This document shows, piece by piece, positions 1-64,000 of a stretch of 64,000 nt of DNA (the stretch's first letter is position 1; the number at the start of each line of letters is the position of its first letter). The stretch lies in the NCBI RefSeq assembly GCF_900291465.1, contig NZ_LT985808.1, positions 2,668,184 to 2,732,183 of the forward strand, written 5' to 3'. The notes under the pieces were generated by a model, which was not told where the DNA came from, made no database searches, and saw nothing but the letters and a program-made list of their open reading frames with translations. The DNA is from Bacteroides sp. Marseille-P3684. GTDB taxonomy: Bacteria; Bacteroidota; Bacteroidia; Bacteroidales; Bacteroidaceae. The position numbers and the translations under genes were made by a program.

Positions 1-1046
1 ATCAAGTCATCCCAGCTGATGCCCAACATCTGCGGGTAACCGCCCATATACTTGCCAAACAAACCTTCATCAAAATAATCGTGACCGGCAGGAACCGGAG
101 TATGTACCGTGTAGAGGGAAGAAGAGCGAACCAGTTCGAGTGCTTCGTCGAAAGTCAGACCCTTCTCTACGAAATCGCACAGACGTTTCAAGTTACAAAG
201 AGCGGCGTGACCCTCATTGCAGTGGTAGATATCCTTCTCAATACCCAAAGCTTCCAGCGTCAGCATACCACCGATACCCAGCAGAATCTCCTGTTTCAGA
301 CGGTTTTCCCAGTCACCACCATACAGCTGTGAAGTAATCGGACGGTCAAACTCACTGTTCATCTCATTGTCCGTATCCATCAGGTACAAAGGAATACGGC
401 CCACATTCACGCGCCAGATATAAGCATGTACCCAATAGTTCATGTAAGGAACCTTCACAACCAACGGCTGGCCATTCTTGTCCATGACGCGCTCAATCGG
501 CAGGCTTCCGAAATTTTGGGCTTCATAGTTTGCAATCTGCTGTCCGTCCATTGCCAACGTCTGGGTAAAATAGCCATGACGATAGAGCAGACCAATACCG
601 CACATGTTGACATTACTGTCCGAAGCCTCCTTCATGTAGTCGCCGGCCAATATACCCAAACCTCCTGAATAGATTTTCAGCACATGGCTCAAACCATATT
701 CCATACAGAAATAAGCCACGGAAGGACGGGTCTTGTCCGGTTCCACATCCATGTAAGCACGGAAGTTGTCATAGACCTCATCCATGCGCTTAAGGATGAC
801 TTTATCCTTTGCCAGCTCTTCCAACTGTTCGTAGCTCAAATGCTCCAGCAACAAAACCGGGTTCTGACCAACTTCTTTCCAAAGAGCAGGGTTCAAATCC
901 TCAAACAGATCCGTTGCCTCATGATTCCACGACCACCACATGTTGCGTGAGAGTTCCGACAACTTCTTCAGTTCATCAGGGATTCTAGACTTTACAGTAA
1001 CCTCTTTCCAACTTGGAATATTTGCGTTACTAATCTTGACTTTCAT
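1..1046 (-). CDS. glgP: Alpha-glucan phosphorylase (GT35, DUF3417 N-terminus), 3' end outside window
   Basis: Minus-strand reading is open from ATG at 1046 to the window edge, giving 348 residues of a longer protein. It begins [16 protein letters not shown] and carries the [20 protein letters not shown] block typical of the N-terminal domain of bacterial DUF3417-type glycogen/maltodextrin phosphorylases, followed by the FCMEYGLSH and [18 protein letters not shown] blocks of the GT35 fold. The enzyme would release glucose-1-phosphate from alpha-1,4-glucans in the cytoplasm. It starts 43 bp after the stop of the glycogen synthase gene on the same strand, so the two form a glycogen operon. The PLP-binding lysine lies in the missing C-terminal half and cannot be checked. 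Plus-strand ORFs across it are antisense. Confidence 0.93.
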
Positions 1047-1089
1047 AATAAATCGAAGTTATTTGTTTAGTTCTATTTTTAATTGCATC

Positions 1090-2760
1090 TCAAGACAGAC
1101 GGGCTTTCACTTTCTGCAAAGCCACATCGTATGCGTCGTAATAATATTCGATGAAGTGTTTCCACAATGCCTTCTCCGAGATGGCGGCAGCCCGTTTCCG
1201 TATATCCTTTATCTCCTTGTCTGAAAGATGGGAGAAATCCGTCACCGTATCCTTGATGGCATCCGCCACTTCTGAATAGTTATAGTCCGAACGGTGGATC
1301 ACTTTCACCCCGTCAGCCAACGTACTATAGCTGCCATCTGTCTTCAAGGAGTTTGCCCACAACCCGAAACCTGCCAGATCGGTCGTAATGGTCGGTACGT
1401 GGAAAGCGATACTCTCCAGCGGGGTATATCCCCACGGTTCGTAATAGGAAGGATAAATCGTCAGGTCATTGCCCAAGATAATATCATAATAGGAGAAATT
1501 CAGGATACCATCGTTCCCATCCAGATAACACGGAAGGAAGATAATCTTCACTTTGTCTGCCGGAGCATTCGCCATGCCCAGGTATTTCAGCTGGTCCAGC
1601 ACTTTGTCATTGCTCATGTCGTGCAACCAGTGAGTTACGAAGGGACAATAAAGAGGAGTATCGAATGTCTGCTTGCTGTTCAACCGTTCTTTCAGGTCTT
1701 CGCGAGGTTCACCGACCCAACCGGGGACAGTGACAAAGGCAACCACATCCTTGTTCAGGTTCTTATCGCGGTTCAAACGGTTCATGGCTTCCAAATAGAC
1801 ATCCTGTCCCTTGTTCTTGAACTCATAACGTCCACTGGTACTTACCAGAATCGTATCATCGCCCAGATTTGTCCCCAACAACTTGTTTGCCAGATTAAGC
1901 AAAGCCGCACGTGCCTTTTTACGCTTGGCTGCATAGCTGTTGCCCTTCGGCACGAAATCGTCTTCAAAACCGTTCATCAAGACTACATCCACCGGCTTGT
2001 CCAACAATTCCCGACATTCATTGGCCGTAATTTCGCTGACAGTTGTAAAACAGTCGACATGATGTGCGGTCTGCTTCTCTATGGAGTGTTTGGACTGCAT
2101 ATTCAGCTCTTCAGCCATCTGGTCGCCATTGTAAGCGAACAGATAATCATACAAAGGTTTGTTATTACCGGCAATGGAACGACCGATTGAAGTAGCGTGC
2201 GTCGTGAAGATGGTTGCTATTTCAGGGACATGCTTATGAATATAAAGGGCACCCAGACCGGTCATCCATTCATGAGCCTGGTAGATGACCTGATCGGCAG
2301 CGGTCAGCTTATGGTAACGGAAATAGCTTTCAACAACCCTTCCTGCTGCGTAGGAAAACATCGAAGCCTCGTCATAATCGCCGTAGGCATGCAGTGAATC
2401 GACCTTGAAATCGAGCCAGGCTTGCGTGTATATTTCATTCTTTACTGCATAAAAGCCATTGAAATCAACCAGGAAGACAACAGGTTTCCCGGGAATGTTC
2501 CAACGTCCTGCCCGTATTTCCAGCTGCTCTTGCTCACGGGCACTTGACAACCACTCTTTATACAGCTCATCATCTTCTAAAAATAAGGGATTGCTCTTCC
2601 CTTTCCATACATCCGGTCCTATAAAAAAGAGGTGATCTCCAAACTTCTCATGCAGGGTCTTTGCTCTTGTTGAAAGAACGGTATATATGCCACCCACCTT
2701 GTTACATACTTCCCAACTTGATTCGAAAATGTAACCGGGGCTTAAGTTATGTACTCCCAT
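1090..2760 (-). CDS. Glycogen synthase, GT3 (eukaryotic-like) family
   Basis: A protein of 556 residues. It opens MGVHNLSPGYIFESSWEV and continues with CNKVGGIYTVLSTRAKTL, the sugar-nucleotide-binding start of GT3 glycogen synthases rather than of the bacterial GT5 GlgA. Further GT3-like blocks are FIGPDVWKG, YQAHEWMTG, TIFTTHATSIGRSIAG and, near the C-terminus, the donor-site stretch YPSYYEPWGYTPLESIAF. It should extend alpha-1,4-glucan chains in the cytoplasm. The frame is open 25 codons further upstream, but a TATCTTTG promoter box at 2779-2786 lies inside that extension, so the ATG at 2760 is chosen. First gene of a two-gene unit with the phosphorylase. Confidence 0.93.
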   Translation of the reverse strand: MGVHNLSPGYIFESSWEVCNKVGGIYTVLSTRAKTLHEKFGDHLFFIGPDVWKGKSNPLFLEDDELYKEWLSSAREQEQLEIRAGRWNIPGKPVVFLVDFNGFYAVKNEIYTQAWLDFKVDSLHAYGDYDEASMFSYAAGRVVESYFRYHKLTAADQVIYQAHEWMTGLGALYIHKHVPEIATIFTTHATSIGRSIAGNNKPLYDYLFAYNGDQMAEELNMQSKHSIEKQTAHHVDCFTTVSEITANECRELLDKPVDVVLMNGFEDDFVPKGNSYAAKRKKARAALLNLANKLLGTNLGDDTILVSTSGRYEFKNKGQDVYLEAMNRLNRDKNLNKDVVAFVTVPGWVGEPREDLKERLNSKQTFDTPLYCPFVTHWLHDMSNDKVLDQLKYLGMANAPADKVKIIFLPCYLDGNDGILNFSYYDIILGNDLTIYPSYYEPWGYTPLESIAFHVPTITTDLAGFGLWANSLKTDGSYSTLADGVKVIHRSDYNYSEVADAIKDTVTDFSHLSDKEIKDIRKRAAAISEKALWKHFIEYYYDAYDVALQKVKARLS

Positions 2761-2778
2761 AATCTCGAAAATTTTTTG

Positions 2779-2786
2779 CAAAGATA
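2779..2786 (-). promoter_or_regulatory. Bacteroidetes -7 promoter box for the glycogen operon
   Basis: Minus strand reads TATCTTTG, matching TAnnTTTG, 18 bp before the chosen glycogen synthase start. No clear TTG box is seen upstream; the region is a run of A/T. Confidence 0.6.
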
Positions 2787-2882
2787 TAAAATCTCTCCGA
2801 TAAAAATAAAAAAACATTATATTTTTGGCTCTCAAAGTGAACGATTTATCTCCTGAAAGCCTTCAGTTTTCCAACAGCAACA

Positions 2883-3779
2883 TCAAGCTGCTTTCTCCTT
2901 TTGGCGCTTCAACTGTGTCCCCACAATTGCCAGAATTACGGCAAACAGTACCACGACGATGCCCATAACCTGCAACAGGCTGCACGTCTCGCCCAAGAAG
3001 GTCACACCCATCACCACTGCCGTCAACGGCTCCATACAACCCAAAATGGCAGTCGTCGTGGAGCCTACCCGCTTCACGGCAAGAATCAGGGTCAAATCGG
3101 ACACCAGCGTAGGAACCAATGCCAACAGGACCAGATGAATGCCTGTCGAGACATCGGGGATAGGCGAAAAGCTTCCATCCTGAACCAGAACATTGATGAA
3201 GAAGATAATGGCACAATTGAGCAAGACGTAAAAGGTCATCTTCAGCCCGTCCATGTCACGTAAGCGGAACTTCTGGATACCTACAATATAGGTGGCATAC
3301 GTGCAGACCGTTATCAGGGCGAGAGTCAGCCCGACGGTATTGAAGCTTGCCCCCTCACCGGAATTGCCCAGAAAGCCTACACCGACCACCGCCAGTGCAG
3401 TGGCCAGGTAAATGACCCAATTTCCACGTTCCTTGAACAGCAATATCATAATCAGTGTCACCAGAACCGGATAGAGGAAATGGATGGTTGTTGCCATCCC
3501 ACTGGGAATGTACAGGTAGGAAAGCGTCAGCAACATGGAAGTTGCCGCATAGAAGATACTGAGCAGACACAGCATCTTATATTCATTCTTTGTTACCTTG
3601 AACGAGGTTCCCTTTATCAGCAGGACGACTCCCATCGCCAGGAACGAGAGAAAGAAACGGAGGAACACAACCGTATTGACTGCCACCCCGGCATGGATAG
3701 CCGGCAATGCGAAAAAAGGTACAAGTCCGAATGTAGCGGACGACACAATTGCGTAAACAAGCCCTTTGACTGACTTCAT
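2883..3779 (-). CDS. EamA/DMT-family transporter (second of a tandem pair)
   Basis: A 298-residue integral membrane protein of about ten hydrophobic segments, starting MKSVKGLVYAIVSSATFGL. It has the internal duplication of EamA drug/metabolite transporters: the segments around AATSMLLTLSYLYIPSGMATTIHFLYP and LILAVKRVGSTTTAILGCMEPLTAVVMG mark the two halves. Function is export or exchange of an unknown small metabolite. It lies 14 bp downstream of a paralogue sharing the motifs STILFVYPVLVALIM and IGSTPTAILGALEPVTA, so the pair arose by tandem duplication and is cotranscribed. A TTG two codons upstream is possible but the ATG is preferred. Confidence 0.85.
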   Translation of the reverse strand: MKSVKGLVYAIVSSATFGLVPFFALPAIHAGVAVNTVVFLRFFLSFLAMGVVLLIKGTSFKVTKNEYKMLCLLSIFYAATSMLLTLSYLYIPSGMATTIHFLYPVLVTLIMILLFKERGNWVIYLATALAVVGVGFLGNSGEGASFNTVGLTLALITVCTYATYIVGIQKFRLRDMDGLKMTFYVLLNCAIIFFINVLVQDGSFSPIPDVSTGIHLVLLALVPTLVSDLTLILAVKRVGSTTTAILGCMEPLTAVVMGVTFLGETCSLLQVMGIVVVLFAVILAIVGTQLKRQKEKAA

Positions 3780-3793
3780 AGACAAACAGAATT

Positions 3794-4717
3794 TTATCGC
3801 AGATGCCTCAGGCGTTGTCTCAAACGCTCGCGCACCGGTTTTTCTACAACTATTAAAGTGACGGCGGTCAGAACCATCAGAATACCCAACATAATCTTCG
3901 GCGTCAGTTGCTCATGGAACAAGGTTACCCCAAAGAAGAGGGCGGTGACCGGCTCTAAGGCACCGAGAATGGCTGTCGGCGTGGAGCCTATGTGATGAAT
4001 GGCAGTGGTCGTACACATCAGCGAGACGACCGTCGGGAGTGAAGCCAATGCCAACACATTGCACCATCCGCCGACCGAACGCACCGGCACAAGGTTCATG
4101 CAGAAGTCCAGGCGGACGACATAAATCAAAACTCCGAAAACCAGCGCATAGAAAGTCAGGCGCATGATGGAGATATTTTTCAGAATGGACTGGTTGACGC
4201 CCACAATATAAACGGCGTATGACAAGGATGACAACAGGACAAAGGCCAGACCGACCAGGCTCAATGGAGCACCGTCGGTTCCCTTTGAAAGGAATGAGAT
4301 ACCGCACAAAGCCAACAGGATGCCTCCCCACACAATGGGTGAGATGCGTTCATGAAAGCAAATCATCATGATGAGAGCAACCAGAACCGGATAGACGAAC
4401 AGGATGGTCGAGGCAATGCCGGCATCCATATAGTTATAGCTCAAAAACAACAGCAGTGATGAACTGGAGAAAATCAACCCGGCAAGCACCAGAGGAATAA
4501 TTTCCTTCTTCTGCAACCGGAACGACTCGCCCTTCCACTTCATCAACAGGGCCAACAAGACAATTGCCAATCCATAGCGATAGAACAAGACGGAGTCGGC
4601 ATTCAGACCTTCCTCATACAACGGAAGGGTAAACAAAGGATTCATCCCGTAGGTGACGGCAGCTATGATGCCACACGTAAAACCTTTCGTTTTAGCACTA
4701 AACATTACCTCTATCAT
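3794..4717 (-). CDS. EamA/DMT-family transporter (first of a tandem pair)
   Basis: A 307-residue membrane protein with about ten predicted helices and two EamA repeats. It starts MIEVMFSAKTKGFTCGIIAA; a second ATG four codons in is also plausible. The C-terminus is a basic tail (RERLRQRLRHLR), cytoplasmic by the positive-inside rule. It is the promoter-proximal member of the pair: a TACCTTTG box lies just upstream at 4729-4736. The substrate cannot be deduced. Heterodimeric function of the pair is a possibility suggested only by adjacency. Confidence 0.85.
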   Translation of the reverse strand: MIEVMFSAKTKGFTCGIIAAVTYGMNPLFTLPLYEEGLNADSVLFYRYGLAIVLLALLMKWKGESFRLQKKEIIPLVLAGLIFSSSSLLLFLSYNYMDAGIASTILFVYPVLVALIMMICFHERISPIVWGGILLALCGISFLSKGTDGAPLSLVGLAFVLLSSLSYAVYIVGVNQSILKNISIMRLTFYALVFGVLIYVVRLDFCMNLVPVRSVGGWCNVLALASLPTVVSLMCTTTAIHHIGSTPTAILGALEPVTALFFGVTLFHEQLTPKIMLGILMVLTAVTLIVVEKPVRERLRQRLRHLR

Positions 4718-4728
4718 TTAAAAGTCCG

Positions 4729-4736
4729 CAAAGGTA
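4729..4736 (-). promoter_or_regulatory. Bacteroidetes -7 promoter box for the EamA pair
   Basis: TACCTTTG on the minus strand, ending 11 bp before the first EamA start. No good TTG -33 box is visible. Confidence 0.5.
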
Positions 4737-4889
4737 CATATATTCACGGGAACTCCTTCCCTGAATCTGCCGAATTTTTCGCCTGACGGCAACACGGAAT
4801 CATCAGGCAGGGCGGGATGCCCGGTCAAACTGTTTTTCCCGCCCGCCGATAATTTCCGGTTGGACCTCGGGACTGGAGGTCCCATCTGC

Positions 4890-5810
4890 CTATACCGGCT
4901 CCCAGGCCTCAATCTCCCCGCCGATTTCTATCTTCACCTGTTCGGGGTTCTTGTCGATGACCACGGAGAGCACATGCTCTATGCCCGGCTTAAATACAAA
5001 ACTGCTTTCAACCAAATAAGATACTCCTTTCATGACTACTTCCAACAGAGGACGACGACCGGGCAGCCGTTGCGGAACAATGATGGCAGCATATTTATGC
5101 CCGCCCAAGGAACGGGCACGAATCGTCTGCTCGGACCCATAGGCATATTTTGTGGCAATCCCCACACTGAGGTCAATGGTTGCCGAGGGGACAGTATGAT
5201 GGATATAGACTTCAGCATCGTCAGGCAGCTCGCCTTCAAAATCTTCTCCTTTGATCAGACGGACCTGAAGCTTGCTCAGGATGTGACGGAACTGCAAGGT
5301 CACGGATTCTGTTCCAGCCTCCTGACCACGGGCTGAGGCAAAGAGGAAATCACTTGCCTCGTATCCGCCCGGACGCACATCGGTGGCAGGACGGTTCTGG
5401 TCCAACTCAACTTCAAAAGGATAGTCGTCAACGGAAGTGACGGACGACGTGTAAGGGTAATAGGCAAATACGTCATACGTCCCTCCATTCCAATAGATGG
5501 GTTGGGGAGCCTGCCAACCGGAGGTGTCCTTCCACGTCAGCGGAGCATTGTTCACCTCGTTGCCCGCCGGCTCCAACGGCTGTCCGGAAACAGCGACGTA
5601 GAGACCGATGCTGTCACCGGAATCAAAGTGATTGTCCGCAACCCGGGAAGGCGCTGTTCCGACTTCCGGATAGCGGACGTCAAACCGCATCCTGTCTGCC
5701 GTGCTTTCCGGTTGCATCATTTCCGGCTCCTCCTGTCCGGTGCAGGCTGCTACCGACAGGAATGTCCAGGCTATACTCAAAAATAGAACTGTTTTCATCG
5801 TTTTCCTCAT
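4890..5810 (-). CDS. Fimbrillin-like (Mfa/FimB-type) lipoprotein, third gene of operon
   Basis: A 306-residue protein with a lipoprotein signal (MRKTMKTVLFLSIAWTFLSVAAC, lipobox LSVAAC with Cys23). The mature part has the block pattern of the fimbrillin/Mfa-like family as shared by its two upstream neighbours: a GDSIGLYV stretch near residue 67, PIYWNGGTYDVFAYYPY near 104-120, YEASDFLFA, QFRHILSKLQVRL, and IIVPQ near 240. Such proteins are surface adhesins or minor fimbrial subunits and are usually proteolytically assembled. It starts 9 bp after the peptidase fusion gene and ends the operon. Nothing shows whether this particular protein polymerises. Confidence 0.82.
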   Translation of the reverse strand: MRKTMKTVLFLSIAWTFLSVAACTGQEEPEMMQPESTADRMRFDVRYPEVGTAPSRVADNHFDSGDSIGLYVAVSGQPLEPAGNEVNNAPLTWKDTSGWQAPQPIYWNGGTYDVFAYYPYTSSVTSVDDYPFEVELDQNRPATDVRPGGYEASDFLFASARGQEAGTESVTLQFRHILSKLQVRLIKGEDFEGELPDDAEVYIHHTVPSATIDLSVGIATKYAYGSEQTIRARSLGGHKYAAIIVPQRLPGRRPLLEVVMKGVSYLVESSFVFKPGIEHVLSVVIDKNPEQVKIEIGGEIEAWEPV

Positions 5811-5819
5811 TTAATCTTA

Positions 5820-8800
5820 CTACTGAACCGAACGGCGGATGGAAGGCGAGCCCCGATGTATCTGCGGAGCGTAATGAGCTCCCCTGGCACCATATCCGGC
5901 GTAGGGTGGAACGACAACACGTGTGGCAGCACCGGCACTGCGCTTGTCGTTGGCGACAAATTTCTCGAACGTGTATTCCTCGCCGGCGTATGTCAGGATA
6001 CGGCGCACGATTGATTCGCGGCTGATGGTACTGTAATAGGGTATGTCGTTATTCATACAGCTGTTTTGCTCTGAACGCCATACCCCGCGATTGTGCATGA
6101 ACCCTCCTTCGAACACGTCTACAATGTCACTATAACGGTCGTCAAAGATGAGATGACTCCAGGGCACCTCGTGCATCTTGCCCGTCAGGGCCAGGTTGTC
6201 ATACCAACCATTGGCTTTCGCCACATTGAAGGCTTCGACATGTCCGCAACAAGTACATGAACAGAAGTCTATGAATTCGTTGTGATAGATGTATTCATCA
6301 CCCAGTTTGCCAAAGCCATGTCCACCAGCCTCATGCTGGATGACTCCGCGTGCATCATACGGGTAACCGTAGTTGCTCATGGGACAGAACGCAATGGCAG
6401 AACCGTCATCCCACATCTGGCAGATGCCGCCGTAATCGGTCGTGTTGGGAGTCATCACAATCAAGGCCCGGTTGAGATTGTCCCGGGTTACCGGAGTGCG
6501 CATGTCCACCACATACTGGAACACGGCATCATAGTCACACCGCAAACCGACTCCTCCCGTGAACGTCGTCCCAAACTTGGAGTAACGGATTGTATTGACC
6601 GTCCCGATTCCACTCTCCGGAGAGAGGGCGATGGCCGTATAGACGTTGAAGTAGTCGCGATAGGTCGTATAAGGCTCGATGGCGAAGAAATGTTCCACCT
6701 GCTCGTTCATGGCTTTCAGGTAATCTCCGCGCGCAATGTCTTCTGCATTGAAGCCATCTCCCAGGAAGACCAGATTGACCCCGTTCCCCTTGGTCGCACG
6801 CTGCAAGGTGACCACTTCATCTTCATCATATTCATAGTCATACTGGGAAACAGTGCATCGGGCGGTATAATCCTTGTCCGTCAGACGGAAGACAATCTCG
6901 CCGGTGCGCTGTTGTGCACCTCGGTTCATGGCATGGATGGTCAGTGTCAGCTCGGTCTTCCGATTGCCTGACGTAGCAGACAGGCTGCACCAGTCCGGCA
7001 TGGAGTCTACCGTCCACTCGCCCTCGGAGTCAATCACCAGCGTACGCTTGCACTCGGTATTGATGGCACAAGCCAGTGCAGGACGGCACACCAGCTCATG
7101 ATGAGCCGTGATGCGTTTGAACTCACTCCATCCCGGTTCTGCTTGATACTGTTGCACCGACGACTCGGGCACCTCCACGGCAAAGTTGTCCTTGGGCACC
7201 CCGTCAAAAGCTTTCCCCTGGACATAAGGCGGAACGGTCCCCTTGCAAACGATACCGCCCAGTCCGGTACACATATAGAACGCATTGTTCATGATGCTCT
7301 CCACCCCGGCAGAGAAGACAATCCCTTCAAGTCCCTTACATTCATAGAAGGCATACTGCCCGATGGTCAGTACCTCTTCCGGAATTTCCAGTATCCCCGA
7401 CAAACGCCAGTTGGAGCCCCCGTCCGGACTTCCAAACACATAGTTTCCAATGGAACGGAGCCTCTTCGGCAAGACGAGCACGCCCGAAAAGTCGCATCCG
7501 TCAAACACATAGTCATTGAGCACCAGCAAGTCTTTCGGCAGGACAAGCTCTCCCTTGAAATGGCATCTGCTGAACGCATGCTTGCCGATGGTGGTAATGC
7601 CGTCATGCAGTTGCAGGGTCCCGTCAAAGCCACAACGTTCGAACACGTTGTCCATAAGAGTCGTCACGCCTTGGGGAATCTCCAGGCTGCCGGTCAGTCC
7701 GGAACAGTCGGCAAACGCATAATCGCCGATGTGCTGCAAGTTCTCCGGCAGATGCAGGCTGCCATACAGATTGGCACAGAACTCAAAACAGTTGTCGCCA
7801 ATGTACTCCAGCCCGGTGGGCAGTTTCAGCTCACAGGCAAACTTGCAATTCTTGAACGGACCGCCATACCAATACTTCTCCTCCCCGTGCCCCAGCCGTT
7901 TCAGCGTAGAGGGCAGGGTGAGTATCCCCGTGAACGACTGGCAGTCTACGAAAGCGCCGGCATAGATATCCGTCACACCCTCCGGAATAGTCAACGAACC
8001 GGAAAGGTTCTTGCAGCCTTCGAAGGCGGCACAATTGATTACTTTCAGGCGGTCGGGCAGAATCAGGCGGTACAGGCTCTCCTTGCCTCCCAATGCCCCT
8101 TCGGGTATCTCGTCCTCATCGTACGTACGGCGTTGCAAGGCGCCCGTACCATAGTGGAGCAACGTGTCCGTACGGGCTATCTTGACCTCTTTCAGGTTGA
8201 GGGACTGCAGATAGTCCATCGAGTCGCGCATGAAGTAAAAGTCCACTCCGTTTATCTCACCGGTAATCTTCAGGTTACGCAGTTCACGAAAATCCTTATT
8301 GGCAGCAAGGATGGCCTCCCGCAAATGCCCCGCTTCCGAATCAATGATGATGTACTCCTTCGCCGTCGCATCATGCGAGGCAAGGTCCGCCTCCCACGGC
8401 GTGACGGACTCTCCCGTCAGTGTGAACACATACTCTCCTGCCGGACTTTTCTTGTCCACCCGGATGGTGAAGTTATGCATCCTGCCGACCTGATAAGTGA
8501 AATCGTCAGCCTTTTTAAAGGTATAGTTGACTCCACCGACAGTCAGGACGAACAGCTCCTTCCCGGCAGGGATCGTCTGTGGAACGACAATGGCGCGATA
8601 TTCACCCCCGTGAGTGTAAGGGATGGTTCCGGTCTCTTCGGGGTCTCCCACGGGGGTCACCGTCCCCGTAGCCAGGTCGATGGTTGCATCGCGGACGGTA
8701 TTCTTCACCAGCACCATCTTTTCCAGCCGCTCCCATTCACCGTCCGCAAAGCCCTCTCCTTTTGCCAGAGTCACGCGGGCATTGCTCATGCGGTGACGGA

Positions 8801-9323
8801 GTGACAGACGGATGACCTTCTCCGTCGGAGCAATCTTCTCGGCTTTTCCCCAAAGGAAATCACTGGCTTCATAACCTCCCAGTGCCCCTCCTTCGGCCGC
8901 ACGCGACTGGTCCTTCTGCACCGTAAACTCGTACGCATTGACATCCCCGGGGGAAGCAAACGGATAATAGCCATAAATGTCGACGGGAGTATGTTCGTCC
9001 TTCCAATAGATGTCGTAGGCAGCATCCCAACGGTAGGCAGCCTCATCGAATGTATGCTTTACATTGGTGGCACGGTTGCCGGCGTCCTGCAAGATTCCGG
9101 GGACATTCCCCTGGTAATCGACGACATACACGCCCATGACGTCACCGTCACAGAAACCGCCGTCGTCCACACGCGTCAGTGCCAGCTGGTCAATCTCTCC
9201 TGCCAGGGTAATCGGCACTCTTTCTGCCTGTCCCGACAGGACCGCCTCTTCCTTGCAGGCGGACAGCCCGCCCAACAGGACGAGACAGAGAATCCCCATA
9301 TAATGATAAATGATGTTCTTCAT
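5820..9323 (-). CDS. Surface lipoprotein: fimbrillin-like + BspA-like LRR + BACON + M64 metallopeptidase
   Basis: A 1,167-residue protein. Residues 1-23 are a lipoprotein signal ending LGGLSAC. About 35-310 is a fimbrillin-like domain (CDGDVMGVYVVDY, DIYWKDEHTPVDIYGYYPF, YEASDFLWGKAE, AIVVPQT). About 370-740 holds BspA-type leucine-rich repeats (for example LPENLQHIGDYAFADCSGL and IPQGVTTLMDNVFERC). About 745-828 fits a BACON domain (WCSLSATSGN, CTVSQYDYE). About 845-1130 is an M64 (IgA-peptidase family) domain with the zinc site HEAGGHGFGKLGDEY: H997, E998, H1002 and D1009. A glycine follows the first H-E-A, as in related M64 enzymes. Likely a surface-exposed adhesin-protease. Flanked by two fimbrillin-like lipoprotein genes at 9 and 29 bp, so clearly cotranscribed. 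Substrate unknown. Confidence 0.9.
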   Translation of the reverse strand: MKNIIYHYMGILCLVLLGGLSACKEEAVLSGQAERVPITLAGEIDQLALTRVDDGGFCDGDVMGVYVVDYQGNVPGILQDAGNRATNVKHTFDEAAYRWDAAYDIYWKDEHTPVDIYGYYPFASPGDVNAYEFTVQKDQSRAAEGGALGGYEASDFLWGKAEKIAPTEKVIRLSLRHRMSNARVTLAKGEGFADGEWERLEKMVLVKNTVRDATIDLATGTVTPVGDPEETGTIPYTHGGEYRAIVVPQTIPAGKELFVLTVGGVNYTFKKADDFTYQVGRMHNFTIRVDKKSPAGEYVFTLTGESVTPWEADLASHDATAKEYIIIDSEAGHLREAILAANKDFRELRNLKITGEINGVDFYFMRDSMDYLQSLNLKEVKIARTDTLLHYGTGALQRRTYDEDEIPEGALGGKESLYRLILPDRLKVINCAAFEGCKNLSGSLTIPEGVTDIYAGAFVDCQSFTGILTLPSTLKRLGHGEEKYWYGGPFKNCKFACELKLPTGLEYIGDNCFEFCANLYGSLHLPENLQHIGDYAFADCSGLTGSLEIPQGVTTLMDNVFERCGFDGTLQLHDGITTIGKHAFSRCHFKGELVLPKDLLVLNDYVFDGCDFSGVLVLPKRLRSIGNYVFGSPDGGSNWRLSGILEIPEEVLTIGQYAFYECKGLEGIVFSAGVESIMNNAFYMCTGLGGIVCKGTVPPYVQGKAFDGVPKDNFAVEVPESSVQQYQAEPGWSEFKRITAHHELVCRPALACAINTECKRTLVIDSEGEWTVDSMPDWCSLSATSGNRKTELTLTIHAMNRGAQQRTGEIVFRLTDKDYTARCTVSQYDYEYDEDEVVTLQRATKGNGVNLVFLGDGFNAEDIARGDYLKAMNEQVEHFFAIEPYTTYRDYFNVYTAIALSPESGIGTVNTIRYSKFGTTFTGGVGLRCDYDAVFQYVVDMRTPVTRDNLNRALIVMTPNTTDYGGICQMWDDGSAIAFCPMSNYGYPYDARGVIQHEAGGHGFGKLGDEYIYHNEFIDFCSCTCCGHVEAFNVAKANGWYDNLALTGKMHEVPWSHLIFDDRYSDIVDVFEGGFMHNRGVWRSEQNSCMNNDIPYYSTISRESIVRRILTYAGEEYTFEKFVANDKRSAGAATRVVVPPYAGYGARGAHYAPQIHRGSPSIRRSVQ

Positions 9324-9352
9324 AGCTTGTATTCTTTCTGTTCATCCGATGT

Positions 9353-10291
9353 TCATTCAGCCACTCCCCCGTGGTCCACTCCGTCGTCTTCCCAACCGCC
9401 GATGCCCACATTGATTCCATTACTTGTCTTGTTGACCGTGATGGTGAAAGTATGTCGATAGCCGGAACGGAAGGTCATCTCGGAGGGCTGTTCCCCCTGC
9501 GTCAGGTTGTAATCCTTGCCGTCGACGGTGATGGTCACCAACCCTTCCACGGCAACCGTCTGCGGGACAACGAGTGCCTTGTAGCCCGCTTGTTCTTTCA
9601 GCGGACGCAAAGCCTGCGGTTTACCGTTTGCCACCACCTTCCCTGTCGCCAGGTCGACAGACGCGCGTGTCTGCAATCCGTTGAGCGTTACCGAGACTTC
9701 GGCCTCCGCCAGGCTCTCCTCCGTAAAGCCATTCCCGGGTTTGACCAAGATGTGTGCCTGGCTGAGCACATGATTGACCGTCACACTCACAGCACGGTTC
9801 GTCGGAGATACCCCGACGGCTGTCCCCCACAGGAAATACCCCGACTTATAGCCGGCAGGTGTCGACTGGTCGGCAGGGACGTCCACTGTCAGGTCATGCA
9901 CAGAAACCGTCTGCCGATAAGGATAGTATACATAAAAGTCCGCCTTGGTCCGATTGTCCGACCAATAAATCGGTTCGTCAGGCGTCCAGGAACCGCCATA
10001 GCTGAAACGCATATTGTGCACATGGTTGCCGGAAGGCTGCAACGCGCCCGCCTGCTCCCGGTCGTAATTCACCACAAACACACCGACGGCATCTCCCGCC
10101 TCAAAGCCGTCGTCAGTTGCCCGCGCCACGGCATAACCTGTCGAAGAGCAGTCCAACGCAATGGGCAGGGGTTTCTCAGGTTCAGGTTCCGACGGTGGAA
10201 GAATCTCGTCAGTTCCACCTCCTCCCGATGAGCAGGCTCCCAGCAGCAGGCACATTGCCACCGTCTGCATACAATTTGTTATTCTTTTCAT
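9353..10291 (-). CDS. Fimbrillin-like lipoprotein, first gene of operon
   Basis: A 312-residue lipoprotein starting MKRITNCMQTVAMCLLLGAC with Cys20 as lipidation site, followed by a Gly/Ser/Pro/Glu-rich linker. The mature domain shares with its two downstream neighbours the blocks FEAGDAVGVFVVNY, PIYWSDNRTKADFYVYYPY, YKSGYFLWGTA, VNHVLSQAHI and ALVVPQTVAV. This internal three-way similarity is the main evidence for the family. An upstream in-frame ATG at 10330 is rejected because it lies above a good promoter (TTG, 20 nt, TACTTTTG at 10319-10350) and would lengthen the signal peptide unnaturally. Probably a fimbrial subunit or anchored adhesin. Confidence 0.83.
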   Translation of the reverse strand: MKRITNCMQTVAMCLLLGACSSGGGGTDEILPPSEPEPEKPLPIALDCSSTGYAVARATDDGFEAGDAVGVFVVNYDREQAGALQPSGNHVHNMRFSYGGSWTPDEPIYWSDNRTKADFYVYYPYRQTVSVHDLTVDVPADQSTPAGYKSGYFLWGTAVGVSPTNRAVSVTVNHVLSQAHILVKPGNGFTEESLAEAEVSVTLNGLQTRASVDLATGKVVANGKPQALRPLKEQAGYKALVVPQTVAVEGLVTITVDGKDYNLTQGEQPSEMTFRSGYRHTFTITVNKTSNGINVGIGGWEDDGVDHGGVAE

Positions 10292-10318
10292 AAAGGTTCT
10301 TTTCTGATGAGTGGATGA

Positions 10319-10350
10319 CAAAAGTAGCAAACTATCGCACGACGGTCAAC
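10319..10350 (-). promoter_or_regulatory. Promoter of the fimbrillin/M64 operon
   Basis: Minus strand: TTG at 10347-10349, 20 nt, then TACTTTTG at 10319-10326. This matches the Bacteroidetes consensus on both boxes and lies 28 bp before the first start codon. Confidence 0.75.
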
Positions 10351-10439
10351 TTTTAGTAAGGTTCAATTAAGTCCAAACATGAAAATAGCTCCACACAACC
10401 CAGTTCCTCTCCCAACCCAACACAAAGGTTTAATCCAAT

Positions 10440-10560
10440 AACCCTGGGGGGATTGACCCGATAAGCCCTGGGGGTTGATGGACCAAAGTATTATACTTAG
10501 GCACCCTAAGTATTATACTTAGCCTACCTAAGTATAATACTTTGGTCTGTCTAAGCCGGG
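10440..10560. repeat. Intergenic tandem palindromes, 22-bp period (AAGTATwATACTT core)
   Basis: Three copies of the perfect inverted repeat AAGTAT-A/T-ATACTT begin at 10486, 10508 and 10530, exactly 22 bp apart, with linkers that differ. CCCTGGGGG-containing units precede them (10442 and 10466) and a CCCCAGG inverted copy follows near 10600. No coding potential is seen. See the finding on locus-specific arrays. Confidence 0.75.
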
Positions 10561-10789
10561 GTTTAATCCGGTCTATCCCGTACTTTAGTCTGCCAAAACC
10601 CCAGGCTTGGTTTATCAAACACTTACGTTTCCCCTGCCAGAGCCCTGTCTTTGCCGCGTCAGACCACAGAGACCGGCTCTCCCAACACGCCATTCAAGCC
10701 CTCAATCCGTCATTGGACGTTGGGTAGATTGCTCTGTTGGAACGAGAGGAAACTTTAAATGGTCGAATGACCAAGTTGGATTAAATAAA

Positions 10790-10830
10790 TTACCCCTTCT
10801 CTGCATTGCCGAAAGCAAGAGAAGGGGTAA
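10790..10830 (-). terminator. Rho-independent terminator of the 10860-11369 gene
   Basis: A 13-bp perfect stem TTACCCCTTCTCT / AGAGAAGGGGTAA. On the minus strand it is followed by TTTATTTAA. Confidence 0.75.
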
Positions 10831-10859
10831 TCGGAATCGTACTATTTGTAAAAATCATT

Positions 10860-11369
10860 TCAGCTGGAGGGCAAATCTTCCTTCAGATAATGAGCAAAGC
10901 CGTATGCTGAGGACCTATCGGCATATCCTCCGACACTTGACGAAGAAGCTTTACTTTGTTCACGCAGGCTGCGTTGCCGTTCATTGTCACGGGCATATTC
11001 ACGCAGAGTTTTTTGTTCGCCCGGCTGGTACAGCGAACTTTCCAGCACGACGTAATCGAGGATGTTGCCAACCGGAGTCAGGTGGGGCAGCAACTTCTGA
11101 TCCAACAGTCCACGGAAGGCTCCTTCATATTCGCAGCAGACCTTCCCATCACGTTGGAAAATACGATAAGTGAAGTTCGACCATGCCGTGTGGATGACAA
11201 TCTCTTTAGGCAAGACTTCTGCCGTTGCCGACAAATCGTAAGCATGGTCTTTGATTCTGATGATTTTCTTGCCGGGCAAGCATTGAATCTCCGTTGCCCA
11301 GAAGTCGGAGTTGGAGAGTTGATCGACGATGTCACTCAAACTCTCTCTAATTACAAACTGAATTTTCAT
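10860..11369 (-). CDS. Conserved-looking protein of unknown function
   Basis: A 169-residue soluble protein beginning MKIQFVIRESLSDIVDQL. No signal peptide or membrane segment is seen. The first ~110 residues look like a mixed alpha/beta domain (IIRIKDHAYDL, EIVIHTAWSNFTYRIF); the rest is low-complexity and serine/charged (REYARDNERQRSLREQ, ASSSSVGGYADRSS). I do not recognise a family. It stands alone, with a strong terminator 30 bp downstream. The codon use matches its neighbours and the reading frame is intact, so it is probably a real gene. Confidence 0.65.
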   Translation of the reverse strand: MKIQFVIRESLSDIVDQLSNSDFWATEIQCLPGKKIIRIKDHAYDLSATAEVLPKEIVIHTAWSNFTYRIFQRDGKVCCEYEGAFRGLLDQKLLPHLTPVGNILDYVVLESSLYQPGEQKTLREYARDNERQRSLREQSKASSSSVGGYADRSSAYGFAHYLKEDLPSS

Positions 11370-11580
11370 GGCTCTCGCCTTTCTGCAAGGACTTTATTAT
11401 GGCATTAGACATATCTCTGATGTAAAAATAAAAGAGAAAAGAATGTCTTGAACTTTTCATTACCATCTTTTAACAAAAAGAAGACAATAGGCATACAAAT
11501 CAAGACAAAATGACAAAGGCGGCGCCCAATGAGCCATAAGATATTTCAAAAAGAATACAATTACATGACAACAATCAGCC

Positions 11581-12825
11581 TCATTCAAACCGGATGGACT
11601 TGGCCGGATGGATACGTGATATCAGATAGGAAGGACCTATCAGGATGGCTACCGAAATAATCAGCGTAGCCACATTCAGCAGCAGCCACAAGCCCACATT
11701 GAAATGAATGGGAACCGCGTCCAGGTAATAATTCGCAGGGTCGAGTTTTATCCAACGGAAGTATTTCTGCGAAAGGCAAAAGGCAAGGGCAATGACATTC
11801 CCCCACAGCATGCCTTTGCCGATAATGAACGTAGAAAAGTAGAGAAAGATTTCACGGATGGAACGGTTATTGGCACCCAGTGCCTTCAAGACGCCAATCA
11901 TATTCGTACGTTCCAGGATAATGATCAACAGCCCGGAAATCATCGTAAAACCTGCCACTCCCAGCATCAGGACCAGAATGACCCAGACGTTGACATCCAG
12001 CACGTCGAGCCAGGCGAACAGTTGGGGGTTGAGGTCGCGAATTGTCTGTGTGAAGTAGGTGTTTCCATAGCGGTCCACCAACGTATCGACCACTTTGCCC
12101 ACATCGTAACGCATGTCCTCCAACTTGTCATAATCGGCAATGGAGACCTCGATGCCGCTCACCTGGTCCGGCTGCCACCCGTTCAATCTGTTGACCGTAT
12201 AGAGGTCGCCTATCAGAAACAATTTGTCGTACTCGGAAAAATTCGTTTCATAGATGCCGGCAATCTTCAGCCGACGGGCACGCACGTTGTCATTGATATA
12301 GTAGGTATAGATGGCATCTCCCAACTTCAGCCGGAGCTTGTCAGCCAACAAACGGGAAATCAGCACCTGGTTCGATGCCGCGCTGTCGGTAAATGCCGGT
12401 ATCTCTCCTTCCAACAGGTAACGTCGGTAGAAATCCATCTGATATTCACCGGCAACACCTTTCAACACCATCCCCTGGAAACTGTCATCGGTCTTGATAA
12501 TGCCCGGCTTCGTGGAGAAACGTTGCACGTGCGACACACCGGGCACATCGGCCAACCGATGCAGCAGGGTGTCATTTGCCGAGATGGGATAGGTCTCATA
12601 GGATTGTGTTCCCCGGAAATTACTGATTTGAAGGTGAGAGCCGAACCCAATGACTTTGGAACGCACCTCATCCTTAAACCCGATGACCACACACACCGAC
12701 ACCAACATGATGGCAAGTCCCAGCGACATGCCAATCATTGCAATGCGGATGGCAGGTTTCGCCACCTGACGTTTGTTTTCGCCTTGGGCATAGATGCGTC
12801 GTGCCAGAAAGAATTTATAGTTCAT
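11581..12825 (-). CDS. FtsX-like ABC permease, LolC/LolE lipoprotein-release type
   Basis: A 414-residue protein with the LolC/E topology: a first helix around residues 28-52 (AIRIAMIGMSLGLAIMLVSV), a large periplasmic domain of about 200 residues, and three C-terminal helices (VWVILVLMLGVAGFTMISG, IFLYFSTFIIGKGMLWGN, LWLLLNVATLIISVAIL). The start MNYKFFLARRIYAQGE is the cytoplasmic N-terminus seen in LolE-like permeases. It would release lipoproteins from the inner membrane for transfer to the outer membrane, which fits a lineage rich in surface lipoproteins. The partner ATPase (LolD) is not in the neighbourhood. Confidence 0.85.
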   Translation of the reverse strand: MNYKFFLARRIYAQGENKRQVAKPAIRIAMIGMSLGLAIMLVSVCVVIGFKDEVRSKVIGFGSHLQISNFRGTQSYETYPISANDTLLHRLADVPGVSHVQRFSTKPGIIKTDDSFQGMVLKGVAGEYQMDFYRRYLLEGEIPAFTDSAASNQVLISRLLADKLRLKLGDAIYTYYINDNVRARRLKIAGIYETNFSEYDKLFLIGDLYTVNRLNGWQPDQVSGIEVSIADYDKLEDMRYDVGKVVDTLVDRYGNTYFTQTIRDLNPQLFAWLDVLDVNVWVILVLMLGVAGFTMISGLLIIILERTNMIGVLKALGANNRSIREIFLYFSTFIIGKGMLWGNVIALAFCLSQKYFRWIKLDPANYYLDAVPIHFNVGLWLLLNVATLIISVAILIGPSYLISRIHPAKSIRFE

Positions 12826-12912
12826 CGTTCTAGGAGTTTCTTACGTCGCACAAAATAAGGAAGTTTCCCGTAAAAAAGAAAGCCCCGTCCCGGTTTATTT
12901 GCAGCTGTCCGC

Positions 12913-14112
12913 TCACTCCGTCCTCCCGGGATAAGCTTCCAACGCCTTGCGAAGTACAAACAAGGCACGAATCAGGTCTTCTTTCTTCAAGACATACGCG
13001 ATGCGCACCTCGTTGCGTCCGGCTCCGGGTGTCGTATAGAATCCGGCAGCCGGCGCCATCATGACGGTCTCTCCTTCATAAGAGAAATCAGACAGACACC
13101 AGGCACAGAATTTCTCGCTGTCATCGACCGGCAACTTGGCAACCGTGTAAAAAGCACCCATCGGGATGGGCGAATAAACTCCGGGGATACGGTTCAGTCC
13201 GTCAATCAGGCATTTCCGACGTTCCACATATTCATCATATGTATCACGCAGGTAATCCTCGGGAGTTTCCAACGAGGCTTCGGCAGCAATCTGACCGATG
13301 AGCGGAGGACTCAGGCGAGCCTGACAGAACTTCATCACAGCCTGACGTACCGCCTTGTTCTTTGTAATCAGGGCACCGATGCGGATACCGCATTCAGAGT
13401 AACGCTTCGACACGGAGTCGATGAGTACCACATTGTCCTCGATGCCTTCCAGATGGCATGCAGAAATATAGGGAGAACCGGTATAGATGAATTCCCGGTA
13501 CACTTCATCGGAGAAAAGATAAAGGTCATACTTCTTCACCAGATCACGAATCTGGTTCATCTCCCGACGTGTATAGAGATAGCCCGTCGGGTTGTTCGGA
13601 TTACAAATCAGGATGGCTTTGGTCCGTTCATTGATCAGCTCTTCAAACTTCTCTACTTTGGGCAACGCAAAACCTTCCTCGATGGTCGTCGTGACCGTAC
13701 GGATCACAGCTCCCGCCGAAATGGCAAACGCCATGTAGTTGGCATAAGCCGGTTCAGGTACGATGATTTCATCTCCGGGATTCAGGCAGGACAGGAAGGC
13801 AAACAGCACGGCTTCCGACCCACCGGTCGTGATGATGATGTCGTCGGCATCCAGATGAATGTCAAAACGCCGGTAATATCCCGTCAGCTTCTCACGGTAA
13901 CTGCGATAACCCTGACTGGGACTGTACTCCAAAATCGTACGGTCAATGTTGCGAATCGCATCCAAAGCAACTTGGGGTGTAGGCAAGTCCGGCTGTCCGA
14001 TATTCAAATGGTAAATGTGGGTTCCGCGCTGTCTGGCAGCCTCAGCAAGAGGTGCCAGCTTTCTAATCGGAGATGAGGGCATCTCCGTTCCTCGTATAGA
14101 TATTTGTGGCAT
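12913..14112 (-). CDS. Class I/II PLP-dependent aminotransferase (AspC-like)
   Basis: A 399-residue protein starting MPQISIRGTEMPSSPIRKL. It has fold-type I aminotransferase features: LNIGQPDLPTP near the N-terminus, ITTGGSEAVLFAF, ILICNPNNPTGYLYT (Asn contacting PLP), LFSDEVYREF (Asp with PLP nitrogen), the Schiff-base lysine in DSVSKRYSECGIRIG, and the substrate arginine region RNEVRIAYVL. Probably transfers amino groups between an amino acid (perhaps aspartate) and 2-oxoglutarate. The frame extends 44 codons upstream, but the promoter at 14162-14193 lies inside the extension, so the ATG at 14112 is taken. Confidence 0.88.
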   Translation of the reverse strand: MPQISIRGTEMPSSPIRKLAPLAEAARQRGTHIYHLNIGQPDLPTPQVALDAIRNIDRTILEYSPSQGYRSYREKLTGYYRRFDIHLDADDIIITTGGSEAVLFAFLSCLNPGDEIIVPEPAYANYMAFAISAGAVIRTVTTTIEEGFALPKVEKFEELINERTKAILICNPNNPTGYLYTRREMNQIRDLVKKYDLYLFSDEVYREFIYTGSPYISACHLEGIEDNVVLIDSVSKRYSECGIRIGALITKNKAVRQAVMKFCQARLSPPLIGQIAAEASLETPEDYLRDTYDEYVERRKCLIDGLNRIPGVYSPIPMGAFYTVAKLPVDDSEKFCAWCLSDFSYEGETVMMAPAAGFYTTPGAGRNEVRIAYVLKKEDLIRALFVLRKALEAYPGRTE

Positions 14113-14161
14113 GATACGATTCTGATTGTAACTGATGTTATTGATGTCCGTTATTGGTGTG

Positions 14162-14193
14162 CAAAGATAAGGGCTAACGGCTAATCGGGCAAA
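14162..14193 (-). promoter_or_regulatory. Promoter of the aminotransferase gene
   Basis: Minus strand: TTTG at 14190-14193, 20 nt, TATCTTTG at 14162-14169. Both boxes match the Bacteroidetes consensus. Confidence 0.75.
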
Positions 14194-14306
14194 CAAAACC
14201 CTGATTTTTGTTCTTCCGGGCAACAATAAGACAGGAGAAAGCACTGTTTCCTGTCAAAAATGCACAACCCATACCGGACCATGATGCACCGTTCTTCCGC
14301 TACCGT

Positions 14307-15350
14307 TCACTTCCACTTCTTTCTCTTCAGGTAAAGCGCTACGGCAACCCCCAGCACCAGCATGATGCCCCATGCCAGCAGATAGCCATACCGCCAATCC
14401 AGCTCCGGCATCCACTTGAAGTTCATTCCCCATACTCCCGCCAGGAAGGTCAAAGGGATGAAAATGGTTGAAACGACCGTCAGACGGGTCATAATGTCAT
14501 TCATCCGCAAATCATTGTTCGAAATATAAAGGTCCATCAGGGACGAGAGTGTCTCCCGGCAGCTGTCGATGGTCTGCACAACGTACAGCAGATGGTCGTT
14601 AACATCATTGAAGAAGGCACGGTTATTCTTCTGCAACAAGGCCGAATCGGAATGCAACAGTCTCGAAAACTGTTCTTTCAGAGGGTAGACCGTCTGCTTC
14701 ATCACCAGGTATTGTTTCCGCAAGAGACGGATGCGGATACCCGTATCCCGGTCGTCGGCGTTCTCGAACAAGGCAGACTCCAACTCCTCCAGGTCATCAT
14801 CAATGCGTGAGACCACCGACACATAATTGCCCACCAGGCTGTTGAACAGGACACTCAACAGGAAGTCACTGTTGCGCTCACGGACTTTCAGGATATTGCC
14901 ACGGATGGCCTGCACTACATCGTCAAAGAAACGGTTCTCCTCCTCCATGAATGTCAGCACAAAGCCATTGCCCTGCACCAGGCAGAGGTGGGTCTGGCGG
15001 ATGTCCCCGTCCTCCTCATCAGTGGGAACAGCCGACAATTTGCTGATGACCACATTGTAGGATTCACGTTCTTCTATCTTACTGGGATGCCCGACATTGA
15101 GGATGTCCTGCATCGTGAGGAAGCTTATCTGGAAATGGGCACATACCCGACGCACCGTCTCCGTATTACGCAGTCCGTGGATTTGCAGCCAGTGGATGCG
15201 TCCGGGAAGCAACTTCTGCTCAATGGAAGCAAAATCGTCCGCCGACGTTTCTTCAAAACTCTTGGCATCGTAGGTACACAGATGGAAATGCGTAGGTGTT
15301 TCACTTTCGCCGTTATACACCAGATGTTCACTCAACAGATTGTTCTTCAT
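14307..15350 (-). CDS. CorA-family divalent cation transporter (second of tandem pair)
   Basis: A 347-residue protein starting MKNNLLSEHLVYN. A long cytoplasmic alpha/beta N-domain and helical stalk precede two C-terminal membrane helices with the CorA signature GMNF in GVWGMNFKWMPELDW and a basic end (YLKRKKWK). CorA proteins are homopentameric Mg2+/Co2+ channels of the inner membrane. An ATG five codons upstream overlaps the stop of the preceding CorA gene; the one at 15350, 5 bp after that stop, is preferred. The two CorA proteins are only distantly alike, so the pair may differ in ion or regulation. Confidence 0.88.
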   Translation of the reverse strand: MKNNLLSEHLVYNGESETPTHFHLCTYDAKSFEETSADDFASIEQKLLPGRIHWLQIHGLRNTETVRRVCAHFQISFLTMQDILNVGHPSKIEERESYNVVISKLSAVPTDEEDGDIRQTHLCLVQGNGFVLTFMEEENRFFDDVVQAIRGNILKVRERNSDFLLSVLFNSLVGNYVSVVSRIDDDLEELESALFENADDRDTGIRIRLLRKQYLVMKQTVYPLKEQFSRLLHSDSALLQKNNRAFFNDVNDHLLYVVQTIDSCRETLSSLMDLYISNNDLRMNDIMTRLTVVSTIFIPLTFLAGVWGMNFKWMPELDWRYGYLLAWGIMLVLGVAVALYLKRKKWK

Positions 15351-15355
15351 AGCGT

Positions 15356-16291
15356 CTAAAACCATTTAATCCGACGGAATACAATGAATGTCAAAGCCGA
15401 CAACAGGACCGAAGCGGCAACTATTGCCACGAAGGCATGGGGAAAACGGTCCAAATGAATGTCTACGTTCATCCCGTAGAAGCTGGCTATCAATGTCGGA
15501 ATCATCAGCGTAATGGAAAGGCTCGTCATGCGTTTCATGATGGCATTCACATTGTTTGAGATAATCGATGCAAACGCATCCATCGTCCCCGTGAGAATGT
15601 CGCTGTAGATGTTGACCGTACTGTTTGCCTGCCGCAACTCGATCAGTACATCTTCCATCAGTTCCACATCGAGGAAATCCGTATCCTGAAAAATGGACTT
15701 CAGGCGCCCGATCATCACTTCGTTTCCACGAATCGAGGTATTAAAGTAGACCAATGTCTTCTGCAACCGCATCATACGCAGCAGGTCCTCATTGCGGATG
15801 CTTCTTTCCAGTTCCTTTTCCGCCTCATTGACATCGTTGTAAATCTGCTTCAGGTATTTCAGGAACCAGACCGCCGAGGAGTAAATCAGCCGCAGAATCA
15901 AATCGAGCTTATTACGTACAAAGACATTCTTACGACGTGTATGCTCGATGAAATCAGGCAACATCTCCGTGTGATAATAACAGACCGAAACAATGATGTC
16001 ATTGTTCGTCATGATGCCGATAGGTACTGTCGTAAAAGGAATCCCATCCGGTGCGTCATGCACGGGGACCGGTATACGCAGGATGGTGAGCAACCAGTTG
16101 TCCTCCATTTCCGTACGGGGACGCTCATCCGTATCAGCCACATCGTCCAAAAAAGATTGGGGAACATGCAATGTCTCGGTGAGAAACTTGAAGTCTGCCT
16201 GATCCGGGCATACTACATTCACCCAGCTGTTGGGTTGCCATTCGGTTTTCTCCACAAAACCGGCCGACTCGCAATAAAGATATTGTCTCAT
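15356..16291 (-). CDS. CorA-family divalent cation transporter (first of tandem pair)
   Basis: A 311-residue protein starting MRQYLYCESAGFVEK, with a cytoplasmic domain, a stalk with charged helices (KQIYNDVNEAEKELERSIRN), and two C-terminal helices around the signature GMNVD (IASFYGMNVDIHLDRFP). The start at 16291 is favoured because AAAGGAGG sits 6-7 bp before it, an unusually good Shine-Dalgarno match for this group. Two in-frame ATGs lie 6 and 10 codons upstream. It is cotranscribed with the next CorA gene and preceded by a long untranslated leader (see 16292-16533). Confidence 0.88.
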   Translation of the reverse strand: MRQYLYCESAGFVEKTEWQPNSWVNVVCPDQADFKFLTETLHVPQSFLDDVADTDERPRTEMEDNWLLTILRIPVPVHDAPDGIPFTTVPIGIMTNNDIIVSVCYYHTEMLPDFIEHTRRKNVFVRNKLDLILRLIYSSAVWFLKYLKQIYNDVNEAEKELERSIRNEDLLRMMRLQKTLVYFNTSIRGNEVMIGRLKSIFQDTDFLDVELMEDVLIELRQANSTVNIYSDILTGTMDAFASIISNNVNAIMKRMTSLSITLMIPTLIASFYGMNVDIHLDRFPHAFVAIVAASVLLSALTFIVFRRIKWF

Positions 16292-16533
16292 CTTATAGCC
16301 TCCTTTCATTTCATTCCGCAAAGGTCCGGTTTACCTCCAGACGAGAAGCTGTCCCTCCTCCTTGTAAACCGAAGCTCACGAAAGCTCAATCATTCATAGT
16401 TCTGTTCGGCAGTGCCGTCCTTCCCATGAATGATTTAAAGGAAAAGCCCTGCCGATGATTAATAATCTGTATTCTGTTCTCGCGAATAAGGGTCGTCCAT
16501 AAAGTCTGACTTGTTAAAACTGCCGCAAAAGTA
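16292..16533 (-). promoter_or_regulatory. Promoter and long, hairpin-rich 5' leader of the corA pair
   Basis: TACTTTTG on the minus strand at 16526-16533 is the only good -7 box upstream, giving a leader of about 230 nt before the start at 16291. The leader contains inverted repeats such as CATTCAT...ATGAATG (about 16391-16432). No known riboswitch motif is recognised. Confidence 0.4.
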
Positions 16534-16573
16534 CGTAAAATCGTCGGATTCTATTTCGCAGGAAAACCTAAAA

Positions 16574-17209
16574 TTATTTGTTTCCGGAAGGAGTGTCTCC
16601 CTTAAGTACCGGTAACGCCCAATGATACTTCACAGCCAGAATGCGTGCCATGAAGACACTCACACCGCTCACCAGCTCGGTCACCGTCATCGCCAGTCCC
16701 AGCCAATGACACAAGCCGTAAACCAGCCCCCCGATGACACAGGCAATGGCATAAATCTCCTTACGGAAAATCAACGGGACCTCATTGATAAACACATCCC
16801 GGATGACACCGCCGGCAGCTCCGGTTATGGTACCCATGATAATCGCCACCCACAACGGGAAATGAAGCGCCAAGGTCTTCTCTACTCCCACGACGGTAAA
16901 CAAAGCCAAACCGATGGTGTCAAACAGAAAGAACGTGTTCTGCTGACGGATGAGGAACTTTCCGAAAAGGATGACACCAACAAGTGCCAGGGCAGAACAG
17001 GTCAGGTAAATGGAATTTGTCATCCAGAAAGGAGTCACGTCAAGCATCAGGTCACGGATGGTTCCGCCGCCAATAGCGGTCGCCACGCCCACGACATAGG
17101 CACCAAACCAATCGAACTGTTTGGCAGAAGCAAGTCGGATGCCACTGATGGCGAAAGCAAAGGTCCCGATGAACTCAAGGACCTGCACAAAGGTAGGTAT
17201 GTACATCAT
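16574..17209 (-). CDS. TRIC-type cation channel (UPF0126/YicG family)
   Basis: A 211-residue membrane protein with about seven hydrophobic segments and the internal repeat of the family. Each half has a glycine-rich kinked helix ending in a basic residue pair: GGGTIRDLML in the first half and GAAGGVIRDVFINEVPLIF in the second. Prokaryotic TRIC proteins are trimeric monovalent-cation channels. The start is MMYIPTFVQVLEF; either of the two adjacent ATGs could be used. Its position between the CorA pair and a dehydrogenase gene does not indicate a specific role. Confidence 0.87.
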   Translation of the reverse strand: MMYIPTFVQVLEFIGTFAFAISGIRLASAKQFDWFGAYVVGVATAIGGGTIRDLMLDVTPFWMTNSIYLTCSALALVGVILFGKFLIRQQNTFFLFDTIGLALFTVVGVEKTLALHFPLWVAIIMGTITGAAGGVIRDVFINEVPLIFRKEIYAIACVIGGLVYGLCHWLGLAMTVTELVSGVSVFMARILAVKYHWALPVLKGDTPSGNK

Positions 17210-17232
17210 GTTTAGTTGCAGTTAAAAAAGAA

Positions 17233-18186
17233 TCAGGATACTACATTCACGGGGGCACCTCTCAGGTATTGCTTCAGGTTGGTTACAGCCTGCTCCATCA
17301 GTCGTGTACGGGCATCGAGCGTTGCCCAGGCAATATGAGGCGTAATGTAACAGTTGCGGGCCGTAAGCAACGGGTTATCCCCGGCAGGAGGCTCGGAAGA
17401 AAGCACGTCGAGACCGGCGGCATAAAGCTTGCCTGCGTTCAATGCGTCTGCCAGGTCCTGTTCGTTAATCAGTTGTCCACGTGCCGTATTAATCAGAATA
17501 GCCGTAGGCTTCATGGAATTGAGCAAGGCAGCATTGACCATGCCTGCATTATCGGCACGCAAAGGACAGTGCAAGGTCACGATGTCACATTCCCGGAACA
17601 ATACTTCCAGCTCCGCTTTGGTAGTCCCTGCCGGCAGCCGGTTGATGTTCGCCGAAGTACATATATAAATCTCCATGCCGAACGCTTTCGCCAGTTTCAC
17701 CACCGCACGTCCGATATTGCCCATTCCAACAATGCCGATTCGCTTGCCGGCCAGTTCCACCAACGGGGTATCCCAATAACAGAAGTCCCCTTTCGCTTGC
17801 CATACACCCCGCCGGTTCTGTTCCGTGTAGTGCGAGATATCATACAGGATGTTGAAGATATGTGCAAAGACTGCCTGCGCCACAGAGTCCGTACTGTAGG
17901 CAGGTATGTTGGTCACGGTAATGCCATGACGGGCTGCGGCCTGAATATCCACCACATTATAACCCGTTGCCAACACACCAATGTATCGCAAGGAAGGCAG
18001 GTTATCCATGGTGTCGGCATCCAGAACCGTTTTGTTTGTAATCAGTATTTCGGCTCCCTTCGCCCGTTCCAACACCTCTTCCGGCCGGGTGCGGTCATAA
18101 ATCGTACATAGTCCCAACTCTTCAAAACCCTGCCATGATAAATCACCGGGATTGAGGCAATAACCATCTAATATAACAATGTTCAT
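17233..18186 (-). CDS. D-2-hydroxyacid dehydrogenase (hydroxypyruvate/glycerate type)
   Basis: A 317-residue NAD(P)-dependent enzyme. The Rossmann motif is GIVGMGNIGRAV, and the catalytic set of the family is visible: Arg in INTARGQLINE, Glu in GLDVLSSEPP, and His in CYITPHIAWAT. It reduces 2-oxoacids such as hydroxypyruvate or glyoxylate, or runs the reverse reaction. It lies 23 bp upstream of the TRIC gene on the same strand and may be cotranscribed. The exact substrate cannot be told from sequence. Confidence 0.88.
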   Translation of the reverse strand: MNIVILDGYCLNPGDLSWQGFEELGLCTIYDRTRPEEVLERAKGAEILITNKTVLDADTMDNLPSLRYIGVLATGYNVVDIQAAARHGITVTNIPAYSTDSVAQAVFAHIFNILYDISHYTEQNRRGVWQAKGDFCYWDTPLVELAGKRIGIVGMGNIGRAVVKLAKAFGMEIYICTSANINRLPAGTTKAELEVLFRECDIVTLHCPLRADNAGMVNAALLNSMKPTAILINTARGQLINEQDLADALNAGKLYAAGLDVLSSEPPAGDNPLLTARNCYITPHIAWATLDARTRLMEQAVTNLKQYLRGAPVNVVS

Positions 18187-18248
18187 TTCAAATTCTCCGT
18201 TTTATGTTTGTTACTTGCTTGCTTCCTCCGGGAGGGAGGAGCAGTCGT

Positions 18249-19517
18249 TTATTTATATTTGTCACCCCATAAAGCCTGCATCCGGTCTTTCAGCTTTTGT
18301 TCAGCAGCATTGGCCTGCGGTTGCCACAAACGTGCCTCTGTCAACTCATCGGGCATGAACTGTTGCTTTACGAAGTGTCCCTCATAATCATGGGCATATT
18401 TATACCCGTCCCCATACCCCAACTGCTTCATCAGTTTGGTCGGCGCATTGCGCAAATGGAGCGGGACAGGCTGATTGCCGGTCTGACGCACGAGCTCCAA
18501 TGCACGATTGATTCCTTCATAAGCAGAATTACTTTTAGGACTGGTAGCCAGATAAACCGTCACTTCCGCCAAAGGAATACGTCCTTCAGGCCATCCGATT
18601 TTCATCACCGCTTCAAAAGCCGCATTGGCAAGCAACAGTGCATTCGGATTTGCCAAGCCGATATCTTCCGCAGCGGAAATCAGCAAGCGCCGGGCAATAA
18701 AGGCAGGGTCCTCTCCCCCCTCAATCATACGTGCCAGCCAGTACAACGCTCCGTCGGGATCACTGCCCCGAATGGACTTGATGTAGGCAGATATGATATC
18801 GTAATGCATCTCGCCATCCTTGTCATAGGCCAGCGGGTTCTGCTGGAGACGTTCCACAACTTTCTCGTCAGTGATGACCACCGGTTCGTCTGAATCTGCT
18901 TCAACGACCAGTTCCAGGATATTCAGCAACTTGCGTGCATCTCCCCCGGAATAACGGAGCATGGCATCAGTCTCCTTCAGCTCGATGGCACGTTTGGAAA
19001 GTTCCACGTCCTGCGTGACGGCACGGTGCAGCAACTCCAGCAGGTCCTCTTTCTCCAACGACTTCAGTACATAGAGCTGGCAACGCGACAGCAGCGGTCG
19101 TATGACTTCAAACGAAGGATTCTCGGTCGTCGCCCCAATCAGTGTGATGACCCCTGTCTCTACTGCGCCCAGCAACGAATCCTGCTGCGATTTGCTGAAC
19201 CGGTGAATCTCGTCAATAAACAGAATCGGACTCGCCTGCGAAAAGAACCGTCCGTTCTTCGCACGTTCGATGACGTCACGGACATCTTTCACACCCGATG
19301 TCACCGCACTCAATGTGTAGAAAGGTGTTTCAAGTTTATGGGCAATGATTTGTGCCAACGTCGTCTTCCCCACCCCGGGTGGTCCCCACAGGATGAACGA
19401 GGAGATACGTCCGGAGTCAATCATCTTGCGCAAAATGGCTCCGGGGCCTACCAGATGTTTCTGCCCTATATATTCGTCCAAGGTCTTTGGACGCATACGC
19501 TCTGCCAATGGTTGCAT
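18249..19517 (-). CDS. rarA: Replication-associated recombination protein A (AAA+ ATPase)
   Basis: A 422-residue protein starting MQPLAERMRPKTLDEYIGQ, the standard opening of the RarA/MgsA/WRNIP1 family. Walker A is GPPGVGKTT, Walker B is LFIDEIHRF followed by the family motif SKSQQD, and sensor 1 is LIGATTENPS. The C-terminal oligomerisation domain contains GSDPDGALYWLARMIEGGEDP and YATSPKSNSAYEGINRAL-like sequence. It acts at stalled replication forks with SSB. Length is normal for the family. Monocistronic context. Confidence 0.95.
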   Translation of the reverse strand: MQPLAERMRPKTLDEYIGQKHLVGPGAILRKMIDSGRISSFILWGPPGVGKTTLAQIIAHKLETPFYTLSAVTSGVKDVRDVIERAKNGRFFSQASPILFIDEIHRFSKSQQDSLLGAVETGVITLIGATTENPSFEVIRPLLSRCQLYVLKSLEKEDLLELLHRAVTQDVELSKRAIELKETDAMLRYSGGDARKLLNILELVVEADSDEPVVITDEKVVERLQQNPLAYDKDGEMHYDIISAYIKSIRGSDPDGALYWLARMIEGGEDPAFIARRLLISAAEDIGLANPNALLLANAAFEAVMKIGWPEGRIPLAEVTVYLATSPKSNSAYEGINRALELVRQTGNQPVPLHLRNAPTKLMKQLGYGDGYKYAHDYEGHFVKQQFMPDELTEARLWQPQANAAEQKLKDRMQALWGDKYK

Positions 19518-19598
19518 GTCTCAGTTGGTTTTAATGTTTTAGGTATGTTGTTCAATCCTTATTCAAATGCCATTCGAAAGTCTCTTTCCCGGACTTCG

Positions 19599-22181
19599 CT
19601 AGAACGTCAGCTTCACTGCCAGGCGGACACCGTGCTTATGGACACCGGGATGGTCCAGGTAATTCACACGACGCACATAATCCACCTGCAACAGACGGAA
19701 TATGTTATGTACTCCTACCATCAGCTCCACATAGGGCTTTCCGTGTTCCATGATAAAGCTTGACGGCTCACCATCCCGCACAGGAAAGAGATAGAGACTC
19801 CCGTCCTGGTTGAGGCTGGGATTGTTTTTGTCGGTCAACGTTCCGTAGAATGCCTTTACTCCGAAATGTTCACGCCATTTCAGACGACGCAGGAAAGGTA
19901 TGCGGTTAAGAATTTTGCCGTTCATGTCATAATCCACATCAATGGAGGCGTAGCGGTCGCTCAGGAACTCCATATTGGTGAGCATGCTGAAGCTGCCCCG
20001 TTGAAGAAAATACGAAGTATTGGCCGGCGCCATCAGCAGCAAGGGGAAAGGAACCTTGTTCCACTGCGCACCCGCCTTCAGCGTAATGTCCATTTTGCCC
20101 CACGACGAAAGCCAAAGTCGTTTGTAGATGGAAGCTTCCGTGAGGTGATAGGAATAATCGCCTCCCATCACCCCTTTCAATCCCACGGTATGTCCCAAAG
20201 TGAAGACAGGGGCATTACGGTTTACCGGACGACGGGACTGCTTGGTATTAATATAGGTCTCATGCGGTGCATAGCGCAGGGTGACGGATGCTTCGGTTGT
20301 AGTCAAGCGGTCAACCAACGTAGGCGTCACATTCCCGTCGTTGAGTATGTATTGCAATTTACCAGTCGGTTCATCAACGGTACGGCGCAGCTCCAGCTTG
20401 GTCGAGAAACCGCTGAACGATTCATACTCATACCGAAAAGCAAGTTTGCGGAAATACATCATCTGGTCCACGGTAGTAGTCTTAAGTGAACCGAACATAT
20501 TATCCTTGTCCATCGTCAGGAACTTGTCAAGCGGGGACATCACATCCGACTGATAAGTCAGCGCCACAGAATGACGCGGGAACTCAAAAGGCATATAGGC
20601 CTTCTTCTCGAAAGAATATTCCACTTCGCCCATGTATTTGGAACGGTGGTCTTTAAACCCATAAGCATAATAGCCTTTGAAAAAGAGATGGGGATGGAGG
20701 TTCGCAGTCGTAGCTCCTCCCATACGCAGGCGCAATCCATCGACATAATTACTGGATACGACCGTACTGAGAGGGCCTATGTCAACCTTACTCGGCGTCT
20801 TCTCGGAGCCGGTTTCCACATAGTTCTCGGCGAACAGTCGCAGAATCCAGATGACAGGCTTGGCACCGGGAGTCTTCTGCAGATTATCTACAAAATGATC
20901 CATCTCTGCTTCCTTTTGGGTCAACGGGAGTGAACGGGCATCCTGCCAGAACCCCTCGTTCTTCAGATAAGCATCCGGACGCATTTCCTCCTTGCGGGCA
21001 TTTCCGAAGGCCTTCTCATCAATCGGGTCAAACGAAAAATCCGAATAGCGTGTCAACCTCCGCACGACCGCTCCCTGGAATTTCTTGAACGGATAGATTT
21101 TGGTCGACATATCATCTACAGACAAACCCCAATAACCGTTAGGCATCTTCTCGTAGTCCTGTTTCAAAGACAAGTCTTCCACAAAGTTCACCCCGGTATG
21201 TTTCGGCAGATTCATGATGCACCGACGCACCGTGTACGAAGAGTCTGCCAGGACATACAGATGACCGGTAAAGCCAAAATCCTGGGAATTATAGGGTACG
21301 AATGTCAGGTGAAAACACTTCTCACGCTCCACGTAAGTCGTGTCCATGATATAATATTTATAGAAGGAGATGGCACCGTCAGCAATCGGACTGACAAATT
21401 TCTTACGCAACAGGTAGATACTGTTGTCATAGATATCCACGTCGGCAAATACGTCCTGCAACACTTCATCGACGACATCACCCAAGTGGAACAGATCGTC
21501 AATACCCGACGAACGGACGCCTTCTACCAGGGTCTTCTCACGACGCGGGTCTTTGCGATAGAGCACCTCTGAAGAGGTTTCCTTGACCGAGACCGGGAGA
21601 ACCAGGTTATCCCCCTCCGGACTGACTTCCAACTGGTCCAGCAGAAAAGGCATCTTCTTCAGTACTCCCTTGTTCAGCGACATGGGATTGATATCATCCA
21701 AAGAAATGTTCAGCTTTTCATACTTGTGATAGCGGTAATAATCGTTATCCTCCAAACGGTTCCGCTTCTTGGCAGCAATGACCTTACGCATCATCACCAC
21801 AGCCGGATTATCTTTTTTCCGGTAACGTTCCCGTCCGGGACGCACGACCATCTCCTGCAACAGTACATTATCCGGCGCCAGCTCAATATTGAGACGTTTG
21901 GTTTCTCCCGGAATGATGGCAACAGTCTTCGACTTATAACCAACGGCTGAAAAAGTCAATGAATGCCAGTCCTCTCCAATCCGGACATAGTAGTCTCCAC
22001 TGTTGTCTGTACGCCCCACTCCCCGTCCTTCATGAGAAATGGATATGTAAGGCAACTTTTCCCGAGTCAAGGAGTCAACCACCACTCCACGAATCTGTGC
22101 ATTCAAAGGCAGAAACATACTTATCAACCATACGATCAGACCTATTTTATGTACATCACGTCTTGTCATCTTAGTTAGCAT
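19599..22181 (-). CDS. Outer-membrane DUF5686 / carboxypeptidase-regulatory-like domain protein
   Basis: An 860-residue exported protein. An N-terminal signal (HKIGLIVWLISMFLPLNAQ) is followed by a carboxypeptidase-regulatory-like beta-sandwich (IRGVVVDSLTREKLPYISI, GVGRTDNSGDYYV), as in the N-terminus of TonB-dependent receptors. The rest resembles the Bacteroidetes DUF5686 family: LEVSPEGDNLVLPVS, YYIMDTTYV, and many amphipathic strands at the C-terminus ending in Phe (RLAVKLTF), as expected of an outer-membrane beta-barrel. No plug domain is seen, so it is not a classical TonB receptor. Function unknown. It stands alone; its start is uncertain within five codons. Confidence 0.8.
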   Translation of the reverse strand: MLTKMTRRDVHKIGLIVWLISMFLPLNAQIRGVVVDSLTREKLPYISISHEGRGVGRTDNSGDYYVRIGEDWHSLTFSAVGYKSKTVAIIPGETKRLNIELAPDNVLLQEMVVRPGRERYRKKDNPAVVMMRKVIAAKKRNRLEDNDYYRYHKYEKLNISLDDINPMSLNKGVLKKMPFLLDQLEVSPEGDNLVLPVSVKETSSEVLYRKDPRREKTLVEGVRSSGIDDLFHLGDVVDEVLQDVFADVDIYDNSIYLLRKKFVSPIADGAISFYKYYIMDTTYVEREKCFHLTFVPYNSQDFGFTGHLYVLADSSYTVRRCIMNLPKHTGVNFVEDLSLKQDYEKMPNGYWGLSVDDMSTKIYPFKKFQGAVVRRLTRYSDFSFDPIDEKAFGNARKEEMRPDAYLKNEGFWQDARSLPLTQKEAEMDHFVDNLQKTPGAKPVIWILRLFAENYVETGSEKTPSKVDIGPLSTVVSSNYVDGLRLRMGGATTANLHPHLFFKGYYAYGFKDHRSKYMGEVEYSFEKKAYMPFEFPRHSVALTYQSDVMSPLDKFLTMDKDNMFGSLKTTTVDQMMYFRKLAFRYEYESFSGFSTKLELRRTVDEPTGKLQYILNDGNVTPTLVDRLTTTEASVTLRYAPHETYINTKQSRRPVNRNAPVFTLGHTVGLKGVMGGDYSYHLTEASIYKRLWLSSWGKMDITLKAGAQWNKVPFPLLLMAPANTSYFLQRGSFSMLTNMEFLSDRYASIDVDYDMNGKILNRIPFLRRLKWREHFGVKAFYGTLTDKNNPSLNQDGSLYLFPVRDGEPSSFIMEHGKPYVELMVGVHNIFRLLQVDYVRRVNYLDHPGVHKHGVRLAVKLTF

Positions 22182-22407
22182 TGTAAAGGATGAATTGGCA
22201 AAAGTAATCCTTCGCGAACAATATCAGGGAAAAGCCGAATCAGATTAACTATTAATAACATGAGCCTTGAATTCTTGAAAACAGTGTCCAGACACTCTGT
22301 TTGTATGGGATTATGCAAATTTCCGGATGTAAAAACAGATTAACAAACTTCCGTAAATGCCTACACGAAAGAAAGCACACGATATCCCTTACCACGTGCC
22401 TGGAGGC

Positions 22408-22446
22408 ATAAAAAAACGGGCTCTTTTCCCAAAGCACCCGTTTTAA
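22408..22446 (-). terminator. Rho-independent terminator of the candidate sRNA
   Basis: Minus strand: AAACGGG and CCCGTTT flank a short loop, followed by TTTTTTTATG. Confidence 0.75.
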
Positions 22447-22614
22447 GTTTTCAATAGGTATTAGTTTTTTTAAGGTAAAAAGATTGTTTTCAGGATAACG
22501 ATGCAAAGGAACACCCTTTTTTATAGTATCCAAATATATTTTCATGTTAAAAAACATGTTTTGCATGGATAAGTGTCTTTTTAACAATTGGGCTTCTTCC
22601 TTTGCCTGAAGAGG
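22408..22614 (-). ncRNA. Candidate structured small RNA
   Basis: A TATCTTTG box (22618-22625, minus strand) and a strong terminator (22408-22446) bracket about 200 nt. Nested complementary segments lie inside: 22597-22605 with 22503-22511 (9 bp, GCAAAGGAA/TTCCTTTGC), 22566-22571 with 22527-22532 (TATCCA/TGGATA), and 22553-22558 with 22543-22548 (a hairpin with a 4-nt loop). The overlapping reading frame (22252-22683) runs through the terminator and does not look like a protein. The rod-like nested shape recalls 6S RNA, but I cannot confirm that. Confidence 0.5.
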
Positions 22615-22617
22615 TTT

Positions 22618-22625
22618 CAAAGATA
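22618..22625 (-). promoter_or_regulatory. -7 box for the candidate sRNA
   Basis: TATCTTTG on the minus strand. No protein gene that would use it lies close downstream: the next minus-strand start is 22181, beyond the terminator. Confidence 0.5.
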
Positions 22626-22841
22626 ACGGAAAAATACAGGAACCGTGCATATCCATTGGAAAAAAATTGTGACGCAAATGCAATATCCGGTCCGCCTTGC
22701 CGACCTTCTATAAAAGGTCAGGATAAGACAAACGGAACGATCAGGGACAGACAAACAGAAAGTACGCGTACAGTTAAAGACGTAAAGAACTTAAGAACTC
22801 AAAAACTTAAGACGGAATAAACTGCATCCCAAAAAGAATCA

Positions 22842-22849
22842 TTACTTTT
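22842..22849 (+). promoter_or_regulatory. -7 box of the glnS promoter
   Basis: TACTTTTG, 28 bp before the glnS start. The -33 region has no clear TTG. Confidence 0.6.
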
Positions 22850-22877
22850 GCTGCCAATTAGATAACAATGACTTACT

Positions 22878-24614
22878 ATGACTGAAAAAACATCGGAAAC
22901 AGTAGAGAAGAAAAGCTTGAACTTCATCGAGCAAATGGTTGAGAAAGACTTGCAAGAAGGTAAGAACGGAGGAAGGATACAGACCCGCTTCCCGCCCGAA
23001 CCTAACGGATATCTACACATCGGACATGCCAAAGCCATCTGCATGGACTTCGGTATTGCAGCCAAGCACAATGGTGTATGCAACCTCCGCTTCGACGATA
23101 CGAACCCTACCAAAGAAGATACTGAATACGTGGATGCCATCAAAGAGGACATCGAATGGCTGGGCTTCAAATGGGGGCATGAATATTATGCCTCTGACTA
23201 CTTCCAGCAGTTGTGGGATTTTGCTGTGCGCCTGATCAAGGAAGGCAAGGCCTACATCGATGAACAGCCGGCTGAAGTCATCAGCGAACAGAAGGGCACA
23301 CCGACCCAACCGGGAGTGGAGAGCCCTTACCGCAACCGCCCCATTGAAGAGAGCCTGGCACTCTTTGAAAAGATGAACAGTGGTGAACTGGAAGAAGGTT
23401 CTGCCGTACTCCGTGCAAAGATTGACATGGCAAACCCGAACATGCACTTCCGTGACCCTATCATCTACCGCATTGTAAAGACTCCCCATCACCGTACCGG
23501 CGACCAGTGGAAGGCTTATCCGATGTATGACTTTGCACATGGACAAAGCGACTTCTTCGAAGGAGTAACCCACTCACTCTGTACCTTGGAATTCGTATCG
23601 CACCGTCCTCTTTACGACTTGTTCATCGATTGGTTGAAGGAAGGTAAAGACCTTGATGACAATCGTCCCCGTCAGACTGAATTCAACAAGCTCAATCTGA
23701 ACTATACCCTCATGAGTAAACGAAACCTGCTCACCCTGGTGAAAGAGGGGTTGGTCAGCGGATGGGATGACCCCCGCATGCCGACCTTGTGCGGATTGCG
23801 CCGTCGTGGTTACTCCCCAGAATCTATCCGTAACTTTGTGGACAAGATTGGCTATACGACCTATGATGCCCTGAATGACCTCGCTCTGTTGGAGAGTGCC
23901 GTCCGGGAAGACCTCAATGCACGGTCAACACGCGTATCGGCTGTCATTAACCCCGTCAAACTGGTCATCACCAACTATCCCGAAGGACAAGTGGAAGAGA
24001 TGGAAGCCATTGACAACCCGGAAGACCCGAACTCCCCGACTCACACCATCGAATTCGGACGGGAACTGTGGATGGAGCGTGAAGACTTCATGGAGAATGC
24101 ACCCAAGAAGTATTTCCGCATGACACCGGGACAGGAAGTACGCCTCAAGAATGCCTACATCGTGAAATGTACAGGATGCAAAAAGAACGCAAACGGTGAA
24201 ATTGAAGAAGTCTACTGCGAATATGACCCGCAGACCAAGAGCGGAATGCCTGATAGCAACCGGAAAGTAAAAGGCACCCTCCATTGGGTGAGCTGCGCAC
24301 ACTGTGTGCCTGCCGAAGTACGTCTGTACGACCGTCTGTGGAAAGTAGAGAATCCGCGTGACGAAATGGCTGCCATACGGGAAGCAAAGAACTGCTCTGC
24401 CCTCGATGCCATGAAGGAGATGATCAACCCGGATTCGCTTACCATCCTGACCAACTGCTATGTGGAGAAGTATGCCGCCGGCAAGAAGCCGCTGGACTAC
24501 CTCCAGTTCCAACGCATCGGCTACTTCACTCCTGACAAGGACTCCACCCCCGACCATCTGATCTTCAACCGTACCGTGTCACTCAAGGACACTTGGGGCA
24601 AGATGAACAAATGA
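22878..24614 (+). CDS. glnS: Glutaminyl-tRNA synthetase
   Basis: A 578-residue class Ib aminoacyl-tRNA synthetase. The HIGH signature is in RFPPEPNGYLHIGHAKAI, and the KMSKS-type loop is LMSKRN. GlnRS-specific context includes GVCNLRFDDTNPTKED and FVDKIGYTTYDALND, and the C-terminal anticodon-binding beta-barrels follow (DPQTKSGMPDSNRKVKGTLHWV). It charges tRNA-Gln directly in the cytoplasm. The N-terminal extension MTEKTSETVEKKS is short. Translation starts at the ATG 28 bp after a TACTTTTG box. Confidence 0.97.
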   Translation: MTEKTSETVEKKSLNFIEQMVEKDLQEGKNGGRIQTRFPPEPNGYLHIGHAKAICMDFGIAAKHNGVCNLRFDDTNPTKEDTEYVDAIKEDIEWLGFKWGHEYYASDYFQQLWDFAVRLIKEGKAYIDEQPAEVISEQKGTPTQPGVESPYRNRPIEESLALFEKMNSGELEEGSAVLRAKIDMANPNMHFRDPIIYRIVKTPHHRTGDQWKAYPMYDFAHGQSDFFEGVTHSLCTLEFVSHRPLYDLFIDWLKEGKDLDDNRPRQTEFNKLNLNYTLMSKRNLLTLVKEGLVSGWDDPRMPTLCGLRRRGYSPESIRNFVDKIGYTTYDALNDLALLESAVREDLNARSTRVSAVINPVKLVITNYPEGQVEEMEAIDNPEDPNSPTHTIEFGRELWMEREDFMENAPKKYFRMTPGQEVRLKNAYIVKCTGCKKNANGEIEEVYCEYDPQTKSGMPDSNRKVKGTLHWVSCAHCVPAEVRLYDRLWKVENPRDEMAAIREAKNCSALDAMKEMINPDSLTILTNCYVEKYAAGKKPLDYLQFQRIGYFTPDKDSTPDHLIFNRTVSLKDTWGKMNK

Positions 24615-24749
24615 GCATAAGACTGACGAGCCAACAAGGAAGCCAATCGGACTGTAAACACAATCCCCCTGCATGGGAACATGTCCTCCCCTCTTTGTTG
24701 GCTCCTCAACTTTCACCCTCATAACCTATTACCTACATTGTAGACCAAC

Positions 24750-25694
24750 ATGAAGACAAGAGAAACTATCCAGATTCTGGAACGACAACTAGACGAAGCA
24801 CCACACTCACCCCAATTATGGGAGGATCTCGGAGACATGTACATCCAGGCGGAGCAGGTCGACAAGGCCATCGAGGCATACGAGTTTGCCTTGGCTCTCG
24901 AACCTGAACGGGAGAGTGCAAAGTGCAAGAAGCACATTGCCTATCTGGCGACACAAGACCCCAAAAAGCAACAGGCAGGCAAGGCTTTCCTGCAAAAATA
25001 TTGCGTGGAGCACCCCGAGGACGATGAACTACAGAATATTGTCGACCACTTCGAACTGCTGGACAACGTAAAAATCGAGACTTCCCTCTCTCAAGAAATC
25101 CAAGAGCTGGAAAAGGATATTCCCTTCGAAGGGGAGCTGAACTGGGAACTCATCCGGGACCCACAGGCAACGACAACAGATTATGACCCAATCATCGACG
25201 CACTATGGGTTCATCAGCACTTCAGTACCCTCCACGAAGTAATCAATGTACTGATACACCTCCATCCTGAAGATGCCAACCTCTTTATGATGTACGGACG
25301 CCTGCTGATGTGCAGGCATGAATACGACCAGGCCAGACGCTACTTTGAAAAAGCGCTTCTCAAAGCGGATGACGACCCTCAACGTGATTACTACCTCAGT
25401 ATCTTTGGCTACGAATTCCATATCCGCCAGTTCTACCTGGAGGCCTTTGACTATTACTGCCAGATCCGTACGGACGAGGAGCGGTGCGAACAACTCCCCT
25501 ACATGGCACGTTGCTGTCTGGAACTGGATTATAAACCGCTTTATGGCTATTTTATCGGTCAGCTTGACCCGGCAAACAACGGAGACGACTACAGGAATGT
25601 CATCCGTGCCTTTCATGACTGTCTGCCCATGAACTTGAGCAACACAGAAGTCAAGGAATTCCTGCTCAAACTGTTCGACCGCTATAATCCTTAA
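24750..25694 (+). CDS. Tetratricopeptide-repeat protein
   Basis: A 314-residue soluble protein built of helical repeats. A clear TPR lies at about residues 17-55 (PQLWEDLGDMYIQAEQVDKAIEAYEFALALEPE), and a second TPR-like region at about 165-215 (NLFMMYGRLLMCRHEYDQARRYFEKAL). No signal peptide. TPR proteins mediate protein-protein contacts; the partner is unknown. It lies 15 bp upstream of a DedA-family gene on the same strand and is probably cotranscribed with it. The upstream 135 bp contain a long inverted repeat GAGCCAACAA...TTGTTGGCTC after glnS. Confidence 0.8.
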   Translation: MKTRETIQILERQLDEAPHSPQLWEDLGDMYIQAEQVDKAIEAYEFALALEPERESAKCKKHIAYLATQDPKKQQAGKAFLQKYCVEHPEDDELQNIVDHFELLDNVKIETSLSQEIQELEKDIPFEGELNWELIRDPQATTTDYDPIIDALWVHQHFSTLHEVINVLIHLHPEDANLFMMYGRLLMCRHEYDQARRYFEKALLKADDDPQRDYYLSIFGYEFHIRQFYLEAFDYYCQIRTDEERCEQLPYMARCCLELDYKPLYGYFIGQLDPANNGDDYRNVIRAFHDCLPMNLSNTEVKEFLLKLFDRYNP

Positions 25695-25709
25695 ACCTTT
25701 CTATTTATT

Positions 25710-26357
25710 ATGGGCTCTATTGCATTCTATCTTCAGTGGTGTCTCGACCACCTGAATTACTGGACCATCACGTTGCTGATGGCCATCGAAAGTTCTTTCA
25801 TCCCGTTTCCTTCAGAAGTCGTCGTGACCCCGGCGGCCTACAAGGCTGCTGAAGGCGAACTGAACGTTGTCTGGGTAGTGGTGTTTGCCACACTCGGCGC
25901 CAACATCGGCGCATTGTTCAACTATTACCTGGCTTACTTTGTCGGACGCCCCATCATCTATCGCTTCGCTGCCAGCCGATGGGGACGCCTTTGCCTGATT
26001 GACGTGGACAAAGTGAAAAAGGCAGAGGCCTTCTTTGACCGCCACGGTGCCGTATCGACTTTTGTCGGACGTCTGTTGCCCGCCATCCGCCAGCTCATCT
26101 CCATCCCGGCAGGACTGGCACGCATGAAACTGTCGACCTTCCTGCTCTACACGACATTGGGAGCCGGTATCTGGAACAGTGTGCTGGCCACCGCCGGTTT
26201 CTACTTCCAGAAAGCGATGCCGCTTGACGAACTGATGGCAAAGGTGACGGAATACAACGATATATTCAAGTACATTGTATTCGGCATTTTGGGACTTATC
26301 GTACTCTATTTCGTTTACCTGGCTCTTACCCACAAACGGTCACCCAAGGCGGAATAA
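25710..26357 (+). CDS. DedA-family membrane protein
   Basis: A 215-residue inner-membrane protein with the DedA (SNARE-associated) domain: ESSFIPFPSEVVVTPAAYKA, GANIGALFNYYLAYFVGRP, and FFDRHGAVSTFVGRLLPAIRQLISIPAGLARM, which holds the conserved re-entrant-loop arginines. DedA proteins work as lipid carriers, notably for undecaprenyl phosphate or phospholipids, or support membrane homeostasis. It is the downstream partner of the TPR gene. Length is standard. Confidence 0.92.
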   Translation: MGSIAFYLQWCLDHLNYWTITLLMAIESSFIPFPSEVVVTPAAYKAAEGELNVVWVVVFATLGANIGALFNYYLAYFVGRPIIYRFAASRWGRLCLIDVDKVKKAEAFFDRHGAVSTFVGRLLPAIRQLISIPAGLARMKLSTFLLYTTLGAGIWNSVLATAGFYFQKAMPLDELMAKVTEYNDIFKYIVFGILGLIVLYFVYLALTHKRSPKAE

Positions 26358-26364
26358 AGCCAGC

Positions 26365-27084
26365 TCACTGCCTGTCGGCTTTTCGGGAAGCAAACAACCA
26401 GTCATACAGGAACGGCACGTAACAAACAATCTCTGAAAGAAGCTCAAAGGGGACATGCATCCACACGGCAAATCCTGTATACTGGAACATGGCAAGCCAT
26501 TGGATGGCGCAAAACAAATAGACAAAGAATCCTGCCATGGAACGGAACAGGGAAGACAGGCTCTGCAACAGGTCAACAACTCCACGGAACTCTCCTGCAG
26601 CCAACCCGTAGACGGCACCCGGCAGAGCCACAGCCAGCGACAACAATAACGGCCAACCTGCCAGGAAGGGAGAGCGCTCCAACGTGCCGGTGACACCCAA
26701 CAGAATTTCATGGCGGGAGAATGTCACCCAACAAAGTATGATCAGATAAAACACCAACGATGCGCCGCCCAACAGCAAGGCCTGCCGGCGCTTGGGAGAC
26801 AGGCCGCCTCTGCGGCGACGGGAAATCACCCGGAATATGGCTTGTGACAAGCCTGACTCGCGCCATACTCCCAGTCCCAACGTCAGAATGAACAGCGTAA
26901 ACCAGGGCGATGCCTCCACGTTGGGCAACAGGCTCTGCAGCATCCAGCGGAATCCCTCCGGACTCAGCATGTTGCGCACGGGCCAGTCATAGAGATTGCC
27001 TATCCAGGAAGCCAGGGCAAGGACAATGCCCGCCAGCAATACCACCAGCGTGGCTCTTCCGCTGTTCCACAGACTACTCATCAT
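26365..27084 (-). CDS. Membrane protein resembling the N-terminal part of AbgT transporters
   Basis: A 239-residue protein with about six hydrophobic segments. The stretch NMLSPEGFRWMLQSLLPN followed by FTLFILTLGLGVWRESGLSQAIF resembles the N-terminal region of AbgT-family p-aminobenzoyl-glutamate transporters, but the protein is about half their length. It lacks their C-terminal half and may be a distinct small family. Its start overlaps the end of the response-regulator gene by 11 bp, so it belongs to the histidine-kinase operon and may be involved in, or a target of, that signalling. The assignment is tentative. Confidence 0.55.
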   Translation of the reverse strand: MMSSLWNSGRATLVVLLAGIVLALASWIGNLYDWPVRNMLSPEGFRWMLQSLLPNVEASPWFTLFILTLGLGVWRESGLSQAIFRVISRRRRGGLSPKRRQALLLGGASLVFYLIILCWVTFSRHEILLGVTGTLERSPFLAGWPLLLSLAVALPGAVYGLAAGEFRGVVDLLQSLSSLFRSMAGFFVYLFCAIQWLAMFQYTGFAVWMHVPFELLSEIVCYVPFLYDWLFASRKADRQ

Positions 27085-27799
27085 CCGGCTCCAGATTATT
27101 CAAGTCAAGTATACCCAGTTCAAGTGCACGCACAACCAGACGTACAGCATTCACCCCACTCCGCTCACCCGGTGCAAAGAGCCGGTTGACCAAATCGTTC
27201 TGGCGCTTCTCCAGGGACTTCACGCCGAAGGGGATACCTTTCAATCCTGTAATCATCTCCTTGGTATAACCTAGAGCCAGGTGGCGGAGCAGACGCTCGT
27301 CGTACTCATCGATGTCATAGTCGATGACAGATTGCTGACGGCGGACCTCGGCTAGCACAGCCTGACGGAACCGCGCCACAATCTTCTCCAGGATGGGCTG
27401 GTTGAACACCCATTGCTTGCCCTCCATGACACTTTGCACTTCAGTTTTCGTCAGCAGCTCACCGGTCTTCAGGACAATACCGCTGGCACCGGCATCAAGC
27501 GCATCTACCCACAGTTTCTCATTCAGAATCTCGCCCGTAAAGATGAGCACCTTGACCTTGGGGTAACGCTTGCGGATGTTTTTGCAGATATCAATACCCA
27601 CGGTTGTCGAACCGCCCAGTCCCAAGTCGAGCAGCACCATGTCAGGCAAGCCCTGCTCCATCAGCGACCAGAAGTCCTTCTCGGTCATGGCTGTTCCCAT
27701 GACTTCGGCTTCGGGTATTTCATTGCGGAAGATTTCTTCCGTACCTTTCAATTCCAGCTTTACGTCTTCGACGATAATTACTCTAAACTTTCTATCCAT
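27074..27799 (-). CDS. Response regulator (REC domain with LuxR-like C-terminus)
   Basis: A 241-residue protein. The receiver domain covers about residues 4-125: acidic pair in IIVEDVK, phospho-acceptor Asp in MVLLDLGLGG, Thr in LIFTGE, and Lys in GIVLKTGE. The C-terminal part (about 165-235: ERLLRHLALGYTKEMITGL, KSLEKRQNDLVNRLFAPG) is arranged like a LuxR/NarL HTH, though diverged. It starts 65 bp downstream of the large two-part histidine kinase, its obvious partner, and overlaps the following membrane-protein gene by 11 bp. Confidence 0.85.
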   Translation of the reverse strand: MDRKFRVIIVEDVKLELKGTEEIFRNEIPEAEVMGTAMTEKDFWSLMEQGLPDMVLLDLGLGGSTTVGIDICKNIRKRYPKVKVLIFTGEILNEKLWVDALDAGASGIVLKTGELLTKTEVQSVMEGKQWVFNQPILEKIVARFRQAVLAEVRRQQSVIDYDIDEYDERLLRHLALGYTKEMITGLKGIPFGVKSLEKRQNDLVNRLFAPGERSGVNAVRLVVRALELGILDLNNLEPDDE

Positions 27800-27864
27800 A
27801 GTTCTTTTATTAGTTGACGAGTTGACAAGGAGTACGAGCGGCCCAGGTGTCCGCCAGCAATCCG

Positions 27865-30800
27865 CTAACGGGATACAGCTTCTCCGGCACGACCTTTACC
27901 GGCTTTCGGCACCGTGAACCAGACGGTAAAACCTCCCCCGACTGCCGGCTCGGCATTGATGCGGCATCCTCTCAGTCCGGTAAACTCATCGTGTTCGCGT
28001 ATGATTTGCTTGCATACCAGATATTCTGTCCCCGTCAGCTGACCATCAGGTCCCTTCATGCGTTTCAGGTCGGGATAAAACAGCTCGTTCAGAACTGCTG
28101 ACGGGAGTGACTGCCGCCGGTCTGTCAGACTGAAGCGGACAAAGTCACCATCCGGTTCCACTTTCAGCTCCAACGTCCCCTCCTCCGGACAGGCATACGC
28201 CGCCTCCAGCAGATTCTCCAGGAGGAAGGACAACAAGACCTTGTCGCCCGTCACTCGGACGGCTGCCGACTCTACCTGCAAAGCTAATGTAAAAGAGGAT
28301 TTCTTATTCCGACGTTTCACATATTTTACTGCTGCTCCTGTCAGGACTTCCACGTCCACAGCCTGCCTGCGGAACGTCACGGCATCCAGCTGTCTCACCG
28401 CACAGGAGGTGAGCAACGTAAAGACTCCTTTATAGTAACCCACGAGCTCCTCCATCGCCTTCACTTGTTCCTTCTCTTCCGTGTGGGGCAATCCAGCCAA
28501 CAGCCGGTCGGCTATCTGCTTGATGCGGTTGGGGTAATAGAGCGTCTCGTGCTTGATGGTCGAGAGGCAATTGTCAAGCACCAGATTCTGCACATGAAGG
28601 ATGGTCTCTTCACGATAAGCACGTGCCTTGTCGTCGCGCACCAGTTCCAGGTCACGGAACGTCTGTCTCACCCGGATGGTGTTGTTGACCAGCAGGATGC
28701 TCACATAGCGTGCCATCAGTTCCAGCAACAAGACCTCTTCGGCACGCAACCGACGCACCGACTGGACCACGAACACACCCGGACACTGCTGCTCGCCGTC
28801 CTCTTCCACCAGCAAGGGGAAGCATCCCAGACATCCGTCTTCCGAGAATACGTTGGACTGGGAGGAGATGCACTCATCAACCCAGCGCGTCAACTCACCG
28901 TAAGCAGGCAAGGCAGGCCAGAAGACTGTCTCCGTACGGTGTGTTTCTTCACGGCGGAGCCCCACGCCCCATGTCTGCAGAGGCAGGAGGTCATTCATTT
29001 CATCAAATGCTTCGTGCAAGAGAGCCTTCCATGCCAATCGCCAGTCGGCATCCGTTCCTGCGTCAAGGTTACGCATCGAGGCACGCAGCAGGATGCGGTT
29101 GACCCGCAGGAGTTGTTCCAGGTTGAAACGGTAGAGCATCCGGTGACGGAAATAGAGCAGGTAGTAGCCTGCCAGGAAGACCAGCAACAACGCAATACAG
29201 AGAATGATGCTCACGGTGGTGTTGCCCGACGAGTGCTCCATCTCCGTACAGTACGCCTCCAGCGACGCATCACGGCTCAACAGTTTGTAGAGATAAGCGT
29301 ATGCCGTGTTGTTGTAATGGTATGTATCCCAGTCCTTCAATGCCAAGGCTGCCACGGCAACCTCGTTGCGTATATCCAGGATGACATAGTAGTCGGTATC
29401 AAAATGCTCGCTCCACCAGGCTATCTCTGCGGCGTCGCCTGTTCCGTAGAGTGTCATGAGCGGGGCGGAACGAGGCACATGTTCCGTGAAATGAAGGTTG
29501 AGGTAGCGGATGGCTGAATCGGCATAAGCCAAGGCACGTCCGTGTTCCCGGTATACATTGGCAAAGTAAACGGAGTCGGCATAAGCATCAGCCCGCTCCA
29601 GGTGTTCATCGTAATAGGAAGCCAGTCCGCCTCCTCCCGATGCCGGAGCGGAAGAACGGTTGCACGAGCTCCCCACTCCCATCGCCAACAGGCAGAGCAG
29701 GACTCCGACCGTCTTGCGCACCCCACGGGGCAGGCGGAAATAGAAACGGCAGCCCTCTCCCTGACGGCTCTCGACCGAGAAGAGACAGACACGGAAGAGT
29801 TCGTTGGTCTTGCGGTATTTCTCAATGATGCCCTTGCAGTTCATCAGACCGAAGCCACTTCCCTTGTTACGCCTCAGCTCTTCGTCGGCATCCGTCCCAT
29901 GCAGTCCGATGGACGCCGGGTCGTAGACTTTCTCATGCACAATGCGCTCCACATCATCAGGCGACAGTCCCCGCCCGTTGTCCGTCACCGAAATCTCCAC
30001 ATAGCTGTCGGTCTCTACCGCCTTCACCTCGATATGTCCGCCCTCGGGAGTGTACTTCCGGGCATTCTCCATCAACGTATTGATCATGAAGAGCGTCAGA
30101 GCCTTGTCCGCCTTGACACACGCGTCAGTAGGTTGCATGTCGAGCGTCTGCCGTTTCGTGTCGAACGCCTTGCGTCCCTTTGCCAGGATGTCAAACAGTT
30201 CCATCAGGCTGAACGTCTCAATGTTCAGGCTCAGCGTCCCCTGACGCATCTTTATCCAGAGCGCCAGAATCTCATTGTACTCATTGATGCGGGTTGCCAG
30301 TTCGTCGATGTAGCGGTACTTCTCCTGCTTCACCTCGGGACGCTCCAGGTAGCCCAACGTCAACAGCTTGTGCACCTCGTTGATGATGCGGTCGATGTAC
30401 GGGACAATGCCCGTCACAATACTTACGCACGCCTTTTTCACCAGATTCTGCCGCTTGTTGTCGACGATGTGCTGCTCATGAATGTATTTCTCCGACTCCA
30501 GCTTCCGGTACTCGCCTCCCAACATGGCAAAGTAGCGTGCATTGCGCACGGCATGTGTCCAGTAAGGACGAATCACCTCCAACAGGGCGCGCTCGTCCTT
30601 CGGAAGCCGACGACCGGCTTCAGGCATCATCTCCCCTTTCTCGTCAAGGGTGAAACGACAGCCGAAGAGAGACTCGAAATCAGCCTGCACCGCCTCTGAC
30701 AGGCAGGTTGCCACCTCTTCTTCGTCCGCGTCCTCGTCAGGGACAGCCACAAGCAACCGACGGCTGAACTCCAGTGCCTGCCGGAGCTTCTCCACGTGCT

Positions 30801-32190
30801 GTGCGTTGTTCTTCCGCCACCGTCGGTTCAAACCGACGAAGACGGCAATGACTACCACAATGGTCAGGATGACTGCCAGCAGCCAGGCATCCAACTGGGC
30901 AGACTCCCGTTCCAGCCGTTCGTAGCGGCTCTCCAGCTCTTTGTCCTGACGGGTCACATCGAGGATGTCGAGGTAGATGTTGCGGTTGTAGTCCGACTGG
31001 TCCTTCAGACCCATTCCGGCATAGGCTATGCTGAGCTGCTCACGGATGCGGGCAATCCACTCGGGGACGGTCTGTACCTCGCGGCTGTTCATCCAGCGCA
31101 GTTCAAGCGGAATGCTGTCCTGCGGATGGTAAGCATACAGGTGATGGATGGAATCGGAACAGGCATAGTAATGATAGTGGTGGTAAGTCACATAGTCAAG
31201 CGCCCGCTGCAGGGAGTCGACGGCTTCCGCATAGCGTCCGCGACGGATAAGGCAAGTCCCCAACGTCCGGTAAGCTCCGGCAATCTGATAAATGTCGCCA
31301 TAATCGCGGAAACGCTGCAAGGCACGCCGTGCCAGGGACATGGGCAGCAGAGAATCAGGGACTCCGTCAGGATTGAGCATCTTCAGTCCGGGCGCCCGCT
31401 GTTCCTTCAAGACCTCCATCCGACTCCGGTCCGCCAGCATCTCGGCAAATGCCTGGAGACTGTTCGCCTCAAAATAGTCATAGGATTCCCCTTCGGCAAG
31501 ACAACGGCTCAGGTAGTCGAACTCCTTCACGGTGATATCTGCCGCATCAACCCCCGGGCACAGCCCCCCGGAACCTTTCATATAAAGGTAGTAGAGCCAT
31601 TGTCCGGTGTCAAAAGGCAGGGCAGCCACGTGGGCCTGTTCGATTTCTTCCAACGACTGGGGCAACTGCTGCAAATAGAAGAAATAGATGCTCGACACGA
31701 TGTGGAAGTCGGTACGGGCAAAGAGCATGCGCAGACGTTCCGCCCGGCTCAGCTCGGTCTGTTCCTCGTCGATGCGCTCCGTGCGCCGCAGGGCGCTGTT
31801 ACGGTAATCATAAAATCGTTTGTTGTCCGACGTCCGCTGACAAATCTTCATCATCCCCACGTCGGCTACCAATAGCTCTATCTCGTTGCGACAGGAAGCG
31901 TACACCTTATCCAGCCAGGAAGCCGACTGCTCAAAGTCCATCTGCATGAACGCATGGAACGCCAGGTTATTGTATGCCTGCGCCATGACCATAGGGTCAT
32001 CGTGCGACAATGCCAAGGCTCTCTCGGCATAGTAACGGCACGAATCCAGATTACGATAATGACAACGATAGGAAAGCACGTTCAGCGAGTCGGCTACAGA
32101 CACCGACACATCCTGCTGCATCCGTCCGCAAGAGAAGAAAACGACGGAAAGCAAGGCAGTCAACAGACAGAATCGCAATGAAAACTTCAT
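27865..32190 (-). CDS. Giant two-part sensor histidine kinase (DUF5112/DUF5113-like)
   Basis: A 1,441-residue protein. It starts with a lipoprotein-type signal (MKFSLRFCLLTALLSVVFFSC) and a TPR-rich periplasmic region (about 25-430). A membrane helix (437-454) leads to a first kinase-like unit (about 570-820) with N box INTLMENARKYTPEGG, G1 TDNGRGL and G2 GSGFGLMNCKG, but no His-Glu at the H-box position. A signal-like hydrophobic segment (about 827-843, ending GVGSSC), a second periplasmic part (about 845-990) and another helix (994-1014) precede a second unit. That unit has the H-box STIKHETLYYPNRI (His about 1214) but a degenerate ATPase: the G1 position reads TDRRQSL. It is first in an operon with a response regulator. 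The start at 32190 lies just below a TATCTTTG box. Confidence 0.85.
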   Translation of the reverse strand: MKFSLRFCLLTALLSVVFFSCGRMQQDVSVSVADSLNVLSYRCHYRNLDSCRYYAERALALSHDDPMVMAQAYNNLAFHAFMQMDFEQSASWLDKVYASCRNEIELLVADVGMMKICQRTSDNKRFYDYRNSALRRTERIDEEQTELSRAERLRMLFARTDFHIVSSIYFFYLQQLPQSLEEIEQAHVAALPFDTGQWLYYLYMKGSGGLCPGVDAADITVKEFDYLSRCLAEGESYDYFEANSLQAFAEMLADRSRMEVLKEQRAPGLKMLNPDGVPDSLLPMSLARRALQRFRDYGDIYQIAGAYRTLGTCLIRRGRYAEAVDSLQRALDYVTYHHYHYYACSDSIHHLYAYHPQDSIPLELRWMNSREVQTVPEWIARIREQLSIAYAGMGLKDQSDYNRNIYLDILDVTRQDKELESRYERLERESAQLDAWLLAVILTIVVVIAVFVGLNRRWRKNNAQHVEKLRQALEFSRRLLVAVPDEDADEEEVATCLSEAVQADFESLFGCRFTLDEKGEMMPEAGRRLPKDERALLEVIRPYWTHAVRNARYFAMLGGEYRKLESEKYIHEQHIVDNKRQNLVKKACVSIVTGIVPYIDRIINEVHKLLTLGYLERPEVKQEKYRYIDELATRINEYNEILALWIKMRQGTLSLNIETFSLMELFDILAKGRKAFDTKRQTLDMQPTDACVKADKALTLFMINTLMENARKYTPEGGHIEVKAVETDSYVEISVTDNGRGLSPDDVERIVHEKVYDPASIGLHGTDADEELRRNKGSGFGLMNCKGIIEKYRKTNELFRVCLFSVESRQGEGCRFYFRLPRGVRKTVGVLLCLLAMGVGSSCNRSSAPASGGGGLASYYDEHLERADAYADSVYFANVYREHGRALAYADSAIRYLNLHFTEHVPRSAPLMTLYGTGDAAEIAWWSEHFDTDYYVILDIRNEVAVAALALKDWDTYHYNNTAYAYLYKLLSRDASLEAYCTEMEHSSGNTTVSIILCIALLLVFLAGYYLLYFRHRMLYRFNLEQLLRVNRILLRASMRNLDAGTDADWRLAWKALLHEAFDEMNDLLPLQTWGVGLRREETHRTETVFWPALPAYGELTRWVDECISSQSNVFSEDGCLGCFPLLVEEDGEQQCPGVFVVQSVRRLRAEEVLLLELMARYVSILLVNNTIRVRQTFRDLELVRDDKARAYREETILHVQNLVLDNCLSTIKHETLYYPNRIKQIADRLLAGLPHTEEKEQVKAMEELVGYYKGVFTLLTSCAVRQLDAVTFRRQAVDVEVLTGAAVKYVKRRNKKSSFTLALQVESAAVRVTGDKVLLSFLLENLLEAAYACPEEGTLELKVEPDGDFVRFSLTDRRQSLPSAVLNELFYPDLKRMKGPDGQLTGTEYLVCKQIIREHDEFTGLRGCRINAEPAVGGGFTVWFTVPKAGKGRAGEAVSR

Positions 32191-32221
32191 AGCATACAGG
32201 CAAATAATTGAACGCATGAAG

Positions 32222-32229
32222 CAAAGATA
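32222..32229 (-). promoter_or_regulatory. -7 box of the histidine-kinase operon
   Basis: TATCTTTG on the minus strand, 31 bp before the start at 32190. Its position argues against the upstream in-frame ATG at 32217. Confidence 0.6.
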
Positions 32230-32362
32230 GGAGGTTTTGATGAAGTAACCGCATTCCCGGACAGAAAAACCTTGTGACCAGCAAGGAATGCATGCGCCAG
32301 GCTCATTTGATAATCAACCTTTCGCGCATCATCCACAGACCCAGATGAGCATACCAATCAGA

Positions 32363-32512
32363 AGACCACGGCATGGGAATCTGAGTTCCACGGCGTGGGA
32401 CTGTGAGTTCCACGGCATGGGACTGCGAGTTCCACGGCGTGGGACTGCGAGTTCCAAAGCGTGGGACTGCGAGTTCCAAAGCGTGGGACTGCGAGTTCCA
32501 AAGCGTGGGAAC
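32363..32512. repeat. Intergenic tandem palindromes, 22-bp period (CCACGGCGTGG core)
   Basis: GTTCCA begins at 32385, 32407, 32429, 32451, 32473 and 32495, exactly 22 bp apart, with a partial unit at 32363. Each unit carries CCAnnGCnTGG; the most symmetric copies read CCACG-G-CGTGG. No protein is encoded. Confidence 0.9.
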
Positions 32513-32533
32513 CTTTAGGCCTTGCTAAAGACA

Positions 32534-32571
32534 AAAATAAATACCCGAACGAATCACTTCGGCCGGGTATC
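32534..32571 (-). terminator. Terminator of the riboswitch transcript
   Basis: Minus strand: ATACCCG...CGGGTAT with an inner part-paired loop, followed by TTATTTTTG. It lies about 200 nt beyond the cobalamin riboswitch. Confidence 0.65.
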
Positions 32572-32775
32572 CTTGATAAACTTGGCAGAGTTTATGCAAT
32601 CTATTATAATCTTACAGTAAATCCTGTGTTTGACGGCCGTCGGTCCGGGACGCATGCAGATACACTACGCCCAAGAATGACACCGTTCTTCTGTCGGGTA
32701 ACCAACAAATAAAATATAATCGTATGATTCGTCACGTGCTCCGCCTCTTTCCTCGAAAGACGGATACCTTTGTGC

Positions 32776-32939
32776 AGGCATGGCAGGTCTTCTGACTTGT
32801 TTCTGTAAGCAGCGCCTTCCCGACCCTTAGGTCAGTGGCAAGAGTAATTGCTCTTACAATGTATAGAAACTCACAGCAGCGGGACTGTTCAGGACTTTCA
32901 CCTGATTCCCTTTTAATCGCTCCCCTGAACAGGTTCGCG
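32776..32939 (-). promoter_or_regulatory. Cobalamin (B12) riboswitch
   Basis: On the minus strand the conserved core is present in order: GGGAATCAGGTGAAAGTCC, then CAGTCCCGCTGCTGTGAG, later TTGCCACTG, GGGAAGGC, and the B12-box end GTCAGAAGACCTGCC. These are the diagnostic blocks of adenosylcobalamin-type riboswitches. It has its own promoter (32953-32983). The next 200 nt hold no recognisable gene and end in a terminator. The following minus-strand gene, the histidine kinase, has its own promoter. Confidence 0.93.
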
Positions 32940-32952
32940 AGCCAATGCGGCA

Positions 32953-32983
32953 CAAAAGTAGGGGTTATTTTCAAATCGCCAAA
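32953..32983 (-). promoter_or_regulatory. Promoter of the cobalamin riboswitch transcript
   Basis: Minus strand: TTTG at 32980-32983, 19 nt, TACTTTTG at 32953-32960. Good match to both Bacteroidetes boxes, about 14 bp from the riboswitch start. Confidence 0.75.
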
Positions 32984-32994
32984 GCTTTTATCAC

Positions 32995-33002
32995 TATATT
33001 TG
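32995..33002 (+). promoter_or_regulatory. -7 box of the thioesterase gene
   Basis: TATATTTG (TAnnTTTG), 27 bp before the start codon. It overlaps the region of the divergent riboswitch promoter. Confidence 0.55.
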
Positions 33003-33029
33003 CGCCAGCAAACTTTAATTTTTCGCACT

Positions 33030-33401
33030 ATGCTAGAGAAAGGACTGACTTTTACCGCCCACACGACGGTGACGGAAAACAATACGGCAGCCACACTTGG
33101 CTCCGGAGATATGAACGTGTTTGCCACCCCTGCCCTGGTGGCGCTGATGGAGCATGCCGCCATGCTGTGCGTGGCACCCCACCTGCCTGAAGGCAGTACA
33201 ACCGTGGGCAGCCTCATCCACACATCGCATCTCAAGCCGTCTGCACTGGGTGCTTCTGTAGAAGCTACTGCCGAACTGACGGAAGTGGATGGACGCAAAC
33301 TGACTTTCCGTGTCTCCGCCCATGAGGGAGACAAGCTCGTCGGTGAGGGTACTCACGTGCGCTTCATCGTCGACCGCGAACGGTTCCTGGCAAAACTGTA
33401 A
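33030..33401 (+). CDS. Hotdog-fold thioesterase, FlK (fluoroacetyl-CoA thioesterase)-like
   Basis: A 123-residue protein starting MLEKGLTFTAHTTVTENNTA. It has the hotdog-fold landmarks of FlK-like thioesterases: VFATPALVALMEHAAMLCV (helix with the catalytic-type Glu-His), STTVGSLIHTSHLKPSALG, and a beta-sheet end VRFIVDRERF. Likely hydrolyses a small acyl-CoA. The open frame extends 65 codons further up through the antisense of the riboswitch, which is rejected because the promoter at 32995 lies inside. The gene is divergent from the B12 riboswitch and ends at a strong bidirectional terminator. Confidence 0.85.
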   Translation: MLEKGLTFTAHTTVTENNTAATLGSGDMNVFATPALVALMEHAAMLCVAPHLPEGSTTVGSLIHTSHLKPSALGASVEATAELTEVDGRKLTFRVSAHEGDKLVGEGTHVRFIVDRERFLAKL

Positions 33402-33426
33402 GAAAGGGACGGACAAACGAACCCGA

Positions 33427-33482
33427 AAGACGGATGGACAAGGGCTGAATTCTCTGAAACAGCAACCTTGTCCATCCGTCTT
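33427..33482. terminator. Bidirectional terminator between thioesterase and nhaC
   Basis: A 17-bp perfect stem (AAGACGGATGGACAAGG and its complement) with a 22-nt loop, between convergent genes. Confidence 0.8.
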
Positions 33483-33532
33483 CTTGTCTCCTCATCCTCA
33501 CCCGGACAATGCCCGACTTTAACAGAACAGAA

Positions 33533-34837
33533 TCAAGAATATCGCTTCGGATAGCGGAAGAAAATACAAAGCAAAGCCATGATGCCCATACAGAACGGGT
33601 AATACAGATAGCGTATGATGCTCAACGGAGAGAGCGAAGCCAGTTCAGCAGCCATCAGCATTTGGGCGCCATAGGGGATGATGCCCTGCACCAGGCAGGA
33701 GAATGTATCAAGCAGACTGGCACTTTTGCGCGGGTCAAGATGAAACTTCTCGGTAATGTCCTTAGCTATCGGACCTACGGTAATAATGGCAATGGTATTG
33801 TTGGCCGTACAGCAGTTGGCAATGCTGACCAACGCGGCAATCGTCAGTTCAGCACCTCGCTTACCATTGACATGACGGGTCAGCTTCTCGATAATGTATG
33901 CGATGCCTCCGTTGTATCGGATGAGTTCCAGCATACCACCAGCCAACAGCGTAATGATAATCAGCTCTCCCATTCCACTGATGCCTTGTCCCATCGCTCC
34001 GAACCACCCGAAAAAGTCCATTCCTCCCTCCAACATGCCAAGAAGTCCGGTTGACACAATGCCCAGAAGAAGGACCAACATCACATTGACACCCATCAGT
34101 GCCGTGACGAGGACAATGACGTAGGGAATCACTTTCACCCATTCCACCTGCTGGAGACTGTCAGGTGTCTGTACCCGATACCCTTCAATAATATAGAAAA
34201 GGAAGACCACGATAGCAGCCGGCATGACAATGCGACTGTTGACCCTGAACTTGTCACGCATCTCGCATCCCAACGTCTGCGTGGAAGCGATGGTCGTGTC
34301 GGAGATGAATGAGAGATTGTCACCGAAAAAGGCACCGCCGACCACAATGGCGACCATAAATGGTATGTCGACTCCGGTCTTCTCTGCCAATCCCAAGGCT
34401 ACGGGAGTCAGTGCCACAATGGTGCCGACTGATGTCCCTACGGAAGTCGAGATAAAACAAGCTGCTAGAAAGATACCCGCCAGCAGCAACTGGTCAGGAA
34501 GAAGATGCAGCGTGAGGTTTACAGTGGCGTCGACCGCACCCATGGCTTGGGCGGACTGGGCAAATGCTCCTGCAAGGATGAAAATCCAGAGCATGAGCAT
34601 GATGTTCTTGTTGGAAGCCCCTTGTGAGAAGAGAGTAACACGTTCCGCCGGAGTGATACCACGGGTAATGAACAGGGCATAGACAGAAGATACCACGAAA
34701 GCTACGGTGATGGGCACCTTATAAAAGTCGTTGACCAACAGGGACACGACCAAATACAAACAGAGAAAGACAAGCAGCGGACTCAATGCCCACAAACTTG
34801 GCTTTCTCTGTTGACGGATATTCGGATTCTCGTTCAT
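33533..34837 (-). CDS. Na+/H+ antiporter, NhaC family
   Basis: A 434-residue protein with about eleven membrane segments, starting MNENPNIRQQRKPSLWALS. NhaC-like features include GAFAQSAQAMGAVDATVNL, STSVGTSVGTIVALTPVALG, GGAFFGDNLSFISDTTIASTQ and IANCCTANNTIAIITVGPIAKDI; the GDNLSFISDTT block is typical of NhaC transporters. It exchanges Na+ (or a carboxylate such as malate with lactate in the MleN subgroup) for protons in the inner membrane. An upstream ATG at 34867 is rejected because a TATCTTTG box lies at 34865-34872. Confidence 0.9.
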   Translation of the reverse strand: MNENPNIRQQRKPSLWALSPLLVFLCLYLVVSLLVNDFYKVPITVAFVVSSVYALFITRGITPAERVTLFSQGASNKNIMLMLWIFILAGAFAQSAQAMGAVDATVNLTLHLLPDQLLLAGIFLAACFISTSVGTSVGTIVALTPVALGLAEKTGVDIPFMVAIVVGGAFFGDNLSFISDTTIASTQTLGCEMRDKFRVNSRIVMPAAIVVFLFYIIEGYRVQTPDSLQQVEWVKVIPYVIVLVTALMGVNVMLVLLLGIVSTGLLGMLEGGMDFFGWFGAMGQGISGMGELIIITLLAGGMLELIRYNGGIAYIIEKLTRHVNGKRGAELTIAALVSIANCCTANNTIAIITVGPIAKDITEKFHLDPRKSASLLDTFSCLVQGIIPYGAQMLMAAELASLSPLSIIRYLYYPFCMGIMALLCIFFRYPKRYS

Positions 34838-34864
34838 TGCGTTCCATTTGTATTCAAACGGGCG

Positions 34865-34872
34865 CAAAGATA
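34865..34872 (-). promoter_or_regulatory. -7 box of the NhaC gene
   Basis: TATCTTTG on the minus strand, 27 bp before the start at 34837. Confidence 0.6.
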
Positions 34873-34899
34873 ACGTTTTTCCGGCTTATATGCGAATGA

Positions 34900-36390
34900 T
34901 TAGAGAGTCACTCCATTCTTGAAGATGGCAATCTCACGATAGCCTTTCTTTTCATTATTGGTCAGCTCGCCGCTGGCTACCTTAATAATATAGTCCGTAA
35001 AGCGACGGCAAGTCTCTTCCATCGGTTCGTTCTCAACGATGACACCGGCATTGAAGTCAATCCATGTCGGCTTGTTTTTTGCCAACGTGGAGTTGGTCGA
35101 AATCTTCATGGTCGGGACATACGTGCCGAAGGGGGTTCCTCGTCCGGTGGTAAACAACACCATGTGGCAACCGCAAGAAGCCAGTGCGGTGGCTGCCACC
35201 AAATCGTTGCCGGGAGCAGAGAGCAGGTTCAACCCCTTTACCTTCAGGCGTTCACCATAAGGCATCACGCCCATTACATAGCTCTTACCACACTTCTGCG
35301 TGCAACCCAATGCCTTTTCTTCCAACGTAGAGATACCTCCCGCCTTATTTCCCGGTGACGGATTCTCACCCACCGGTTCGCCGTGTGAGAGGAAGTAAGA
35401 CTTGAAGTCGTTAATAAGATGTACAGTCTGGTTGAAGAGCTCCTCGTTCTTGCAACGGTTCATCAGGATGGTTTCCGCACCGAACATTTCAGGCACCTCG
35501 GTCAGCACAGACGTTCCACCCTGTGCAATCAGATAATCGGAGAACATGCCCAAAAGCGGATTGGCGGTAATACCAGAAAAGCCGTCCGAGCCACCACACT
35601 TCAGACCGACACGGAGTTCTGACAAGGGCACTTCTTCACGCACATCTTTGCTGGCAACAGCATAAAGCTTACGCAAGATGCGCATACCCTCTTCGATTTC
35701 ATCCTCCACTTTCTGGCTGACCATGTATTGTACGCGTTCCGGGTCTACCTCACCGACAAACTCCTTGAATACGTCCGGTTGGTTGTTCTCGCAACCCAAT
35801 CCGACCACAAGCACAGCTCCGGCATTGGGATGAAGCACCATGTCACGCAAGATCTTCTTGGTATTTTCGTGGTCATCACCCAACTGGGAACATCCATAAT
35901 TGTGTGTATACGCCATGATAGCGTCCACTCCCTTACCACCCGTTTCCTGACGGAGCTTCTCGGCAAGCTGGTTGGCAATGCCATTCACACAGCCTACAGT
36001 CGGGATAATCCAGATTTCATTACGGATACCCACATCACCGTTTTTGCGGCGGTATCCCTTGAAGGTACGGTTCTCATGGGGGATGCCCAGCTCTACATTC
36101 ACGGGATTGTAGGTGTACTCAAGCAGTCCGGCAAGGTTGGTCTTGATTTGTTTCTCATTGATCCAGTGTCCTTGTTTGACGGGCACTTGTGCATGTCCGA
36201 TGGGGTAACCATACTTGATTACCTGATCTCCTTCGGCAAAATCCTTCAGCGTGATTTTGTGTCCGGCAGGGATATCTTCGGCTACGGTGATAGTTATGCC
36301 GTCTACGGTGATGGTCTCACCGGCCTTGAGTTCCGATATGGCTACAGCCACATTATCAGCAGGGTTGATTTTTAAATACTTGGTTTCCAT
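34900..36390 (-). CDS. uxaA: Altronate dehydratase
   Basis: A 496-residue enzyme with an N-terminal SAF domain (METKYLKINPADNVAVAISELKAGETI... to about residue 95) and the catalytic UxaA C-terminal domain: GYRRKNGDVGIRNEIWIIPTVGCVN, AYTHNYGCSQLGDD, LKCGGSDGFSGITANP and FTTGRGTPFGT. It dehydrates D-altronate to 2-keto-3-deoxygluconate in galacturonate catabolism. It is divergent from kdgK-eda, which carry out the next two steps, so the cluster is a hexuronate degradation locus. No clear TAnnTTTG box was found upstream of it. Confidence 0.93.
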   Translation of the reverse strand: METKYLKINPADNVAVAISELKAGETITVDGITITVAEDIPAGHKITLKDFAEGDQVIKYGYPIGHAQVPVKQGHWINEKQIKTNLAGLLEYTYNPVNVELGIPHENRTFKGYRRKNGDVGIRNEIWIIPTVGCVNGIANQLAEKLRQETGGKGVDAIMAYTHNYGCSQLGDDHENTKKILRDMVLHPNAGAVLVVGLGCENNQPDVFKEFVGEVDPERVQYMVSQKVEDEIEEGMRILRKLYAVASKDVREEVPLSELRVGLKCGGSDGFSGITANPLLGMFSDYLIAQGGTSVLTEVPEMFGAETILMNRCKNEELFNQTVHLINDFKSYFLSHGEPVGENPSPGNKAGGISTLEEKALGCTQKCGKSYVMGVMPYGERLKVKGLNLLSAPGNDLVAATALASCGCHMVLFTTGRGTPFGTYVPTMKISTNSTLAKNKPTWIDFNAGVIVENEPMEETCRRFTDYIIKVASGELTNNEKKGYREIAIFKNGVTL

Positions 36391-36592
36391 AATATACGCT
36401 TATGTTCTTTAATAATATGATTTCCGAACTGTGTTCTATTAGGGCACGAATTTAAACATTTATTTCTGAATGCGGTTCAATCCAGTCCGAAAAATCTTTG
36501 AAAAGGAACAATAATCCGAGCATACTCAGAGCCGGTAAAACGGAAAATACGTGCTCGAACACGGAAGAGCGATAAATTTTGTCCTCAAATAG

Positions 36593-36622
36593 TTGGCTTT
36601 TCGTTTTTAATGACTACATTTG
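36593..36622 (+). promoter_or_regulatory. Promoter of the kdgK-eda operon
   Basis: TTG at 36593-36595, 19 nt, TACATTTG at 36615-36622. It leaves a leader of about 50 nt. The rest of the 290-bp uxaA-kdgK gap shows nothing further I can name. Confidence 0.75.
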
Positions 36623-36679
36623 CATGATGTTTAATCGAATCTACTAATTCTAAGGTATAATTACTAAACACACACAATT

Positions 36680-37702
36680 ATGGGAAAAATCGTAACATTA
36701 GGCGAGATCATGCTGAGACTCTCTACACCGGGTCAGAAACGTTTTATCCAATCAGATGTATTTGATGTAGTATATGGCGGCGGCGAAGCCAACGTAGCTG
36801 TAAGCTGTGCAAATTATGGTCATGATGCTTATTTTGTAACCAAATTGCCCAAACATGAAATTGGCCAGTCGGCTGTCAATGCACTTCGTAAATATGGTGT
36901 GAAGACCGACTACATTGCCCGTGGTGGTGACCGCGTAGGTATCTACTATCTGGAGACCGGCGCTTCCATGCGTCCGAGCAAGGTAATCTACGACCGTGCC
37001 CACTCAGCGATTGCAGAAGCTGAGCCTAGTGATTTCGATTTTGATGCCATCATGGAAGGTGCTGACTGGTTCCACTGGTCAGGCATCACACCGGCTATCT
37101 CGGACAAGGCTGCCGAGCTGACCAAACTCGCTTGTGAAGCTGCCAAGCGTCACGGTGTGACCGTATCCGTTGACCTGAACTTCCGCAAGAAACTGTGGAC
37201 TAAGGAGAAAGCACAGTCCATCATGCGCCCGTTGATGCAATACGTTGACGTATGTATTGGTAACGAGGAAGATGCTGAACTTTGCCTGGGCTTCAAACCC
37301 GATGCTGACGTTGAAGGTGGCAATACCGACGCAGAAGGCTACAAGGGAATCTTCGAGCAGATGGCCAAGACCTTCGACTTCAAGTATGTCATCTCTACCC
37401 TTCGTGAATCATTCTCTGCTACACACAACGGCTGGAAAGCAATGATTTACAACGGCAAGGAATTCTATACCTCCAAGCGCTACGACATCAACCCGATTAT
37501 CGACCGTGTTGGTGGTGGTGACTCCTTCTCCGGCGGTATTATCCATGGTCTGTTGACGAAGCCCAACCAGGGTGAGGCTCTTGAGTTTGCCGTTGCTGCT
37601 TCCGCCTTGAAACATACCATCAACGGTGACTTCAACCTGGTTTCCGTAGAAGAAGTTGAAAGCCTTGCAGGTGGTAATGCCAGTGGTCGTGTTCAACGAT
37701 AA
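36680..37702 (+). CDS. kdgK: 2-keto-3-deoxygluconate kinase (PfkB family)
   Basis: A 340-residue PfkB/ribokinase-fold sugar kinase starting MGKIVTLGEIMLRLSTPGQ. PfkB signature 1 region is GGGEANVAVSCANYGHDA, and signature 2 with the catalytic Asp is DRVGGGDSFSGGIIHGL. It phosphorylates 2-keto-3-deoxygluconate to KDPG. It is the first gene of a two-gene operon with the KDPG aldolase gene and is divergent from uxaA, which supports this substrate over other sugars. Confidence 0.92.
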   Translation: MGKIVTLGEIMLRLSTPGQKRFIQSDVFDVVYGGGEANVAVSCANYGHDAYFVTKLPKHEIGQSAVNALRKYGVKTDYIARGGDRVGIYYLETGASMRPSKVIYDRAHSAIAEAEPSDFDFDAIMEGADWFHWSGITPAISDKAAELTKLACEAAKRHGVTVSVDLNFRKKLWTKEKAQSIMRPLMQYVDVCIGNEEDAELCLGFKPDADVEGGNTDAEGYKGIFEQMAKTFDFKYVISTLRESFSATHNGWKAMIYNGKEFYTSKRYDINPIIDRVGGGDSFSGGIIHGLLTKPNQGEALEFAVAASALKHTINGDFNLVSVEEVESLAGGNASGRVQR

Positions 37703-37759
37703 ACCATGGCTTCAAGCAAGAATGTAGAAACTTTATAAGCATCTAAGAATAAAAAATAT

Positions 37760-38428
37760 ATGGCTAAGTTTGATAAAGTAGCCGTGCTGAACAAGATCGG
37801 TTCAACCGGTATGGTTCCTGTGTTCTATCACAAGGACGTTGAAGTAGCAAAGAAGGTAGTTAAAGCCTGCTATGAAGGTGGTGTACGTGCATTCGAATTC
37901 ACCAACCGTGGCGATTTTGCCCATGAAGTCTTTGCCGAAGTCGTAAAATTCGCAGCAAAAGAATGCCCGGAAATGGCCATGGGTGTGGGTTCTGTAGTTG
38001 ACCCGGCAACAGCTGCCCTCTATATCCAGCTGGGAGCCTGCTTCGTGGTAGGTCCGTTGTTCAACCCCGAAATTGCCAAAGTCTGCAACCGTCGTCTCGT
38101 AGCTTACACCCCGGGCTGCGGTTCCGTATCCGAAGTAGGTTTTGCACAGGAAGTAGGTTGCGACCTCTGCAAGGTATTCCCCGGCGATGTTTACGGTCCG
38201 AACTTTGTAAAGGGTATGATGGCTCCGATGCCTTGGTCAAAGATTATGGTGACCGGTGGCGTAGAACCTAGCAAGGAGAATCTCACCGCATGGGTGAAAG
38301 CAGGTGTATTCTGTGTAGGTATGGGTTCCAAGCTCTTCCCGAAGGATAAAGTAGCTGCTGAAGATTGGCAATATGTAACCGACAAGTGCAAAGAAGCATT
38401 GGGTTACATCGCTGAAGCACGCAAGTAA
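37760..38428 (+). CDS. eda: KDPG/KHG aldolase
   Basis: A 222-residue class I aldolase. Family landmarks are [56 protein letters not shown] and the Schiff-base lysine in [17 protein letters not shown]. It cleaves 2-keto-3-deoxy-6-phosphogluconate to pyruvate and glyceraldehyde-3-phosphate. It follows kdgK by 57 bp and is terminated by the hairpin at 38452-38497. With uxaA and kdgK it completes the lower part of the hexuronate pathway. Confidence 0.94.
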
Positions 38429-38451
38429 TCCGTCTATCGGCATATTCCCAA

Positions 38452-38497
38452 AACGGGTTGTTTTCAACAAGAGGTTGAAGGCAACCCGCTTTTTTTA
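38452..38497 (+). terminator. Terminator of the kdgK-eda operon
   Basis: CGGGTTG...CAACCCG stem followed by CTTTTTTTATGG. Confidence 0.8.
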
Positions 38498-38692
38498 TGG
38501 CAATAGATGTGGAACGACCTCTTTTCTTCCTATCTTTACCTCCCCTACCCTGAGCCTTACTACCTATTTCTTGGTAGACAAAGGCTGGAAATACCTACAA
38601 ATGGGGATTGGCTGTTCAAACAGTTTCATGTTCCTTTGTATACTAATTATTGGATATCCACTAAACGGATATTCAGCATAAAAGCTCTATGT

Positions 38693-39397
38693 ATGGATTA
38701 TAAAAGCGTCAAATTCATGCCCTCCGACAAGATGGGCGATTTAATAAACCACGATTACAAGTTGTTGTTGGTGATGAGCCGTTTCGGATTGCCATTAGGC
38801 TTTGGTGACAAGACGGTGGAACAGGTCTGCCGAGAGAAGGAAGTCAATTGTCCGACTTTTCTGGCAGTAGCAAACTTCATCCATGAAGGGAACAACCTGT
38901 TGGAAGGCAACCTGTCACAAATCTCCGTCCGTGACTTGATGGACTATCTCAAGCAGGCACACAGCTACTTCTTGGATTTCTTCCTGCCTTCCATCCGCGA
39001 ACGGCTCGTGCAAGCCATCAGCAAGTCCATACACAGCGAAATCACCTACCTTATTCTGAAATTCTTCGACGAATATGTGGCAGAGGTCCGCCGACACATG
39101 GAGTATGAAGAAATGAATGTATTCACTTATGTCGACGCCCTGCTGGACGGTACTCCAGACAGTCGCTATACAATCAGTGTCTTTGCCCGCCGCCATAACC
39201 AAATCGGGATGAAGCTAGTGGAGCTGAAGAATATCATATTAAAATACTATCCTGAACAAGGAAACAATAATCTGCTCAACGCCGTATTGATTGATATCTT
39301 CAGTTGTGAAGAAGACCTTGCGTCACATTGTAAGATTGAAGACTTCCTGCTCGTGCCGGTAGTCCGTCAGTTGGAAAAGAAAAAAGGAATATTATGA
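38693..39397 (+). CDS. Hemerythrin-domain protein, RIC/ScdA-like
   Basis: A 234-residue protein starting MDYKSVKFMPSDKMGDLIN. Residues 15-60 resemble the N-terminal DUF542-like part of iron-centre repair proteins (LLVMSRFGLPLGFGDKTVEQVCREKEVN), although the usual CC pair is absent. The rest fits a hemerythrin-like four-helix bundle with HSYFLDFFLPSIRERL and EVRRHMEYEEMNVF as the likely di-iron ligand helices. Such proteins protect or repair iron-sulfur clusters under oxidative or nitrosative stress. A possible promoter is TTG (38608-38610), 20 nt, TTCCTTTG. It overlaps the next regulator gene by 4 bp, a coupling suggesting a sensor-regulator pair. Confidence 0.75.
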   Translation: MDYKSVKFMPSDKMGDLINHDYKLLLVMSRFGLPLGFGDKTVEQVCREKEVNCPTFLAVANFIHEGNNLLEGNLSQISVRDLMDYLKQAHSYFLDFFLPSIRERLVQAISKSIHSEITYLILKFFDEYVAEVRRHMEYEEMNVFTYVDALLDGTPDSRYTISVFARRHNQIGMKLVELKNIILKYYPEQGNNNLLNAVLIDIFSCEEDLASHCKIEDFLLVPVVRQLEKKKGIL

Positions 39398-40002
39398 AAG
39401 ACGATGTAATGTGGATTGCTGTCGCCGAGTCATCGGCAATCGTGCGTCATGGGATGCTTACCATCCTGAAGCACATGCCCGAGACAGCACATGCCATCCA
39501 GCTGATTGAAGTCAGCTCTTTGGAAGCTTTGGAAAATTGCATGCAGAGTCATGTCCCCGATGTCCTGATTGTCGACCCGGCTTTTGAAGGATGGTTCAAC
39601 ATTGACAACTTCAAAGCCGACCAGCAGGCTGCTTCCGTCAAGTGTATAGCCTTACTGTGCAACATGACGGACCAGAACCTGTTGAAGAAATATGATGAGT
39701 CAATCACTCTCTATGACAACGAAGAAGTAATTTATACGAAAATAAATGCGCTTTTCCAGTCTCAGAAAGAAGAGGAAGATACCGACACCGATACACTGAG
39801 TCAGCGGGAACGGGAGATTATTACATGTGTAGTCAAGGGAATGACAAACAAGGAGATTGCCGAAAAGCTTTTTATCTCCATCCACACCGTGATTACTCAC
39901 AGACGGAATATCTCCCGCAAACTTCAAATCCATTCTCCCGCCGGACTAACTATCTATGCGATTGTCAATAACCTGGTTGAATTGGGTGATGTAAAGATGT
40001 AA
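39394..40002 (+). CDS. LuxR/NarL-type response regulator
   Basis: A 202-residue protein. An N-terminal receiver-like domain (about 1-125) has a candidate phospho-acceptor in VLIVDPAF but lacks the usual early acidic pair (IAVAESSAIV), so it may be only partly canonical. The C-terminal LuxR HTH is clear: LSQREREIITCVVKGMTNKEIAEKLFISIHTVITHRRNISRKL. It overlaps the hemerythrin-domain gene by 4 bp. No histidine kinase gene is adjacent, so the di-iron protein may itself be the input. Last core gene before the island. Confidence 0.85.
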   Translation: MKDDVMWIAVAESSAIVRHGMLTILKHMPETAHAIQLIEVSSLEALENCMQSHVPDVLIVDPAFEGWFNIDNFKADQQAASVKCIALLCNMTDQNLLKKYDESITLYDNEEVIYTKINALFQSQKEEEDTDTDTLSQREREIITCVVKGMTNKEIAEKLFISIHTVITHRRNISRKLQIHSPAGLTIYAIVNNLVELGDVKM

Positions 40003-40074
40003 ACTGTTCGTTTTTGCGCCCCATTCTACCTATAAATAGGGATTCGGCATGTGTAATATACCTTCTAATAGGGA

Positions 40075-40105
40075 TTGCAGGAACAGTGAAACCCCTCTAT
40101 CTTTG
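40075..40105 (+). promoter_or_regulatory. Strong promoter at the left edge of the island
   Basis: TTG at 40075-40077, 20 nt, TATCTTTG at 40098-40105. It is preceded by two copies of a tAATAGGGATT-type motif (40036-40046 and 40067-40077), 31 bp apart, the second overlapping the -33 box. No intact gene follows: a terminator lies about 80 bp downstream. Confidence 0.65.
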
Positions 40106-40184
40106 CAATGTCATTAAGAAAGATAAGTTAGTTAGTCATAAAAATTACGTAACCACAATTTATTAATTATTAGTACATAAATTG

Positions 40185-40228
40185 CAGGCTCGCCCCCCGA
40201 AGTGATTTCGCGGGGCGAGCCTGTTTTT
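40185..40228 (+). terminator. Rho-independent terminator at the island edge
   Basis: A 12-bp perfect stem CAGGCTCGCCCC / GGGGCGAGCCTG (40185-40196 with 40212-40223), followed by TTTTT. With the promoter at 40075 it defines a transcript of about 115 nt. Confidence 0.85.
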
Positions 40229-41368
40229 GTTAAAGCAGAATACAACCAGCCTCAGGTTACTATTTTTGAGCCATCAGCGTTTCCGTCCCTGCTGGACGAG
40301 AACGGCGAACGAAAGACGTTTGAACGCTTTTTGAACGACGTTCGGAAGGTCGACGAGACCTACAACTCCAACTATCTGCGGGCGGAGTACAACTTCGTGC
40401 AATCATCGGCGGAGATGGCAGCCCGGTGGGAGCGGTTCTCGGAGGACGGCGACCGCTACAACCTGCAGTATCGCACGGCAGGTGACGACAAGGTGCGTCC
40501 GGAACATGCCGCGCTGAACGGTGTGACCCTGCCGCCCTCTGACCCGTTCTGGGAGGAGTTCTACCCGCCCAACGGCTGGAACTGCCGCTGTACCGTGGTG
40601 CAGGTGCGCAAGGCGAAATACCCCGCCACGCCCCACGACGAGGCGATGGCACTTGGCGAGGAAGCCCTGCAACGGGACACGAAGCGAATGTTCCGGTTCA
40701 ACCCCGGCAAGGAGCAGAAGACCTTCCCTGACTACAACCCTTACACCATCCGCCGGTGTCGCGACTGCGACATCCCCAAGGGCAAAGTCAAACTGGCAAG
40801 GTTCGTTCCGGAGAATGAGGTATGTGAGGCGTGTAAACTACTTCGAGGCATCAAAGAGGTTCAAAAAGAACAAATAGAAAAGAACCGCTCCTTGTACGGT
40901 AAACTCATCAAAGACGAGAAATATAAGGATGTCGTCTTTGACGAAAAGAACGGTGGCCTGAAAGCCACCCACATTGGGCACAACTTAGACAAAGACAAAG
41001 GCTGGTATGAGACCACAATACAAAATGTAGGATATAAGCATGGACACTCTGTAATTTTGGAAGAAGAGCCACAAAATGTATATAAGGGTAAAAGTTGCGA
41101 GGGACTTTGGGACAACCTTAAATTTGAGGTTGCAGGTGCTGAAAGCGGCACACCTAACAATATAAGGAATGCACTCAAACATTGCGCATCAAAGCCTGAA
41201 TCAAGAATTGCGGTTCTGTTCTTCCCTAATGGAAACTTCTCTTCGGAGAACTTCCAAACCGGTCTTGCAAAATTCAATGGTCTAAAGGGAACCTCACAGT
41301 ACAAAAAGTTTGATTTGATTTACTGCATCCAAGGTGATGAAATCATACAAATAAAAAAGCCAAGTTAG
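40202..41368 (+). pseudogene. Mu gpF-like phage minor head protein with toxin-like C-terminus, 5'-truncated
   Basis: The frame (388 codons from a GTG inside a terminator hairpin) lacks a proper start; phage homology begins near residue 8. Residues 20-215 match the Mu gpF/SPP1 gp7 head-morphogenesis domain: FLNDVRKVDETYNSNYLRAEYNF and the hallmark PPNGWNCRCTVVQV (122-135). Residues about 240-388 form a separate compact domain (THIGHNLDKDKGWYETT, GYKHGHSVILEEE, GTPNNIRNALKHCAS, IAVLFFPNG, FDLIYCIQGDEII) that resembles CdiA-CT/BECR-type nuclease toxins found at the ends of polyvalent phage head proteins. The downstream end is intact with its own stop. It is probably not expressed as a head protein here. 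Confidence 0.7.
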
Positions 41369-41378
41369 AAACTTGGCT
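41352..41378 (-). terminator. Terminator of the 41499-41936 gene
   Basis: AGCCAAGT / ACTTGGCT stem; on the minus strand it is followed by TTTTTTATTTG. It overlaps the 3' end of the phage head gene. Confidence 0.7.
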
Positions 41379-41498
41379 GGAGCGAGAGCGGGTCTCTAAA
41401 GGTTGCCCCATCCCTCGCACTGCAAAGGTAATAACAATTTTCTAAACCACATCAAGATATGGAGGAAAAGATACAAGATGAGAAAATCAGGAAGGCTC

Positions 41499-41936
41499 TC
41501 AACGCCTCAGTAGAGCATACGCTGCGCTTGCCGATAGGAGGACTATCCCCACGCACAACAGCCAAGGGAAGATTTTTGCAAGCCATGAGGCGGTTGACGA
41601 GGAGACCTGTCCGACGACATCCACAGAACCTTCTTGATATTGCCTTAAAGTATTCGAAAGCGCTTTCAACCTTAGTTTGTACTGCAAAAAACAATACAAT
41701 ACACCGGCAAGGACTGTCAGCAACAGAAATAACACACTCGCTACTGTCAGGCAGCGAAGAAGCATATTCCCTCGTGACATGTCACCAAAAACAGAGATTA
41801 TGCCTATTAAGGTTGCGGCTGTGCCTGACAGATGGCGTATTAACGATTCATGCTGAAGCTCCACTTTCTCTTTGGCTTCAATCAGCTCTCGAACAAAGCC
41901 ATTCCAACCTTCTCCTGTATCATGTAGTACTGTCAT
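41499..41936 (-). CDS. Small membrane protein of the prophage remnant
   Basis: A 145-residue protein starting MTVLHDTGEGWNGFVRELIEAK. An N-terminal amphipathic/coiled region is followed by about three hydrophobic segments (HLSGTAATLIGIISVFG, CLTVASVLFLLLTVLAGVLYCFL, IFPWLLCVGIVLLSASAAYALL). I do not recognise the family. It has a TACCTTTG box just upstream (minus strand, about 41953-41960) and its own terminator, so it looks like an autonomously expressed gene convergent with the toxin-tailed head protein. Phage superinfection exclusion or toxin neutralisation are guesses from context only. The plus-strand ORF over it is rejected. Confidence 0.6.
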   Translation of the reverse strand: MTVLHDTGEGWNGFVRELIEAKEKVELQHESLIRHLSGTAATLIGIISVFGDMSRGNMLLRCLTVASVLFLLLTVLAGVLYCFLQYKLRLKALSNTLRQYQEGSVDVVGQVSSSTASWLAKIFPWLLCVGIVLLSASAAYALLRR

Positions 41937-41968
41937 CTTTTTTAGGCACAAAGGTATAACATTTCATG

Positions 41969-42002
41969 TAAAAGCCCCGGCGGTAACTGTCCGTCGGGGC
42001 TT
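41969..42002 (-). terminator. Terminator of the truncated phage gene at 42024
   Basis: GCCCCGGCGG / CCGTCGGGGC stem, followed on the minus strand by TTTTACATG. Confidence 0.6.
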
Positions 42003-42023
42003 CATCGTTGCGACTCGTGCGCC

Positions 42024-42293
42024 CTATCGCAACAGGTAACGCACGGCATAGCTGTCGATGCTCTCAAGTATCTCCTCGTGGTTGTGGTTCGTGTTCGTCT
42101 CCACCAGCGACAGTCCGTTGAAGCTCTCCCCGCTCAGTCCGTCAAGAGCCTTATAGACCCGGTGGGCGAGGTCGAAGGCTGCATCGTACCCACCCTCTGT
42201 CCAGTCGGTCACCAGGTGGATGGTGACGATACCTCTGCCGCGTTGGCTGCCGCCCTGGAACGGAGCCCACTCGATTTTCCCAAACTCTAATTG
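42024..42293 (-). pseudogene. Phage structural-type protein, 5' end replaced by CRISPR array
   Basis: About 90 residues (from VQLEFGKIEWAPFQGG to YAVRYLLR) read as a normal globular protein that I associate from memory with Mu-like Bacteroides prophages (HLVTDWTEGGYDAAFDLAHRVYKAL, LVETNTNHNHEEILESI). The frame then runs into CRISPR half-repeat and spacer sequence with no ATG, so the first part of the gene is missing. The break at about 42293 coincides with the start of the terminal half-repeat. This is direct evidence of a recombination junction between phage DNA and the array. Confidence 0.65.
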
Positions 42294-42703
42294 TACTTTT
42301 GAGCTATCAGAGACAGCTCGCTTGGTGTTCGGACACAAAAAAAGCCGGTTGTGATTTGCTTCTAAATTACTACCTTTGAACTATCAGAGACAGCAATTAT
42401 AGATGTGACACATTGTGTCTTGATGTTGTGATTTGCTTCTAAATGATTACCTTTGAACTATCAGAGACAGCGTAGTCTATCTATTCTAACCGACAGAGCT
42501 AGTTGTGATTTGCTTCTAAATGATTACCTTTGAACTATCAGAGACAGCTGACGCGGCTCTCTCGTCCGTCGGAGGGGAAGTTGTGATTTGCTTCTAAATG
42601 ATTACCTTTGAACTATCAGAGACAGCGATGCCCTTGTCGTGCGGAAGGCGGGCAGGGTTGTGATTTGCTTCTAAATGATTACCTTTGAACTATCAGAGAC
42701 AGC
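42294..42703 (+). CRISPR. CRISPR array, 47-bp repeats (type II-C-like), 5 spacers
   Basis: Five full 47-bp repeats at 42348-42394, 42425-42471, 42502-42548, 42580-42626 and 42657-42703, plus a 24-bp 3' half-repeat at 42294-42317. The last four are identical (start GTTGTGATTTGCTTC, end CTATCAGAGACAGC); the first full copy differs near its centre. The spacers are 30, 30, 30, 31 and 30 bp and all differ. The 47-bp repeat resembles that of Bacteroides fragilis type II-C systems (from memory). Each repeat carries TTG, 19 nt, TACCTTTG, a Bacteroidetes promoter pointing into the next spacer. No cas9 or cas2 is in the window; a cas1 fragment lies 110 bp away. Confidence 0.95.
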
Positions 42704-42774
42704 AGATTATATACTATTCTCTGAATATAAACAAGTTAAATACCCTATTAGGAAAATAAAAAAAGGCTGTTTCA

Positions 42775-42812
42775 AAACAATAAATCCCACTCTGAGGTGG
42801 GATTTATTGTTT
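42775..42812 (-). terminator. Long hairpin between cas1 remnant and CRISPR array
   Basis: A 16-bp perfect stem AAACAATAAATCCCAC / GTGGGATTTATTGTTT. It directly follows the stop of the cas1 fragment and probably serves as its terminator. Confidence 0.65.
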
Positions 42813-43067
42813 CTAGAAGAGTTCCAATTGCTGTTCTGCCCCAACAGCTATCATCAAAGGACTCCTCTTGCCAGATATTTGCACATCTAGCGTAGGGATA
42901 GACAGCAACTCCGCTTTTTGACTTTTCGTGAGTTCTACTTTGCTCATATCATATCGTCCAGACATTTGAAAGACCAACCTATCAACATATGGACGATAAG
43001 GTTCCATAATATCATCAGCCAAACAATATGCATTGTAACGATTATAATGATGGATGCCAAGAGTAGG
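42813..43067 (-). pseudogene. cas1: cas1 remnant (type II-like), truncated at both ends
   Basis: Translation on the minus strand gives [20 protein letters not shown] and continues [15 protein letters not shown], the C-terminal active-site region of Cas1 (a His in GIHHYNRYN and the acidic DDIMEP motif). It then reads [15 protein letters not shown] and [11 protein letters not shown] before diverging to a premature stop after GAEQQLELF. Upstream, a TAA and transposase-like DNA replace the rest of the gene. Cas1 integrates spacers, so this array can no longer acquire them by its own machinery. The fragment (about 83 codons) is roughly a quarter of a normal Cas1. Confidence 0.8.
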
Positions 43068-43109
43068 GACTGTCGTTTAATTCCATCATTATGAGTAATT
43101 CGGCAGACA

Positions 43110-43830
43110 GTCCCTGTATTTTTCCGTTTGAACTCATCATTTTTTATATCATCAGCTTCATTTGGAATCCGATTTTTTCATTTTCCGCCACAACTGGAGA
43201 CAATACTCCTATAAAGGTTCCGTTCCACATATAGAACATCAGGCAGTCTGAACAATTTCGGCGACTTCCCTCCGAAAAAGCTGGACTACATTCGCCGTGT
43301 GAATGCCAAAGAAAATGTACGGGATTTCGATCTATCTCGTCCTTGCCTTGATTCATTTCAAGCCATAGTATTCCTTCTGCATTCCGAACGACCCCTCCAT
43401 CTTTGTCGCCCTCACCCTCGCCAATTCTTTGCGGATGATATCATTCTTTTTCTTCACGAGCTCCGGACGACCTCTCTTTACAAACGAAGTCTGTATCCCT
43501 CTTTCCCTGCAGTACTCCTGGTTGGCTTTACCAGCATAGCCGGCATCTCCTCCGACTTGCGCCGCATCCACCCCAAAAAGCCTCCGGTGTATCTTCAGGC
43601 AGTGCTACAGTCTGGTTTCCTCATTGAAAGCATTGAACGACAGCTTCTCGATGAAGGAGAGTCCGTCAATCAGGATATTGTTGCACTTTGCTCTGAACTT
43701 CACTCTCTTCACTTCCTTACCTCTCACGATCGGTCTCACATAGGGTTTGCTGATGCTCACTATCCTGTCTTTCACGATCTATCCTCACATCGCAGAATAG
43801 CTGGTAGTGGATGTAAGGGAAGCTTAAGAG
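43110..43830 (-). pseudogene. Decayed DDE transposase (IS1182/IS5-like)
   Basis: Minus-strand reading VKDRIVSISKPYVRPIVRGK, then NNILIDGLSFIEKLSFNAFN, interrupted by TAG, then FGVDAAQVGGDAGYAGKANQ, EYCRERGIQTSFVKRGRPEL and MEGSFGMQKEYYGLK, again interrupted by a stop. The D-GYAG-N and GSFG-KEYYGL patterns are those of IS1182-type DDE transposases. At least two in-frame stops and a frameshift show it is dead. It adjoins the broken cas1, and an inverted pair GGGACTGTC / GACAGTCCC (43054-43114) lies at that junction. The N-terminal half of the transposase is not seen. Confidence 0.75.
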
Positions 43831-43916
43831 ATATTCCATAGAAATTTTATACCTTAGCCATATAAATTTGTTTTTGTAATACAGTAAATGTTACTGAAAC
43901 ATTTAGCAAACGAATA

Positions 43917-44507
43917 ATGAGAACTACAAAAATACTTTTCCTCCACGGTTTCTTTGCCTCGGGCAGTTGCATACCTGCCCAAGCATTGAAGCAGGCATTC
44001 GAAAGTAAGGGGGAAGTCCTCACGCCCGACCTTCCGCTTCACCCTCGCGAAGCTCTCACATTCATTACAAAACTTTGCTAACGTGAGCATCCAAATGTAT
44101 TGGTGAGCAATAGCAACGGCTCATTCTTGGGGCAGATAGTGGCATCACGTTTGGGAATACCTGCCTTGTTGGGTAATCCCCATTTTGAAATGACCCGTTT
44201 CCTTTCCGAACGCATTGGAGCGCATGAGTACAAATCACCACGAGCGGACGGACAGCAACATTTCGTGATAGACCAACCGCTGATAGATGAGTTTGCCGAT
44301 ATTCAAGCCCATCAATGGGACGATTGCCGGCCAGAAATGACCAACCATATTTGGGGACTTTTCGGAAAGAATGACCATTTGGCTCACTTCGAACCGCTGT
44401 TCTTGCAACACTACACCCATGCTTATCACTTTCCCGGTGCCCATACACCTACGGCAGAAGAGGTACGAGAGTATTATGTGCCATTGGTAGAAAGACTTAT
44501 AGAATAA
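43917..44507 (+). pseudogene. Alpha/beta-hydrolase (YqiA-like esterase) with one nonsense codon
   Basis: A 196-codon frame beginning MRTTKILFLHGFFASGSCIP (the LFLHGF oxyanion segment) is interrupted by TAA at 44079-44081, after 54 codons. It continues without any shift: VLVSNSNGSFLGQIVASRLG (nucleophile elbow normally GxSxG, here S-N-S-N-G), LLGNPHFEM, and a late His region HFPGAHTPTAEEV. One CAA-to-TAA change would explain the break. The elbow NSNGS is a variant. Either a recent pseudogene or a sequence error. A downstream in-frame start would lose the first strand and oxyanion loop. Confidence 0.75.
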
Positions 44508-44550
44508 GGTCACTCTCTACCCCATACAACGGAAAGAAGTGACCCTAACA

Positions 44551-44829
44551 TTAATCTTCAGTAGATTCCCGGATAATACGCAAAGTTTCTTTCTTATACT
44601 CTCTACGGTTATACTCTTCTCCCCTGCATATCCAGCAGCTACATGGAGTTCCCGTAGATTGATAAACTTTTGCCCATTTTTCTTTTGCCAACTCAAACCA
44701 ATGTGGATGATTGTCCATACTTCCATCCTCATGGATAATAGGAGTTCCATAAGCTGCATAAAGAATCATGCGAGCCTTAAACACACGCGACATCTGTTGA
44801 CGTCTCCAAAGTTTGTTTCTTTTGTCCAT
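44551..44829 (-). CDS. Small CxCWxC protein of unknown function
   Basis: A 92-residue basic protein starting MDKRNKLWRRQQMSRVFKAR, with HPHWFELAKEKWAKVYQSTG in the middle and a cysteine motif PCSCWICRGEEYNRR near the C-terminus. The C-x-C-W-x-C arrangement could bind a metal. Similar short proteins occur repeatedly in Bacteroides genomes as far as I recall, with no known role. No start conflict: ATG at 44829. It is isolated between pseudogenes but its frame is intact. Confidence 0.55.
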   Translation of the reverse strand: MDKRNKLWRRQQMSRVFKARMILYAAYGTPIIHEDGSMDNHPHWFELAKEKWAKVYQSTGTPCSCWICRGEEYNRREYKKETLRIIRESTED

Positions 44830-44919
44830 CGTCTCTTTGTATTAAAGTTAGGATGAACAATGACTTTACTTTTGTGAGACTTAATGTATCCATAGCTATT
44901 CCTTTTTATTATTCCAAAT

Positions 44920-45118
44920 TCAAAACAACTTCCTCAAATCCATCGAAAGAAAATCCTCCGTACTGAGGCCACCCTCTTCCACAATAAACGCTGATTGCGG
45001 ATGGAACAGCTTGCGGAATTTATCCAATCCCTTCGTACACTTCTCCACATTGCTTTTCAACCCAATGGCGACCACCGAACCTTTCTTGCGCAGGACGAAA
45101 TTCACTTCATACCTCTAC
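44920..45118 (-). pseudogene. C-terminal remnant of an AAA/DUF4143-type ATPase
   Basis: Residues YEVNFVLRKKGSVVAIGLKS then NVEKCTKGLDKFRKLFHPQS and FIVEEGGLSTEDFL match the C-terminal nuclease-like part of the ATPases with DUF4143 that are frequent in Bacteroidetes. In-frame stops lie just upstream and no other part of the gene is present. The expected E-x-K reads GLKS, so even the remnant has lost a key residue. Part of the general decay between the CRISPR remnant and the Wadjet operon. The 220 bp up to the next gene are A/T-rich without a gene. Confidence 0.6.
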
Positions 45119-45337
45119 ATTTTACTCAGTGGACTAAGTATTCTTGCTCAATGCAAAATATCATTTATATTTTATGCAACAAACATTGTTGTTTGAATAA
45201 AAAAACAGTAATATTGTATTTGAATAGTAACATCATACGTCTTGTTCAGATATGTCATGATATGAGAGTCCTGAAACGTACAATGAAGAAAGACGGTTAT
45301 AAAATAGATGTTGTGCCAATCACAGAGTTTTAACTAT

Positions 45338-46537
45338 ATGGATGTTCTGACACATTTCAGAAGCATAGAAGAATTGACCAAGACACTCTCGCGTGAACAA
45401 GGATTACTAAGCGAGATGTTTGAAAAACGGAAGCTCATGAAGTTTCCGGTTGGGCTTGCCATAGAACTTGTCGGAGGAAATGAAACAAGATTGAGGAGAC
45501 TGGTTGACTATGGCGTATTGGTGGAATCTGGCAATACGGTTGAGATAGAGAGTGACTACCTGAACTTTTTCGAAGAAGTACTGAATGTCAATGAGGAAAT
45601 CAGTGTGTTGAGCGTACAGGAGTGTATCAACACCTTGAAGGAGTATATAGGGTATTTTCTGCAAGAGACTAATTCCAATCGTAAAGCCGGATATCAGGAT
45701 AGTGTGCGCCAGCTCTTAAAGAAGACCGGATTCAGAACCTTGAAGAATGTGGTGGATTTGAAGCGTAATATGGACAACGCCTATAAGCAGGAACCCAATT
45801 ATATCATTAAAAAGAAGAAGCTGCAGAATCTGGATGAGAAGGGAAATAGTATTCGCGCAATGATACGTGAATGTGAAAAACTGATGGATAATGAGCAAGC
45901 CTTCTTTATCATGGCAAATGATCCGCACATGGCCAAGACGTGTAGCGAGGTGAAGCATGATTTTGTTGAAGCTTATCATGCGCTAATGGAGATTGACAGA
46001 CAGATTATTTCCTACATCAATCAGATAGACCAGCAGAACAGACTTTACAAAAAGATACGAAAGCTGAAGTATCTGCAAGATCAGTTGCTCATCAAGACTG
46101 ATACGAATATCCTCAATGTATTGGAAGAAAGAAATCCTCTTTGGATGGAATCCCGACAATACAATAGGATTCGTCTGTCTCTGGAAATGCTGAGGGAAAA
46201 TGAACAGGTAGTAAAGTTGCTGAAACGAATTGCCGAACGGAATGGAATACAGAAGATGGCAAGAACGGAAGCTGCTCCCTTGACGGAAGACGACCTGCAA
46301 GAACATGTCCACCAGTTGAAGGAGGTGGATTCTGCCGAAGTATGGAATGCGTTTTTAGCATCAAGCTATAATCTGTTTGAATTCATTCTGAAGTATGACT
46401 ACAAAGTAAAACGTAATATAGAAGAGCATGCTACCCTCTTCTGCCAGTTGGTTATCTTGCACCCTGATGAATGCAGGATAACAGGCGAATATGCAATTTA
46501 CCAAAACATTGAATACCCTGTAATTTATGCGAAATAA
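45338..46537 (+). CDS. jetA: JetA: MukF-like kleisin of a Wadjet system
   Basis: A 399-residue soluble protein starting MDVLTHFRSIEELTKTLSRE (ATG at 45338; 45308 is an alternative). The N-terminal ~80 residues look like a winged helix (LLSEMFEKRKLMKFPVGLAIELVG); the middle is strongly helical and charged, as in kleisins. It was identified mainly by context: first gene of a four-gene unit with SMC-like and TOPRIM proteins in the order kleisin, MukE-like, SMC, TOPRIM that defines JetABCD. It would bridge the SMC heads. It overlaps jetB by 11 bp. A weak promoter candidate (TTG, 20 nt, TAATATTG) lies near 45185-45220. Confidence 0.75.
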   Translation: MDVLTHFRSIEELTKTLSREQGLLSEMFEKRKLMKFPVGLAIELVGGNETRLRRLVDYGVLVESGNTVEIESDYLNFFEEVLNVNEEISVLSVQECINTLKEYIGYFLQETNSNRKAGYQDSVRQLLKKTGFRTLKNVVDLKRNMDNAYKQEPNYIIKKKKLQNLDEKGNSIRAMIRECEKLMDNEQAFFIMANDPHMAKTCSEVKHDFVEAYHALMEIDRQIISYINQIDQQNRLYKKIRKLKYLQDQLLIKTDTNILNVLEERNPLWMESRQYNRIRLSLEMLRENEQVVKLLKRIAERNGIQKMARTEAAPLTEDDLQEHVHQLKEVDSAEVWNAFLASSYNLFEFILKYDYKVKRNIEEHATLFCQLVILHPDECRITGEYAIYQNIEYPVIYAK

Positions 46538-47084
46538 TACTCAAAGAATATACGAGCGGTTAAGCCGAGGGGAGTTCCTTTCGGTAGACAGTGCAGACCC
46601 CTCTGTCCGCCATCTATATGAGGATATTGAGGAAAATCTGGAGGATTATACGGAATACTTCAAGGAAATCGGTCTGCAACTGGAATCTGGTAATGGTTAC
46701 TTCTATTTCTCAAGAATGGGAGAGAGTAAACAGACGATAGAGCAGAAATTGGACAGCTTCTCAAAATGGCTTGACTATCTGGATTTTCTGAAATGCTATA
46801 ATCAGTCATTTGCTGCAGGATATCAATTCCGTAAAAGCCATTTGATAGAACAGATCAGTCTGGATATCGAACTGAAGGAAAAGGCACAGCACCTGTTCAG
46901 GAAATACGGTATGGGCTCAAATGTTGAGATAGTGAACAAACTACTCCAGGAAATGCAGAATATGGGCTTTGCTGAATGTATCAGTGAACTTGATGAAACC
47001 TATAAGATTACTTCGGCCTTCCGTTATGCCGAGGAACTAGTGGATATAATTCAAATAGCAAACGAAGATGAAATACCTGAATAA
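46527..47084 (+). CDS. jetB: JetB: MukE-like subunit of a Wadjet system
   Basis: A 185-residue protein starting MRNNTQRIYERLSRGEFLSV. It is mostly helical with a winged-helix feel (YFKEIGLQLESGNGYFYFSR, KLLQEMQNMGFAECISELDETYKITSAF), as expected of the MukE/JetB class. It overlaps jetA by 11 bp and jetC by 17 bp, so translation of the three is coupled. In Wadjet complexes JetB dimers bind the kleisin JetA. No catalytic motif is expected or seen. The identification rests on position, size and fold pattern. Confidence 0.75.
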   Translation: MRNNTQRIYERLSRGEFLSVDSADPSVRHLYEDIEENLEDYTEYFKEIGLQLESGNGYFYFSRMGESKQTIEQKLDSFSKWLDYLDFLKCYNQSFAAGYQFRKSHLIEQISLDIELKEKAQHLFRKYGMGSNVEIVNKLLQEMQNMGFAECISELDETYKITSAFRYAEELVDIIQIANEDEIPE

Positions 47085-50000
47085 GATAATCTTTATCAAT
47101 AGTGCCAATATTCCGTATGCAGAGATTTCCGTAGATGGAAATGTGCATTTCACGGGAACTCAGGGTGTCGGTAAAAGTACGGTATTGAGAGCACTGCTGT
47201 TTTTCTACAATGCGGATAAACAACATTTGGGCATCCAGCAGGGACAGAAATCGTTTGATGATTTCTATTTTCATCAATCGAACTCTTATATACTTTATGA
47301 GGTGATGCGTGATAATGGGGCCTATACGATACTTGTCAGCAGGTATCAGGGGCGTGCTTCGTGGAGGTTCATTGATGCTCCTTATCAACGTGAATGGTTG
47401 ATTGACAACGGCAAGCAGGTATTGAGTGACTGGGTGAAGATTCGTGAACGTATAGACAAGGATGTGGCTGTGTCTGCTAGAATAGAATCCGGTGTGATGT
47501 TCAAGGATATAATCTTCGGTAACACTCATGACTATAAATATACACGTTATGCACTGGTGCAGAGTTCACATTATCAGAATATCCCACGCAGTATTCAAAA
47601 TGTTTTCCTGAATACAAAGCTCGATGCGGACTTTGTCAAGAATACCATCATACAATCGATGACAGATGAAGATTTGCCCATTGATTTGCAGACCTACAGA
47701 CGCCTTGTTACGGACTTTGAGCGTGAGTATGACGAGATAGACTGTTGGTTCCGCCAATCACGTGATGGCAGTTATCCGGTGCGTCAGCAGGCATTGAAAA
47801 TAGCCGAACAGGGGCGTACAATCGTAGCACTTGACCAGCAATTGCTGGACGTATGGCGTATGCTCAATTATGCTGTAGCTTATAATGAAGAGCATATACC
47901 TCTTTTGAAAGCCCAAGCAGCAGATATTGGAGCGGACCTGGAGAAAGAGCATAACCGTGGGAAAGAACTTACCGCAGAATATGAAAAAGAAAAAGACTCG
48001 CTGAATCAGGACCTTGGTGCAAAGAAAAGTAAACTAAAGGAAATAGCGCAGGCAAGAAAGGATTTCGAATCCATGGGTATTGAGGCTATACTCGCTCGTG
48101 CCGACCGGGAGACAGCTGTCAAGCAGGAAATGACGGAGAAACAAACACTATTGGATGATTTATTGAAAACCCATGCATCGATAGAAGAAAAGTACAACAT
48201 TGCAAGGGGTAAACTGGAAAATGCACGTCAGGCATTCGAGAACATCCAGAAAGAGGCGTATTATCAGAAACAGGACGAACTTCAGATAAGGCGCAAGAAG
48301 GTAGAGGAAGAACGTACAAAAAGCAGGAATCAGATTATGGAAGCTTTCAACAGCTGGAGACATGACTCGGACGAGCGTCTGCAAATGTTGTTGGCTGAAC
48401 AGAGTAAGGCTGATAACGCACTGAAGGAACTTCGTCAGTGGCATCCGAAGGCTGTTGAAATAAAACAGGTTGATGATGAATTGCAGCAATTGGATTTTAT
48501 GGAGAAGGAGAACGCCATACAACAAGTAGCTGTACGAAGTCAGATTGATCGGATTACTGCCGAGTATGAGATGAAAGAAACGGAAATAAAACAGGAGTTC
48601 CAGCGTGAGCAGGAACGTCTTGAAACTGACCGGACACAAACGCGTGAACAAATCACGAAAATCAATAACTTATTGGCTCATTTGGACGGCTCTCTTTACA
48701 AGTGGCTTTGTGAGAATGCCGAAGGTTGGGAAAACACAATAGGCAAAGTCGTTGACGAAGAAAGGATTCTGTATGCTCAAGGGCTTGAACCTCAGTTGGA
48801 CACTGGGACTGATGGTATGTTTGGCGTAAAGTTAAACCTGGATAATATTGCCTACGTACATCGTACGCCTGACGAATATAGATCGGAGAAGAATAACTTG
48901 GAAGAGCTAGTGCGACAAATCAACCGTCAGCTCACACAATTACCTGTTACTCTTGAGGGAGAAATTTCTAAACTTGGTAAGAAATATGCTGCACAAGTGA
49001 ATCCACTTCGTCAGAAAATGACATCGTTGAAGGTGGAAGAAGGACAGATTCCTGTAAAGCGACAGAATCTGCAAACCCACAGACACAAGCTGGAGATGGA
49101 AGAGCAGGAGCAAATTAACCAGGAAAAAGAAATCCGCAAACGTGCTTTTAATGAAGCAGTACTGAAAGTGAATTCAGAAAAGGATACTCGTAATAAGAAT
49201 GAAATAAAGAATAAAAAGGACCTTAAGGATCTTGATTTATCATTTAATAAGGCTGTGAAGGTTCTCGAAGAGGAATTGCGCCTTTTCAAAGAAAGACAAG
49301 AGATTGAGGCTACCACACGTAATCATGAGTTCGCTGTGCAGAAGAAACAGCTTGATGAACAGCTGGTAGCTGAACTTGCAGGCAAAGGTGTTGACACGAA
49401 ACTGCTCGAACAATATCGTAAGGCTTTGGATGAATTGAAGGAACTATTAAAGAGTATTGAAAATGAACGTGCAATTGTCATCAGATACCGCGACACTGAG
49501 CAAAATCTCTTTGCTAAGGAACCGGAAATCAAAAAGGACATCAAGACCATTGAACAGCAACTCACAATGATACGTCAGCGTTATGAAGACAAGCGGACGC
49601 GTATCGAGAAAAAATGCAAAGAAATGGACGAACGGCTGAAGCGGATTCTTAAGGAACTCACGCATCGAAGGGAAGGTTTGGAACTTTATCATCAGGTGGT
49701 AGAGAATGAACATCTGGTACCTGATACTTTCCTCTCTGATGACAAAACGAAGAGTACCGAGCAGGATTGTCAGCAACTGTTGAGTCAACTTAGAGGCACG
49801 GTCAATCAGAAACGTGAATCGATAGACAAGCTTAAATACATCGTTGTCAGTTTCAATCGTAACTTCAAGCCTCAAAATGCTTTTCATTTCAATACAATGC
49901 CCGTAACAGACAATGACTATCTGCAGATTGCCGTGGATTTGCAGGAGTTCATGGACAACAATAAAATCGAGGAGTTCCGCAGGCGCACCAGCGAACATTA

Positions 50001-50718
50001 TAAGGATATCCTGGGACGTATTTCAACAGAAATCGGCTCACTGATGAAGCGCAGATCGGATGTAGACGAAGTGATACAAGCCATAAACCGTGATTTTATA
50101 GAAAAGAACTTTGCAGGTGTAATCAAGAGTATTGAACTCAGAGCAAATGAGTCTTCAGACAAGCTTATGCAACTGCTCATATCCATCCACGATTATGCGG
50201 CAGAAAATGCCCTTTCAATCGGCGAATTGAATCTTTTCTCAAGTAATAACCGGGATGACGTGAACCGTAAGGTTGTGGATTATCTGAAGAGTTTGTCTCA
50301 CCAGTTGCAAAACGAGCCCAATCGTCCGACAGTATCTTTGGGGGACGCTTTCCGTTTACAGTTCCGTGTGAAAGAAAACGACAATGACACCGGTTGGGTT
50401 GAACGTATTAACAATGTAGGATCGGATGGTACAGATATTCTGGTGAAAGCGATGGTCAATATCATGCTCATCAATGTTTTTAAGAAAAAGGCAGCCAAAA
50501 AAAGTGGCGATTTCATTGTACACTGCATGATGGATGAGATAGGACGCTTGCACCCCAACAATATAAAAGGCATTCTGCAGTTTGCCAATTCACGCAATAT
50601 CTATCTCATTAACAGCTCACCGACATCGTATAATCCTTACGATTACCGCTATACGTATCTGTTAAGTAAACATGGGGTAAAGACGAGGGTGGAAAAATTG
50701 TTGAAACGAATAAACTAG
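47068..50718 (+). CDS. jetC: JetC: SMC-like ATPase of a Wadjet system
   Basis: A 1,216-residue SMC-family protein. Walker A is GTQGVGKST (residues 30-38), directly after an N-terminal strand, as in SbcC/MukB-type ATPases. Two long charged coiled-coil arms (about 270-560 and 640-1000, e.g. EKEIRKRAFNEAV) flank a globular hinge-like centre (about 560-640: CENAEGWENTIGKVVDEERI). The C-terminal head has an ABC signature-like GSDGT (about 1118-1122) and Walker B FIVHCMMDEIGRLHP (Asp about 1156, Glu 1157). This is the DNA-loop-extruding motor. Its start lies within the end of jetB and jetD follows 8 bp after the stop. Confidence 0.92.
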   Translation: MKYLNKIIFINSANIPYAEISVDGNVHFTGTQGVGKSTVLRALLFFYNADKQHLGIQQGQKSFDDFYFHQSNSYILYEVMRDNGAYTILVSRYQGRASWRFIDAPYQREWLIDNGKQVLSDWVKIRERIDKDVAVSARIESGVMFKDIIFGNTHDYKYTRYALVQSSHYQNIPRSIQNVFLNTKLDADFVKNTIIQSMTDEDLPIDLQTYRRLVTDFEREYDEIDCWFRQSRDGSYPVRQQALKIAEQGRTIVALDQQLLDVWRMLNYAVAYNEEHIPLLKAQAADIGADLEKEHNRGKELTAEYEKEKDSLNQDLGAKKSKLKEIAQARKDFESMGIEAILARADRETAVKQEMTEKQTLLDDLLKTHASIEEKYNIARGKLENARQAFENIQKEAYYQKQDELQIRRKKVEEERTKSRNQIMEAFNSWRHDSDERLQMLLAEQSKADNALKELRQWHPKAVEIKQVDDELQQLDFMEKENAIQQVAVRSQIDRITAEYEMKETEIKQEFQREQERLETDRTQTREQITKINNLLAHLDGSLYKWLCENAEGWENTIGKVVDEERILYAQGLEPQLDTGTDGMFGVKLNLDNIAYVHRTPDEYRSEKNNLEELVRQINRQLTQLPVTLEGEISKLGKKYAAQVNPLRQKMTSLKVEEGQIPVKRQNLQTHRHKLEMEEQEQINQEKEIRKRAFNEAVLKVNSEKDTRNKNEIKNKKDLKDLDLSFNKAVKVLEEELRLFKERQEIEATTRNHEFAVQKKQLDEQLVAELAGKGVDTKLLEQYRKALDELKELLKSIENERAIVIRYRDTEQNLFAKEPEIKKDIKTIEQQLTMIRQRYEDKRTRIEKKCKEMDERLKRILKELTHRREGLELYHQVVENEHLVPDTFLSDDKTKSTEQDCQQLLSQLRGTVNQKRESIDKLKYIVVSFNRNFKPQNAFHFNTMPVTDNDYLQIAVDLQEFMDNNKIEEFRRRTSEHYKDILGRISTEIGSLMKRRSDVDEVIQAINRDFIEKNFAGVIKSIELRANESSDKLMQLLISIHDYAAENALSIGELNLFSSNNRDDVNRKVVDYLKSLSHQLQNEPNRPTVSLGDAFRLQFRVKENDNDTGWVERINNVGSDGTDILVKAMVNIMLINVFKKKAAKKSGDFIVHCMMDEIGRLHPNNIKGILQFANSRNIYLINSSPTSYNPYDYRYTYLLSKHGVKTRVEKLLKRIN

Positions 50719-50726
50719 TCCGTACC

Positions 50727-51593
50727 ATGGCTATAAGTACATCGATACAAGCATTGCTGGCTGGTGAACAAGTCGCCGGTTCAAAGCTAAGCCGTAAGTT
50801 ACTTGACGAACTGTTGGCAGAAGGTATGCTATGGGTAAGTTCGCATGGTTCCAGGAAATCCTATCGTGCTCGCGACACGGAAGCCCTTAAAAGATTTCTT
50901 ATGGATAAGGATGAAAGTTATCGGATTCTTGAAGTAAATCTTACTGATTCCCGTGCGTCAATGGCAATGGGGACAGGGAACTCCAAACTGGTTACGATTC
51001 GCTCCTGCCCCGGATTCCCGGTAAACAGCTACGAACCGATTGAATGTTTTCTTGACGAAAAGCCTTTTATGGTCAATCCACAGGAAGGAAGCTTTCTCTT
51101 TGTTTCAGACTGGGAAAAGCTTACAATTCCGGAAAACGTGGTAGTAATTGGTGTTGAGAATATGGAGAACTTCAGGATGATTCGTAAGCAAAGAGCTTTC
51201 TTTGAAGCATATCTTACAGCACATGACTTTTCCAACAGAATACTCTTTGTATCCAGATATCCACAATCCACAGATCTTAGAAGATGGCTATGCTCCATTC
51301 CCAATCATTATCTTCACTTCGGCGACTTTGATTTGGCTGGAATAAATATATTTCTCGTTGAATTCCAACAATATCTAGGTAAGGAACGGTCTTCCTATCT
51401 AATTCCGGGCGACATTGAATCCCGCTTGAAGGCTGGTTCCAACAAACGATATGATGAACAGTATAGCTATTTTAAGGATATCAAGTCAGACGTATTCGAG
51501 TTGCAGCAACTGATAGCTTTAATTCATCGGGAGCGAAAAGCCTATGATCAAGAGGGGTATATATGCTGTCATTCGAATCAAACTTCCGATTGA
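50727..51593 (+). CDS. jetD: JetD: TOPRIM nuclease subunit of a Wadjet system
   Basis: A 288-residue protein. An N-terminal winged-helix-like part (LLAGEQVAGSKLSRKLLDEL) is followed by a TOPRIM domain with the catalytic Glu in VVIGVENMENF (Glu144) and the D-x-D motif in LHFGDFDLAGINIF (Asp200, Asp202). TOPRIM proteins of this class are related to topoisomerase VI A; JetD cuts plasmid DNA after the JetABC motor has recognised its small circular size. It is shorter than the usual JetD of about 380-400 residues, so the N-terminal arm is reduced. Last gene of the operon, with no frame damage. Confidence 0.88.
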   Translation: MAISTSIQALLAGEQVAGSKLSRKLLDELLAEGMLWVSSHGSRKSYRARDTEALKRFLMDKDESYRILEVNLTDSRASMAMGTGNSKLVTIRSCPGFPVNSYEPIECFLDEKPFMVNPQEGSFLFVSDWEKLTIPENVVVIGVENMENFRMIRKQRAFFEAYLTAHDFSNRILFVSRYPQSTDLRRWLCSIPNHYLHFGDFDLAGINIFLVEFQQYLGKERSSYLIPGDIESRLKAGSNKRYDEQYSYFKDIKSDVFELQQLIALIHRERKAYDQEGYICCHSNQTSD

Positions 51594-51639
51594 TTATGCT
51601 CTTTCGGTATAATTTAACCCGAATCGGTCATTAGACTTC

Positions 51640-51880
51640 TATGTTGGTGGGCGGATAGATTACTTCATCCTCTGACTTCTGCCCTCCAACGAGGTGTTCG
51701 CAGCATTCAAGGTGCACCGCATGCAATCTGACATAGGCTGGCTTCTCACCGATTCAAACGGTGATTTAAAGCTGTTCGAAACCATGCTTCGTAAATGGCT
51801 AGTTTATAAAATGACAACAGGGAAGCCTGAAAACAGACCTCCCTGCGATGCGACGTGCCGCAGCACACGCTAACTCCTTG
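51640..51880 (+). other. Decayed coding remnant of unknown origin
   Basis: A frame reading LLPSNEVFAAFKVHRMQSDI, then WLLTDSNGDLKLFETMLRKW looks protein-like but is cut by TGA upstream (after RIDYFIL) and ends at TAA near 51870. I do not recognise the family. Probably a gene fragment left by the rearrangements that built the island. Confidence 0.35.
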
Positions 51881-51903
51881 TGGAGCTGTTGCAAACATAG
51901 TGA

Positions 51904-52320
51904 TTTTATTTTAAATAGCAAGCCATGGACGACAAATTTTCATCAATCAACTCAAAATGCACCAACGGGAGCTCCATCAGCTCATGCACCGTCGGCTTCC
52001 GTCCTCATCGAGCGCATGGCAAAAAAAACGGACGATTTAATATCCGGTATAAAATAGAAAAAGACAATGGAATGCGTTAACCCGGGTCCTAAGCCCATTG
52101 GGCGCGTTTACCTCCACTGTCTTTTTCGCAAAACTAGATATTTTATTTTAAATAGCAAGCCATGGACGACAAAATTTTCATCAACCAACAAGCGTACCAA
52201 CGTGAGCTCCATCAGCTCATGCACCGCCGGCTTCCCGTCCACATCCACCACACGGAAACGTCCCAGTTCTTTTTGAACCCATTTGGCAAAGTTGGTAATC
52301 TTACTATTGTAATATTGTGA
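51904..52320 (+). repeat. Two tandem copies of a phage-gene 5' end (gpG-like)
   Basis: The block TTTTATTTTAAATAGCAAGC + CATGGACGACAAA occurs at 51904-51936 and 52141-52173, 237 bp apart, and similarity continues for about 60 bp more. The second copy encodes MDDKIFINQQAYQRELHQLM followed by HRRLPV before diverging, with a stop at 52320. The first is frameshifted. This start resembles phage virion-morphogenesis (Mu gpG-like) proteins, a tentative match from memory. Both are truncated. Confidence 0.5.
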
Positions 52321-52449
52321 AGTAGTTCCGTATTTCAACCCCATGACACTACATGTTCCCTTATGCTCCGGTTCCCGTAAGAAGCATAGCAATACGTCAA
52401 TATAGGGTGCTGCTTTTTCTTTATTGAGCAAATACGTCCATTCTTCCAT
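52108..52449 (-). pseudogene. Fragment resembling the N-terminus of McrB-like restriction proteins
   Basis: Minus strand from the ATG at 52449: MEEWTYLLNKEKAAPYIDVL, REPEHKGTCSVMGLKYGTTS, QYYNSKITNFAKWVQKEL and VVDVDGKPAV. The pattern ATC/GTC-S-L-x-x-KYG-x-x-x-x-YN is that of the N-terminal domain of several Bacteroidetes McrB-like or HNH defence proteins. From about 52240 downward the frame reads antisense through the duplicated phage fragment, so the rest of the gene is lost. Only the fusion product could be made. Assignment uncertain. Confidence 0.45.
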
Positions 52450-52790
52450 AGAGATACCGATATCACCACAGGTATAGAAACAAACCATCCTCCCCCCCCT
52501 TGACATTCTGTCAAACGAAGCCCTTCACAGTGCCTTTCCTTGCACCGAAATAGGAGTTGGTGGATTTCGAGGGGCTTCTCAGGCGATTAGCGAAATACAC
52601 TTTGTCGGCGAAATGCGTCTGGCGCTTTCTTTCGGGAAGGCGGAAGGCTATGGATGCTCACCGATCGCATCCGGCACGCAAGACTCCGCACATCGTGTTA
52701 CCTTCCGATTTGTTGACACGGCACTCCTTCTGGAAAGCGAAACTCACTATTCTTTACCTCCATTTTCCAAAGATTTGACTTCCGAGGACG

Positions 52791-52878
52791 AAACAATAAT
52801 GTTTGGAGGGGGAAACTAATGTGTTTGACGCGGCAAACTATATTGTTTGGCTCGCGAAACAATATTATTGCGGGCACG
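52791..52878. repeat. Intergenic tandem repeats, 22-bp period (AAAC-N6-GTTT core)
   Basis: AAAC begins at 52791, 52813, 52835 and 52857, exactly 22 bp apart. The second and third units read AAACTAATGTGTTTG and AAACTATATTGTTTG, each an inverted repeat AAAC...GTTT; G/C-rich linkers separate them. The stretch 52500-53248 otherwise shows no convincing gene. Confidence 0.75.
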
Positions 52879-53131
52879 TTTTGCCTGTTTTCCGGGAACA
52901 GAATGTATAGTTTTCTAAAATAAAGGGGTGTTTTCCGTATTTTCGTTTGCAGATGTTCACATTTGAAGGCTAGTTTATCGAAATCTGAGAAAAGATGAGT
53001 TAGCTGAAACCGTTGTTTCGGAGCTTTCTGTATGGCAATTATCCGCTTTGGGTTACAAGATGGTCAGGGACGCTTCCTGACAAATCGCCGCCTTCCAATT
53101 GCTTTCTTACGCTGTCTTCGACCATAAGGAA

Positions 53132-53173
53132 ATGGCATGTGAAAGGAACGTTGCATTCACTTTCACATGCCAT
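53132..53173. repeat. 14-bp inverted repeat (large hairpin) at right edge of island
   Basis: ATGGCATGTGAAAG (53132-53145) and its exact complement CTTTCACATGCCAT (53160-53173), with a 14-nt loop. No T-run on either side, so it is not a standard terminator. It lies about 75 bp beyond the stop of the exported protein at 53249. Confidence 0.7.
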
Positions 53174-53248
53174 GTCATATTCTTCAGGAGACGGAAGACC
53201 GGACAACCGTCCGCGAACCGCTCTCATGCGTCGGCTGCTCGCCGCGCA

Positions 53249-53647
53249 TCATTCTTCCGGACGGACGAACTTGAAGTCGGAAGGAGCAATCTGCTGGATG
53301 ACCGTCGAACCGTTGCGATAACGTTTCATCAGCTTGGTCACCGTCTTTTGCAACGCCGCTTTCTTCTCAGAGAAATAGGTGATGCACGTGTGGTTGATAT
53401 TTCCGTCCTTTGCTTCCAGGTAGGCTTTCAACTGCTCACTGTATCCTTCGCGGCTGGGAAGGAAGCCTTCCTTGGTCAAACGCACGCTGTCAATCTGCTG
53501 GATGTCGGTAAAGTAAACCACCGAATCGCCAAAACACAGCGACACGCCCATCACATAGACGGGCTTGTAATCGTCCTTGCGGAGCGTAAAGGCCGACGTC
53601 ACGACCAACAAAAGCATCAAAATACTTATCGTTTTCAGACTTTTCAT
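53249..53647 (-). CDS. Small exported protein of unknown function
   Basis: A 132-residue protein starting MKSLKTISILMLLLVVTSAF with a signal peptide, probably cleaved after TSAF. The mature part (DDYKPVYVMGVSLCFGDSVVYFTDIQ, SREGYSEQLKAYLEAKDGNINHTCITYFSEKKAALQKTV) is periplasmic by prediction. I do not recognise the family. An ATG two codons upstream (53653) is equally possible. It has a good promoter at 53675-53705. Single gene, opposite side of a terminator from htrA. Confidence 0.75.
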   Translation of the reverse strand: MKSLKTISILMLLLVVTSAFTLRKDDYKPVYVMGVSLCFGDSVVYFTDIQQIDSVRLTKEGFLPSREGYSEQLKAYLEAKDGNINHTCITYFSEKKAALQKTVTKLMKRYRNGSTVIQQIAPSDFKFVRPEE

Positions 53648-53674
53648 AACCATTCTTTCTAAGATTAGTGTGTG

Positions 53675-53705
53675 CAAAAATACGAATTATCACGTAACGA
53701 ACAAA
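53675..53705 (-). promoter_or_regulatory. Promoter of the small exported protein
   Basis: Minus strand: TTTG at 53702-53705, 19 nt, TATTTTTG at 53675-53682. It overlaps the T-run of the htrA terminator. Confidence 0.7.
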
Positions 53706-53713
53706 AAAAGTAA

Positions 53714-53747
53714 CACGGCGGACAACCTTCTCCGGATATCCGCCGTG
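53714..53747 (-). terminator. Terminator of htrA
   Basis: CACGGCGGA / TCCGCCGTG stem; on the minus strand it is followed by TTACTTTTTTTG. The 130 bp between the htrA stop and this hairpin hold further inverted repeats (CGCACGC 53802 with GCGTGCG near 53870, and CACCTG/CAGGTG). Confidence 0.75.
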
Positions 53748-53884
53748 CATGCACCTCTTTAAAAACTAAACTAAACTCTTGAATTTATTGCCTGGATTCC
53801 GCACGCTATCGGCTGCGGCTGTCGACACCTGTGCAGGTGACACGGGCACAACGGCAATTGGGGCGTGCGAAAGTAGGATTCTCA

Positions 53885-55372
53885 TCATTCTCCCTGACTC
53901 AGGTCAACCGCATAGTTGCCACGACGGCCCGAGGGGAAGACACCGCTCAGGAACAATACCTGGTCGGGGGACTGGCTTGCCTCACGCAGGACATTCTCCA
54001 GGTCATCAACCGTACGGAGTGTCTCGCCGTTGGCACGCAGGATGATGAAGCCCTTGCGGATGCCGGCGTCTGCCATCTTGCCCTTCGATACACCGGTCAC
54101 TTCCAGACCGTAGCTCAGGCGAAGCTGCTGCTTCATCTCGTCAGGCAATTCGCGGAAGGCAGCGCCCAGGATATCCATTCCGGCATTCTTCACCACTTTC
54201 GTGTTACCTTGCGTGTTGCGCAAAACGACGCTCACGGTCATCTCTTTCTTGGCACGCAGCAGAGTCACTTTCACCTTGTCACCCGGACGGTGCTTGGCCA
54301 TTGCCTCTTGCAGCTCAGCCATGTTCTTCACTTTCTTTCCGTCAATGGCAGTGATCACGTCATCCTTGCGGATATCGGCATTGGCAGCCGCACTTGCTTC
54401 CGTGATGTCAGCCACGTAAACGCCCTCAACGGTTCCAAGGTCCTTGTCCTTTACACGGTCGTCGATGTCATGTCCCATGATGCCCAGGACTGCGCGTTGC
54501 ACGGTTCCATACTGTTTCAGGTCAGAGACAACCTTTACCATGATGGAGGTCGGGATGGCAAAACCATAGCCTGTATACGAACCTGTCGGAGAGGTCAGCA
54601 CGGAGTTGATGCCCACCAGCTCACCGCGTGCGTTCACCAGGGCACCGCCACTGTTGCCTTCGTTGATGGCTGCATCGGTCTGGATGAACGATTCGATACC
54701 GCCGTTATAGACACCCAACGTACGTGCCTTGGCACTCACGATACCGGCAGTCACCGTCGAAGTCAGGTTGAACGGGTTACCCACGGCGAGCACCCATTCA
54801 CCGACCTTCAGAGCGTCAGAGTCGCCGACGGGAATGGTCGGCAGGTCATCCGCCTCGATTTTGATAAGTGCCAGGTCCGTGCTCGGATCGGTTCCGATGA
54901 GACGTCCCTTGAACTCGCGGTTGTCGTTCAGCGTGACACTGATTTCATCGGCTTTGTCAATCACGTGGTTGTTGGTCACGATGTAACCGTCCTTGCTGAT
55001 GATGACGCCCGAACCGATTCCCACACGGGGCTGCGTACGCACACGCTGCGCACGCCCGTAACCGTCACCGAAGAAGTAATCGAAGATGTCGCCCGGCGTA
55101 CGGACAATCTGGTCGCGACCGTTCTGGGTCGACTTGATATGAACCACGGCATGGAGCGACAGTTCGGCTGCCTGTGTCAGGTCGACAGGCTGTGCCTCCG
55201 TGGCGCTCATGGAAGCCAGTTTTACATTCGGATTCGGTGAAAACATCTCTGTGAATGAACCGGAGTTTTCCTTCTCACCTTTCATCATCGAATAAGTCGT
55301 CACTCCGGCTACAGTGGAGCTGAACAGCATCACAGCCGCAGCGCCTAAAACCATTTTAGTTGTTGTTTTCAT
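53885..55372 (-). CDS. htrA: Periplasmic serine protease HtrA/DegP (Do family)
   Basis: A 495-residue protein starting MKTTTKMVLGAAAVMLFSST with an N-terminal signal/anchor. The trypsin-like domain has all triad residues: His in IVTNNHVIDKADE, Asp in PSTDLALIKIE, and Ser in INEGNSGGALVNARGE. Two PDZ domains follow: GVYVADITEASAAANADIRKDDVI and LEVTGVSKGKMADAGIRKGFIIL. It degrades or refolds misfolded envelope proteins. The frame allows an upstream TTG two codons earlier, but the ATG is used. It has a clear terminator but no standard TAnnTTTG box, which may mean control by an alternative (ECF) sigma factor. Confidence 0.95.
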   Translation of the reverse strand: MKTTTKMVLGAAAVMLFSSTVAGVTTYSMMKGEKENSGSFTEMFSPNPNVKLASMSATEAQPVDLTQAAELSLHAVVHIKSTQNGRDQIVRTPGDIFDYFFGDGYGRAQRVRTQPRVGIGSGVIISKDGYIVTNNHVIDKADEISVTLNDNREFKGRLIGTDPSTDLALIKIEADDLPTIPVGDSDALKVGEWVLAVGNPFNLTSTVTAGIVSAKARTLGVYNGGIESFIQTDAAINEGNSGGALVNARGELVGINSVLTSPTGSYTGYGFAIPTSIMVKVVSDLKQYGTVQRAVLGIMGHDIDDRVKDKDLGTVEGVYVADITEASAAANADIRKDDVITAIDGKKVKNMAELQEAMAKHRPGDKVKVTLLRAKKEMTVSVVLRNTQGNTKVVKNAGMDILGAAFRELPDEMKQQLRLSYGLEVTGVSKGKMADAGIRKGFIILRANGETLRTVDDLENVLREASQSPDQVLFLSGVFPSGRRGNYAVDLSQGE

Positions 55373-55616
55373 AACCAATAATATTTAAATTGTTAATTTT
55401 CTACTAGTGTTTAACATCTACGCTGTTAAAGTAAAGACAAAAAACATTCGCTTATTCTTCCTGTCACAATCTTTTCCCATCTTTTAACAGAGCCGTTTTC
55501 TCCTTAACAGCGCTTAAGTCTGCCAACTGCCAAATTTGCATTCGTTATAGCATCCTGACACACACCTCCCTAGGAGAAAATTCAAGCTTTTTTGCCCTTC
55601 TGAAAGCTATTTTTCA

Positions 55617-55624
55617 TACCTTTG
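55617..55624 (+). promoter_or_regulatory. -7 box of the rnpB promoter
   Basis: TACCTTTG just before the RNase P RNA, with a TTTG at 55591-55594 at 22-nt spacing. Confidence 0.6.
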
Positions 55625-55630
55625 CAGCCA

Positions 55631-56000
55631 GAAAAAGAGACAGAAGACCGGTCTGTCGCCGCCGGCTATGCCGGAGGAGGAAAGTCCGGGCAACGCAGAG
55701 CATCCCACTTCCTAACAGAAAGCTGTCCGTGAGGGTGGAGACAATGCAGAAGAAAAGAACCGCCTCTTCACAAGGGGTAAGGGTGAGAAGGTGAGGTAAG
55801 AGCTCACCAGCCGTATGGTGACATGCGGGCTGTGCATCTTGGGAGTTGTAAGATCATGTATACCGGCGTTAAGAGAGTTGCTCGCTCCAGTCGGAGGGTG
55901 GATTGCTAGAGCCCGGCGGTGACGACGGGCGTAGATAAATGACAGACGCCTGACAAAGGTACAGAACCCGGCTTACAGGTCTTCTGCCTCTTTTTCTTTT
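55631..56000 (+). ncRNA. rnpB: RNase P RNA (class A)
   Basis: The universal core GAGGAAAGTCCGGGCAACGC is present near 55675, with AGAGCA following, and the 3' conserved part ACAGAACCCGGCTTACAGG near 55962. The 5' segment AGAAAAAGAGACAGAAGACC pairs with the 3' segment GGTCTTCTGCCTCTTTTTCT, closing the molecule and also serving as a terminator before the T-rich end. It is the catalytic subunit that removes tRNA 5' leaders. Length about 370 nt is normal. Confidence 0.96.
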
Positions 56001-56054
56001 TCCCCTCATACTGGAACACACAATCCTCTGAAACCTCAAAATCAAGAAAACAAC

Positions 56055-57389
56055 ATGCTACGCCTCAAGACCCGAATACGCCTGATGAAACGATTCCTCA
56101 CCGAGGAAATCTGGCGAGTGACTGAAAACGAAGTGAGCCGTGTCAAATACATCTTCTACAACATTCTCAAGGTCATGCTCCTCTCCATCCAGCGGTTCAA
56201 TGACGACCGCATCGTCAACAAGGCATCGGCGCTGACCTACAACACCCTGCTCTCCATCGTGCCGATTCTTGCCATCCTCTTTGCCGTGGCACGCGGACTG
56301 GGATTCTCCGACATGATGGAGGAACAGGTCCGTCGCGGACTGGAGGGGCAATCGATGACCGTCGACGTCATCATCAGCCTGACAGACTCCTACCTCGCCC
56401 ATGCGCAGAGCGGCATCTTCATCGGGGTGGGTCTGCTCGTCCTGCTTTGGGCGGTCCTCACACTGACGGGGAACATCGAGCGTACCTTCAATCAGATATG
56501 GCAGGTGAAGAAGCAGCGCAGCCCCTTCCGCAAGATTACCGACTACTTCTCCATCCTCCTGCTCCTGCCCATCGTGCTGGTCGTCTCGGGCGGTCTGTCC
56601 ATCTTCATGACCACCGCGCTCAAGAGCCTCGACAGCTACCTCATCCTCTCGTCGTTCGCCAAGTTCATCGTCCGCTGTATACCTTATATATTTACGGGCT
56701 TCATCTTTACGGGGCTTTACATCTTCATGCCCAACACGCGGGTACGCTTCCGTTATGCCATCGTCCCGGGATTCATTGCCGGAGCCGCCTTCCAGGTGTT
56801 GCAGTTCTTCTACATCAACAGCCAGATATGGGTGTCCAACTACAACGCCATCTACGGTAGCTTCGCCGCCATCCCGCTCTTCCTCCTCTGGACACAGATT
56901 TCCTGGAGCATCTGCCTCTTCGGTGCCGAACTGAGCTACTGCAACCAGAACTTCGAGAACTATAACTTCGCCAACGAGACGCGCAACATCAGCCGTCGCT
57001 ACCACGACTTCCTCTGCATGCTCATCCTCTCCTTCATCTGCAAACGCTTCGCACGGGGAGAGCGGCCCTACACCGTGCTCAGCCTGGCGCACCGGCACAA
57101 CATCCCCATCCGCATGACGCGGCAAATCATCTACGAGCTGGTGGACCTGCGGCTCATCTACGAGTGCAACCCGGACGCCGACGGCAAGGGCTCGCAACCC
57201 TTCTACCTCCCGGCTGAGGACACCGACAACCTCAACGTCGCCACCCTCCTCACCCGGCTCGACATGGCAGGCAGCGAAAGCTTCAAGATTGACAAGGACA
57301 ACAAGTACAGCACCGCGTGGGAGACGCTCGAACGTGCCCGCGACGAATACTACAAGAAGTTGGGCAACGTGCTGCTCAAGGAACTCTAA
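56055..57389 (+). CDS. YihY/BrkB-family membrane protein
   Basis: A 444-residue protein. An N-terminal membrane domain of about six helices (residues ~45-300) has family blocks ASALTYNTLLSIVPILAILFAVARG, GNIERTFNQIWQVKKQRS and YGSFAAIPLFLLWTQISWSICLFGAELSY. A C-terminal cytoplasmic extension of about 130 residues (HDFLCMLILSFICKRFARGERPYTVLSL...) has a winged-helix-like look. The family was once called RNase BN but is not a nuclease; function unknown. It follows rnpB and lies 23 bp before the AddA-like gene. The C/G-rich codon use increases from here on. Confidence 0.9.
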   Translation: MLRLKTRIRLMKRFLTEEIWRVTENEVSRVKYIFYNILKVMLLSIQRFNDDRIVNKASALTYNTLLSIVPILAILFAVARGLGFSDMMEEQVRRGLEGQSMTVDVIISLTDSYLAHAQSGIFIGVGLLVLLWAVLTLTGNIERTFNQIWQVKKQRSPFRKITDYFSILLLLPIVLVVSGGLSIFMTTALKSLDSYLILSSFAKFIVRCIPYIFTGFIFTGLYIFMPNTRVRFRYAIVPGFIAGAAFQVLQFFYINSQIWVSNYNAIYGSFAAIPLFLLWTQISWSICLFGAELSYCNQNFENYNFANETRNISRRYHDFLCMLILSFICKRFARGERPYTVLSLAHRHNIPIRMTRQIIYELVDLRLIYECNPDADGKGSQPFYLPAEDTDNLNVATLLTRLDMAGSESFKIDKDNKYSTAWETLERARDEYYKKLGNVLLKEL

Positions 57390-57412
57390 CGACCGACTTT
57401 AACCCTACCATC

Positions 57413-60400
57413 ATGATGGACAACGCTTCTGAACTCTTCGTCTACAAGGCTTCGGCGGGCTCGGGAAAGACGTTCACGCTCGCCGTGGAATACATCAAGC
57501 TCCTCATAGCCAACCCCACCGCCTACCGCAACATCCTCGCGGTGACCTTTACCAACAAGGCGACCACGGAAATGAAGGAACGCATCCTGGGACAGCTCTT
57601 CGGCATCGCCATCGGGGATGCGGCATCGGATGCCTACCTGAACGTGGTCAGCAACGGACTGGGACTGTCCCCTGAGGAGGTGCGCGACAAGGCACGGCGC
57701 GCCCTCTCCCTGCTGATTCATGACTACAGCCGCTTCCGCGTGGAAACCATCGACTCGTTCTTCCAGTCGGTGATGCGCAACCTGGCGCGGGAACTGGAAC
57801 TGGGTGCCAACATGAACATCGCGCTCAACAACGCCGAGGTGCTCTCGGACGCCGTCGATATCCTTATCGAGAAGCTTGACCGACGCTCGCCCGTGCTGGG
57901 ATGGCTCCTGGAGTTCATCCGCGAACGCATCGCCTCGGACAAACGCTGGAACGTGTCGGGCGAAATCAAAAGCTTCGGCTTGAACATCTTCGACGAGACC
58001 TACATCGAGAAGGGCGACGGACTGCGCGCCAAGCTGGCGGACCCGCAGACCATCCCCGCCTACCGCAAGCTGCTCGAGGCACTGCGCGACGAGGCGACGG
58101 ACGTGATGCACAGCATCGCCGACCAGTTCTTCGGCATTCTCGAAGCAGAAGGACTGCGCCCCGACGACCTTGCCGGGAAGAGCCGCGGCATCGCCTCCTA
58201 CTTCAAGAAGCTGCGCGACGGAAAGTGGGGCGACGACATCCGCAACAGCACCGTGGAGAAGTGCCTCGACTCCGCCGACAACTGGGCGGCGAAGACATCC
58301 CCACGACGTTCGGAAATCATCGCCCTGGCGTCGGCACAACTGCAACCCCTGCTCGTCGAGGCGGAAAAACAACGCCCCGAACAGGGACGGACACTCAACT
58401 CCTGCGAACTGTCCCTGCGTTACCTCAACCAGCTGCGTCTGCTCGCCAACATCGACGAGGAAGTCCGCGCACTCAACCGACGGGAGAACCGCTTCCTCCT
58501 CTCCGACACCAATGCGCTGCTCCGACGGCTGATGCAGGAGGGAGACTCCTCGTTCGTCTTCGAAAAGATTGGCACCACGCTACGCCATGTCATGATCGAC
58601 GAGTTCCAGGACACCTCGCGCATGCAGTGGAACAACTTCAAGATGCTGCTCCTCGAAGGACTGTCGCAGGGAGCCGGAAGCCTCATCGTCGGCGACGTGA
58701 AACAGTCCATCTACCGCTGGCGCAACGGCGACTGGAGCATCCTCAACAACCTGCGCGGCAAGATGGAGGGCATCTACCCCATCCGCGAGATGAAGCTGAC
58801 CACCAACCGACGCAGCGAGAGCAACATCATCCGCTTCAACAACGACATCTTCACCGCCGGGAGCGCCTGGCTCAACGAAATCTACCGCGACACCTACGGC
58901 ACGGACTGCACCGAGCTGCAACAGGCATACAGCGACGTCTGCCAGGACTCGCCGCGCAAGGAGGAGAAAGGCTACGTCCACGTGGACTTCCTCATCCCCG
59001 AAGACAACGAAGACTACGTCGAGATGACCCTGGAGTGCCTCGCCGAACAGGTGGAAAAGCTCGTGAGCGAAGGCGTGCGGCTGGAAGACATCACCATCCT
59101 CGTGCGCAAGAACAAGAACATCCCCGTGATTGCCGACTACTTCAGCGCCAACCTCCCCTACCGCATCGTGTCCGACGAAGCCTTCCGCCTCGACGCCTCG
59201 TCGTGCGTCTGTGCACTCATCGACTGCCTGCGCTGGCTCGCCGACGAGACCGACACCATCGCCCTCGCCCGCCTCGCAGCCATGTACCAGCGGGAGATTG
59301 TCGGCAGCGACACCGACTGGAACACCCTCCTGCTGCAGGGGGCGGAACACTACGTCCCGCAGGACTTCATCACCCGACGGGAGGAGTTGCGCCTCATGCC
59401 GCTCTACGAACTGCTCGAACACCTCTTCACCCTCTTCGGCATGGCGGAACGCGAGGACCAGGACGCCTATCTCTTCGCCTTCTTCGATGCCGTCATCGAA
59501 TACCTGCAGGAGAACTCCTCCGACCTCGACTCCTTCCTCGCCTGGTGGGACGACAAGCTCTGCGCCAAGACCATCCCGTCCGGCGAACTGGAGGGCATAC
59601 GCATCTACTCCATCCACAAGTCAAAGGGACTGGAGTTCCACACCGTCCTCATCCCCTTCTGCGACTGGAGCCTGGAAAACGAGATACGCACGCAGATGAT
59701 CTGGTGCACGCCGCAGGACAGCCCCTACAACGAGCTGGACCTCGTCCCCGTGAACTACGGAGCGAACATGGCAAACTCCACCTACGAGCAGGACTACCGC
59801 CACGAACGGGTCCAGCTGTGGGTCGACAACCTGAACCTGCTCTACGTCGCCTTCACACGCGCCGGGAAGAACCTCTTCGTCTGGGCAAAGGACGGGCAGA
59901 GCAACTCCATCTCCACCCTGCTCTACCACAGCCTCTGCCGCATCGACCCGGCATTCGAGGGAATGGGGGAATTCGAGACCGGCACCCTCTGTCCGTCGGT
60001 TGAAAAGGAAGAACGGCAGGCAGGCAACAACCGACTCACCGCGCAACCCGGCACACGGCTCGTCAAGATGGCATCCTTCGACAACCGCATCGACTTCCGC
60101 CAGTCAAACCGCTCGGCAGACTTCATCCGCGGAGAAGAGGACGAAGACGACAGCCAGCGGTACATCCGCCAGGGAAGACTGCTGCACTACGTCTTCGCCA
60201 CCATCCGGACACGCGACGACGTGGAGCCGACCCTCGCACAGATGGAGAGCGAAGGACTCTTCGACTCCGCCGGCGACGTCGGACACGCACGCTCGCTCAT
60301 CCAACGTGCCCTCGCACGCCCCGAGGCAAGGAAGTGGTTCGACGGAAGCTGCGAACTCTTCAACGAGTGCTCCATCGTCTACATGGAGGACGGCGAACTG

Positions 60401-60595
60401 CAGACCCGGCGCCCCGACCGCGTGATGATTGACGGCGGACAGGTCGTCGTCGTCGACTTCAAGTTCGGAAAGCAAAGCCCCGCCTACCACGAACAGGTGC
60501 GCGGCTACATGCAGCTCCTCCGACAGATGGGATACACCGACGTCCGCGGATACCTCTGGTACATCTATAAGAACGAACTCATCACTGTGGAATAA
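57413..60595 (+). CDS. addA: AddA/RecB-like UvrD-family helicase-nuclease
   Basis: A 1,060-residue protein starting MMDNASELFVYKASAGSGKT. SF1A helicase motifs: I ASAGSGKTFTLAVEYI, Ia LAVTFTNKATTEMKERIL, II VMIDEFQDTSRMQW, III LIVGDVKQSIYRWRNGD, IV LTTNRRSESNIIRFN, V IRIYSIHKSKGLEFHTVLIP, VI LLYVAFTRAGKNLFVW. The C-terminus has a PD-(D/E)xK nuclease domain (RRPDRVMIDGGQVVVVDFKFGKQS, D-x-K in VVDFKFGK). It works with the next gene's product on double-strand ends in recombination repair. The start at 57413 is chosen over 57317, which is inside the preceding gene. Very high C/G at third codon positions. Confidence 0.93.
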   Translation: MMDNASELFVYKASAGSGKTFTLAVEYIKLLIANPTAYRNILAVTFTNKATTEMKERILGQLFGIAIGDAASDAYLNVVSNGLGLSPEEVRDKARRALSLLIHDYSRFRVETIDSFFQSVMRNLARELELGANMNIALNNAEVLSDAVDILIEKLDRRSPVLGWLLEFIRERIASDKRWNVSGEIKSFGLNIFDETYIEKGDGLRAKLADPQTIPAYRKLLEALRDEATDVMHSIADQFFGILEAEGLRPDDLAGKSRGIASYFKKLRDGKWGDDIRNSTVEKCLDSADNWAAKTSPRRSEIIALASAQLQPLLVEAEKQRPEQGRTLNSCELSLRYLNQLRLLANIDEEVRALNRRENRFLLSDTNALLRRLMQEGDSSFVFEKIGTTLRHVMIDEFQDTSRMQWNNFKMLLLEGLSQGAGSLIVGDVKQSIYRWRNGDWSILNNLRGKMEGIYPIREMKLTTNRRSESNIIRFNNDIFTAGSAWLNEIYRDTYGTDCTELQQAYSDVCQDSPRKEEKGYVHVDFLIPEDNEDYVEMTLECLAEQVEKLVSEGVRLEDITILVRKNKNIPVIADYFSANLPYRIVSDEAFRLDASSCVCALIDCLRWLADETDTIALARLAAMYQREIVGSDTDWNTLLLQGAEHYVPQDFITRREELRLMPLYELLEHLFTLFGMAEREDQDAYLFAFFDAVIEYLQENSSDLDSFLAWWDDKLCAKTIPSGELEGIRIYSIHKSKGLEFHTVLIPFCDWSLENEIRTQMIWCTPQDSPYNELDLVPVNYGANMANSTYEQDYRHERVQLWVDNLNLLYVAFTRAGKNLFVWAKDGQSNSISTLLYHSLCRIDPAFEGMGEFETGTLCPSVEKEERQAGNNRLTAQPGTRLVKMASFDNRIDFRQSNRSADFIRGEEDEDDSQRYIRQGRLLHYVFATIRTRDDVEPTLAQMESEGLFDSAGDVGHARSLIQRALARPEARKWFDGSCELFNECSIVYMEDGELQTRRPDRVMIDGGQVVVVDFKFGKQSPAYHEQVRGYMQLLRQMGYTDVRGYLWYIYKNELITVE

Positions 60596-60613
60596 ACCGT
60601 AAACAAGCCACCC

Positions 60614-63463
60614 ATGAACCCATTCCTGAAACTCGTCGCCGAAGACCTCCATGACAAGCTCCAAGGCGACTTCACACATACCGCCGTCGTGTTCCCCAAC
60701 AAACGTGCGGGCCTCTTCTTCAACGAATACCTCGCCACGCGCGCCGGGCAACCCGTCTGGTCCCCCGCCTACCTGACCATCAGCGAACTCTTCCGCTCAC
60801 TGACCGACCGCCGCGTGGGCGACCCCATCGAACTCGTGTGCCGCCTCTACGAGGTCTTCCGCGATGCCACCCGGAGCCACGAGACACTCGACGAATTCTA
60901 CTTCTGGGGCGAGCTGCTCATCAGCGACTTCGATGACATCGACAAGAACCGCGTCGACGCCGACCGGCTCTTCGCCAACCTCCAGGACCTCAAGGCATAC
61001 GACACACTCGGCTTCCTCAACGACGAGCAGGCGGACGCCATCCGTCAGTTCTTCCGCAACTTCTCCGTCAGCAAGACTACCGAGCTCAAACAACGCTTCA
61101 TCGCCCTGTGGAACGTTCTGGGCGACATCTACCACCGCTTCCGCGACGACCTCGCCGCACAGAACATCGCCTACGAGGGCATGCTCTACCGCGAAGCCTG
61201 CGAAGCGCTCGACGCCTCCACCCTGCCCTACGAGCACTACGTCTTCGTCGGTTTCAACGTCCTCAACCGCGTGGAACACCTCCTCTTCGAGAAACTCCAG
61301 GCTGCCGGGAAGGCGCTCTTCTACTGGGACTACGACGTCAGCTACCTCGACACCCCCAACCACGAGGCGGGCGAGTTCATCCGACGCAACCTCCGCGACT
61401 TCCCCTCCGAGCTGCCCGAATCCCACTTCCACGCCTTCGCCGGGCACAAGGAAATCGAGTACGTCGCCGCCTCGACGGAGAACGCGCAGGCACGCTTCCT
61501 CCCCGACTGGCTGCGCGCCCACCTGGGCAAGAAGGAGTCCGAGACCGCCGTCGTCCTCTGCAACGAGGCGCTCCTCCAGCCCGTCTTCCACTCCCTGCCC
61601 TCCGACACCGTGCGGCACGTCAACATCACCATGGGCTTCCCCCTCGCCCAGACACCCGTCTACAGCCTCATCAACGCCCTCGTCAGCCTTCAGACCGAGG
61701 GCTATCACGCCGACACGGGACGCTATGACTACGCCGCCGTCATCGCCGTGCTGAAGCACCCCTACGTCCGCAGCCTCTCGCCTGAAGCAGAGCCACTCGG
61801 ACGCTCCCTCACCGCCCGCAACCGCTTCTACCCCCTTCCCTCCGAGCTGCAGACGGACGAGCTGCTGACGCACCTCTTCACACCCGTCAGCGGGAACGCA
61901 GCCCTCTGCACCTACCTGGAGGCGGCACTCGAACGCACCGCCTCGCTCTACCGTCAGGAGACAGCCGCCCCGAACCCCTTCGACCAGCTCTACCGCGAGT
62001 CGCTCTTCCAGGCATACACCACCGTGAACCGCTTCCGTCGCCTCATCGAGGGCGGCACCCTCCGCGTGCAGACCCCGACCCTCGCCCGCCTCATGAACAA
62101 GGTCTTCTCGACCGCCTCCATCCCCTTCCACGGCGAACCCGCCATCGGGCTGCAGGTCATGGGCGTGCTCGAGACCCGCAACCTCGACTTCAAGAACGTC
62201 GTGATGCTCTCGCTCAACGAAGGCAAGCTCCCCAAGGGCAGCAGCGACTCGTCGTTCATCCCCTACAACCTGCGGAAGGCCTTCGGCATGACCCTGCTCG
62301 AACACAAGAACGCCGTCTATGCCTACTACTTCTACCGCCTCATGCAACGCGCCGAGCACGTCGCCCTGCTCTACAACACCTCGTCTGACGGACTCAACCG
62401 CGGCGAGATGTCGCGCTTCATGCTCCAGCTCCTCACCGAGAGCAACCACGACATCCGCAAATCCTCCGTCACCGCCGGACAGATGCCCATGAGCACCGCG
62501 CCCATCCGCGTCGACAAGACTCCCGAAGTCCTCGAGCGGCTCTACCGACGCTTCCACACGGGCGAGAAGGGCTTCATCTCGCCGTCCGTCCTCAACACCT
62601 ACCTCGACTGCCGCCTGAAGTTCTACTTCCACTACATCGCCGGGCTCCGTCCCAAGGAGGAAGTCAGTGCAGAAATCGACTCCGCCACCTTCGGCAGCAT
62701 CTTCCACCGCAGCGCCGAGCTGGTCTACCGCGAGCTGACCGCGCACGGCGACACGGTGCGTCGGGAGGACCTCGAACCGCTGCTACGCGACAAGGTGCGC
62801 CTGGAGTACTTCGTCGACAGCGCCTTCAAGGAACTCTTCTTCCACGTCCGTCCCGAGGACAAGCCCGAGTACAACGGCGTGCAGCTGCTCAACTCCGAAG
62901 TCATCGTCAGCTACCTCCGCCAGCTGCTCGAGAAGGACCTCTACCACGCTCCCTTCCGCATGGTCGCCATGGAGCTGCCCGTCCACGAGGATTTCACGCT
63001 CAGCACCCCGACGGGCACGCATACGGTCCGCATCGGCGGCATCATCGACCGCCTCGACAGCAAGGACGGCACGCTGCGCATTGTCGACTACAAGACCGGT
63101 GGCGAGCCTTCCGTGGCATCCAGCATCGAGATGCTCTTCACCCCCACCGAACGCCGTCCGAACTATGTCCTGCAGACCTTCCTCTACGCCGCCATCATGA
63201 CGCACCGCCAGCCGTTGCCCGTCGCCCCGGCATTGCTCTACATCCACAAGGCAGCCTCGGCAGACTATTCGCCCGTCATCCGCATAGGCGAACCGTACAA
63301 GGAAAAGAAGGAGGTGACCGACTTCCGTGAGTACGACGAGGAGTTCCGTGCGCGTCTGCGCGAATTGCTGGAGGAAATATTCCATCCCTCCGTCCCTTTC
63401 ACACAGACGGACTTCGACACGCACTGCGCCTACTGCGACTTCAAGGACTTGTGCTGCCGATGA
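60614..63463 (+). CDS. addB: AddB-like PD-(D/E)XK nuclease subunit
   Basis: A 949-residue protein. The N-terminal helicase-like region is degenerate (TAVVFPNKRAGLFFNEYLA). The C-terminal nuclease has GIIDRLDSKDGTLRIVDYKTGG (D, and D-x-K). The Fe-S-type cysteines expected of AddB are visible: a Cys in NTYLDCRLKFYFHYIAGLRP and C938, C941, C947 in the ending CAYCDFKDLCC. It lies 18 bp after addA. Together they process double-strand DNA breaks, replacing RecBCD in this lineage. Like addA it is extremely C/G-rich, producing long meaningless open frames on both strands. Confidence 0.92.
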   Translation: MNPFLKLVAEDLHDKLQGDFTHTAVVFPNKRAGLFFNEYLATRAGQPVWSPAYLTISELFRSLTDRRVGDPIELVCRLYEVFRDATRSHETLDEFYFWGELLISDFDDIDKNRVDADRLFANLQDLKAYDTLGFLNDEQADAIRQFFRNFSVSKTTELKQRFIALWNVLGDIYHRFRDDLAAQNIAYEGMLYREACEALDASTLPYEHYVFVGFNVLNRVEHLLFEKLQAAGKALFYWDYDVSYLDTPNHEAGEFIRRNLRDFPSELPESHFHAFAGHKEIEYVAASTENAQARFLPDWLRAHLGKKESETAVVLCNEALLQPVFHSLPSDTVRHVNITMGFPLAQTPVYSLINALVSLQTEGYHADTGRYDYAAVIAVLKHPYVRSLSPEAEPLGRSLTARNRFYPLPSELQTDELLTHLFTPVSGNAALCTYLEAALERTASLYRQETAAPNPFDQLYRESLFQAYTTVNRFRRLIEGGTLRVQTPTLARLMNKVFSTASIPFHGEPAIGLQVMGVLETRNLDFKNVVMLSLNEGKLPKGSSDSSFIPYNLRKAFGMTLLEHKNAVYAYYFYRLMQRAEHVALLYNTSSDGLNRGEMSRFMLQLLTESNHDIRKSSVTAGQMPMSTAPIRVDKTPEVLERLYRRFHTGEKGFISPSVLNTYLDCRLKFYFHYIAGLRPKEEVSAEIDSATFGSIFHRSAELVYRELTAHGDTVRREDLEPLLRDKVRLEYFVDSAFKELFFHVRPEDKPEYNGVQLLNSEVIVSYLRQLLEKDLYHAPFRMVAMELPVHEDFTLSTPTGTHTVRIGGIIDRLDSKDGTLRIVDYKTGGEPSVASSIEMLFTPTERRPNYVLQTFLYAAIMTHRQPLPVAPALLYIHKAASADYSPVIRIGEPYKEKKEVTDFREYDEEFRARLRELLEEIFHPSVPFTQTDFDTHCAYCDFKDLCCR

Positions 63464-63519
63464 GTCTTCCCGTCGTTCCCTTTGGTCGTGGAAATGCCGT
63501 ATCCAGCGTCTCGCAAAAC

Positions 63520-63765
63520 TTTTTGGTGCTGGATACGGCATTTCCTTAACCTTTCAAAACGTTTTGGAGCTAGATACGACATATCCTTAACCTTTAGAAA
63601 TGTTTTGAAGCTGGATACGGCGTATCCTGAGCCTTTTGAGACGTTTTGAAGCTGGATACGACGTATCCTGAGCCTTTCGAAATGTTTTGGCGCTGGAAAT
63701 GGTGTATCCTAAGCCTTTCGAAATGTTTTGAAGCTGGATACGACGTATCTGACGTCCGGGAAATA
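63520..63765. repeat. Intergenic tandem palindromes, 41-bp period (GGATACGACGTATCC core)
   Basis: Six units start at 63520, 63561, 63602, 63643, 63684 and 63725, exactly 41 bp apart. Each contains GTTTTG, then a palindrome of the form GGATACGnCGTATCC (perfect at 63654-63668), then CCTTTCGAAAT. The fifth unit is the most diverged. Confidence 0.9.
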
Positions 63766-63797
63766 AAAAAGACGCCGGAAACAGGGTTCTCGACGTC
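63761..63797 (-). terminator. Terminator of the minus-strand gene at the window end
   Basis: Minus strand: GACGTCG...CGGCGTC with one G-U pair, followed by TTTTTTATTT. Confidence 0.65.
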
Positions 63798-63826
63798 TTA
63801 TCAAATCAGGGGGAAGAAGAAACGGG

Positions 63827-64000
63827 TTACAGGGGCATCCGGCTTTTCACCAATTCAGGCATGTACCTGTTCTTGTCGTGCACATCGCCCAAACCAAGCC
63901 TGGGATAGACCATTCCGCCTATTCCCGGGATGACTCCATGCTGTTCATCCCGTTCCGTATCTACCGCGAATGTGATAAATTCAAACTTTTCGGCAAGTGC
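63827..64000 (-). CDS. C-terminal end of an unidentified protein
   Basis: The last 57 codons of a minus-strand gene enter from the right edge: ALAEKFEFITFAVDTERDEQ, HGVIPGIGGMVYPRLGLGDV, HDKNRYMPELVKSRMPL, stop at 63827. The frame is clean and followed by a terminator, so this is a real gene end. I do not recognise the family from this part. Confidence 0.6.
   Translation of the reverse strand, partial: ALAEKFEFITFAVDTERDEQHGVIPGIGGMVYPRLGLGDVHDKNRYMPELVKSRMPL

Follow-up and report, generated by a model that had tools for sequence, protein, structure and literature searches.

The window analysed here is a 64,000-nucleotide stretch of the genome of Bacteroides sp. Marseille-P3684, and at positions 45338-51593 it holds an operon that a preliminary description took for a complete, intact Wadjet (JetABCD) system. 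Is the operon a Wadjet system, does it belong to a catalogued type, and is it complete?

A conserved four-gene operon

An ORF scan found four whole genes on the + strand in the order A-B-C-D, without internal stops, at the positions first described. A overlaps B at 46527-46537 and B overlaps C at 47068-47084; C and D had also been called overlapping and are instead separated by a gap of 8 bases. The ORF tool puts the start of A at 45308; relatives support 45338, with an ATG at that position in 49 of the 51 relatives that have a readable A. The genes are as follows.

45338..46537, + strand: A, MukF/JetA-like kleisin, 399 aa, assigned by position and a low-confidence model
46527..47084, + strand: B, MksE/JetB-like KITE protein, 185 aa (Pfam PF21980 MksE, 1.3e-40)
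47068..50718, + strand: C, SMC ATPase, MukB/MksB/JetC-like, 1216 aa, signature GSDGT (Pfam PF12128 DUF3584, 2.8e-50 over residues 18-1186; conserved motifs)
50727..51593, + strand: D, compact JetD/MksG-like TOPRIM nuclease, 288 aa, with a winged helix at ~1-66 and the TOPRIM domain at ~93-285

Kleisin, KITE, SMC and TOPRIM nuclease genes thus lie next to each other, as in systems of the Wadjet kind. The second protein had been described as MukE-like; B matches the MksE family, and A is a predicted kleisin.

A scan of genome contigs with C identified 58 other loci (L002-L059), 62-99% identical in the best segment. This recurrence shows that the operon is not a chance arrangement. The record titles name Bacteroidales or its subgroups, except for one MAG labelled Bacillota. 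The order A, B, C, D was constant wherever it was found, and D started at most 200 bp from the end of C in all 51 loci that hold this end and 900 bp more (the other seven could not be judged). Complete proteins were uniform in length: A has 398-399 aa (51/51), B 185-186 aa (54/54), C 1201-1226 aa in 45 of 47 (L052 and L055 are short) and D 275-296 aa (53/53), where the counts leave out any locus truncated at a contig end or having a broken gene start, and those for B, C and D include the window copy. C was matched in two pieces in L033, L048 and L050. In L010, B and C do not overlap as they do in the window but lie ~1.6 kb apart (7402-9001), which may reflect an insertion inside the operon.

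A Wadjet-like operon outside the modelled types

The four proteins were compared with defence-system profiles, together with those of a control type I operon (L123) from a genome of the same bacterial family. In PADLOC-DB 2.0, A and B had no match, and C (8.7e-6, best stretch residues 1-59) and D (3.5e-4) were both marginal. In contrast, the control proteins (485, 189, 1141 and 375 aa) matched their best models at 2.7e-190, 7.1e-57, 0 and 5e-149, and they carry DUF3375, DUF4194, JetD_C and DUF3322 together with the signature LSGGEKA. Wadjet types II and III were represented in this comparison by their PADLOC profiles. Searches of NCBIfam gave nothing close to the cut-off for any of the four proteins. 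By sequence, profiles of the four families had no match among PDB chains (three searched up to E 1, one up to 0.01), C by itself had only a chance match at 0.81, and D had none.

The operon nevertheless shares its working parts with type I Wadjet/JetABCD of E. coli and P. aeruginosa PA14 and with MksBEFG of C. glutamicum, namely the kleisin, KITE, SMC and TOPRIM nuclease, the E..DxD and C-terminal QE residues, and a nuclease fold in common with JetD, MksG and Topo VI-A. It differs from them in its SMC motifs (GS[DE]GT and GTQGVGKST, compared to LSGGE and GANASGKST in type I), in A and B, which match no PADLOC profile, and in the size of D. The first reading was therefore right about the class of mechanism, for which sequence, motifs and fold speak; membership in a catalogued type is not supported. 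Since no catalogued profile fits and the JetD N-terminal domain is missing, we conclude that the operon is a distinct compact-nuclease lineage outside the PADLOC-modelled Wadjet types; that it is Wadjet/JetABCD (MksBEFG) by kind is well supported.

In openly licensed PMC literature, we found no mention of DUF7281, no occurrence of "type IV Wadjet" or "Wadjet type IV", no DUF3584 paper with Wadjet in its title and no paper joining Wadjet with Bacteroidales, plasmid and SMC. A 2023 review, in the part used here, states that research to date has been mostly on type I Wadjet.

Related operons were found on plasmids of Pseudomonas sp. Leaf58 and Vibrio breoganii. These DUF3584 SMC/MksE/DUF7281 operons share the Pfam families of the Bacteroidales operon and a D of 281-285 aa, whereas their order is C-B-A-D and their SMC is far diverged and lacks GS[DE]GT. 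In these operons A, B and D have hypothetical-protein annotations, and a yfbR-annotated gene is a different, upstream gene and not B. PADLOC matches were at best marginal here too: JetD2 at 5.2e-5 for the Pseudomonas D (all four Pseudomonas proteins scanned) and AriA at 3.2e-7 for the Vibrio SMC (two of four Vibrio proteins scanned). By annotation and similarity an Aromatoleum plasmid has a similar gene set, and a Persicobacter plasmid encodes a D of 285 aa that is 36% identical. The SMC of plasmid pPP3 has GSEGT but a different Walker A. The placement of the proteobacterial and pPP3 sequences is unsure because the deep SMC tree carries long-branch warnings. L060, a Bacteroidales record titled as a plasmid, has chromosome-like genes and may be a mislabelled contig.

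The short nuclease and the GSDGT signature are family traits

Two features had been singled out as unusual, the 288 residues of D and the signature of C. With every complete D of the family at 275-296 aa, the window copy among them, the length is the family norm, and a truncated or frameshifted JetD was ruled out. What D lacks is the ~200-residue N-terminal part of type I JetD, the long DUF3322/CAP-like arm, in place of which it has a small winged helix of ~66 aa; Pfam gave no DUF3322 match for D, whereas the 375-aa JetD of the type I control has one.

The catalytic core of D is conserved. Glu144, Asp200 and Asp202, the TOPRIM residues named in the preliminary description, are invariant in 43 D sequences including that of the window. 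Together with Q275-E276 they are also kept in type I JetD and are invariant across the nine D proteins aligned. The predicted structure of D matched MksG, Topo VI-A and JetD in a second structure aligner, aligning with residues 206-374 of 7til and 218-380 of 8b7f, and the expected similarity to topoisomerase VI A was thereby found. The JetD/MksG match comes from this second aligner, since Foldseek gave no match below 1e-3, its top two being Spo11 at 1.0e-3 and 1.2e-3. When the D family was aligned to a single type I JetD by hhalign, the probability was 2 over 39 columns around DxD, which speaks against close kinship of the two. At its C-terminus D leaves its relatives at the last codons, with a few residues added after YDQEGYI; the YDQEG motif is intact, and beyond it the relatives vary as well.

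The motifs reported for C are all present: Walker A GTQGVGKST (residues 30-38), signature GSDGT (1118-1122) and Walker B MMDE (1154-1157), the ATPase motifs that a system of the Wadjet kind requires. Their residues are invariant in 25 SMC sequences including the window, with the exception of T31 (at least 90%). Across the Bacteroidota lineage, members without D included, GTQGVGKST occurs in 34 of 34 SMC rows and GS[DE]GT in 33 (L093 has RSDGT), these being the rows among those listed from 82 collected SMCs, some of which are one locus fetched twice. The two type I SMCs among those listed carry LSGGE. GSDGT is thus normal for the family, and an inactive signature was ruled out. As both the short D and GSDGT are shared by the family copies, they are inherited traits which mark the variant, and not defects: the kind of system is known, and its compact-nuclease form is uncharted.

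The cassette moves between hosts and has lost a fifth gene in the window

Comparison of loci revealed a cassette of an ATPase gene and ABCD that is 98-99% identical over 8.28-10.5 kb in Parabacteroides distasonis (L005), Bacteroides muris (L006), a Prevotellaceae MAG (L007) and a Parabacteroides MAG (L009), a host range possibly inflated by MAG binning. L005, L007 and L009 differ outside the cassette. Phocaeicola faecium (L003) and Bacteroides fluxus (L048) share it at 96% over 7.76 kb. Within the window's own genus, an 18-kb stretch of one genome (G036) matches the window at 85% over 45295-51563 only, so that even genomes of one genus have different flanks. The cassette moves between hosts of the Bacteroidales. 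In four cassettes, neither terminal inverted repeats nor flanking duplications of at least 9 bases were found. Neighbour families recurring in at least four loci were two ATPase families, an mnmE-like family and one more. The mnmE-like gene, named by eye, lies downstream on the opposite strand in L004, L007, L008, L024, L030 and L053, 48 bp from the operon in L030 and L053, and may mark an insertion hot spot.

In 14 of 53 other loci A is preceded, at a distance of 8-31 bp and in the same orientation, by an AAA_14/DUF4143 ATPase gene or what is left of one (remnants only in L033 and L047; L013 cut by the contig end; several loci with too little upstream sequence to judge). These genes fall into two subfamilies of nine and five loci, both of which match PDC-S01, a PADLOC phage-defence candidate (2.2e-105 and 5.5e-154). 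The genome of the window contains four more genes of this kind (25-33% identical), which argues that the adjacency to A is not mere abundance. Because related cassettes are not independent, only two acquisitions can be claimed. In the window the gene is lost apart from its tail, and the following features precede A.

45152..45178, strand not assigned: 27-bp interrupted palindrome (TGCAaAATAT...ATATTTTATGCA), candidate operator within the upstream region of the ancestral cassette
45152..45235, + strand: conserved upstream region, presumed cassette promoter, aligned with seven relatives, where it stands before the ATPase gene (DNA match to L003 5941-6013)
45272..45333, + strand: relic, the last ~20 codons of a PDC-S01-type AAA_14/DUF4143 ATPase gene (matching the end of the L003 gene at 85% across 61 columns)

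TTTG and TATTTG-like elements vary among the relatives, and no precise promoter elements were therefore called. The palindrome pattern occurs ~1335 bp before A, ahead of the ATPase gene, in L003, L015, L026, L042 and L048. It lies closer to A in L033 (393 bp) and in the window (186 bp); L011 has one further, poorer match, and the remaining loci have none by this pattern. With the upstream gene reduced and the end of D leaving its relatives, the cassette has been cut back at either end to just the four genes. The word "intact" therefore fits the four genes and not the ancestral five-gene cassette.

Selection on the operon and its surroundings

Selection on the operon, proposed earlier, is supported by dN/dS values of 0.035-0.104 in 16 comparisons (four genes with four relatives), although dS is above 1 in several pairs, and these values are saturated and unreliable. 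Changes on the window's own branch were mostly synonymous (synonymous vs nonsynonymous: A 38 vs 13, B 17 vs 2, C 126 vs 40, D 43 vs 10).

It is plausible that the surroundings of the operon are decayed, as had been claimed. Six flanking frames outside the operon, between 41.4 and 53.7 kb, had no passing Pfam family. The genes to its right, htrA, RNase P and rbn, are conserved in the fetched genomes of the genus, where the operon is not at that place. Also to the right is a 132-aa frame on the minus strand (52108-52506) with no Pfam or PADLOC match. To the left lies a gene for a phage Mu F-like protein (40202-41368; PF04233), perhaps a phage remnant. A CRISPR array at 42348-42703 (Rfam CRISPR-DR49) has five repeats of 47 nt, separated by spacers of ~30 nt, and a partial repeat at 42294; no Cas protein was found among the 20 other window proteins scanned. 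The array had no match in phages and one weak match in a Phocaeicola plasmid record, perhaps to the repeat itself.

Proposed mechanism and alternative explanations

We think it quite likely, from sequence, structural models and analogy, that this mobile operon restricts plasmids in the manner of Wadjet (JetABCD/MksBEFG) and forms a lineage of its own, with a DUF3584 SMC carrying GS[DE]GT, an MksE KITE protein, a kleisin of ~400 aa and a TOPRIM nuclease of ~280 aa. By analogy with the experimentally known type I systems, ABC would extrude DNA loops as a dimer of SMC motors. Once a small circle had been fully reeled in, the motors would meet and the DNA would be bent, and a D dimer (E144, D200/D202, Q275-E276) would cut the bent DNA. 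The short winged-helix front of D presumably does the work of the long type I arm, be it docking to ABC, autoinhibition or holding DNA. The operon would thus probably destroy small plasmids.

A chromosome condensin of the MksBEF kind, working in a family without Smc-ScpAB and with D assisting in decatenation or repair instead of acting in defence, is in our estimate very improbable, though several observations would suit it. ScpA is absent from all 121 genomes of the window's family that were sampled, compared to its presence in 283 of 345 genomes of a phylum sample; ABC is hence the only SMC-kleisin complex recognised in the window's genome, which has one DUF3584-type SMC. No canonical SMC exceeded the cut-off in the 15 genomes of the genus, 14 of which gave short sub-cut-off matches. 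A Hi-C study, as far as the part used here goes, detected none of the known condensins in Bacteroides caecimuris and Muribaculum intestinale but saw weak arm alignment in one of the two Bacteroidetes species (PMC10197239). ABC also occurs without D, and the core may accordingly have other uses. Loci of this MksBEF-like form (Parabacteroides distasonis L060, G013, G062 and G112) have the SMC lineage, signature and ABC order of the window but, unlike it, no D gene beside ABC. A housekeeping condensin, however, would be expected to be general and vertical in the clade, and the cassettes move between hosts. MksE was found in 23 of the 121 family genomes (22 over the cut-off, type I JetB-like matches included) and had no match in the other 98; D was found in 20, one of these being a broken relic on another contig (G112). 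Among the 23 C loci over the cut-off in these genomes, 20 have D beside them, and those of G013 and G112 and the second locus of G062, when read, do not. Within the genus, D is present in 2 of 15 genomes and absent from 13, and present in 2 of the 6 that are at least 90% complete (the other nine are under 90%). Among the 345 phylum genomes, only three of which are from the family, the D profile hit the window's own genome and gave one doubtful match. This patchy distribution argues for defence over housekeeping.

L119 (in G062) and L121 (in G080) occupy one site and are 91% identical in their ABC DNA; D is present in L121 only, and a 4.7-kb block (7794-12519) stands in its place in L119. This block encodes a TolB-like protein, a Porph_ging protein and an 883-aa protein with no Pfam or PADLOC match. 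On the SMC tree, which carries long-branch warnings, the D-less label (5 of 28 rows) needs three changes, at least two of them forced by starred branches, counted without direction of change. Exchange of D between SMC backbones, followed through a class with a 4-residue deletion, gave three changes on the SMC tree, one of them forced, and no clear swap. A far-reaching extension of the Wadjet-like reading, which we regard as unlikely, is that the operon represents a fourth Wadjet type, so far uncatalogued, and that its minimal nuclease shows the long JetD arm to be dispensable, with a PDC-S01 ATPase as an optional fifth subunit. Its ABC core would have repeatedly shed the nuclease to become a chromosome condensin, with defence and condensin interconverting at one locus in a family without recognisable Smc-ScpAB.

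Phages rather than plasmids might be the target, the SMC complex sensing phage DNA circles or replication intermediates and D cutting them. We consider this improbable. SMC-like Lamassu systems act on phages or plasmids, according to the part of a review used here, and the PDC-S01 gene so often found upstream in close relatives is a phage-defence candidate. C had no relative in 50,697 phage records and D no confirmed one in viral contigs, which is neutral rather than against an anti-phage role. It is likewise very doubtful that the operon is inactive, with frames that persist although the missing upstream ATPase and the changed 3' end of D have silenced it. The reduction of the upstream gene and the replacement of the last residues of D by junction sequence would agree with such silencing. 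However, synonymous changes prevail on the window branch (C and D included), the upstream region is retained next to A, the YDQEG motif of D is intact ahead of a C-terminus that varies among relatives in any case, and in many relatives A lacks such an ATPase neighbour.

Implications

The findings bear on chromosome organisation in a family in which no ScpA was recognised in the 121 genomes sampled and no MksE in 98 of them. L119 and L121, which share a site and differ in the presence of the nuclease, would allow a test of how a defence SMC might turn into a condensin in this setting. D may serve as a natural minimal JetD for work on mechanism and structure. If the compact-nuclease lineage is barely seen by defence profiles such as those used here, plasmid restriction in gut Bacteroidales would be under-counted.
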